From: Synechococcales cyanobacterium T60_A2020_003
GTDB lineage: Bacteria > Cyanobacteriota > Cyanobacteriia > RECH01
Reading direction: 5' to 3'
DNA: 36,043 bases
Assembly: GCA_015272205.1 (NCBI GenBank)
Contig: JACYMB010000159.1
Span: 1 to 36,043 of the forward strand
Shown here: in pieces, positions 1 to 36,043 of the stretch
Position numbering within the stretch: position 1 is the first letter of the stretch
Layout of the letters: each line of letters starts with the position of its first letter
Program-made: the position numbers and the translations under genes
The notes under the pieces: model-generated
Told to the model about the DNA's origin: nothing
The model's input: the letters and a program-made list of their open reading frames with translations, nothing else
Database searches by the model: none

Positions 1-72
1 TTGAGGTTTCATGGCAGGTTTTATATGTGATAACTGAAATTTACCATGCCTCTCCTGCCCGCAACCCCTCTT

Positions 73-894
73 TCATGCAACAACGCCGTTTTGAGCTGCT
101 AGTTCGCTGCTACATCGGCGATCGCCCCCCAATCGAGGCCGACGCAGAAAATAGATCACGAGTCCTAAAAACGGCAGTAACCGAGTCAGCCAAAGCATCG
201 AGGGACTGTGCCACTGGCGGCGTGCCATATCATCCTTAACCAACCAGGACTGAAACCCCCAGAAGACCAACAGATCGATAAAGAACGAGTAGGCAAGGCG
301 ATCGCTCTTTACCAGATCCACCAAAGCGATCCATCGAGCCAAAAGATCCCCAAATTCAGGACGGGCGATCGCACCCCACACGCAGGACGCTCCAAACACA
401 CCCAGCAATAGCCACGGCCATACCCGACTTTCGCCCACCGTTTCGAAGCGAGTCAAGGGCAATGGGGGAGGGATAGGATTAGGACGACGGATGGCTAACC
501 AGGGCAGATAAAACACGTTCGTTAAAAACGCGGTTCCCACTAGAAATGGAACGATGGGGACTCGTTGCTGGCGACCATCAATGGCAAAGCCCCAAAATAA
601 CAGTCCCCATGCCACCACGATATTGAATAGGGCTTCCAAGGCTGGATGCATCACAGGCGCAATCTGCGGAAAGAGCATTGGCATCACAAACCAAAAGTTC
701 AGGCTCAGATCCATGGCCATCTGTAAGGTTTCGGGTCGCGTATGCAACAACGACTCTCCGGGCGGCCATTCACTCAGCAACAAATAGCCCACATACACGA
801 CCCATGAACCCCATAGGAACGCTTTCGCCCCCCAGTTCGTTGCAGGGATTGCGGTTGTTGAAATTTTCGACTCTGGCGCGGTCTGCGGCTGCAT
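73..894 (-). CDS. Conserved seven-TM membrane protein, function unknown
   Basis: This 273-residue protein is not recognised as a named family. It has about seven hydrophobic segments, near residues 24-40, 62-78, 87-105, 113-135, 158-177, 199-218 and 233-251, so it should sit in the plasma or thylakoid membrane. Between TM4 and TM5 is a proline-rich linker (about 138-146). No catalytic motif, metal ligands or quinone/heme histidine pairs were seen. The C-terminal 20 residues, encoded partly by a HIP1 site, look poorly constrained. The ATG start lies shortly before the first TM segment and no better start was found. It is transcribed in the same direction as the Uma2 gene upstream, about 80 bp away, which is no guide to function. 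Confidence 0.75.
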   Translation of the reverse strand: MQPQTAPESKISTTAIPATNWGAKAFLWGSWVVYVGYLLLSEWPPGESLLHTRPETLQMAMDLSLNFWFVMPMLFPQIAPVMHPALEALFNIVVAWGLLFWGFAIDGRQQRVPIVPFLVGTAFLTNVFYLPWLAIRRPNPIPPPLPLTRFETVGESRVWPWLLLGVFGASCVWGAIARPEFGDLLARWIALVDLVKSDRLAYSFFIDLLVFWGFQSWLVKDDMARRQWHSPSMLWLTRLLPFLGLVIYFLRRPRLGGDRRCSSELAAQNGVVA

Positions 895-973
895 CGTGAC
901 TCCTACTAAACAGCGTTATACGCTAAACCCTCTATTAGGAAAGGTTTAGAGCACTCCCCCAATGTCATCAAGG

Positions 974-1672
974 TTATAACTCCGCTGGCTCAATTCCCAG
1001 TTCTCGCAGTTTCGCAAAGGCGCGATCGCGTTCCTGCTGAGCTTGGTCACGTTCCTGGCGAACCTGGTCGCGTTCCTGGCGAACCTGATCCCGCTCCTCG
1101 AAAATTTCATCGGGATCTTTGAATGGCTCCCCGTTGGGATGGAAAACGGCCAATCCGTCGTTAAACATTTCAAACCGAATCCCTAATGTTGGTGAAGTCC
1201 AGGGAAAGTTTAGAGCCGTGATTGGCGAAAACTCATGCTCCAAATCCGGTCGCACCATCCCCCAAAAGTCGTGAGAGTCGGGATCATAGAAAAACATTTC
1301 CAGAACCCCATATTCCCGATAGAACACCTGCTTATTCAGCATTTCCCGTGCGCTATTACTGGGCGACAAAATTTCAAAGACCACTTGGGGCGCAATGTTG
1401 TCTTCTTCCCATTGCTTATAGCTACCGCGATCGCCCTCTGGACGCCCAAAGACCACCATCACATCTGGAGCTTGGGCCGGGGCAGGAGGCACGGTCACCT
1501 GTTGCGGATACCACAGTAAATCTCCAGCTACGAAAACGGCTTGTCCCTTAAACAGATGCTTGAGATTCGCCACCAGACGCACAATCCAGCGATATTGAAT
1601 GGTATTGTCAGCCATCGGTTTACCGTCGGAGTCCGGATATAAATACTGGGGTTCGATGGGTGTTTGAACCAT
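974..1672 (-). CDS. Uma2 family (DUF820) restriction-endonuclease-fold protein
   Basis: This 232-residue protein belongs to the Uma2/DUF820 group, a PD-(D/E)XK-fold family greatly expanded in cyanobacteria whose biological role is unsettled. Family-typical features are a segment reading P-D-V-M-V-V-F near residues 89-95, V-V-F-E-I-L-S-P-S-N (about 117-126) supplying the core acidic residue, and Y-R-E-Y-G-V-L-E-M-F-F-Y-D-P (about 138-151). The C-terminus (about 190-225) is a highly charged coiled coil made of seven-residue units of the type R-D-Q-V-R-Q-E. They are encoded by near-identical 21-bp DNA repeats, so the tail length probably varies between strains. The ATG start gives the usual N-terminus. 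No partner gene of a restriction or toxin system lies beside it. Confidence 0.85.
   Translation of the reverse strand: MVQTPIEPQYLYPDSDGKPMADNTIQYRWIVRLVANLKHLFKGQAVFVAGDLLWYPQQVTVPPAPAQAPDVMVVFGRPEGDRGSYKQWEEDNIAPQVVFEILSPSNSAREMLNKQVFYREYGVLEMFFYDPDSHDFWGMVRPDLEHEFSPITALNFPWTSPTLGIRFEMFNDGLAVFHPNGEPFKDPDEIFEERDQVRQERDQVRQERDQAQQERDRAFAKLRELGIEPAEL
1029..1091. repeat. Three 21-bp tandem repeats inside the Uma2 gene
   Basis: Three consecutive 21-bp units start at 1029, 1050 and 1071. The second and third differ at only two positions and the first is more diverged. They keep the reading frame and encode the seven-residue coiled-coil repeat. A weaker fourth unit follows from 1092. Confidence 0.8.
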
Positions 1673-1829
1673 AGACCATCCCTTGGGAGTCCCTCTTGGA
1701 ATAGCTTTATTGTAGTCTCAGTGCTAGGGTACTTAGGTAAACCCTAAGCAGCGCCTGGGTTATATCGATTTTTGCTTCAGCCGTTGATCCCTTTGCGCTC
1801 ACCACCGCCAGATCATCAGCAGTTGTACG

Positions 1830-1869
1830 AAAAATGAAAATCGGGATCCCCCTAGTGGAGTACCCCGAT
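1830..1869 (-). terminator. Rho-independent terminator of ado
   Basis: Read on the minus strand, a hairpin with arms ATCGGG and CCCGAT (plus partial inner pairing around CCAC) is followed directly by a T-rich tail, TTTTCATTTTT. It lies about 40 bp past the ado stop codon. Confidence 0.75.
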
Positions 1870-1907
1870 CTCTGAATCAAATCCTTGCTAGAACGGTGAT
1901 CAAACGC

Positions 1908-2603
1908 TTAGGCAGCCTGGAGACCGTAAGCCGACATCCGCATGATGTCGCGGGTTGTAAACCCAATGTTGCTGAGCGCTTCACCGTAGCTGATCATGAA
2001 GTCTTCTACAAGTGCTTCTTTCTCCATCGCTAGGGCACGGGCATCATCTTCAACTTGGTTCAGCATTCGCCAAACTAAGGGCAGATTTTGACGGTTCGCG
2101 GCTTCTAGCTCCTCTTTAGAGGCTTCAAAATTAGCCTTCAGCCATTCTTCGCCAAAGTTGAGGTGAAGGTATTCGTCCTTAACGACCCCTTCCGTAATCT
2201 TGCGAGCAAAATCGTCCGCAACGGGAATATAAATGTTGTAAGCGGCGATCGCAAAACACTCAATAATGAGCGACTGGATGAGCAGACAGGTGACAATGCG
2301 TCCTTCCGCCGCTGCGTCCTGAAAGTTGCGGTGCAGATCCGCGAAGAACTCCCGCGCAAAGTCCATATCCGGCGTAACGTCTAGGTTACGTCCGCAGGCT
2401 TGAAACCCTTTCATGTGGCGGCCTTCCATTTTGGATAGCTTAATCAGCTCTTCCGCCTGGTCTGGAATAAGGGTCGCAAGGGCTTTGTAATTTTCAACGG
2501 CCTCGTTCTCACCTTCAATCACGATGGCGTTAATCCGACTGTAAGCGTCTTTGTAAGCCTCACTCTGGAAATCAAGATCTGGACTTAGCTCAAGTTGCGG
2601 CAT
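1908..2603 (-). CDS. ado: Aldehyde-deformylating oxygenase (alkane synthesis)
   Basis: This ferritin-like di-iron enzyme converts fatty aldehydes to Cn-1 alkanes or alkenes plus formate, using O2 and reducing equivalents, as the last step of cyanobacterial hydrocarbon synthesis. The 231-residue length is the normal family length. All six metal ligands are visible at the expected spacing: E32, E60 and H63 (in E-G-R-H), E115, E144 and H147 (in D-E-Y-L-H). The usual partner, acyl-ACP reductase (aar), often sits next to ado in cyanobacteria. Here the downstream gene is Uma2 and the upstream gene is moaA, so aar must be elsewhere. The gene has its own 270-bp upstream region and its own terminator, so it is probably monocistronic. 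The ATG is followed directly by the family-typical N-terminus. Confidence 0.96.
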
Positions 2604-2877
2604 AGTAACGTTTATCTCCTCGTTCAGTGGTGTCAGCTTTTAGCCGACCGTCAGCTCTTATCAAATTTTCTGAGCCAGTAGTTTAAAACTTAATCTAAAT
2701 TTTATGCTCATTAGAGTACACCCTACAGTGACCCCGCATCAACTTACAAGATCGTGCCCACATTCATAGCAAAAATGCATATAACCAGAGCTATATTAAC
2801 GGGCTTATTTATCAATCCTACTTTTTAGGGCAATAACTTCTTTCTATGCCCATGATAGGAAACTCAACAGTGCGAGG

Positions 2878-3903
2878 TTAGCCCCCAATTTGGGACATGG
2901 TTCGAGCGTAGGCTCCGGTGGTGCCAGATTCTCGCTGTTTATAGTTAATCTCTGGTTTTAGGTGAACTAGCGCCTCTACATTTTCCCGAATCGTATCCAG
3001 CGGAACCCCCGATCGCAGGGCACTCCGGAGATCCAGTTGTCCCATTTCGTTCAGTAAACAGGGGCGCAACCAGCCATCGGCTGACAGCCGCATCCGGTTG
3101 CAGCGATCGCAAAAACATTCCGACATCTGGCTAATAAATCCCAGAGTACCCTTCGCCCCTGGAATCCGAAAGACATCCGCTGGGCCATTACCGCGCACTT
3201 GCCCGTCGGTCAGTCCCCAGCGATCGCGGATGTGCTGGCGCAGTTCTTCCGAGGCCACCCAGCCCCGGTTTTGAAATAGGGCATCATTCCCGATTGGCAT
3301 GAACTCGATAAACCGAACATGCCACTCCCGATCGAGGGTGAGGGCTGCCAAGTCTAGCACTTCCTGATCGTTCACCCCCGGAATCACGACGACGTTTAGC
3401 TTTAACGGAATGAACCCAGTCCGGTAGGCCGCTTGAATACCGTCCCACACCTGCTGCCAGCGCGATCGCCCACGATTGCCAATGATGGCGTCAAAGGTTG
3501 CCGGGTCAAGAGAGTCCAGGCTGATGTTAATGCGGCGAAGTCCGGCACTGTATAAATCTTGTGCCATATCCGCCAGCAGGAACCCGTTCGTGGTCATGGC
3601 GAGGTCTTGGGTTTCTGGAAACTGGGCGATCGCCCGCACTAAATCCACCACCCCCGGTCGCAGGAGCGGTTCGCCTCCGGTCAACCGAAATCGGGTAAAG
3701 CCACAGGGAATAAACACCTCGCGCAGCAAGGTCAGGAGTTCATCCGCCGTTAAAATATCCTCCCGCAGCGCATACTGGAGATCGACTCCTTCGGGCATAC
3801 AATACTGACACTGAAAATTACAGCGATCGATCAGGCTAATGCGAAGGTAATCAATGGTGTTCATAGCGGGTGTTGATGGCGTCTGCGATGACGGTGGTTT
3901 CAT
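2878..3903 (-). CDS. moaA: GTP 3',8-cyclase MoaA (molybdenum cofactor synthesis)
   Basis: This radical-SAM enzyme converts GTP to 3',8-cyclo-7,8-dihydro-GTP, the first step of molybdopterin synthesis. The N-terminal [4Fe-4S]/SAM motif is C28-x3-C32-x2-C35. The GTP-side second cluster is C265-x2-C268-x13-C282, and the C-terminal Gly-Gly needed for MoaA activity is present at residues 340-341. Other radical-SAM landmarks are the T-G-G-E-P loop (about 75-79) and the N-I-S-L-D strand. The length of 341 is near the family norm. An internal start at Met14 is possible because the first 13 residues are Ser/Pro/Thr-rich and no strong ribosome site marks either start. The gene is divergent from cbiD with only about 73 bp between, so the two share a promoter region. 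No other moa genes are in the window. Confidence 0.95.
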
Positions 3904-3976
3904 CCTAACGAACTGTAAAGGGTGTTGCTGAGTTTAACCTAAGTATGTACCGTTCCATTCCCTTTCACCGTTTGCC

Positions 3977-5119
3977 ATGACCTTTTCTAGTCCTCGCCCC
4001 GGATACACCCTCCCCGTTTTTGCCACAGCGGCGGCGATCGCGGCCTTGCGTTGGCTCACTGAATCGCTGGAAACTCTGCCCGCTGTGGAGGTTGATCTCC
4101 TAACCCCTCCAGAACCCGTGACCATCCCGATTGAGCAGGTGGCTCGACTCCGTCCCGATGCGGCGATCGCCATTACCCGCAGCGATCCCGGCGATAATCT
4201 GGATCTCACGCGAAACACCCCGATCTGGGCCATGGTGGAATGGAGCGCAGCGGATCAGCAGGAATCCATCGAGATCCTGGGGGGTGAGGGAATTGGTCGC
4301 CATCAAGCGGGCGATCAGGCTGCAATTTACGCCTATGCGCGGCGATCGCTCCTGGAAAATCTGTCCCGTTGGCTGCCGACTGATCGCACACTGCGAGTCA
4401 CGATTATCTTGCCAGAGGGGCGATCGCTCGCTAAACGCACATCCAATGCGGCCTTTGGGGTTGTGGACGGACTATCGCTCCTTGGCACATCGGGGATCGC
4501 CCAGCCCCTGAGCGCTCCCGGACAGTTAGAGGACTATCGCCAAATTCTGCGCAGTAAACAGGAGTACTACGACGGATTGGTGTTCTGCATCGGTGAGAAT
4601 GGGCTAGATTTGGCGAAAAAGCTAGGAATTGAGGGCGATCGCCTGATTAAGACTGCCAACTGGCTTGGCCCAATGCTCGTGGAAGCGGGGATGCAGGGCG
4701 TTCAGTCCATTCTGCTGTTTGGCTACCATGGCAAACTGTTGAAATTAGCCGGAGGAGTATTTCACACCCACCACCATGTCGCCGACGCACGCCAAGCCAT
4801 CCTCACCGCATTTTGTGCCGTCGCAGGCATGACCACCATCGATACCCAAGCGATTTTCCACGCGCCCACTGCGGAAGCTGCACTCAGCATTTTGCGGGAA
4901 CGGGACAGGGAAGCGGGAACGGAATGGGTACAGGCCGTGTATGGGGCGATCGCCCACGAGATTGATCAACGAGCGGCGGCGTATATCCAGACCCATAGCG
5001 ATCGACCGGTTGCCGTCGGTACAATTTTGTTTGACCGCGATCGCTCCATCTTGGTAGCTAGCGTCATCGGCACTCAGCTTTTATCGCGCCTGAACGGACA
5101 AGACATTAAGTTGACATAA
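3977..5119 (+). CDS. cbiD: Cobalt-precorrin-5B (C1)-methyltransferase CbiD
   Basis: CbiD methylates C1 of cobalt-precorrin-5B in the anaerobic (early cobalt insertion) route to the corrin ring of cobalamin or pseudocobalamin. The protein has 380 residues, typical for the family. It shows the N-terminal Tyr-Thr-Leu-Pro-Val-Phe-Ala-Thr-Ala-Ala-Ala-Ala-Ala segment, a Pro-rich strand with a T-I-P-I-E pair, and the conserved C-terminal stretch F-G-Y-H-G-K-L-L-K-L-A-G-G-V-F-H-T-H-H (about 248-266), which is strongly diagnostic. Several in-frame HIP1 sites occur. guaA follows on the same strand 409 bp later, an arrangement I recall from other cyanobacteria. The long gap suggests guaA has its own promoter. 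No other cob/cbi genes are nearby. Confidence 0.95.
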   Translation: MTFSSPRPGYTLPVFATAAAIAALRWLTESLETLPAVEVDLLTPPEPVTIPIEQVARLRPDAAIAITRSDPGDNLDLTRNTPIWAMVEWSAADQQESIEILGGEGIGRHQAGDQAAIYAYARRSLLENLSRWLPTDRTLRVTIILPEGRSLAKRTSNAAFGVVDGLSLLGTSGIAQPLSAPGQLEDYRQILRSKQEYYDGLVFCIGENGLDLAKKLGIEGDRLIKTANWLGPMLVEAGMQGVQSILLFGYHGKLLKLAGGVFHTHHHVADARQAILTAFCAVAGMTTIDTQAIFHAPTAEAALSILRERDREAGTEWVQAVYGAIAHEIDQRAAAYIQTHSDRPVAVGTILFDRDRSILVASVIGTQLLSRLNGQDIKLT

Positions 5120-5528
5120 CAAGTTCTTAAAAATCGGAATCCCTGCGGTAAGTTTCTTCCAAGGAATTCACTGGGCTGTCCAGGCGAGTTCTCTGCTTTT
5201 TCCGTCGGCAGAAAGAATGATAAGTTTGGTAAACTAATACCTTAACAATAAATTTCTATACAACTTTTTGGCTCGGTAAGCGCTTCTTTTATTTTCACTT
5301 TCAAAATTGATTAACTTCAGGAGTCTGTATCTTTGCTACGTTCAACAGCACCTTAGGGAGCAAACCCTCTAAAGGCTACCTCCCCATTCGCGATCCTTAC
5401 AACCTATTGCAATCGGTTACGGTTACCCGAATCCAGGGTAAATTTGAACCTTAAAGCAATAGTTTTGGCGATCGCCGCATTTTCTCATCTATCCTCCGTT
5501 CAACTCTACGTTCTACAGGCAATATCCC
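5120..5528 (+). promoter_or_regulatory. cbiD-guaA intergenic region, structured guaA leader
   Basis: This 409-bp stretch has no credible gene. The second half, likely the guaA 5' leader, can fold into short hairpins. TTACCC (near 5424) pairs with GGGTAA (near 5437), with flanking GGTT/AACC pairing. A weaker stem CCTTAGGG...CTAAAGG lies near 5350-5375. There is no match to the conserved core of a purine riboswitch. No clear terminator follows cbiD. I infer a promoter for guaA here but cannot place -35/-10 boxes with confidence. Confidence 0.35.
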
Positions 5529-7136
5529 GTGACTATCCCCACGCAAGAAAAGGAAGCACCTGCATCCGTCCAACAATTCGATCGCCAGATGATTGTCATC
5601 CTCGATTTTGGTTCTCAGTACTCTGAGCTTATTGCTCGCCGCATTCGGGAAACCCAAGTCTATTCCGAGGTGCTCTCCTACCGCACAACTGCCGATCAAC
5701 TCCGCGCCCTTAATCCCAAGGGAATCATCCTCTCCGGTGGCCCCAACTCCGTCTACGACGAGGGTGCACCCCACTGCGATCCGGAAATTTGGTCAATGGG
5801 ACTCCCCATTCTGGGCGTTTGCTATGGCATGCAGTTGATGGTGCAACAGCTTGGTGGCCATGTTGATCGGGCGGATCGGGGAGAGTATGGAAAGGCCGCT
5901 CTCTTTATTGACGATCCCACCGATTTATTCACCAACGTAGACAACGGCACCACCATGTGGATGAGCCACGGGGATTCGGTGATGAACCTCCCCGAAGGCT
6001 TTGAGGTACTGGCCCATACGGACAACACCCCCAGCGCGGCGATCGCCCACCATGAGAAAAAACTCTACGGCGTTCAGTTCCATCCGGAAGTGGTTCATTC
6101 CATCGGGGGGCAAGCGCTAATCCGCAACTTTGTGTACCACATCTGCGATTGCGAACCCACCTGGACAACTGAAGCCTTCGTCGAAGATGCCGTTCGTGAA
6201 ATCCGCGCCCAAGTTGGCGATAAGCGAGTCCTGCTGGCTCTATCGGGCGGTGTGGATTCATCCACTTTGGCGTTTCTGCTCCATCGGGCGATCGGGGATC
6301 AGTTGACGTGTGTTTTTATCGACCAAGGCTTTATGCGAAAAGCTGAGCCGGAACGTCTGGTCAAACTCTTTGAAGAGCAGTTCCACATTCCGGTAGTCTA
6401 CGTCCAAGCCCGCGATCGCTTTCTGAAAAAGGTTGAAGGTGTCACCGATCCAGAAGAGAAGCGTCGCCGCATTGGGCATGAATTTATTCAAGTCTTTGAA
6501 GAAGAGTCCCGTCGGCTGGGCCCCTTTGACTATCTGGCTCAAGGAACGCTCTATCCAGACGTGATCGAATCCGCAGACACCAACGTTGATCCTAAAACAG
6601 GTGAGCGGGTTGCGGTTAAGATCAAGAGTCACCACAATGTCGGTGGATTGCCCAAAGACCTCCGTTTCAAGCTCGTAGAACCTCTGCGGAAACTATTCAA
6701 AGACGAAGTGCGAAATGTGGGACGATCCATCGGACTCCCTGAAGAAATTGTGCAGCGTCATCCCTTCCCTGGCCCTGGTTTAGCCATTCGGATTCTGGGA
6801 GAAGTCACCGCAGAAAAACTCGATATTCTTCGCGATGCCGACTACATTGTGCGCCAAGAGGTGAATCGTCGCGGCGTCTATCACGACTACTGGCAGGCGT
6901 TTGCTGTGCTGCTCCCGGTGCGGAGTGTCGGGGTTATGGGCGATCAGCGCACCTATGCCTATCCCATTGTGCTGCGCTTTGTATCGAGCGAAGATGGTAT
7001 GACGGCAGACTGGTCTCGGGTTCCCTACGATCTCTTAGAAACTATCTCGAATCGGATTGTGAACGAGGTAGACGGGGTAAACCGAGTCGTGTACGACATT
7101 ACGTCCAAGCCTCCTGGAACCATCGAGTGGGAATAG
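5529..7136 (+). CDS. guaA: GMP synthase (glutamine-hydrolysing)
   Basis: GuaA aminates XMP to GMP in the cytoplasm using glutamine and ATP. The N-terminal class I amidotransferase domain (about 21-205) has the nucleophile Cys98 in G-V-C-Y-G and the triad partners His185 and Glu187 in F-H-P-E. The ATP-pyrophosphatase domain has the P-loop S-G-G-V-D-S-S at 239-245. The C-terminal dimerisation/XMP domain ends in the family signature K-P-P-G-T-I-E-W-E. The length of 535 is normal once the short N-terminal extension is counted. The start is GTG at 5529; the first 20 residues are variable and a shorter start is possible, such as Met21 just before the amidotransferase domain. It is followed by a strong terminator and a convergent gene. 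Confidence 0.97.
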
Positions 7137-7149
7137 ATTGACCCACAAC

Positions 7150-7191
7150 AAAGGCTAGGATTTTGGTCTAGACCTGACCTCCTAGCCTTTT
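7150..7191. terminator. Bidirectional terminator between guaA and the kinase-like gene
   Basis: Perfect 11-bp inverted repeat: AAAGGCTAGGA at 7150-7160 and TCCTAGCCTTT at 7180-7190, with a 19-nt loop. A T-run follows on the plus strand and a shorter T-rich end on the minus strand. The right arm lies inside the last codons of the convergent kinase-like gene, whose stop is at 7168-7170. Confidence 0.85.
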
Positions 7192-7815
7192 GTCATTGCG
7201 AATCGTGGCAGTTGCGGCGGTCTGGGGCTGATCGCGTTTAAAGTGGATACGTTGAGCCGGGAAATAGATCGTTTGGTATGCCTGAATCGTCTCCTCGGAC
7301 GATAGCCCCTCTTGGGAACGCGCGATCGCCCTTTCTAGAGCTGTCTCAAAACTATATTCAATCCAGAAGGATAAATCGTAATAGGATTGAAACGCTCGCT
7401 TCAACAAATAGATACCTTCTAGAAGAATAATGTCTATCTCTTCAAATTGATACCGATAGGTTTGATACGCTGTTGCTGTCTCTTCAACATAATTAGCGTC
7501 AATGCAGAGCGATCGCTGGTCTCGTAGCGGAAACACAAGTTGATCGAAGAGTTCATCAAACCGAATAGCGTGCTGGTAAAAATGATCGGCAGGATGGATC
7601 TGACTAAAGCGCAGATCCGGTAAATTTAGCCATCCATCACCATGAATCAATGCTGTTCGTAGACATCGTTGTTCAAGTTTAGAGACCATGTTCTTGGACA
7701 AATATCCCTTACCAGATCCGTCTATTCCCGAAATGGCGACTAGCACGGCTCGATCCTTGGGACATTGCCCCCGTGTTGCCATCACGGTCTCAATTGCATC
7801 ATCAAGGGTCTTCAT
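7168..7815 (-). CDS. P-loop kinase, uridine kinase/phosphoribulokinase-like
   Basis: This small P-loop kinase resembles the uridine kinase/pantothenate kinase/phosphoribulokinase superfamily. From the Met used here it has 215 residues. The Walker A motif G-I-D-G-S-G-K-G is near residues 30-37. A probable substrate-site acidic pair lies in H-G-D-G-W-L (about 63-68). A hydrophobic strand ending in L-L-E-G-I-Y-L-L is the Walker B-like strand with acidic Glu, followed by a basic lid-region helix near R-A-I-A-R-S. The substrate cannot be named from sequence. An ATG 36 bp upstream (7851) would add 12 residues encoded across a HIP1 site, but these look unconstrained, so I prefer Met at 7815. The 3' end runs into the guaA terminator. 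The gene stands alone on this strand. Confidence 0.8.
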   Translation of the reverse strand: MKTLDDAIETVMATRGQCPKDRAVLVAISGIDGSGKGYLSKNMVSKLEQRCLRTALIHGDGWLNLPDLRFSQIHPADHFYQHAIRFDELFDQLVFPLRDQRSLCIDANYVEETATAYQTYRYQFEEIDIILLEGIYLLKRAFQSYYDLSFWIEYSFETALERAIARSQEGLSSEETIQAYQTIYFPAQRIHFKRDQPQTAATATIRNDKRLGGQV

Positions 7816-8181
7816 CACTGGGCTGCAAGAGGGGCTGGGGCGATCGCCCATGTATTAGCGTAAAATCATCCAAACAGTTAAATAATTACTCCAGCCTGCG
7901 TCTTCTAGGCCGTTGCATACTCCCTCTAACCCACTCGCTAATTCCACCCACATCTTAGTATGGCAATCGTCAAAACGGTTAGGGGGATAGGAGCAAAAGC
8001 CACACCAGGATTTTACTCCTACCCCCATTCTAAACGCGCCTTCAATGATCCTACCAACCCTCTACAATCGCGCAGGAGTAGAGAAGGCTACGCCACCTAT
8101 CTCGGAGTAAAGTCTGTTGCTCCCTATAGATACCCCCAATGTTAGGAATGGAGATACGTCAACCATGGTCATCCTTGGGAT
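7816..8181. other. Intergenic region between kinase-like gene and porin
   Basis: About 330-365 bp with no supported gene. A 61-codon ORF at 7960-8145 has no family features and its DNA is dominated by an inverted repeat, so I do not call it. The notable content is the hairpin at 7982-8026. Confidence 0.5.
7982..8026 (-). terminator. Long imperfect hairpin, possible porin terminator
   Basis: Left arm GGGGGATAGGAGCAAAA (7982-7998) pairs with right arm TTTTACTCCTACCCCC (8011-8026) over about 15 bp, with one bulge and one mismatch. On the minus strand it lies about 155 nt past the porin stop, and a weak T-stretch follows after some 8 nt. It could end the porin transcript or be part of a small dispersed repeat. 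Confidence 0.45.
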
Positions 8182-10218
8182 TTAAAACGTGAAGGACGTT
8201 CTCAATACGCCTGTGGTGACCGTGTTGTTACCACTATATCCTTCAGGATTAAACAAAACAAATACACCAGGCGTAATATTGATGTGATCGTTCACCTGAA
8301 AGGATAGATAGCCCTCTAGGTGCAAAGGTGTGGCATTCTCAAATCGATCTAACGCTTCACCCCCCGTTGAAACCCGCGACAGTGGCTTACCAAAGATCAG
8401 ACCCGCCGTATTGCTTTCACCAAAAATATCTTGAGCATGGAGTCCCACCATCCAACTACTGAAGTCGGTAGAGGCATTCACGTTAACCAAGTCTGCAAAG
8501 ATATACGCCCCAGATGCAGCAAAGGTCAGCTTGTCCGTCAGACGCCAGCTCATACTTGCACCGATAGAATTCATTCGAATGGGTTCACTCCCAATCGTCA
8601 CTAGGGTTGCCCCTCGATCAAAGTCTCCACCGTCGGTTGCCGAGCACCCAAAGCCACCTGCCGCTGCACCAAAGCCTACGGTGTCACAACGACTTGCTGG
8701 ATTGAATAACACAGAGCCAATATCGGCTGATGTCAATCCCGTTCCCAGAATATTGATCTGATGGTAGCTATGGGCGTAGTTAATGCCGAGCTCAAAGTTA
8801 GATGAAGGGCTGAGGGTAAGCTGAGCCGCAGCGACCGAGCTTCCATTGAACAGTCCAGCACCTAGAGGAGTGACATCACCAGAGGCAAGCGACTCTCCAG
8901 TGAGGGGATTATTTTGGGGAAGCGCCGCATTCACACTACCGTACAAGGCTCGAAAATCAACGACAGGCGATGGTGTCCAAATCAAGCCAAAAGCAGAGGC
9001 TAAACCCGTTCCCGACGTTCCCCCTGATACACGAACGGCTGCGTTATATCCTGCAAATCGGGAAATGGCTCCCTGGGTATCGCTCGCAAAGGGAGTAATC
9101 GCAGGGAAGGCATCGGTTGTTTCTGCATTCGTGCCTGCAAAGAGAGTCAAGTTGTCCAGTCCGCTGGGGAAAATATACAGCAACTTATATAACCGGAAGT
9201 CGTTGGCCGTATTGGGGGTAAAGGTTTGAGGATTAATGCCAGGAAATTGGGGTTCAGTATTTAAGCGCACTTGGCTAGCATTCAACCCCAAAACATCGGT
9301 ATAGCCCAGTGTTCCCTGGATGCTGCTGGGGTCGCTTAAGTAATTGTAGGATTGCAATCCGGTAATCAAGAGGTCACTGCCCGTAAAGCTGGTGGTGAGG
9401 TTGAGGCGAGTGCGTTGAAACAATGCAAATTGAGCATCATCACCGGGTGCCCCATCGGTATGGCTGAGGATGGCTGGGGTTGCATCTGGATCGCCCGCAC
9501 CGGGGTAGGCTCCTGATGCCGCCGCAATACTAAAGATCACTTCTCCATTGAGTTTCGTGGTGGTGGAGAATTGGTTCGCTTCTAACTCGTCCGTTCGAGC
9601 TTCTAATGCATCCACTCGGCCTCGCAGCATGGCTAGTTCTGCTGCGAATTCTTCTTGCAATCGTTGAACGGTCTCTAGGTCTTCACGAGTTGCGACATCC
9701 GCGAGACCAGACGCAATGATCTCATTAATACGGTCAAGACAGGCATTTAAACCAGCGGCAAACTCAAAGCGAGTAAGGGCGTTATTTCCACGGTAGGTAC
9801 TGTCAGGATAACCTACGATACAACCATAGCGTTCAACCAGGGATTGAAGGGCTTGATACGCCCAGTCTGTGGGTTGTACATCCGAAAGCTGGGTGACGGA
9901 AGTAATCTGTCCCAGGATTAAATGCCCAGGATTGAATGAAGATGCGGGTGATGGAGATAAATTACCCAACGGCGCACTTTCTAGATCCGATACACCCAAG
10001 ATTGGAGCATTGATCGGTGTAAAAGAGTTTGTGGATGATGCAGGTGTAGTCGGTGCAGGCATTTCAGATACTGCACTGGTTGTGCTTTCAACCGGGGAAT
10101 TGCTGGCAGTCTGGAGGGGATTAGCCTGTGCTACCGACGCAAACGCTAGAGGCTCTAAAAGGCTAGCAAGCGCACTTAAAACAAGCAGTTGAGTAATCGA
10201 CGAAACGGAATAGGCCAC
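8182..10218 (-). CDS. SLH-domain outer-membrane porin (Som/OprB-like)
   Basis: This major outer-membrane porin is of the cyanobacterial Som type (SLH plus carbohydrate-selective/iron-uptake porin barrel). The 678-residue protein has a signal peptide with likely cleavage near A-Q-A-N (about 30-33) and a Pro/Ser/Thr-rich linker to about residue 100. An SLH domain at about 108-170 (with D-W-A-Y-Q-A-L-Q-S-L and the G-Y-P-D-S-T-Y-R-G motif) would anchor it to peptidoglycan. A coiled coil follows at about 175-215, then a beta-barrel ending in the aromatic T-S-F-T-F typical of outer-membrane proteins. The start is GTG, chosen because GAGGA lies 6 nt upstream. That ribosome site overlaps a probable Yfr1 sRNA pairing site. 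The gene is monocistronic and contains no HIP1 octamer that I could find. Confidence 0.93.
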   Translation of the reverse strand: MAYSVSSITQLLVLSALASLLEPLAFASVAQANPLQTASNSPVESTTSAVSEMPAPTTPASSTNSFTPINAPILGVSDLESAPLGNLSPSPASSFNPGHLILGQITSVTQLSDVQPTDWAYQALQSLVERYGCIVGYPDSTYRGNNALTRFEFAAGLNACLDRINEIIASGLADVATREDLETVQRLQEEFAAELAMLRGRVDALEARTDELEANQFSTTTKLNGEVIFSIAAASGAYPGAGDPDATPAILSHTDGAPGDDAQFALFQRTRLNLTTSFTGSDLLITGLQSYNYLSDPSSIQGTLGYTDVLGLNASQVRLNTEPQFPGINPQTFTPNTANDFRLYKLLYIFPSGLDNLTLFAGTNAETTDAFPAITPFASDTQGAISRFAGYNAAVRVSGGTSGTGLASAFGLIWTPSPVVDFRALYGSVNAALPQNNPLTGESLASGDVTPLGAGLFNGSSVAAAQLTLSPSSNFELGINYAHSYHQINILGTGLTSADIGSVLFNPASRCDTVGFGAAAGGFGCSATDGGDFDRGATLVTIGSEPIRMNSIGASMSWRLTDKLTFAASGAYIFADLVNVNASTDFSSWMVGLHAQDIFGESNTAGLIFGKPLSRVSTGGEALDRFENATPLHLEGYLSFQVNDHINITPGVFVLFNPEGYSGNNTVTTGVLRTSFTF

Positions 10219-10224
10219 GATACA

Positions 10225-10233
10225 TCCTCACAC
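10225..10233 (-). promoter_or_regulatory. Porin ribosome binding site overlapping a probable Yfr1 sRNA target site
   Basis: On the mRNA strand these bases read GUGUGAGGA, containing the Shine-Dalgarno GAGGA 6 nt before the GTG start. The same nine bases are the exact complement of UCCUCACAC, the core of the unpaired ACUCCUCACAC motif of the cyanobacterial small RNA Yfr1. Yfr1 is known to repress Som-type porins in Prochlorococcus by pairing at the initiation region. The Yfr1 gene itself is not in this window. Confidence 0.6.
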
Positions 10234-10454
10234 AAGTTGAACAGATTACAATGAAAGAGTTGACAGATTTAAAAGTGTAGTAACACGAAGACCGACCGAG
10301 ATTCGACTACGAGCTTTAATGACTAGAACATCCCTTCAGTTGAGGTTTAATTAAGGCATTAAAATACGTAGCCAATTATTCTATTGATCAGCTAAGCCGC
10401 ATTGCACCGATATTGAAGTTATAGATGGATTGACGATCGCACATCTTCAACATC

Positions 10455-10615
10455 TAGAAAAGAATTTGCCTTTCACGAGAAGGGCAATTGCTCACATACA
10501 TAGAGTCTTGTGAACAAGTATTTCGTCATCATTGAAATACTTGTTAGACCCGCTGATCTAGCGTCTATTTCCATAGTAAAAAGAAAAATTTTAGACGTTG
10601 GAAATGCGGGTTAAT
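10455..10615 (-). ncRNA. Candidate structured RNA upstream of the porin (three hairpins)
   Basis: Three hairpins lie in a row. One is a perfect 12-bp stem, AACAAGTATTTC (10513-10524) with GAAATACTTGTT (10534-10545). One is a two-tier stem, ACCCGC (10548-10553) with GCGGGT (10606-10611) enclosing CGTCTA (10562-10567) with TAGACG (10592-10597). One is a bulged stem around 10464-10489. Read on the minus strand the last comes first-to-terminate and is followed by ATTCTTTTCT, giving a terminator-like end. It could be an independent sRNA or a long porin leader. No known RNA family was recognised and strand is inferred. Confidence 0.3.
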
Positions 10616-11164
10616 GAGTTCACAAAACTGCAGAGAGGAAGCAGCAATCGAATACTTCCCCAGGTAAGCATTACGCTAAGCGTTCATTCTTCAGACTTTT
10701 GAACATATGAAATTGACTTAAATTTGCATAACTAAATTCTAAATCCTAGGAGTATCACAGTAAATTTTGAATTGCTTATGAATACCTAATAAAAACTTAA
10801 TTATAAAATTCTAATTGCAAGCACATTTCTATCATAACCATAGTTAGGCTGACAGTAAATTGACTCAGCCGCCGCATAATAAGATGTCTTTATAGCTCAT
10901 ATTTATCAACTTTAATCAAAACCATTATCGGTACTTTAAAACTGAATTAAGGGCGATCGCATCCTAGATTTCGAGTAATTACCAATCGTCAATCTAAGCG
11001 ATCACATGAACGTATCCAAAAAGAGAGATTTGTACAAGCCAGATACTCGCTAATTCTCGGAGCCTGAACTTAAATTACTCACTCAACATCTTCATTTCAG
11101 TTGTCCGGTTTGTCTCAACGAGCCTCGGAAATTAATAAGCTGACACGATGTGCAACTCTCATCC

Positions 11165-11240
11165 CAACCCTTATCCCCAAGAGGAAGCGCTTTCGGATCG
11201 TTCTGGTTCCCTCTCCCAAGGGGCTAGGGTAGGGGCAGTC
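11165..11240. repeat. C-rich/G-rich palindromic repeat of the type dispersed in cyanobacterial genomes
   Basis: The stretch moves from CCCAACCCTTATCCCC to CCCTCTCCCAAGGGG and GGGCTAGGGTAGGGGC, so it can form an imperfect hairpin. Similar CCCTCTCCCAAGGGG-type runs are common interspersed repeats in cyanobacteria. Family assignment is from memory only. Confidence 0.35.
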
Positions 11241-11333
11241 TTTGCCAAGGGCTCGGTAAACGGCGCACATCACGTATATTTGAGTAATTTTGAAAAAGGT
11301 AAGCGATCGCCCATCAGTCCCTATCCCCCCGTC

Positions 11334-11831
11334 ATGAGCACCATCATTGAGATTCGAGATAGGTTTGGCGAAGTCTTAAAGCGATATGCTAGTTCCGATG
11401 CAACCTTGGGACTTCGAGGTGCGGTCATGGAAGGGGCTGAATTAACAGGCGCACAGTTAGCAGGTATGGATATGGAAAGAATCGACCTCTACTGAGCCAT
11501 TCTGTTCCAGGCCAACCTCGAAGGGGCAAATCTCAAGAATGCAAATCTTCAAGGCGCAGACTTAAAAGAAGCCAATTTAGTCAACGCAAATCTAGAGGGA
11601 GCTAACCTCAGACGCGATAACCTTGGCGGATCCACCCCTCTAGAGGGAGCCAATCTCACAGGCGCAATCCTCACGAATACCCATCTCGATGGCGCAACCT
11701 ATAACGCCCAAACCATCTTCCCACCTGGCTTTGATCCCCGCAAAGCCAATATGATTCCAACCCGTCTCCCCTGTTCCCCAGTCCTGAGCTTCTTTCTACA
11801 AGGGTGCGATCGCGCCTCCACGATCCATTAA
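11334..11831 (+). pseudogene. Pentapeptide-repeat protein interrupted by an in-frame TGA
   Basis: From the ATG at 11334 the frame encodes a normal start (M-S-T-I-I-E-I-R-D-R-F-G) and the first A(D/N)LxG-type repeats, then meets TGA at 11493-11495. Translation of the same frame beyond the stop continues without a shift into clean pentapeptide repeats (A-N-L-E-G, A-N-L-K-N, A-N-L-Q-G, A-D-L-K-E) and then the usual family C-terminus, T-Y-N-A-Q-T-I-F-P-P-G-F-D-P. A single GGA-to-TGA change would restore a full repeat. One later repeat block (R-R-D-N-L-G-G-S-T-P) is degraded and the frame runs about 25 codons past the expected end before TAA, so decay has probably gone beyond one mutation. The intact protein would form a right-handed beta-helix of unknown role. 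Confidence 0.75.
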
Positions 11832-11867
11832 AATATGTAAAGAATTTAAGAAGAGCAGAGAACACAG

Positions 11868-13337
11868 ATGCGGGTTGCGATCGTTGGGGCAGGCTTGGCC
11901 GGATTGGCGACAGCCGTGGAGCTAGTCGATGCAGGACACGAAGTCGAAATCTTTGAATCTCGTCCATTCGTGGGCGGCAAGGTGGGTAGTTGGGTCGATC
12001 CCGACGGCAACCATATTGAGATGGGGCTACATGTTTTCTTCGGCTGCTACTACAACCTGTTCGCGCTGATGGAAAAGGTCGGTGCGATCAATAACCTGCG
12101 GTTGAAAGACCACATCCACACCTTTGTCAATCGCGGCGGTGAATTGGGTTCCCTAGACTTTCGCTTCATCACAGGTGCTCCCTTCAACGGACTCAAAGCC
12201 TTCTTTACCACAAGCCAGTTGTCCCTCCGGGATAAGGCGCAAAATGCGATCGCCCTAGGCATTAGTCCCCTCGTGCGAGGACTGATCGATTTTGACGGAG
12301 CCATGAATAGCATTCGCGCACTAGACGATATTAGCTTTGCCGATTGGTTCCGCCAGCACGGTGGCTCAAACGGCAGCCTCAAGCGCATGTGGAACCCGAT
12401 CGCCTACGCCCTCGGCTTTATTGACACCGAAAACATTTCCGCCCGGTGTATGCTCACCATCTTCCAGTTCTTTGCCGCCAAAACCGAAGCCTCTGTGCTG
12501 CGCATGCTGGAAGGGTCACCCCACGAATATCTCCATCAGCCCATCTTGGATTATCTGGAGAAAAAAGGCGCAAAGGTTCACACCCGGCGTGGCGTGCGGG
12601 AAGTCTTCTATGAAGGCGAAGGTGCGGATTTGAAAGTCACAGGTTTGGCGATCGCCAAAGGGGATGAGGTCGAAACCATCACTGCAGACACCTATGTTTG
12701 CGCCTGCGACGTTCCCGGCATTCAGCGACTCCTGCCCCAAGATTGGCGCAGCATCGACTTTTTCGACAAGATCTACAAACTAGAAGCTGTACCTGTGGCA
12801 ACGGTGCAACTGCGCTTTGATGGCTGGGTTACCGAACTCCATAGCGACCAAGAACGCACGCAGCTTGACCACGCGGCAGGAATCGACAACCTGCTATACA
12901 CCCCCGATGCAGACTTCTCCTGCTTCTCCGACCTCGCCCTTTCCAGCCCCGGCAGCTACTACCGCGAAGGCGAAGGCTCCCTGCTGCAACTGGTGCTGAC
13001 GCCTGGTGATCCCTTTATTAAGGAAAGCAATGAGGCGATCGCCCAACACACCCTGAAGCAGGTTCGCGACCTGTTCCCCTCGGCGCGGGATCTCAACATG
13101 ACCTGGTATAGCGTGGTTAAACTGGCACAGTCCCTTTACCGCGAAGGCCCTGGTATGGATCCCTACCGTCCCAGTCAGAAAACGCCGATTTCTAACTTCT
13201 TCTTAGCCGGAAGCTACACCCAGCAGGACTATATCGATAGTATGGAGGGGGCAACCATCTCTGGAAAGCAGGCTGCTGCCGCGATTCTTGAACCCACCGG
13301 ATATAAGGTTCAAGGTGTAGGACTTTTTAAGTATTGA
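11868..13337 (+). CDS. crtQ: 9,9'-di-cis-zeta-carotene desaturase CrtQ
   Basis: CrtQ introduces two double bonds into zeta-carotene to give prolycopene in the plant-type (poly-cis) carotenoid pathway. It is FAD-dependent, passes electrons to plastoquinone, and is membrane-associated. The N-terminal Rossmann motif is G7-A-G-L-A-G12, followed by the family segment [14 protein letters not shown] and the [11 protein letters not shown] stretch. The C-terminal FAD-binding segment [20 protein letters not shown] is the carotenoid desaturase signature. The 489-residue length fits CrtQ, and the sequence is closer to plant ZDS than to CrtP. The SRPBCC gene follows 39 bp later on the same strand, a pairing also found in Synechocystis. 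Confidence 0.96.
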
Positions 13338-13376
13338 TTCTTTTGTCGTTGAGACCACCCTATCCCAAAGCGCACT

Positions 13377-13835
13377 ATGACGAACTGGCTTGAACATACG
13401 GTTCAGATCGAGGTAGAAACGCCAATTCAGGTGGTCTGGGATCTGTGGTCAGATCTGGAGCAGATGCCCCGCTGGATGAAGTGGATCGATTCGGTTCAAA
13501 TTCTAGACGAGGATCCCGATTTATCCCGATGGAAACTGGCCTCTGGTGGATTTGAGTTCAGTTGGCTCTCTCGCATTGTCCGCCTGGTACACCATCAGAT
13601 CATTCAATGGGAATCGGTCGATGGCTTACCAAATCGAGGTGCGATTCGCTTCTACGATCGCGGCGATCACAGCATCGTTAAGCTCACCGTCGCCTACGCG
13701 ATTCCTGGTGCATTGGGAAAAATCATGGACAACTTGTTTTTAGGCCGCATTGTCGAATCCAACATCCAGGCTGATTTAGAGAAGTTTAGAACCTACGCTC
13801 TCAAATCGGTCGAACATTCCTCTGATCCCGCTTAA
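13377..13835 (+). CDS. SRPBCC (START-like) family protein linked to crtQ
   Basis: This 152-residue protein has the SRPBCC/polyketide-cyclase fold. An N-terminal strand with V-E-T-P-I-Q-V-V-W-D-L-W-S-D-L-E-Q-M-P-R-W-M is the hallmark W-x-L-x(2-3)-D-x-x-x-x-P-x-W pattern. Beta strands follow, and the C-terminal amphipathic helix (about 118-147, ending in L-E-K-F-R-T-Y) closes the hydrophobic cavity. Such proteins bind lipids or other hydrophobic ligands. Its place just after crtQ, conserved in other cyanobacteria, suggests a role with carotenoid intermediates or the desaturase, but this is inference. No catalytic residues can be assigned. It is probably co-transcribed with crtQ. Confidence 0.88.
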   Translation: MTNWLEHTVQIEVETPIQVVWDLWSDLEQMPRWMKWIDSVQILDEDPDLSRWKLASGGFEFSWLSRIVRLVHHQIIQWESVDGLPNRGAIRFYDRGDHSIVKLTVAYAIPGALGKIMDNLFLGRIVESNIQADLEKFRTYALKSVEHSSDPA

Positions 13836-13894
13836 CCCCCGATCCTCGATAAAGAAATGTAAACTAGAAGCGTCCGCGTCCCTGACATTCCTTC

Positions 13895-14986
13895 ATGAGC
13901 CATCCTTCCTTTCAACCTCCGGTAGCCCTCAAAAACGGCTATTCCATGACGCTCTACACGGCATTAAAACTCAGTCGAGAATGGCATAAATTTAGCGCAG
14001 ATCCAGAGCCGATCCATCACCCTCATATTTTTACTGGCGCAGGAGGGGTACCCATTTTTGGGCAGGTCTCCATTCCTGAAAATCCCAAGGGAACTATTGT
14101 CGGCACCTATGGCATTACCGGAAGCTTATCTGATCAATGGTTTTTAAACATCCTACGGCGGAAAGCCTTTGCCCAAGGGTATGCGGTCGTGCTGTTTGAC
14201 TGGCGCGCCCACGGCAAAACTGCCGAGCTATCGCCGACCCTAACCTCCGATGGTTTATACGAGGGCGAAGATTTTGTCCGTATTGCCGCCGCCGCGAAGA
14301 CGCTGGGATGTCCCGCCCCTTTCTGGTTTACAGGCTATTCCCTGGGTGGCCAGTTAGCGCTCTGGGGCGTAGAAGCGGCTCAAACCCTTAACGTCTGGGG
14401 AGCAGACCTCAATCTCAAATCATCAGAGTTAGGCGGTGGCGCTGTCGTTTGTCCCAGCGTAGACTCCAATCGATCGCTCAAATACCTCATGGACAATCAT
14501 CTAGGGCGTCAGTTGGAGCAAGCTATCACTAGACAATTGAAAAAATTGGCATGGCAAATTTATAGTTGGCACCCAGATTCAATCGATCGTGCGGCTCTGG
14601 AACGGGTGGATAGCATTTGGGCGTTTGATCATGAACTGGTTATTAGCCGATTAAACTTTGCCTCCGTGGAAGACTACTACGACGCATCTAGTCCGCTCCA
14701 TCGTCTTCCCCATCTGACTAAGCCTACTTTGATCCTGTACGCAGCCGACGATCCCATGTTTGATCCCAGCATTGTGCCTGATTTACAAACTATCAGTGCT
14801 GAAAATCGGGCAATTGACTTGAGACTCACAACCTATGGAGGACACGTCGGCTATTTCAGCAGTCAAACCTGCCAACAGCAATTTCAGGATCCCGATCCCT
14901 GGTGGGCATGGAACCGAGTCTTGGAATGGATCCACCAACAATCTCAAGTTGCTTCCTCGGCTCCTTCCGTTGTCGAGATCCAGTGA
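13895..14986 (+). CDS. Alpha/beta hydrolase, YheT-like
   Basis: This 363-residue alpha/beta hydrolase resembles the YheT/EMB8 group. The nucleophile elbow is G-Y-S149-L-G-G, the acid is likely in A-A-D-D-P-M-F-D (about 289-296) and the His is in G-G-H-V-G-Y-F (near 312-318). F-D-W-R-A-H-G (about 101-107) matches the F-x-x-R-G-x-G/S strand of the family. No signal peptide is seen. Substrate is unknown; an ester or lipid substrate is plausible for the family. It starts 59 bp after the SRPBCC gene on the same strand, so it could belong to the crtQ transcript. Confidence 0.85.
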   Translation: MSHPSFQPPVALKNGYSMTLYTALKLSREWHKFSADPEPIHHPHIFTGAGGVPIFGQVSIPENPKGTIVGTYGITGSLSDQWFLNILRRKAFAQGYAVVLFDWRAHGKTAELSPTLTSDGLYEGEDFVRIAAAAKTLGCPAPFWFTGYSLGGQLALWGVEAAQTLNVWGADLNLKSSELGGGAVVCPSVDSNRSLKYLMDNHLGRQLEQAITRQLKKLAWQIYSWHPDSIDRAALERVDSIWAFDHELVISRLNFASVEDYYDASSPLHRLPHLTKPTLILYAADDPMFDPSIVPDLQTISAENRAIDLRLTTYGGHVGYFSSQTCQQQFQDPDPWWAWNRVLEWIHQQSQVASSAPSVVEIQ

Positions 14987-15239
14987 ATCGTTAGACCCAT
15001 GCCCAACATTCGCATTCCTTGCCCATCTAAGAGTGGACAACTGTAACATTCCGTTTCAGAATCAACATGTTTTCGGATCAAACTGTGATTCTGAATCCAC
15101 AAAATTCTAAATTTCTTAATTTCATGCTTATAATCTGTACAGGATTCTTAGCCTTACTCAATAAGGTCTTCAATATTTCCCTACCTTAATTCAGTAAGAA
15201 GATTGAGTAGTCAATACAGCCGTTCAGTTATAGCGCACA
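14987..15239 (+). promoter_or_regulatory. rpaA upstream region
   Basis: About 250 bp without a gene, becoming AT-rich towards rpaA, and expected to contain the rpaA promoter. No convincing sigma-70 box pair, HLR1-type direct repeat or terminator for the hydrolase was identified. Confidence 0.3.
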
Positions 15240-15971
15240 ATGCCTCGGATACTCGTTATTGATGATGATGCTGCAATTTCAGAACTCGTTGCAGTGAACC
15301 TGGAAATGGCTGGCTATGATGTCAGCCAAGCATCCGATGGTATAAAAGGTCAGGCACTTGCTCTTCAGCTTATGCCCGATCTGATTATGCTGGACTTGAT
15401 GCTGCCAAAAGTCGATGGATTCACCGTCTGCCAGCGTCTACGCCGCGACGAACGGACAGCAGACATTCCCGTATTGATGCTGACAGCGCTGGGGCAAACC
15501 CAAGACAAAGTTGAAGGATTTAATGCTGGGGCTGATGATTATCTGACCAAACCCTTTGAAGTTGAAGAAATGCTGGCGCGGGTGCGGGCTCTCTTACGTC
15601 GAACCGATCGCATCCCTCAAGCCGCAAAACACGCAGAAATTTTGAACTATGGGCCCTTAACCCTGGTTCCAGAACGGTTAGAAGCCATTTGGTTTGATCG
15701 TGTGGTCAAACTTACGCACCTAGAGTTTGAATTGCTGCACTGTTTGCTCCAGCGGCACGGACAAACGGTGTCGCCCAGTGAAATCTTGAAAGAAGTATGG
15801 GGCTATGATCCCGATGACGATATTGAAACAATTCGCGTTCATGTCCGTCATCTTCGCACCAAGCTTGAGCCTGACCCTCGGCATCCTCGGTACATTAAAA
15901 CGGTCTATGGCGCAGGGTATTGTCTAGAGCTACCACCCGGTGTAGTGCAAGCGACGGGTACGGAGTCATAA
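15240..15971 (+). CDS. rpaA: Circadian output response regulator RpaA (OmpR family)
   Basis: RpaA is the master transcription factor of the cyanobacterial circadian output. It is phosphorylated through SasA and dephosphorylated through CikA in response to the KaiABC clock, and also influences phycobilisome-photosystem energy coupling. The receiver domain (about 1-120) has the acidic triad D8-D9-D10, the phospho-acceptor D52 in M-L-D-L-M, and Lys in T-K-P-F. The winged-helix DNA-binding domain (about 140-235) ends in the [10 protein letters not shown] signature. The [12 protein letters not shown] segment and the linker [11 protein letters not shown] match RpaA rather than RpaB. At 243 residues it is full length. 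No kinase gene is adjacent. Confidence 0.92.
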
Positions 15972-16015
15972 CGCCTTCCTAACTAGAGATGTTTGATCCA
16001 TAATTGATGGCTGCT

Positions 16016-16408
16016 CTAGCAATAGCGCGAAATATCTTCTCCACATTCATCGGCTAGATAGCACAACGCTCGAAATCGTAGCCCAACAATCTCTTCGTAA
16101 AGAGGATTGAGTTTGCACATGGGTGGGATATGGAAGATCACACGTCCGAACACGGCAACATCCCGCTCAAACGGACACTGAGCCGGAACGAGTTGACATA
16201 CTTGATGGGCAAATTGCGGATTAGAAAACTGAATACCGTTCAACCAACTCCGCAAGGGTTTGAGGAGATCAATAGGCGTGAAAAGGACTGCAAACCGAGA
16301 AGGTTTACGGTGAGACGTAGCAATGCTGCTGGAATTCAAGTTTTCTGGAGTTGTCCAGCCCCAGCTAATTATGGGTTTCGACGGTGAGATCGGTTCAACA
16401 TTATTCAT
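16016..16408 (-). CDS. Mo-dependent nitrogenase C-terminal-domain protein
   Basis: This 130-residue protein carries the cyanobacterial Mo-nitro_C domain (PF06967). The conserved part covers roughly residues 50-130, with L-L-K-P-L-R-S-W-L, N-P-Q-F-A-H-Q-V-C-Q-L-V-P-A-Q-C-P-F-E-R, F-H-I-P-P-M-C-K-L-N-P and the terminal A-L-C-Y-L-A-D-E-C-G-E-D-I. Despite the family name it is not a nitrogenase subunit; stand-alone copies occur across cyanobacteria and their function is unknown. Several Cys residues suggest metal binding or redox sensing. The start at 16408 is chosen because GAGGAG lies 6 nt upstream; a longer frame reaching 16507 lacks such a site. It is convergent with rpaA, with only about 44 bp between. 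Confidence 0.85.
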   Translation of the reverse strand: MNNVEPISPSKPIISWGWTTPENLNSSSIATSHRKPSRFAVLFTPIDLLKPLRSWLNGIQFSNPQFAHQVCQLVPAQCPFERDVAVFGRVIFHIPPMCKLNPLYEEIVGLRFRALCYLADECGEDISRYC

Positions 16409-16821
16409 CGTGCGCTCCTCACTAAAGTCAGGTTCAGGGCAGTGGTACCGATGATCGTTACGGGTCTTCATAGAGCTACAGTGGATTTGAAGCGAATTCC
16501 ATTCCATGTCATCGAATGGTGAGTTGTTTCAGGCGATCGCCATCAATGGGATCTACGAGTTTTACTTCTATTGTTATGAATCATTACGGTTCTATGATTC
16601 CCCCATCCGGGGCATTTAGGCTGCGTATTCTTACTAAACTTTTTTAGGGAGTCCTCATCTTGTCCGCAAGCCTACGAGGGTAAGGAGGCACCATCATCTC
16701 CAAGCAAGAACGCGCGATCGCCCATTAAAAAGGCCGCCAATCCTACAATTCGGATCAACGGCCAATGTGGTTAGCGTGTTTCAAGGCAACTCACGCTGGG
16801 CGATCGCCTAAAGCAGGTGAT
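16409..16821. other. Intergenic region between the Mo-nitro_C gene and rnj
   Basis: About 410 bp with no gene. It contains the ribosome site and probably the promoter of the Mo-nitro_C gene at the left. The rnj terminator lies at the right (16727-16763). A small CCCC-ATCC-GGGG hairpin lies near 16602. Nothing else was recognised. Confidence 0.45.
16727..16763 (-). terminator. Rho-independent terminator of rnj
   Basis: On the minus strand GGCCGTTGATCC pairs with GGATTGGCGGCC over 12 bp (three G-U pairs), with an 8-nt loop, followed directly by TTTTTAA. It lies about 60 bp past the rnj stop codon. Confidence 0.88.
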
Positions 16822-18585
16822 CTAGGACGCAACTTTTTCTGCCGTGCGCTGCCGACGCGATGACGTTTTGACCGGAGGCTCAATCGGCGATTGCAGCAGT
16901 ACGACCACTAGGGGATTACTCTTTAACTCTCGCCGCAACAGCCGACGTATCTCCATTTCGATTTGGGCTTGAAGCTTCGTCCAATCAACGTCTAGCTCAT
17001 CGGGACTAAAGCTGTGAGTAACGTCCTTCCAGCGATCGCTCAAAACCGATTCAATCGTCTCAAAAACCATCGTTTCCATCCGGGCAGGTTCAATGGTAGT
17101 CGCCACACCCCGCAGATTCAACTCTGGGCGAGCCATCATCTTGCCATCCCAATTCACAGCAAGAGCAACCGTCACGATACCGTCCTCTGCAATATGCTGA
17201 CGTTCTTTCAGCACATTCTTCTGCACCATTCCCACCCGCGAGGAATCGACTAGCTCAATACCCGATGGCACTTTTCCGGCAATCTGAATCGACTCTTGGG
17301 TGATCTCAACGATATCGCCGTTGTCCACAATCACCATATTTTCAGCCGGAATTCCCATGCTCTGAGCCGTTTGGGAGTGTTTCACCAACATCCGGTGTTC
17401 GCCATGTACAGGCACAAAGAACTTCGGCTTGGTCAGCGCCAACATTAGCTTTTGATCCTCTTGGGACGCGTGACCCGAAACATGAATGCCTTCGCCGCGC
17501 CCGTAGACAACTTTCGCACCGAGCATCATCAGCTTGTCAATCGTGTTGACCACTGCGATGGTGTTCCCTGGAATCGGGTTTGCCGAGAAGACCACGGTAT
17601 CGCCTTCACGGATCTTCACTTGGCGGTGCTCTTGATTCGCAATCCGGGTCATCGCTGCCATCGGCTCTCCTTGCGATCCGGTCGTTAAAATCAAGACGCC
17701 TTCATCAGGGAGTTTATTCGCCGCGTTCAAGGGCACAAACAAATCGTCCCGACACTTGATATAGCCAAGGTTGCGAGCATGGGCAATCACGTTCAGCATA
17801 GAACGCCCCAGCACCGATACCACCCGATTATGCTTTTCCGCCAGTTCCAGAATCATGTTGATCCGGTGGACGGACGACGCAAAGGTCGTGACAATCAATC
17901 GTCCCTGCGCTTTTCCGAAGACTCGATCCAGATTCGGGAAGACCGATCGCTCGGATGGCGTAAAACCAGGAATTTCTGAGTTTGTCGAGTCACTGAGTAA
18001 GCACAGCACTCCTTTCTCGCCATACTCTGCTAATTTCTGAAAATCAAAGAACTCCCCATCGACTGGGGTATGGTCTACCTTGAAATCGCCTGAGTGGATG
18101 ACGACACCCAAGGGGGTATGGATCGCCAAGGTGAAACTGTCGGCAATCGAGTGGGTGTTGCGAATGTACTCGACAAAGAAAGATTTCCCAACTCGCACAA
18201 TATCGCGCGGGCGAACCGTTCTTAGCTCTGTGCGATCGCTCACGCCCGCTTCTTCGAGCTTATCCTCCAGCAACGCCATCGCGAGACGAGGGCCGTAGAT
18301 CACGGGGATATCAAATTGCTTGAGGTGAAAGGCGATCCCCCCAATGTGGTCTTCATGGCCGTGGGTGACCACCATTCCCTTAATCTTGTGGCTGTTTTCG
18401 CGCAGATAGGTAATGTCAGGCAAAACCAAGTTCACGCCATGCATTCCGTCCGTTGGGAAGGCCAAGCCTGCGTCGAGAAGCAAAATCTCGTCGTTAATTT
18501 CAAACACGCAAGTGTTTTTGCCAATTTCGTGGAGTCCGCCGAGCGGAATAATTTTCAATGCTGATGTTGTTTCAGTTCGACTCAT
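16822..18585 (-). CDS. rnj: Ribonuclease J
   Basis: RNase J is a metallo-beta-lactamase/beta-CASP nuclease with endo- and 5'-3' exonuclease activity, acting in mRNA turnover and rRNA maturation alongside RNase E in cyanobacteria. The zinc-binding motif H75-G-H-E-D-H80 is present, preceded by the D-A-G-L-A-F-P strand. The beta-CASP signature V-S-G-H-A-S (about 368-373) and the later F-V-P-V-H-G-E-H-R (about 388-396) are intact. The C-terminal domain continues to residue 587 and ends in a short basic tail, which suggests RNA contact. The gene follows dapA by 180 bp on the same strand, in the asd-dapA-rnj order known from Synechocystis. Confidence 0.95.
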   Translation of the reverse strand: MSRTETTSALKIIPLGGLHEIGKNTCVFEINDEILLLDAGLAFPTDGMHGVNLVLPDITYLRENSHKIKGMVVTHGHEDHIGGIAFHLKQFDIPVIYGPRLAMALLEDKLEEAGVSDRTELRTVRPRDIVRVGKSFFVEYIRNTHSIADSFTLAIHTPLGVVIHSGDFKVDHTPVDGEFFDFQKLAEYGEKGVLCLLSDSTNSEIPGFTPSERSVFPNLDRVFGKAQGRLIVTTFASSVHRINMILELAEKHNRVVSVLGRSMLNVIAHARNLGYIKCRDDLFVPLNAANKLPDEGVLILTTGSQGEPMAAMTRIANQEHRQVKIREGDTVVFSANPIPGNTIAVVNTIDKLMMLGAKVVYGRGEGIHVSGHASQEDQKLMLALTKPKFFVPVHGEHRMLVKHSQTAQSMGIPAENMVIVDNGDIVEITQESIQIAGKVPSGIELVDSSRVGMVQKNVLKERQHIAEDGIVTVALAVNWDGKMMARPELNLRGVATTIEPARMETMVFETIESVLSDRWKDVTHSFSPDELDVDWTKLQAQIEMEIRRLLRRELKSNPLVVVLLQSPIEPPVKTSSRRQRTAEKVAS

Positions 18586-18765
18586 AAGTAACCGTGTATC
18601 CGTAATAAAGTGTCAGTAGACGTTGAGAAATCTGATGATGAAATAAACGTCTTCAGTTCTGTCGTAAAAGCTAGATTCAACCCGGAGACCAAAATCGAGC
18701 GATCGCTCCGAATTCAGCCCTAATCAAGCTTCAGTATGGTGGAGATATACCCCCCTATTCAGTTG

Positions 18766-19662
18766 TCAAACACCTTGAGGCAGCAATCCTAACGTTGCCA
18801 TAACAGATTGCACCTGCTGCACGACGTCTGAGGGTGCATCAGAAAGAGGTAAGCGAGTCCGCCCCACTGTCCAACCTTGGAGCGCCATTGCCGCTTTTAC
18901 AGGAATCGGATTGGTTGTGACAAACAAAACTTTAAACAGCGGCAGCAACTGTAAATGGATAGAAAGTGCCATGTCGGGATCCCCCGTTTGAAAGGCGCGA
19001 ATCATGTCCTGAATTAAATCGCCCACCAGATGACTAGCTACACTAATCACCCCGCAGGCTCCGACCGCAAGCATGGGAAGCGTTAACGAATCATCCCCTG
19101 AGTAAATCTTGAATTCAGCAGGCGTCAATGCACGAATCTGACTAACCTGATCCAAACTGCCGCTTGCTTCCTTAACCGCCACTACATTTTCAAGTTCAGC
19201 TAAGCGAGCAATAGTTTCAGGAGCAAGATTCTGCCCCGTACGCCCCGGAATGTTGTACAGCACCATGGGCATCTCTGGAACAGACTCGGCGATCGCCCGA
19301 AAATGTTGGTATAGCCCCTCCTGAGGCGGTTTATTATAATAGGGAACAACCTGAAGTGTCCCATCTAAACCGAGCCGACTGGCCTTTTCGGTGGCTTCAA
19401 CGGCTTCTCGTGTCGAATTCGAGCCAGTGCCCGCTACAACTTTCGCTTTTCCAGTCACCGCCTTCTGAATGACGCGAAATAGTTCGTATTCTTCATCCCA
19501 GGTCAACGTCGGCGACTCTCCCGTTGTACCGCATACGACTAGCGTGTCACTACCGTGATTTGCCAAATGGATCGCGAGTTTTTCTGCGGTGGCGTAATCC
19601 ACTTGACCTTCAGGGGTAAAGGGCGTGATCATCGCCGTCATCACTCGTCCAAAATCTACCAC
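18766..19662 (-). CDS. dapA: 4-hydroxy-tetrahydrodipicolinate synthase DapA
   Basis: DapA condenses aspartate semialdehyde with pyruvate, the committed step to diaminopimelate and lysine (and peptidoglycan). The 298-residue TIM barrel shows the Schiff-base lysine K164 in A-V-K-E-A-S-G, Tyr136 in [10 protein letters not shown], and the T46-T47 pair in C-G-T-T-G-E-S. All are normal for the family. The upstream gene asd makes its substrate and lies 41 bp away on the same strand, so the two are very probably co-transcribed. rnj follows. The ATG is followed by the cyanobacteria-typical M-V-D-F-G-R-V start. Confidence 0.96.
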
Positions 19663-19703
19663 ACTCTACTCCTCAAGCGTTGCATCGTCGTCTGTGGCAT
19701 ACC

Positions 19704-20756
19704 CTAATGAGTAGCGATCGCTTCACGAGTCTGAGCTTGGGGCAGCCAGTTATTGCTGATCAATAGTTCTGCAATTTGAACTGCGTTCAGTGCCGCACCC
19801 TTCCGGATTTGGTCACCACTAATCCAAAGCTCTAACGCGGATTCATTAGACAAATCCTGACGAATGCGCCCAACTAAAACGTCATCCTGACCACTAGCAT
19901 CCATAGGCATAGGGAAATAGTTCTGAGTCCAGTCTTCCACTAATTTCACGCCCGGTGCATGGCTCAGCGCAGCACGCGCAGCTTCTACAGAAATAGGACG
20001 CTCAAACTCCAGATTAAGCGCTTCTGAATGCGCCCGCAATACGGGAACCCGAATACAGGTTGCTGTAACACGAAGATCGGGAACGCCCAAGATCTTGCGC
20101 GTTTCGTTGATCATTTTCATCTCTTCCTGGCAATACCCCTGCTCATTCAGCGGCGAATTGTGGGGGAACAGATTAAACGCTAGGGGATAGGGGAAGGCTT
20201 CCGTAGAAGGGGTTTGCCCATTGAGAATCGCTTGCGCTTGGGCTTTAACTTCCTCCATCGCCTTTGCGCCTGCACCGCTCGCCGACTGGTAGGTAGCGGC
20301 CACAATCCGCCGGAGCGGCTGAATCTTATGCAACGGATACACCGCGATCGCCATCAGGATCGTAGTGCAGTTTGGATTCGCAATAATTCCCGCGTGACTT
20401 CTCGCATCATCAGGATTGACCTCTGGCACAATCAGCGGAATGTTTGGATCCATGCGAAATGCACTGGAATTATCGATTACCACTGCGCCTGCCTCTACGG
20501 CCTTGTGTGCCCATGCTTTCGAGATACTAGCCCCCGCCGACGCCAGCACAATATCAATTTGATCAAAGGCGCGATCGTCCACCGCCTCCACCCGAATATC
20601 TTCCCCTCGATACGCCAACGTCCGCCCGGCAGAACGGGGCGATGCCAGCAGACGGAGTTCTGAAACAGGAAAGTTCCGAGTTTCTAGTAGGCTCAGCAAC
20701 TCTACACCTACGGCTCCAGTTGCGCCTAAAATTGCGACTCGATAGGATTGCGGCAA
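19704..20756 (-). CDS. asd: Aspartate-semialdehyde dehydrogenase
   Basis: Asd reduces aspartyl phosphate to aspartate semialdehyde with NADPH, the branch point to lysine, threonine and methionine. The N-terminal dinucleotide motif G-A-T-G-A-V-G, the catalytic Cys in P-N-C-T-T (about residue 130) and the C-terminal region with R-V-P-V-L-R-A-H-S are all present. I choose the TTG at 20756, because GGAGG lies 8 nt upstream and the protein then begins L-P-Q-S-Y-R-V-A-I-L-G. The longer open frame would start with a TTG at 20771 that overlaps the Shine-Dalgarno itself, and the GTG at 20762 is only 2 nt from it. The gene heads the minus-strand asd-dapA-rnj cluster and is divergent from tig. Confidence 0.94.
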   Translation of the reverse strand: MPQSYRVAILGATGAVGVELLSLLETRNFPVSELRLLASPRSAGRTLAYRGEDIRVEAVDDRAFDQIDIVLASAGASISKAWAHKAVEAGAVVIDNSSAFRMDPNIPLIVPEVNPDDARSHAGIIANPNCTTILMAIAVYPLHKIQPLRRIVAATYQSASGAGAKAMEEVKAQAQAILNGQTPSTEAFPYPLAFNLFPHNSPLNEQGYCQEEMKMINETRKILGVPDLRVTATCIRVPVLRAHSEALNLEFERPISVEAARAALSHAPGVKLVEDWTQNYFPMPMDASGQDDVLVGRIRQDLSNESALELWISGDQIRKGAALNAVQIAELLISNNWLPQAQTREAIATH

Positions 20757-21520
20757 ATTCACATCCTCCAAATTAAGACTCTATGTTGTTGAGATGATAT
20801 TGAAAACTTTTGTAAATAGACCGAACAGGGGTAAAGTGTTGAACATTTTTAATTATTAACCCTAGCAGTAGCATCGGCTCTGCTGCAATCTACGAAGACT
20901 ACATGATTCGTGCGGCCCACCTAGAGCCAACTGCTAAGCTTTGTCTCTATCTAGAGACACAAAAGTTATGCCTGCGTAATTTTTATATTCGTTTCAGCTC
21001 TGCTGAGACCACACTGTATTTACGGATGTATCTTTATCCTATCTCCTTTTCACCATCTACATAATCTGTGCACAATCAAAGATTCGATTCAATTGTAAAG
21101 AAGCTTGTTCCCAAATCCTGTGTCCGCCCACTACGACCTCGCTTTTCCCTCAAGCCGACTAATGCTCACTCACTTCTACATTATTTATAGACTTTTATAA
21201 GAAGAGAGGCCAAACGACTTCAATCACCCATCCTGCCAAGTTAGCCAATTTATCACGGCAATCAGTTGTCAGAGACGAGCACCTCGCACTCCATCAGGGC
21301 GTCAAATCAAGGCGTCAATGTCACTAAAAAAACACTAAATCACTCCCTTAGTTCTGGTGACTAGGAACCATAATCGGCTAACATAGCATACTGCAGAGTG
21401 AAACAAGACACCTCCGTAACGCGATCGCCAGCAACGGGAAAATGCTTGTGCATCGAGGAAAGCAGCGACTGTTTAATCTGCATGACATCTAATGTACCCT
21501 AAAAGTTCACGGCGCTACTA
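20757..21520. promoter_or_regulatory. Divergent asd / tig intergenic region
   Basis: About 750 bp without a credible ORF, unusually long for two housekeeping genes, and AT-rich. It should hold promoters for both directions. A near-perfect palindrome, TGTCTCTA (20942-20949) and TAGAGACA (20952-20959), could be an operator or cruciform. No match to a lysine riboswitch core or to a tRNA was seen. Confidence 0.4.
20942..20959. repeat. 8-bp inverted repeat upstream of asd
   Basis: TGTCTCTA and TAGAGACA are separated by two bases, with partial extension into flanking TTTG/CAAA. The symmetry suits a dimeric regulator or a short hairpin. No known consensus was matched. Confidence 0.4.
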
Positions 21521-23068
21521 ATGAAAGTTACCCAGGAAAAGCTTCCCGCTAGTCAAATCGGCCTTGAAATTGAAATACCGCCAGAGGTTGCCCAGCAAGC
21601 GTATGACAAGGTTCTCCAAACCTTCATGCGCTCTGCCAATATTCCTGGGTTTCGTAAGGGTAAGGTTCCCAAGCAAGTTCTCATCCAACGCTTTGGATCC
21701 AGCCAAATTAAGGCTGCCGCTGTCGAAGAGCTTGTACAGGACAGTTTTCGGCAAGCTATTGAACAAGAAAAAATTGAGGCGATCGGCAATTTTCAACTTC
21801 GCTCCTCGTTCGACGATTTGATCCAGCAATTTCAGCCTGGATCGCCCCTCACGTTCTCGGCAGCGGTTGATGTTCCTCCTAAAGTGATCCTTAAGCAATA
21901 CAAAGGATTAAGCGTCAAGGCGGAGGAAGTGACGTACGACGAAAAGCGCGTTGACTCCGTTCTTGAAGGCTACCAAAATCGGATGGCGACCTTAGTACCT
22001 GTTGAAGATCGAGCGGCCCAGGAGGGGGATATTGCCGTTGTTGACTTTATAGGTCGTTTGAAACCTGCAGAGGGCAGTGACGAAGAGCCAGAGGAATTTT
22101 CAGGGGGCAACGCAACCGACTTTCAGGTTGAGCTTACAGAGGGACGTTTCATCCCTGGCTTTATTGAAGGCATCGTCGGGATGAAAATCGACGAAACAAA
22201 AGATGTAGAAACCGCGTTCCCAGATGACTATTCCCAGGAGGATTTAGCCGGAAAAGCCGTCGTTTTCACAGTCACCCTTAAAGAAATTAAAGAGCGAGAG
22301 CTCCCTGACCTAGATGACGACTTTGCCCAAGACGTTAGCGAGTTTGAGACGATCGCAGAGTTTCGCCAGTCCTTGGAAGAGCGTTACCAGAAAGAGGCAG
22401 AAGATGCTACCAGTGCCAACAAGGAAAAAGCATTGCTAGACGAGTTAGCTAAGCACATCGAAGTTGAGGTTCCTGAAACGATGATTCAGCAAGAGGTTGA
22501 CCAAATGCTGACCCAAACGGCCATGAGCTTAGCTAATCAGGGTATCGATATTAAAAAATTGTTTACCCGTGAAATTGTTCAACGCTTGCGTGAGCAGTCT
22601 CGACCCGATGCGATCGCCCAAATCCAGCGATCGCTCGCCGTGGCCGAAGTGGCAAAGCAAGAATCCATCACCGTAGCAGATGATGAACTCAACGCCAAGA
22701 TGCAGGAGGTGATTGAGGACAGTCAGCAAGATCCAGAATCTATTGATATGGCTCGACTCAAGTCCCTAGTGGAGGAAGAGCTGATCCGGGAAAAAGTGGT
22801 CGCCTTCTTAGAGGAAAATGGCACGGTTGAGCTAGTCCCGCAAGGATCTCTGACTGAACCTGAAGAAGAATCCGAAGCCAATACTACAGCCGTTGAGGTT
22901 GAGGAGGTAGCCGAGTCTGCTAGTGATGCGGTGGTTGAGATAGACGCAGCGGAAGCCGACATGTCGGCCACTGCTGAGGTAGCATCAGAGGCTGAAGAGC
23001 AACCGAAAGCAACCTCCAAGAGTACGGCGAAGAAGACGAAAAGTAAGCCTAAATCGTCTAAAGAGTAA
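21521..23068 (+). CDS. tig: Trigger factor (ribosome-associated chaperone)
   Basis: Trigger factor binds ribosomal protein L23 at the exit tunnel and shields nascent chains. The N-terminal ribosome-binding domain (about 1-115) contains G-F-R-K-G-K-V-P (about 44-51), matching the family signature GFRxGKxP. The FKBP-type PPIase domain spans about 150-245, with G-D-I-A-V-V-D-F and F-I-P-G-F-I-E-G-I. The helical C-terminal substrate-binding arms follow. The 515-residue length exceeds the usual 430-480 because of a C-terminal tail (about 440-515), first Glu/Ala/Val-rich and acidic, then Lys/Ser/Thr-rich. It opens the tig-clpP-clpX cluster, the conserved cyanobacterial order. Confidence 0.96.
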   Translation: MKVTQEKLPASQIGLEIEIPPEVAQQAYDKVLQTFMRSANIPGFRKGKVPKQVLIQRFGSSQIKAAAVEELVQDSFRQAIEQEKIEAIGNFQLRSSFDDLIQQFQPGSPLTFSAAVDVPPKVILKQYKGLSVKAEEVTYDEKRVDSVLEGYQNRMATLVPVEDRAAQEGDIAVVDFIGRLKPAEGSDEEPEEFSGGNATDFQVELTEGRFIPGFIEGIVGMKIDETKDVETAFPDDYSQEDLAGKAVVFTVTLKEIKERELPDLDDDFAQDVSEFETIAEFRQSLEERYQKEAEDATSANKEKALLDELAKHIEVEVPETMIQQEVDQMLTQTAMSLANQGIDIKKLFTREIVQRLREQSRPDAIAQIQRSLAVAEVAKQESITVADDELNAKMQEVIEDSQQDPESIDMARLKSLVEEELIREKVVAFLEENGTVELVPQGSLTEPEEESEANTTAVEVEEVAESASDAVVEIDAAEADMSATAEVASEAEEQPKATSKSTAKKTKSKPKSSKE

Positions 23069-23407
23069 AGTCTAGGGTGAGGAAAGTTTGGAGATCGTCA
23101 TCCTCTCAAACTTTCCTTGGCGCAAATATAAATTTTTTGTTGCGTTCGCCTTAAAAAATGGAGGGATTCTGTAGGGTAAAAGACTAAGGCATCTCTCCCT
23201 GTAACCATTTTCTACAGATCTCAAACACCCTGTTAGGATTCAGTCAGTTCCAAAAGACTTAGGGCATAATAAATTGAAGATAGGGCATTTCCCATCAAGG
23301 TTCGTACACTGAACTTGGGACGCTGTAGTAACTAGCGTATTGCTAGCCTCTATGCGCTCTAGCTGCATTTGTAGATTTACTTATTCGCGGAACGGCTCCA
23401 GCTTGTT
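23069..23407 (+). promoter_or_regulatory. tig-clpP intergenic region with terminator and leader hairpins
   Basis: No gene is seen in 339 bp. Directly after tig is an 11-bp hairpin (23080-23117). A second, larger stem pairs AAAATGG (23155-23161) and AGGGA (23162-23166) with TCCCT (23196-23200) and CCATTTT (23205-23211). TCTGTAG (23168-23174) in its loop can pair with CTACAGA (23212-23218) outside it, as a pseudoknot or an alternative fold. The rest probably carries the clpP promoter. Confidence 0.4.
23080..23117 (+). terminator. Hairpin after tig, probable terminator or attenuator
   Basis: Perfect inverted repeat AGGAAAGTTTG (23080-23090) / CAAACTTTCCT (23107-23117), starting 12 bp past the tig stop. 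The tail is only TTGG, then AT-rich after about 10 nt, so termination may be partial and could set the ratio of tig to clpPX transcripts. Confidence 0.55.
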
Positions 23408-24109
23408 ATGGTTTTCTCGCAGTCCGATTTCAACATGAACGCAGCATTTCCTCGACTTAACATTTCTTCCACCTCGCATTTTGCGCCCCAAAGCGTCATT
23501 CCGATGGTGGTTGAGCAATCCGGACGAGGGGAACGCGCTTTTGATATCTATTCTCGACTGCTTCGGGAGCGCATTGTTTTTCTGGGAACCCCGGTAGATG
23601 ATATGGTTGCTGACTCGATCGTGGCTCAGCTCCTCTTCCTTGATGCTGAAGAACCCGAAAAAGATATCCAGCTCTATATCAACTCTCCTGGTGGATCCGT
23701 CACTGCGGGTATGGCAATTTATGACACGATGCAACAGGTTCGACCTGATGTTGTTACCATTTGCTATGGTCTTGCTGCTAGCATGGGAGCGTTCTTGCTA
23801 TCCGGGGGCGCGAAGGGTAAGCGACTTTCATTGCCAAACTCGCGCATCATGATTCACCAACCGCTGGGAGGTGCGCAAGGGCAAGCTGTGGATATTGAAA
23901 TTCAGGCCAAGGAAATTTTGTACCACAAGCGTAAGCTCAACGAACTGCTTGCACAGCACACAGGTCAGCCCTACGAAAAAATTGAGGCGGATACAGAGCG
24001 AGATTTCTTTATGTCCGCAGCAGAAGCCAAAGATTATGGGCTGATTGATCAAGTAGTTTCACGTCAAGATTTGGTTAATCCAGTCGATTCTGTTGCTCCG
24101 GTGAACTAA
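23408..24109 (+). CDS. clpP: ATP-dependent Clp protease proteolytic subunit ClpP
   Basis: This serine peptidase ring subunit works with ClpX (next gene) to degrade unfolded and tagged proteins. The catalytic triad is Ser125 (G-L-A-A-S-M-G-A), His150 (M-I-H-Q-P) and Asp199 (E-R-D-F-F-M-S), with the canonical 49-residue His-Asp spacing. The core begins near residue 32 ([16 protein letters not shown]). The preceding 30 residues look like a propeptide or the wrong start, since no good ribosome site marks the ATG at 23408; the ATG at 23435 is an alternative. Cyanobacteria carry several ClpP/ClpR paralogues, and the copy paired with clpX beside tig is usually named clpP2. clpX starts 9 bp after its stop, so the two form an operon. 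Confidence 0.95.
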
Positions 24110-24118
24110 GAGGCGCTT

Positions 24119-25450
24119 ATGTCTAAGTACGACTCTCATCTCAAATGCTCATTCTGTGGAAAATCCCAGGAGCAAGTTCGCAAACTGATTGCTGGTCCAG
24201 GAGTTTATATTTGTGATGAGTGTGTCGATCTTTGTAATGAAATTCTAGATGAGGAGCTGTTTGACTCCAGCTCTACGGTGCCTCAGCCTTCACCCCGGCG
24301 CGACACTCATCCTGAACGTCACTCGACGCGATCGCCCGCACTCTCACTTGGCCAAATTCCCAAACCTCGGGAAATTAAAAGGCATCTGGATCAGCATGTG
24401 ATTGGTCAGGATGAAGCGAAAAAGGTTCTGTCGGTTGCGGTTTACAACCACTACAAGCGCCTGAGCTACAGCCAATCCAAGACATCTGAAGACACGGTTG
24501 AGCTTCAAAAATCCAATATTCTCCTGATTGGGCCAACGGGTTGCGGTAAGACGCTGCTTGCCCAAACCCTAGCAGAGTTATTGGATGTACCCTTTGCGGT
24601 GGCGGATGCCACGACCCTCACAGAGGCAGGCTATGTGGGTGAAGATGTCGAGAATATTCTGCTGCGCCTGTTGCAAGTTGCCGACCTAGATGTCGAAGAA
24701 GCACAGCGCGGGATTATTTACGTTGATGAAATCGATAAAATTGCCCGTAAGAGCGAAAATCCGTCCATCACTCGTGATGTGTCCGGCGAAGGGGTTCAGC
24801 AAGCCCTGCTAAAAATGCTGGAGGGAACGGTTGCAAACGTTCCACCCCAAGGCGGACGCAAGCATCCCTATCAAGACTGCATTCAGATTGATACCAGCAA
24901 TATCCTGTTTATCTGCGGGGGTGCGTTTGTTGGCTTAGAGAAAACGGTAGAACAACGGATTGGCAAAAAGTCGATGGGCTTTATTCAACCCACCGAATCC
25001 AGCACAACCAAGGAAAAGCGGAATGCTGACGTCATCCGTCACTTGGAACCCGATGATCTGGTCAAGTTTGGCATGATTCCAGAGTTTATCGGTCGTTTGC
25101 CTGTTGTGGCCGTTGTTGATCCCCTGGATGAAGATGCATTGGCTGAGATTTTGACTGAACCTCGCAATGCCCTAACCAAACAGTATCAAAAGCTGTTGCG
25201 GATGGATAACGTACAGCTTGAGTTTCGAGCCGATGCCATTCGAGCGATCGCCAAGGAAGCCTACCGACGCAAGACGGGGGCGCGAGCCTTACGCGGAATT
25301 GTTGAAGAACTGATGTTAGACATCATGTACGAATTGCCATCGCGTAAGGATGTCACCCGTTGCGTCATTACTCGCGAAATGGTGGAAAAACGATCGACCG
25401 TAGATCTGCTCGTTCACCCATCATCTTTGCCCAAACCAGAGTCTGCATAG
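24119..25450 (+). CDS. clpX: ClpX, ATP-dependent Clp protease unfoldase subunit
   Basis: ClpX is an AAA+ hexamer that unfolds substrates and feeds them to ClpP. The zinc-binding domain has C10-x2-C13 and C32-x2-C35. Walker A is G138-P-T-G-C-G-K-T145, and Walker B is I-I-Y-V-D-E-I-D-K (about 198-206). The pore loop G-Y-V-G-E is near 174-178. The ClpP-contact loop reads S-M-G-F (about 284-287) where many bacteria have I-G-F. The C-terminal sensor-2 segment is R-K-T-G-A-R-A-L-R. The length of 443 is normal. AAGAGG just upstream of the ATG supports the start. Confidence 0.97.
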
Positions 25451-25471
25451 ATAGGGTAGATAGATTTACCA

Positions 25472-26362
25472 ATGGCTTTCATTGATATTCGCGGGGTTTC
25501 ACACTACTACGAGTGGATTGGGCGATCGCCCCACTTGCCCAGTGGCGACAAACCTGTGATGGTTTTTATTCACGGTTGGGCGGGATCGGCACGCTACTGG
25601 CGACGAACCGCAGAGGCGATCGCAGACGACTTTGATTGCTTGCTCTATGACATGCGAGGATTTGGGCGATCGCTGTTGCCCAATCCGGTGTCTGAACCTG
25701 TGCAAGCCCTTGGGTACGAATTAGAGAGCTACGCTGATGATCTGGCTCTATTGCTGGACGCTTTAGCCTTACCCCAGGTGTACATTAACGCTCACTCCAT
25801 GGGAGCCTCCGTTGCAACATTTTTCTTAAATCGATATCCAGAGCGGGTCGAGCAGGCCATCCTAACCTGTAGCGGCATTTTCGAATACGACCAAAAAGCC
25901 TTTGAAGCCTTTTATCGATTTGGTGGCTATGTTGTTGCCTTCCGTCCCCGTTGGCTGAGCAAAATTCCATTAGTCGATCGCATATTCATGGCTCGCTTTC
26001 TGAAGCGTCCCATCCCTGCCGCTGAACGGATTGCGTTTCTGGATGATTTCCTACAGGCTGATTATGATGCCGCGATGGGAACGATTTTTACCTCTGTTAG
26101 CAAAAAAGCAACGGAGGTCATGCCCCAAGAATTTCAGCGCCTAACCGTGCCTACCCTGCTCGTATCGGGACAGTACGATCAAATCATTCCAGCAGAGATG
26201 GGCGCACAGGCTGCCAGTTTGAGCGAGCGCGTTCAGCACATTATCATCCCCAATACATCCCATTTTCCGATGCTGGAAGATGAACCGACCTACTTAGAGA
26301 CTATTAATTCATTTCTAGGTCGCACGTCCTCTCAAAGCGACGGAAAGAAAATTTTCATATAG
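25472..26362 (+). CDS. Alpha/beta hydrolase
   Basis: This 296-residue alpha/beta hydrolase has the oxyanion-hole segment H34-G-W-A-G38, nucleophile Ser109 in A-H-S-M-G-A, acid Asp236 in G-Q-Y-D-Q-I-I-P, and catalytic His264 in N-T-S-H-F-P-M-L-E-D. D-M-R-G-F-G-R-S (about 60-67) is typical of the epoxide-hydrolase/haloperoxidase-like branch. No signal peptide or membrane segment. The substrate is unknown. It starts 21 bp after clpX and may be read as the last gene of that transcript, though a functional link to proteolysis is not implied. Its last 31 bp overlap the 3' end of the convergent pilD gene. Confidence 0.85.
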   Translation: MAFIDIRGVSHYYEWIGRSPHLPSGDKPVMVFIHGWAGSARYWRRTAEAIADDFDCLLYDMRGFGRSLLPNPVSEPVQALGYELESYADDLALLLDALALPQVYINAHSMGASVATFFLNRYPERVEQAILTCSGIFEYDQKAFEAFYRFGGYVVAFRPRWLSKIPLVDRIFMARFLKRPIPAAERIAFLDDFLQADYDAAMGTIFTSVSKKATEVMPQEFQRLTVPTLLVSGQYDQIIPAEMGAQAASLSERVQHIIIPNTSHFPMLEDEPTYLETINSFLGRTSSQSDGKKIFI

Positions 26363-27162
26363 CTCGAAATCAATACATTCCCAAAGAGCGCACTGATCGC
26401 CGCACCAATGGCTAAGAACGGACCGAAGGGAATGGGTTGTCGTCGGCTAATCCAGCCTTGGGCAATGCCAATACCACCAACCACTGAACCCAAGAGACAA
26501 GCTAAAAATCCCGTCAACAACAGCAATTGCCAACTTGTCCAAGCTCCAATCATAGCCGCTAGCTTTGCGTCCCCTCCGCCCATCGCGGTTTGACCAAAAG
26601 CCATCGACGCGCCCAGGGTAATCAAATCAAACAGCCATAACCCTAAAACCGCTGCAAAAATGCCTCCCATGAGCTGGGTCACGGCCCCCGCAATCGTCCC
26701 GGTCAGCGATAGTCCTAGAATGACCTGAAACAATAGACCAATAACCAAACCTGACCGAGTAAGTGCATTGGGTAACGTCATCGTATCGACATCGATGATC
26801 GCTAGACTGATCAGCCAACACAGGAGTACCCAGCCTCCCAAGGTGGGTAACGACCATCCAAACTTGGAATAAACCAGCAGAAATAAGGTTCCGGTCAGAG
26901 CTTCCACAATTGGATATCGAATCGAAATTGGAGTCTTGCAAAACCGACATTTTCCCTTGAGCCAGATCCATCCCAGAATTGGAACGTTGTCATATTTCCG
27001 AAGCTGCCGTAGGCAAGTTGGACAGCGAGAAGGCGGATAAATTAGGGATAAGCCAGCCGGAATTCGATAGATCACAACATTGAGAAAACTCCCAAAGCAC
27101 GATCCCAACACAAATACAAACACTGAAAATAACGTTGCACTGAGAAGCGATAGCAGATCCAT
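26332..27162 (-). CDS. pilD: Prepilin peptidase / N-methyltransferase PilD (A24 family)
   Basis: This membrane aspartyl protease cleaves the short leader of type IV pilins and pseudopilins and methylates the new N-terminus; in cyanobacteria it supports motility and natural transformation. The 276-residue protein has the N-terminal methylase domain with zinc cysteines C47-x2-C50 and C72-x2-C75, and about eight TM segments. The catalytic aspartates are D124 (I-I-D-V-D-T) and D198 in the G-G-G-D-A-K motif. The G-S-C-F-G-S-F-L-N-V-V-I-Y-R start is typical. Gene ends overlap with the hydrolase on the other strand by 31 bp, leaving no room for separate terminators. No other pil genes are nearby. 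Confidence 0.95.
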   Translation of the reverse strand: MDLLSLLSATLFSVFVFVLGSCFGSFLNVVIYRIPAGLSLIYPPSRCPTCLRQLRKYDNVPILGWIWLKGKCRFCKTPISIRYPIVEALTGTLFLLVYSKFGWSLPTLGGWVLLCWLISLAIIDVDTMTLPNALTRSGLVIGLLFQVILGLSLTGTIAGAVTQLMGGIFAAVLGLWLFDLITLGASMAFGQTAMGGGDAKLAAMIGAWTSWQLLLLTGFLACLLGSVVGGIGIAQGWISRRQPIPFGPFLAIGAAISALFGNVLISSYMKIFFPSL

Positions 27163-27183
27163 AGTGCTAAAAAAATGCAGCGG

Positions 27184-27486
27184 TTAGCGGTCAATCCATC
27201 CATGCAGCAATCCACCAAGGATTCCCGCAACCACAATATAGTACAGCGAAGGCTCCGTAGACTGTCGAATCAGCGAGCTTTCTCGCCCTAGCAATCCAAC
27301 TGTTACGGCTGCCACCATGTTGGATACACAAATCATATTTCCGGTAGACGCTCCTGTATACTCTGCGTTGCTAGCCTCAGAGAGATTGACCCTAGCAGAT
27401 CTGTCATACTAAACAGACCTAGGGGCAACAATCATGGTGCTGACGGTGACGCTTCCCGCTACGAACACCTCAATGTATTGCACAAA
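27184..27486 (-). pseudogene. Degraded C-terminal remnant of an L-lactate permease (LctP family)
   Basis: Translation of the minus strand in one frame gives two pieces. The first, F-V-A-G-S-V-T-V-S-T-M-I, resembles the F-(x)-G-S-x-T-x-S-N segment of LctP/LldP transporters. After a TAG at 27409-27411 the second runs [20 protein letters not shown] and then E-S-S-L-I-R, closely following the family C-terminus (G-x-M-I-x5-I/V-A-x3-A-x-V-G-L-x-G-x-E-x-x-L-x-R), and ends at TAA (27184-27186). The residues that should join the two are missing or scrambled, and everything upstream is absent because dnaN ends there. It is therefore a relic, not a functional gene. Family assignment is by motif recall. 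Confidence 0.6.
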
Positions 27487-27489
27487 CTA

Positions 27490-28647
27490 TTAATTTCCTC
27501 GGATCTGGACAGGCATCACTAAGTAGGTCATCTTCGCCCCTCCTAAGGGAGAAATAATGGAAGGACTCGTGGATGTATTGAACTGCATTTGGACTTCATT
27601 GGACGTAAAGACTTTCAATCCATCCAAGAGGTAGACCACATTAAACGCAACTTCTAGATCATCCCCCGAAATCTGAGCTGAGACCACCTCACGCGCACTA
27701 CCCACGTCTTGGGCATCCACCGAGACCACCAACTCTTGGCGCGTTGTGTCTAACGACAGCTTAACGATGCTGTTTTTTTGAATTGCGAGCACTGCAATCC
27801 GTTCTAACGCACCAATGAACGCACGACGCTCTAACGTCATCTGCACCGAAAACTGGCGCGGAATCAGTTGTCGATAATTGGGATACTGACCATCTAGTAA
27901 TCGGCTGGTGAGTCGTCGCTGATCCCATTCAACCGTAAGCTGCCCTTGGTCAAAGCGAACGGCGATCGCTTCCGCAGAACCGGGCATTTGCAGCATGCGC
28001 TCCAGTTCTCGCAGCGCTTTACTGGGAACCGTGACATCAAACTGAACCGATTCTCCCTTCTCTTTGGCCGATCCTTTTTCATCGGACGGCGAAACAGTCT
28101 GAACCACCGCAAGACGATGACCATCGGTAGCCGCAAATTCAAGACCATCCGTCTCCGCCGCAACATGCACTCCAGTTAAGACCTGCTTGGACTCATCCGA
28201 ACTAGTGGCAAACAAAGAGCCGCGCAATCCCTCAATTAAAGCCTCAACGGGAAGCTGGGTTTCAGTTGCATCACTCAACGTAGGTAATTCGGGAAACTCT
28301 GCCGCACTCATCCCCCGCACTTGGTAGCGCCCTGAAGAACAGGTCAAAATCGTTGTCAGTTCTTCCTCTTCGTTATCAATGCTCAAATTGCCTTCTGGGA
28401 GGCGAGCAACGATATCGCTTAACAATTTGGCAGGTAGGGTAATGGTGCCACCCGCTTCAACATTAGCCGCAAAGCTGGTTTGGACGCCCAAGCTTAGGTC
28501 AAACCCCGTTAGGGTCACATGTTGAGTATCTGCATCAGCCTTGAGGAGAACATTACCCAAAATCGGATGACTGGGTCGAGAGGATACGGCTCTATTGACC
28601 AGTGAGAGATGGGCGTTTAAGTCGGTTTGCGTGCAGATGAACTTCAT
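27490..28647 (-). CDS. dnaN: DNA polymerase III beta subunit (sliding clamp)
   Basis: The ring-shaped dimeric clamp holds replicative polymerase on DNA. The 385-residue protein begins M-K-F-I-C-T-Q-T-D-L-N and shows the family landmarks H-P-I-L-G-N-V-L-L (about 27-35) and T-D-G-H-R-L-A (about 173-179). F-N-V-V-Y-L-L-D-G-L lies near 335-344, and the C-terminal Y-L-V-M-P-V-Q-I-R (about 375-383) forms part of the protein-binding pocket. All three clamp domains are present. The gene points away from the DnaA-box cluster, the same relation as dnaN to oriC in Synechococcus elongatus. No terminator is evident after it; the LctP relic follows. Confidence 0.97.
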   Translation of the reverse strand: MKFICTQTDLNAHLSLVNRAVSSRPSHPILGNVLLKADADTQHVTLTGFDLSLGVQTSFAANVEAGGTITLPAKLLSDIVARLPEGNLSIDNEEEELTTILTCSSGRYQVRGMSAAEFPELPTLSDATETQLPVEALIEGLRGSLFATSSDESKQVLTGVHVAAETDGLEFAATDGHRLAVVQTVSPSDEKGSAKEKGESVQFDVTVPSKALRELERMLQMPGSAEAIAVRFDQGQLTVEWDQRRLTSRLLDGQYPNYRQLIPRQFSVQMTLERRAFIGALERIAVLAIQKNSIVKLSLDTTRQELVVSVDAQDVGSAREVVSAQISGDDLEVAFNVVYLLDGLKVFTSNEVQMQFNTSTSPSIISPLGGAKMTYLVMPVQIRGN

Positions 28648-28810
28648 ATGCTGTCTTGAGGAGCTGTGTTGACAACTAAAGCAGGTGTGCTTGGAAGGCT
28701 ATCGTATCACTCGCCTCAGAAAGGTTCAATTCGCTTTCTGCGCGCGGTTTTTGCCTTTGAACTAGATCGAGAATTTTAAAACTTTAAAACTGATCCGTAG
28801 TAGTAGAGGC

Positions 28811-28891
28811 TGTGGAAAATGTGGAAAACATCTGGGATCATTTAACCCTCTTAATTAACGCGATCGCACCTTGTGGAAAACTTGTGGAAAA
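28811..28891 (-). promoter_or_regulatory. Four DnaA boxes, reverse orientation
   Basis: Identical 9-mers TGTGGAAAA (complement of TTTTCCACA) start at 28811, 28820, 28872 and 28883. The first two abut directly; the second pair is spaced 11 bp start to start. Confidence 0.85.
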
Positions 28892-28951
28892 CCACCGTTC
28901 TTTTGCACAGATCGAATGTACTCAATCCCTTTCTATACGATCAATGCGATC

Positions 28952-29003
28952 TTTTCCACGGCTTATCCCCAGCTTTTCCACAAAAAATAATAGGTTTTCC
29001 ACA
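28952..29003 (+). promoter_or_regulatory. Four DnaA boxes, forward orientation, 11-bp phased
   Basis: Boxes start at 28952 (TTTTCCACG), 28963 (TTATCCCCA), 28974 (TTTTCCACA) and 28995 (TTTTCCACA). The first three are spaced exactly 11 bp and the fourth 21 bp on, so all face roughly the same side of the helix. The AT-rich tract follows immediately. Confidence 0.85.
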
Positions 29004-29172
29004 GGTTTTTGTTACATATCTATACATCTAAAAAAGTTGATATATGGATATGAGATAGAAATCCACAGCCTTTTTAAAACTTTGAAATGCTTTTCTGGAT
29101 AAGGTTTCTAGCGAATTGAGATGAGACTTGACAGATGAAATAGAATACAAATGTACTGAATAATCTAGGGCA

Positions 29173-29286
29173 ATGAGTATTGAGCAAACCAGTCAGCTTC
29201 TTCAGTTGATTTTGAATGGACTTTTGCTGAGTCTGTTGTGTGGAGTGATGGTTGTGATTGCATCGGTTCGCAGTCGGTTCATTTAG
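29173..29286 (+). CDS. Small single-TM ORF (possible 5' part of a split gene)
   Basis: A 37-codon ORF starts at an ATG with AGGG 2 nt upstream. It encodes one hydrophobic helix (about residues 9-29: L-L-Q-L-I-L-N-G-L-L-L-S-L-L-C-G-V-M-V-V-I) followed by basic residues R-S-R-F. It stops at TAG (29284-29286) and the next ORF opens in the same frame immediately after. I recall cyanobacterial small proteins of about 100 residues with this N-terminal pattern and a second basic-plus-hydrophobic half, so the two ORFs may be one gene broken by an amber codon. It could equally be a genuine small membrane protein. Not in any family I can name. Confidence 0.4.
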   Translation: MSIEQTSQLLQLILNGLLLSLLCGVMVVIASVRSRFI

Positions 29287-29472
29287 ATGCAATTGCACCC
29301 TAAGCCCTTCGCAATGGCTAGGGAGGAGGGTATGGATTGGCATAGGTGGTCTCGCCAGCGGCGATCGCTCCGTCGCGTATACCGAATTGAGCGATGGGGA
29401 CAGCGTGCCGCTCACCTTGCGCTGGGAATTGCGGTTTTAAGTGAACTGATCATGGCCATGCGATCGCTTTGA
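29287..29472 (+). CDS. Small basic ORF with C-terminal hydrophobic helix
   Basis: This is in the same frame as the preceding 37-codon ORF and begins directly after its TAG. An internal ATG at 29332 has a very strong ribosome site (GGAGG, 5 nt upstream) and would give a 46-residue protein. That protein has a highly basic first half (R-Q-R-R-S-L-R-R) and a hydrophobic second half (A-H-L-A-L-G-I-A-V-L-S-E-L-I-M-A-M). Its TGA overlaps the TTG start of the following gene by 2 bases. Either it is the 3' half of an amber-split gene or an independent small protein made from the 29332 start. Function unknown. Confidence 0.4.
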   Translation: MQLHPKPFAMAREEGMDWHRWSRQRRSLRRVYRIERWGQRAAHLALGIAVLSELIMAMRSL

Positions 29473-30452
29473 CCCAAGCCCTGAACGCGATGACCTGCGA
29501 ATGCTACCGCGATCGCGCCCAGTCTGCGTATGATGTGCTCAAAATTCTAAATGCGTCCTCATCAACGCAGCGGTTTATTGCTAAAGTGCGTCGAAAACAG
29601 CGGCGTAAGATTGCGCTTCAAGATTTGTGCCAGCGGGAGTCTTCTCCGGTGACGTCTACCTTGGAATCAAGTCCCTTGGTGAGTGGTTCTCCAGCCCGTC
29701 AAAACTCGCCATTGTGGATGCTTACCCCTGAATCTGGAGCGGTCGCGATCGCCGCATCGGTGCTTGTAGTGGCAGGAGGCTCACTCGTATTATCTCGTCC
29801 AGAAACCTTGCCGTTGTTCGATCCTGCTCCTAAAACCTTGCAACGGGCAGCGCAGCAGTATCAGCAGGGCAATGTAGAAAAGGCGATCGCGACTGCAAAC
29901 TCAATTTCACCTGACAGTCCATCGTTTTTGTTAGCTCAGCAGTCTATCCAACAGTGGCAGTACGAGTGGGAGCAGTCGGTTCAGCGTTTTCGGGAATTAG
30001 AGGCAGCGTATGACGCCCAGGATTGGTTAGGCGTTTTGCGGAAGGGGCGGGATATGCCCGCGACCGAATTTTGGAATGCCCAGAAAGCTCCTTTTATGCA
30101 GCGAGCACAACAGCAGGTGGATCTGCAAGGACACGCCTTTTTGCAAGACGCATTTAATCTTGCCTATCAGCATCGGTTCGTAGAGGCTCTGGATGCTCTG
30201 CGACGCATTCCCCCCGAAGCAGCGGCCTATGCTCACGTGTCTGAAAAGTTTATCGAGTACGAGGAGAAACGAGATATCCGCGCTCAATACTATCTCCAGC
30301 AAGCGTACAATGACGCTCAACGTGGAAACTTTGCCCAGGCGATCGCCTATCTCCAGCGCATCACGTCAGAAACGCCGACCTATGCGATCGCGCAACGTAA
30401 ACAACTGGAGTATCGTCAAAAGCAAGAGCTTCGGGCTGATTCTAAATTTTGA
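29469..30452 (+). CDS. Truncated Ser/Thr kinase-like tail with TM segment and TPR-like C-terminus
   Basis: The 327-residue open frame begins (from TTG) with a stretch like the last helices of a Hanks-type Ser/Thr kinase catalytic domain: L-N-A-M-T-C-E-C-Y-R-D-R-A-Q-S-A-Y-D-V-L, where R-D-R-x-Q-S-A is the kinase subdomain XI pattern. No catalytic loop, DFG or glycine loop is present. A basic/Ser-rich linker follows, then a TM helix (about 90-108, A-V-A-I-A-A-S-V-L-V-V-A-G-G-S-L-V-L). The C-terminal region (about 122-327) is Gln/Ala-rich and helical, with TPR-like units such as A-A-Q-Q-Y-Q-Q-G-N-V-E-K-A-I and A-Y-N-D-A-Q-R-G-N-F-A-Q-A-I. This layout is that of a membrane kinase whose N-terminal catalytic domain has been lost. 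An ATG at 29490 is an alternative start. Whether the remnant is functional is unknown. Confidence 0.6.
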   Translation: MTQALNAMTCECYRDRAQSAYDVLKILNASSSTQRFIAKVRRKQRRKIALQDLCQRESSPVTSTLESSPLVSGSPARQNSPLWMLTPESGAVAIAASVLVVAGGSLVLSRPETLPLFDPAPKTLQRAAQQYQQGNVEKAIATANSISPDSPSFLLAQQSIQQWQYEWEQSVQRFRELEAAYDAQDWLGVLRKGRDMPATEFWNAQKAPFMQRAQQQVDLQGHAFLQDAFNLAYQHRFVEALDALRRIPPEAAAYAHVSEKFIEYEEKRDIRAQYYLQQAYNDAQRGNFAQAIAYLQRITSETPTYAIAQRKQLEYRQKQELRADSKF

Positions 30453-30596
30453 GTTCTTAGTTGAGAGTTCAGAATGAATGGCCACATCCGCGATTCCAGT
30501 CTCATATCATGTCGGGATAAAAACCCATGTTTGGTTTCAGTGAGCATTTAAGCAGACTTGATATTAGATCTGGAAATGGAATTTAAGGAATTAGGT

Positions 30597-31079
30597 ATGA
30601 CCACACGTTCTGGTGATTGGATCACGCTGCATGGCGTTGTAGTGCCGGGACATCGCGTTGCATCGGGACAAGCCACAACCTCTCCCTATCGAGCAGGGAC
30701 GATTGCAATGCAGGCTCCATTTTTCCGCGATCGCGGCGTCGATCTCTCCCCTTTTTTCCTCGGCACTCTGAATGTTTCGATCCATCCCTATTGCTTTGAG
30801 GTCAACCATCCCTCTCACTGCTTCCGGAATGTGAAGTGGTCACCCGCCCACGCTGCTGAAGATTTTTCCTTCTGCCGCAGTCGGGTTCAGGTTGATTACA
30901 GCATCTATACAGGATGGCTGTACTATCCTCACCCTGAAACCAAACTTGGACATTTTCAGGAACCGTCTACGGTTGAACTCCTGGTGCCCAAAATTCCCGA
31001 TATCCACTACGGCGATCGCCTGACTGTGCAACTCTCATCACAAGAGGTCTCGGTCGCAAAGCTGACAGACCGATCCTAG
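30597..31079 (+). CDS. Conserved protein of unknown function, RibK-like (CTP-dependent riboflavin kinase) features
   Basis: This 160-residue soluble protein has an unknown function. The start at 30597 is preferred because AAGGA lies 7 nt upstream; the frame is open further back to a TTG at 30558. Conserved-looking blocks are G-V-V-V-P-G-H-R-V-A-S-G (about 13-24), F-L-G-T-L-N-V-S-I (about 53-61), E-D-F-S-F (about 86-90), Y-Y-P-H-P-E-T-K-x-G-H-F (about 107-118), V-E-L-L-V-P (about 124-129) and Y-G-D-R-L-T-V-Q-L (about 136-144). The order G...G, GTLN, EDFxF, ExxxP, GD recalls the archaeal CTP-dependent riboflavin kinase family, a cradle-loop barrel. This is motif-level similarity only, and bacteria use the unrelated RibF for that step. 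The Y-P-H-P-E-T-K-x-x-H block looks like an active or ligand site. Confidence 0.7.
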   Translation: MTTRSGDWITLHGVVVPGHRVASGQATTSPYRAGTIAMQAPFFRDRGVDLSPFFLGTLNVSIHPYCFEVNHPSHCFRNVKWSPAHAAEDFSFCRSRVQVDYSIYTGWLYYPHPETKLGHFQEPSTVELLVPKIPDIHYGDRLTVQLSSQEVSVAKLTDRS

Positions 31080-31115
31080 AGTGAGGCTGCTTCTCAACGT
31101 ATCAGGTTGCCAAGC

Positions 31116-32084
31116 TCAATCGCGTACACGCGCAATAACGGTGCGGTGACGAGGAGAGTTACGCACAAGGGTCGGTCGTTCAAACCCAGCATCATAAATC
31201 GTCTGCTCAATATCTAGCGAGAAATACTGATCTAGGTAGGGTTCCGTACTTTTCAGCAGGGTCAGGATGTAGGGTGGCATTTTGGCGTACACCTCCGACT
31301 GTGGATTCATATCCATAATGGCGAGGTGTCCCCCTGGACGTAATACGCGCCGCGCCTCGTTGAAAATGGCGATCGCTGCCTGCTGAGGCAATTCGTGAAA
31401 CAGCAAGTGAGCCGAGACTAAATCCACCGATTGATCTGGCAACCCGGTTGCCTCCGCTGCCGCATGAATCCAACGGGGAGAACGGCTGTGCTGGTACTTG
31501 GTACGGGACTGATACTGGGCGATCGCCAGGAAATAGGGCGACAAATCCAGCCCAATCACGTGAGCATTGGGGAAAACGGTTTGCAGTGCAAATGTGCTCA
31601 TGCCCACACTACATCCCAGGTCTAAGACAGTGTCAGGTGGGGTAGAAATCGTATCTTGGAGGACAGCGTGGTAACTCTGGCGGAGCTGAGCGTCTCCTTC
31701 AGCAATTTCTTGCGGCCCCCAGACCCGGGAATGGACAGCGTAGGCAGCCACCTCAACCTCCATTGCTGGCTCCCAGCCCAAGTTGCCTTCTTCATAGGCG
31801 TGGAAGGAGGTGACATAGTAATCGGGATAAACCAGATCGGGATTGGTTACCGATGCAAGTTCCGCTTCCCACTCTGGGGAAAAAACGGCATCGCCTTGGC
31901 GCGATCGCAACTGCTCTACCTCTTTGTGCCAGTACACACCGATGGATTCCGCTCGCTGGATCATCATGGTGCGGGCACGCTGCTTCGCGAGATTTGCGAG
32001 TGGTTTGATTGAAAGCAGACCATTAACGAGCTGCGAGGCAATGCCTAAAGAACTAGAAGACGCTTGGGAGTGAGCAATGGTCAT
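31116..32084 (-). CDS. Class I SAM-dependent methyltransferase
   Basis: This 322-residue protein has a C-terminal Rossmann methyltransferase domain (about 145-260). Motif I is V-L-D-L-G-C-S-V-G-M-S-T and the next acidic strand is V-I-G-L-D-L-S-P-Y. Q-S-V-D-L-V-S-A-H-L-L-F-H-E-L-P matches the motif IV/substrate-side helix, followed by the R-R-V-L-R-P-G-G-H-L-A motif of UbiE-like enzymes. The N-terminal 140 residues are a distinct Trp/Tyr-rich domain (V-Y-P-D-Y-Y-V-T-S-F-H-A-Y-E-E-G-N-L-G-W), seen in a cyanobacterial/plant subfamily of unknown substrate. No TM segment. It is divergent from the surrounding plus-strand genes and apparently monocistronic. Confidence 0.88.
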   Translation of the reverse strand: MTIAHSQASSSSLGIASQLVNGLLSIKPLANLAKQRARTMMIQRAESIGVYWHKEVEQLRSRQGDAVFSPEWEAELASVTNPDLVYPDYYVTSFHAYEEGNLGWEPAMEVEVAAYAVHSRVWGPQEIAEGDAQLRQSYHAVLQDTISTPPDTVLDLGCSVGMSTFALQTVFPNAHVIGLDLSPYFLAIAQYQSRTKYQHSRSPRWIHAAAEATGLPDQSVDLVSAHLLFHELPQQAAIAIFNEARRVLRPGGHLAIMDMNPQSEVYAKMPPYILTLLKSTEPYLDQYFSLDIEQTIYDAGFERPTLVRNSPRHRTVIARVRD

Positions 32085-32406
32085 CGCAATGGTGGTTTGT
32101 AAAAATTTTGAGATCGCAAAGTGACGTTATTTTATTTGATCGAATTTTACCGTACTTTGAGGTTTTAGAAGTGCCCTGCCACATGCCTATTCCGCTTGAC
32201 ACTCGCGGAATTTTCCTACGCATAGACACGTAATTAATAAAGAGATATTGAAAAAGATACAGGGCGCTCCAATGTGTTCAAGTGAGCGTTCTTTACGGAT
32301 TCTTCCTAGCACCGCCTCATGGGCAATACCGACGAAACGGTACCGACTGGTGCATCTGTTGGGCGATCGCGCAAGGGCGGAGAGAGGCGATCGCTAATCC
32401 GTAACG
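32085..32406. other. Intergenic region between methyltransferase and rubredoxin genes
   Basis: About 320 bp without a supported gene. The left end should contain the methyltransferase promoter. At 32365-32397 two HIP1 octamers sit close together, separated by a G/A-rich stretch, and can pair with each other after rubredoxin. A 70-codon plus-strand frame here overlaps rubredoxin and has no coding character. Confidence 0.4.
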
Positions 32407-32574
32407 CTACGCCTCTTGCTGAGGCTCAAAATCTGATTTTGATGCTCCACACTTCGGACATACCCAGTCTTCAGGTATGGCATCAAACGCCGTTCCAGGC
32501 TCAATACCTGACTCTGGATCCCCCACGCTAGGGTCATAAACATAGCCACAAACGGTACACACGTACTTCTGCAT
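32407..32574 (-). CDS. Rubredoxin (soluble, 55 aa)
   Basis: This small iron-sulfur electron carrier binds one Fe by two C-x2-C knuckles: Y-V-C-T-V-C-G-Y and V-C-P-K-C-G-A-S-K. The intervening Y-D-P-x-x-G-D-P-E-x-G-I-x-P-G-T and the W in E-D-W-V-C-P are standard. The length of about 55 matches free bacterial rubredoxins and there is no C-terminal TM helix, so this is not the membrane-bound RubA of photosystem II assembly. The start is ambiguous: Met at 32574 gives M-Q-K-Y-V-C. An extra in-frame Met at 32586 arises from a 12-bp tandem duplication that repeats M-Q-K. A frame open to 32646 is not typical of the family. Partner enzymes are not in the window. Confidence 0.93.
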
Positions 32575-32590
32575 AGTCTTCTGCATAATG
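32567..32590. repeat. 12-bp tandem duplication at the rubredoxin start
   Basis: CTTCTGCATAGT (32567-32578) and CTTCTGCATAAT (32579-32590) differ at one base. The duplication gives two in-frame ATG codons, each followed by Gln-Lys. Confidence 0.75.
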
Positions 32591-32668
32591 CTTAATCTTG
32601 GTGAAATCAACAATGTCACGCTATCGAGTTTGCGTATTCCTATCATCTATCAACAGAGAGAGGGCTGG

Positions 32669-32801
32669 TTGACTGACAAATCTTTTTTAGTAGGTTGGGT
32701 GAAACAACGTGGAACCCAACTCTAGCCTATATTCTGTTGGGTTACGCTAGCGCTCACCCAACCTACGAGAGAATCAGGGTTGTGTGAGTTTTGTCAGTCA
32801 A
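32669..32801. mobile_element. MITE-like 133-bp nested palindromic element
   Basis: Outer perfect 12-bp inverted repeats TTGACTGACAAA (32669-32680) and TTTGTCAGTCAA (32790-32801) flank inner perfect 13-bp inverted repeats GTAGGTTGGGTGA (32690-32702) and TCACCCAACCTAC (32754-32766). A third pair lies inside these (AACCCAAC / GTTGGGTT). No coding capacity. GTAGGTTGGGT / ACCCAACCTAC palindromes are frequent interspersed repeats in cyanobacteria. I infer a non-autonomous element or its relic. No clear target-site duplication was identified. Confidence 0.65.
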
Positions 32802-33155
32802 TTAGGAGAGAGGGTGTAAAAACACGGAGTCCACCTATTGATTGACTTTAAAAATTTCAGGCTTAACACTGAACACTTTTTAGTGAATATAAGGGAAATT
32901 GAAACTATAAGGTTCCATTTTGAAATTCTTAAAAGACAAATTAGGTTGAAAGAATTAAAGAAGCATAAGAACCCAGATTTATTCATTGATTAACTTGATT
33001 AGAAAACAATAATTGATCACTCTAATCCTTTTTAGAAAACCTTCCTGAGATTTCAGTGGAGGAAAATTTTTATGTGCGATTTCACTTAAAAAGCCAAGCT
33101 AATATCTGTATTTCGCCATAATTTAATCATTTTTACTTTGGTCAGAGGTGTAGAT
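32802..33155. promoter_or_regulatory. AT-rich leader of the CAP-domain gene
   Basis: About 350 bp, very AT-rich, with no HIP1 site and no credible ORF (a 62-codon minus frame is composition-driven). It should contain the promoter of the CAP gene. No specific boxes are assigned. Confidence 0.35.
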
Positions 33156-34004
33156 ATGTCATTCAAATCGATGGCTTCTAAGCAAAAAATAAATCTCGGA
33201 ACAATTGAAGATGGAAAGCTAAATTATCAGGGAGTATTAGAAGATCGGGACAAATCTCATCTCCTTAAATTTAAATTGGCAAACCGAAGTAGTCACAACT
33301 TTCAGCTCCGGAATCTTGAAAAGGACGCTGATTTAAAGCTGCTGAGTCGTCGAGGTAATGTGCTGTATAAGTCGCAGCAGCCTGGTATAGCGAAGGAATC
33401 TATTTCCGAAACCCTGAAGCAAGGAACCTACTACATCAAGGTTCATCTGAATGAAAAGGGAGCATCATCCTATACGCTGACAGCATCTTCAACAGGTAGC
33501 CAAGAACGACAGCAGTCTGTTGTGAACTATGTACCTGGAGATGGTATAAGCGCAGAAGAGATGAAATTGTACAAACTGGTTAATCGTTATCGTGTCAGCC
33601 AAGGAGTGCCGAAAATTTCACTATCGAAAGCATTGTCTACCGTTGCGAACCGCCACGTTCTTGATTTGAATGCAAATATTGGCTTTGCGACCCATAGTTG
33701 GAGTGATGCACCCTATTCATCTACCCATCCTGAGGCCAGTTGGGAAGCTCCTCAGCGATTGGGTACAGGTTATCCTGGCTATGGGTATGAAAATATCTTT
33801 GGTGTACGCGGGTATACGGCAACCGCTAAAGATGCCTTCAAGAAATGGAAAGCTAGTGAGATCCACAACGATACAATGCTGACTCAAGGTCGTTGGAAGG
33901 GCATGAAATTCAAAGCGATTGGAGTTGGGATTTATAGGGGATTTGCAGCTCTTTGGTTTGGAGAGCAAGTTGATCCAACGGGTAAGCCTAGCAGAGAAGC
34001 GTAA
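33156..34004 (+). CDS. CAP (SCP/PR-1) domain protein with N-terminal PPC-like domain
   Basis: The C-terminal half (about 145-275) is a CAP/SCP domain. It has L-V-N-R-Y-R-V-S-Q-G-V-P, L-S-T-V-A-N-R-H-V-L-D-L, a histidine in F-A-T-H-S-W, G-Y-E-N-I-F, the W-x-x-S-x-x-H-N segment K-A-S-E-I-H-N-D-T-M-L, and I-G-V-G-I-Y. These supply the His/Glu cavity of the family. The N-terminal part (about 10-110) looks like a bacterial pre-peptidase C-terminal (PPC) beta domain (N-L-G-T-I-E-D-G-K-L-N-Y-Q-G, G-T-Y-Y-I-K-V). Function in bacteria is unclear; secreted roles are usual. Here no N-terminal signal peptide is visible. The ATG at 33156 has GAGGTG just upstream and is preferred to a TTG at 33138. Codons are AT-richer than in neighbours and the gene lacks HIP1 sites, which hints at transfer. 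Confidence 0.8.
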   Translation: MSFKSMASKQKINLGTIEDGKLNYQGVLEDRDKSHLLKFKLANRSSHNFQLRNLEKDADLKLLSRRGNVLYKSQQPGIAKESISETLKQGTYYIKVHLNEKGASSYTLTASSTGSQERQQSVVNYVPGDGISAEEMKLYKLVNRYRVSQGVPKISLSKALSTVANRHVLDLNANIGFATHSWSDAPYSSTHPEASWEAPQRLGTGYPGYGYENIFGVRGYTATAKDAFKKWKASEIHNDTMLTQGRWKGMKFKAIGVGIYRGFAALWFGEQVDPTGKPSREA

Positions 34005-34367
34005 ATGGTTACAGTGTTCTCAGTAGGGTCAGAACACTATATGGAAATCTGGTGGTGGCTGTTAGAGCGTCAACGGCGAGAAGATGTTGCCTCTACACAA
34101 AGTTCTCGTATTGTGACCTGCGAATCGTGAGGGTGGATAGATTGGAATAGGCGGCACTCATCTCAAGCCTCTAATAGCATCGTTAAAAACGCTTGTGTAT
34201 GAATTGCTCCGATTTAACGTGTGATGAAAATTTAATGCTGACTCAGGGAAGCGTGAATGCCTGCTGTTATACTAATTTCAGCAGAGATTAATTGATTTGG
34301 GACAATAAACCAAGTCAAACTGTCTATTACCCGAGTTTTTCGTCACTTGAACAGGGGCAATGTTTGA
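34005..34367 (+). other. Intergenic region between CAP gene and M1 peptidase gene
   Basis: About 360 bp without a gene. Just after the CAP stop is a perfect 8-bp stem, AGTGTTCT (34013-34020) / AGAACACT (34031-34038), which may end the CAP transcript although no T-run follows. The rest probably contains the peptidase promoter. Nothing else was recognised. Confidence 0.45.
34013..34038 (+). terminator. Hairpin after the CAP gene
   Basis: AGTGTTCT and AGAACACT form a perfect 8-bp stem with a 10-nt loop, starting 9 bp past the stop codon. A U-tract is lacking, so function as a terminator is uncertain. Confidence 0.4.
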
Positions 34368-36043
34368 ATGCTGCGATCTCAATTCCAGGCTCAGTATCGT
34401 TTGGATGTACCGACGTATAAATCGTTTGAGCTACCAGGCGCAAAGCCGCACTACACGCCCGATCGCCCAGGGCAAGTTGAGCATATCGCCTTAGATTTGG
34501 ACTTAGATATTCCGAACCAGCGCTATACAGGCACCTGCCAGATTCGGCTAAATCCGATTCGAGATGGTATTAGGGCACTGACTCTGGATGCGGTCAATTT
34601 AAATATCGCTTCGGTTGCGGTGAACGATGCGCCCCATGCGTTCGATTATGATGGGGAGTCGTTGACGATTCAGTTGGATGCTCCAACGCAGATTGGGCAT
34701 GTCCTGAATGTGGCGATCGCCTACGCCGTTGATCATCCCCAACGGGGTCTCTACTTCATTGCTCCAGATGAACACTATCCCCAAAAGCCTGTTCAGGTAT
34801 GGACCCAGGGCGAAGACGAAGACTCACGGTTTTGGTTTCCCTGCTTCGACTATCCGGGACAACTCTCCACATCTGAAATTCGTGTGCGAGTTCCCAAACC
34901 GCTGATGGCCATCTCCAATGGTGAACTCGTGGATGTAAAGGTTGATGGTGACTTTAAGATCTTTCACTGGTTTCAGAAAGAGGTGCATCCCAGTTATCTT
35001 ATAACGCTAGCAGTTGGAGACTTTGCCGAACTTCGCGACGAGTGGAACGGCAAACTCATTACCTATTATGTGGAAAAGGGGCGAGAGGACAATGCTCGTC
35101 GTACGATGGGCAAGACTCCCCAAATGGTGGAGTTTTTCAGCCATTGCTTTGGATATGCGTACCCCTATCCCAAGTATGCCCAAGTGTGTGTGGATGATTT
35201 TATCTTTGGGGGGATGGAAAATACCTCAACCACGCTGCTGACCGATCGCTGCTTGCTGGATGAACGAGCCGCGATTGACAACCGCAACTCTGAAAGTTTG
35301 GTTGCCCACGAGTTGGCTCACCAATGGTTTGGAGACCTAGTAGTGATCAAGCACTGGTCCCATGCGTGGATTAAGGAGGGCATGGCCTCCTACACAGAGG
35401 TGCTGTGGACGGCGGATCAGTATGGAGAGGATGAGGCAGCCTACTACCGTCTCCACCAGGCACGCAGTTATCTGGATGAAGACAGCTCTCGCTACCGTCG
35501 TCCAATTGTGACCCATGTTTATCGGGAAGCGATTGAACTCTACGATAGCCACATCTACGAAAAGGGAGCCTGTGTCTATCACATGATTCGCAGTGAGCTT
35601 GGCGATGATCTCTTTCGTCGGGCTATTCATACGTTCGTCAACGATAACGCTCATCAAACTGTAGAGACAATTGATTTGCTTCGTGCGATTGAAAAAGCCA
35701 CGGGTCGAAATCTCCAGTTTTTGTTTGATCAGTACGTTTTTCGAGGTGGACATCCGGACTATAAAGTTGCCTACAGTTGGGATGGCGATAGCAACTTAGC
35801 GAAATTGACCGTAACCCAAACCCAGGTCGATGAAAAAGAGACAGGGCTGAAAAACGGAGCCTTTGATCTCAAGGTGCCCATTGGGTTTGGCTATGTGGAG
35901 AACAATCAGCTTCAACCGATGCAGACCTTCTCGGTGCGGGTTCATGAGCGGGAACAAAGCTTCTATTTTCCGCTGACTCGGAAACCGGATTTTGTCAGTT
36001 TCGATGTGGGGAACAATAGTCTGAAAACGGTTCAGCTTGAGTA
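34368..36043 (+). CDS. M1 family zinc aminopeptidase (partial, runs off the window)
   Basis: From the ATG at 34368 the frame stays open to the window end, giving 558 residues of a protein whose family is usually about 850 long; the 3' part is cut by the window edge. It begins M-L-R-S-Q-F-Q-A-Q-Y-R-L. The exopeptidase motif G281-G-M-E-N285 (GxMEN) and the zinc motif H314-E-L-A-H318-Q-W-F-G-D are intact. The third ligand Glu is in W-I-K-E-G-M-A-S-Y, 18 residues after the second His. A catalytic Tyr is expected in the Y-E-K-G-A-C-V-Y-H-M segment (about residues 398-407). The enzyme removes N-terminal residues from peptides and has no signal peptide, so it is probably cytoplasmic. Confidence 0.93.
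   Translation, partial: MLRSQFQAQYRLDVPTYKSFELPGAKPHYTPDRPGQVEHIALDLDLDIPNQRYTGTCQIRLNPIRDGIRALTLDAVNLNIASVAVNDAPHAFDYDGESLTIQLDAPTQIGHVLNVAIAYAVDHPQRGLYFIAPDEHYPQKPVQVWTQGEDEDSRFWFPCFDYPGQLSTSEIRVRVPKPLMAISNGELVDVKVDGDFKIFHWFQKEVHPSYLITLAVGDFAELRDEWNGKLITYYVEKGREDNARRTMGKTPQMVEFFSHCFGYAYPYPKYAQVCVDDFIFGGMENTSTTLLTDRCLLDERAAIDNRNSESLVAHELAHQWFGDLVVIKHWSHAWIKEGMASYTEVLWTADQYGEDEAAYYRLHQARSYLDEDSSRYRRPIVTHVYREAIELYDSHIYEKGACVYHMIRSELGDDLFRRAIHTFVNDNAHQTVETIDLLRAIEKATGRNLQFLFDQYVFRGGHPDYKVAYSWDGDSNLAKLTVTQTQVDEKETGLKNGAFDLKVPIGFGYVENNQLQPMQTFSVRVHEREQSFYFPLTRKPDFVSFDVGNNSLKTVQLE

Follow-up and report, generated by a model that had tools for sequence, protein, structure and literature searches.

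The small RNA Yfr1 has been described as a regulator of porin synthesis in two cyanobacteria. In Prochlorococcus MED4 it inhibits translation initiation of the som porins PMM1119 and PMM1121 through its conserved core (PMC6778093). In Nostoc PCC 7120, sfGFP reporter evidence obtained in E. coli identifies alr4550, alr0834, murC and mraY as targets, and all4499 is a target by prediction only (PMC6974561). The locus described here shares with the MED4 system the small RNA and the Som/OprB porin family; however, it belongs to another lineage, its porin starts with GTG, the predicted pairing covers 9 nt, and, of the genome's two porin sites, this one is the weaker. The resemblance to Nostoc lies in the targeting of OprB-like porins together with peptidoglycan genes and in that most sites lie shortly before the start codon, whereas the peptidoglycan candidate here is murE, not murC or mraY, and the present case is a prediction from sequence. 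Since Yfr1 control of Som and OprB-like porins has been published in these two lineages, we regard our case as a known circuit extended, not as a new one. An earlier sequence-only reading of this DNA had suggested that the circuit reaches the present organism; the presence of yfr1 and the conservation of the site support this, and the extension is less surprising than that reading implied.

A SomB porin and its ribosome site

The window, i.e., the whole stretch of 36,043 nucleotides that was analysed, carries on its minus strand a gene for a SomB/OprB porin of 678 aa with an SLH domain (8182..10218), the putative regulated gene. Its product scores above the cutoffs for the SLH domain (PF00395, 31.1 bits), the OprB barrel (PF04966, 108.3 bits) and NCBIfam NF033921 por_somb (417.3 bits, cutoff 100), the SomB iron-uptake porin family.

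The minus-strand leader reads CAACUU-GUGUGAGGA-UGUAUC-GUG-GCC. The predicted Yfr1 seed site GUGUGAGGA (10225..10233, minus strand), found by exact pattern match, is a perfect 9-bp complement of Yfr1 UCCUCACAC, and its 3′ part is the Shine-Dalgarno sequence GAGGA (10225..10229, minus strand), 6 nt ahead of the GTG start codon (10216..10218, minus strand). The porin therefore carries the complement to the Yfr1 core at its translation start, with nine base pairs over the Shine-Dalgarno, and the nine-base exact complement claimed by the sequence-only reading is confirmed at 10233..10225 of the minus strand. A signal-peptide-like N-terminus follows the GTG, and an in-frame TGA precedes it (10230-10228); as this stop codon lies inside the 9-mer, an upstream porin start is ruled out and the start is fixed downstream of the 9-mer.

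Immediately next to the GAGG of the porin's ribosome site lies an out-of-frame ATG (10223-10225), which starts a frame of approximately 20 codons that overlaps the porin start. Scanning for sigma-70 promoters upstream of the porin gave no hit, and an Rfam scan of the whole window gave no match at gathering scores. At 11148-11800 of the window there is a pentapeptide-repeat-like frame with a stop at about 11493, past which the repeats seemingly run on; this is possibly a broken gene.

Yfr1 and its potential partners in the genome

Both RNA partners are encoded in this genome (G000). The yfr1 gene, which the sequence-only reading had proposed to look for, lies at G000:C168:1284-1348 on the minus strand beside a thioredoxin-like (trxA) ORF and scores 59.5 bits against a gathering score of 38 (Rfam RF01116). 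Besides this score and the neighbouring trxA (yfr1 often lies near trxA/guaB), it shows the remaining hallmarks of Yfr1: the core UUCACUCCUCACACCACACU is located between two stems, and the invariant ACUCCUCACAC is unpaired in the predicted fold, with an opening cost of about 0. The genome has four copies of CTCCTCACAC, one within yfr1 and three in antisense orientation, to two target sites and to a small-RNA-like gene on contig C96 (see below), so no second carrier of the Yfr1 core is evident.

Yfr1 UCCUCACAC can pair with 9/9 bases of GUGUGAGGA, and the next base on each side is a mismatch. The computed energy of the hybrid is -14.2 kcal/mol, or about -8.5 to -9.3 kcal/mol net of mRNA unfolding under several assumed 5′ ends, the porin site being partly paired in the predicted mRNA fold. 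When 154 leaders were ranked by plain duplex energy, the porin did not stand out, since long gapped helices prevailed; ranking the leaders by contiguous helices was informative.

In 4.02 Mb, the motif GTGTGAGGA is followed by a start codon after 3-11 nt at five distinct places, one of them spurious, with no real ORF behind it. The four real ORFs are the window porin, a porin on contig C334, murE and a mannosyl-3-phosphoglycerate-phosphatase-like (mpgP-like) gene; among their sites that of the window porin is the weakest (9 bp, about -8.5 net vs -11 to -15 elsewhere). Both OprB porins found in the genome, the second of which (C334) is also a SomB protein, thus carry the exact 9-mer on the ribosome site, although further porins could be missing from this count, as the assembly is a 403-contig draft of 95.6% completeness. 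The chance of both porins falling among four genes is ~1e-6, given an estimated gene number of ~3,500.

Upstream of its ATG, the murE gene, identified by TIGR01085 (561.8 bits), has GUGUGAGGAG, a 10-nt complement of Yfr1 (G000:C128:31750-31771). In murE of other cyanobacteria the sequence TGTGAGGAG is partly conserved, being kept in 10/30 leaders with at most one mismatch, and we consider murE a candidate Yfr1 target on these sequence grounds. It is not named as a Yfr1 target in the parts of PMC6778093 and PMC6974561 on which we draw. The mpgP-like gene (G000:C295:13590-13607) possesses at its ribosome site the full 11-nt complement GUGUGAGGAGU, the longest contiguous match of the genome. We rejected it as a conserved target, since 0/20 other loci share the complement with at most one mismatch; it is either a chance occurrence or a lineage-specific target. 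The absence of this longest match from relatives means that complementarity alone is insufficient to call a Yfr1 target.

Conservation of the site in cyanobacterial porins

Comparison loci represent a genus-to-phylum sample of cyanobacteria. The exact GTGTGAGG stands at ribosome-site distance from the start codon in 76 of the 138 listed porin ORFs, a few of these entries being overlapping copies. When GAGG alone was used as the anchor, so that GUGU was not presupposed, GUGU preceded it in 59/94 porins versus 1/43 other ORFs of the same loci (Fisher p about 1e-12, a nominal value, as related sequences are not independent). After removal of near-duplicates, 45 of 70 porin leaders have GUGU together with GAGG. 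Across these 70 leaders only positions -5 to +4 around GAGG show raised relative entropy, the flanks being near background, and this stretch corresponds to (G)GUGUGAGGA, which is complementary to UCCUCACAC(C).

Within the clade of window-porin orthologues (n = 19), G3 (17/19) and U4 (16/19) are strongly held, G1 is moderate (11/19) and U2 is near background (11/19). The variants are GCGUGAGGA, carried by many of these orthologues, and AUGUGAGGA; four loci (L012, L018, L044 and L056) are without a recognisable site. Judging by these counts, the tightly held part in the clade is GUGAGGA, with a preference at base 1, so the complement is conserved beyond the Shine-Dalgarno in orthologues as well. 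The expectation of the sequence-only reading that GUGU would be conserved beyond GAGG thus holds for porins at large, both in their contrast to other genes and in the entropy profile that ends with the complement, but not for U2 in the porin's own clade.

These data bear on the most obvious alternative, namely that the 9-mer amounts to a usual Shine-Dalgarno that happens to have GUGU before it, and that Yfr1 is inactive here. GAGGA is needed for translation regardless, the outer bases are missing in some porin orthologues, and the unshared complement of the mpgP-like gene indicates that perfect chance-like sites occur. The bare motif is also not rare: counted by hand in 116 genomes, GTGTGAGGA...ATGA occurs 139 times and the permuted TGGTGAGGA...ATGA 131 times, a comparison that is uninformative, in part because the control retains GUGAGGA. 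However, a hand comparison with porin coordinates placed 11 real-motif sites just upstream of a listed porin, as opposed to 0 permuted-motif sites, suggesting that the signal resides in which genes bear the motif and in its conservation, not in its raw frequency. With GUGU so unevenly distributed between porins and other genes, conservation ending where the Yfr1 complement ends, and the 9-mer present on both porins of the genome, we judge an accidental GUGU very unlikely.

Predicted regulation, putative decoys and genomes lacking yfr1

On sequence grounds, the porin mRNA is very probably a target of Yfr1, which would block its ribosome site and lower porin synthesis. We infer that both RNAs are expressed, that the duplex forms in the cell and that its effect is repressive. 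The unpaired core UCCUCACAC of this constitutive small RNA would pair with all nine bases of GUGUGAGGA at the porin Shine-Dalgarno, keeping the 30S subunit off the GTG, so that less porin would be made; decay of the porin mRNA would be a probable follow-on of the pairing. Sites of this kind also precede the second SomB porin and murE, so that Yfr1 would tune the permeability of the outer membrane in concert with cell-wall synthesis.

Two further genes may act on Yfr1 itself. In MED4, the RNA Yfr2 contains a similar motif and relieves Yfr1 repression, according to assays of MED4-derived reporters in E. coli (PMC6778093). The genome examined here has two small-RNA-like genes of possibly this type, one at G000:C96:21393-21460 (L150 1497-1564) and one at G000:C186:50-128 (L178). 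The former consists of GUGUGAGGAGCGAA followed by a terminator-like hairpin and includes a 10-nt perfect Yfr1 complement; the latter contains GGUGAGGAGUGAA, which holds a 12-nt perfect complement. Both share with Yfr2 and Cyano-1 RNAs a porin-like sequence, GUGUGAGGAG or GUGAGGAGUGAA. Neither reaches the Cyano-1 gathering score of 41 (RF01701; 35.7 bits for the C96 copy and 36.8 bits for the C186 copy), and we therefore name them Cyano-1-like only, even though the C96 copy has the 5′ motif and the hairpin; the equation of Cyano-1 with Yfr2 is itself putative. By analogy, they are probable Yfr2-type decoys, which would titrate Yfr1 by presenting the same sequence as its targets and thereby relieve repression.

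The yfr1 gene was found in 381/390 cyanobacterial genomes, and 5 of the 9 genomes without it are small picocyanobacterial ones, matching the reported absence of yfr1 from Prochlorococcus LL II/III (PMC6778093). The exact 9-mer is present in 5/9 porins of yfr1-less Prochlorococcus-like genomes vs 10/11 in yfr1-bearing relatives, which is only a trend, and its retention indicates that yfr1 itself is not strictly required for the site to persist. An RNA with the same core motif, Yfr10, was detected in the yfr1-less SS120 (PMC6778093) and may explain this retention. Persisting sites and Yfr10-type RNAs would also fit recognition of GUGUGAGGA by another factor, such as a translation activator, an RNA-binding protein, a porin-specific extended initiation signal or a Yfr10-like RNA; however, what is conserved coincides exactly with the Yfr1 complement and, in this genome, CTCCTCACAC is confined to the four positions given above, making such a factor about as improbable as a chance GUGU. 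To our knowledge, the 16S tail contains nothing complementary to the GUGU half of the site, which likewise speaks against it.

Returning to control by Yfr1, a circuit tested in two cyanobacteria can now be read from the leaders of most sampled SomB porins. The added value lies in this breadth across the phylum and in murE, proposed as a further cell-wall target. We suggest as a rule that GUGU before GAGG, conserved across orthologues, separates real Yfr1 targets from chance complements, and lineages without yfr1 offer a natural test. Somewhat speculatively, the circuit could be ancestral and phylum-wide, combining an invariant small RNA core, Shine-Dalgarno sites in most SomB porins and, in several lineages, murE, and a decoy RNA bearing the target sequence, with Yfr10-type RNAs replacing lost yfr1; it may have coordinated the supply of porins with that of peptidoglycan from the early cyanobacteria onwards.
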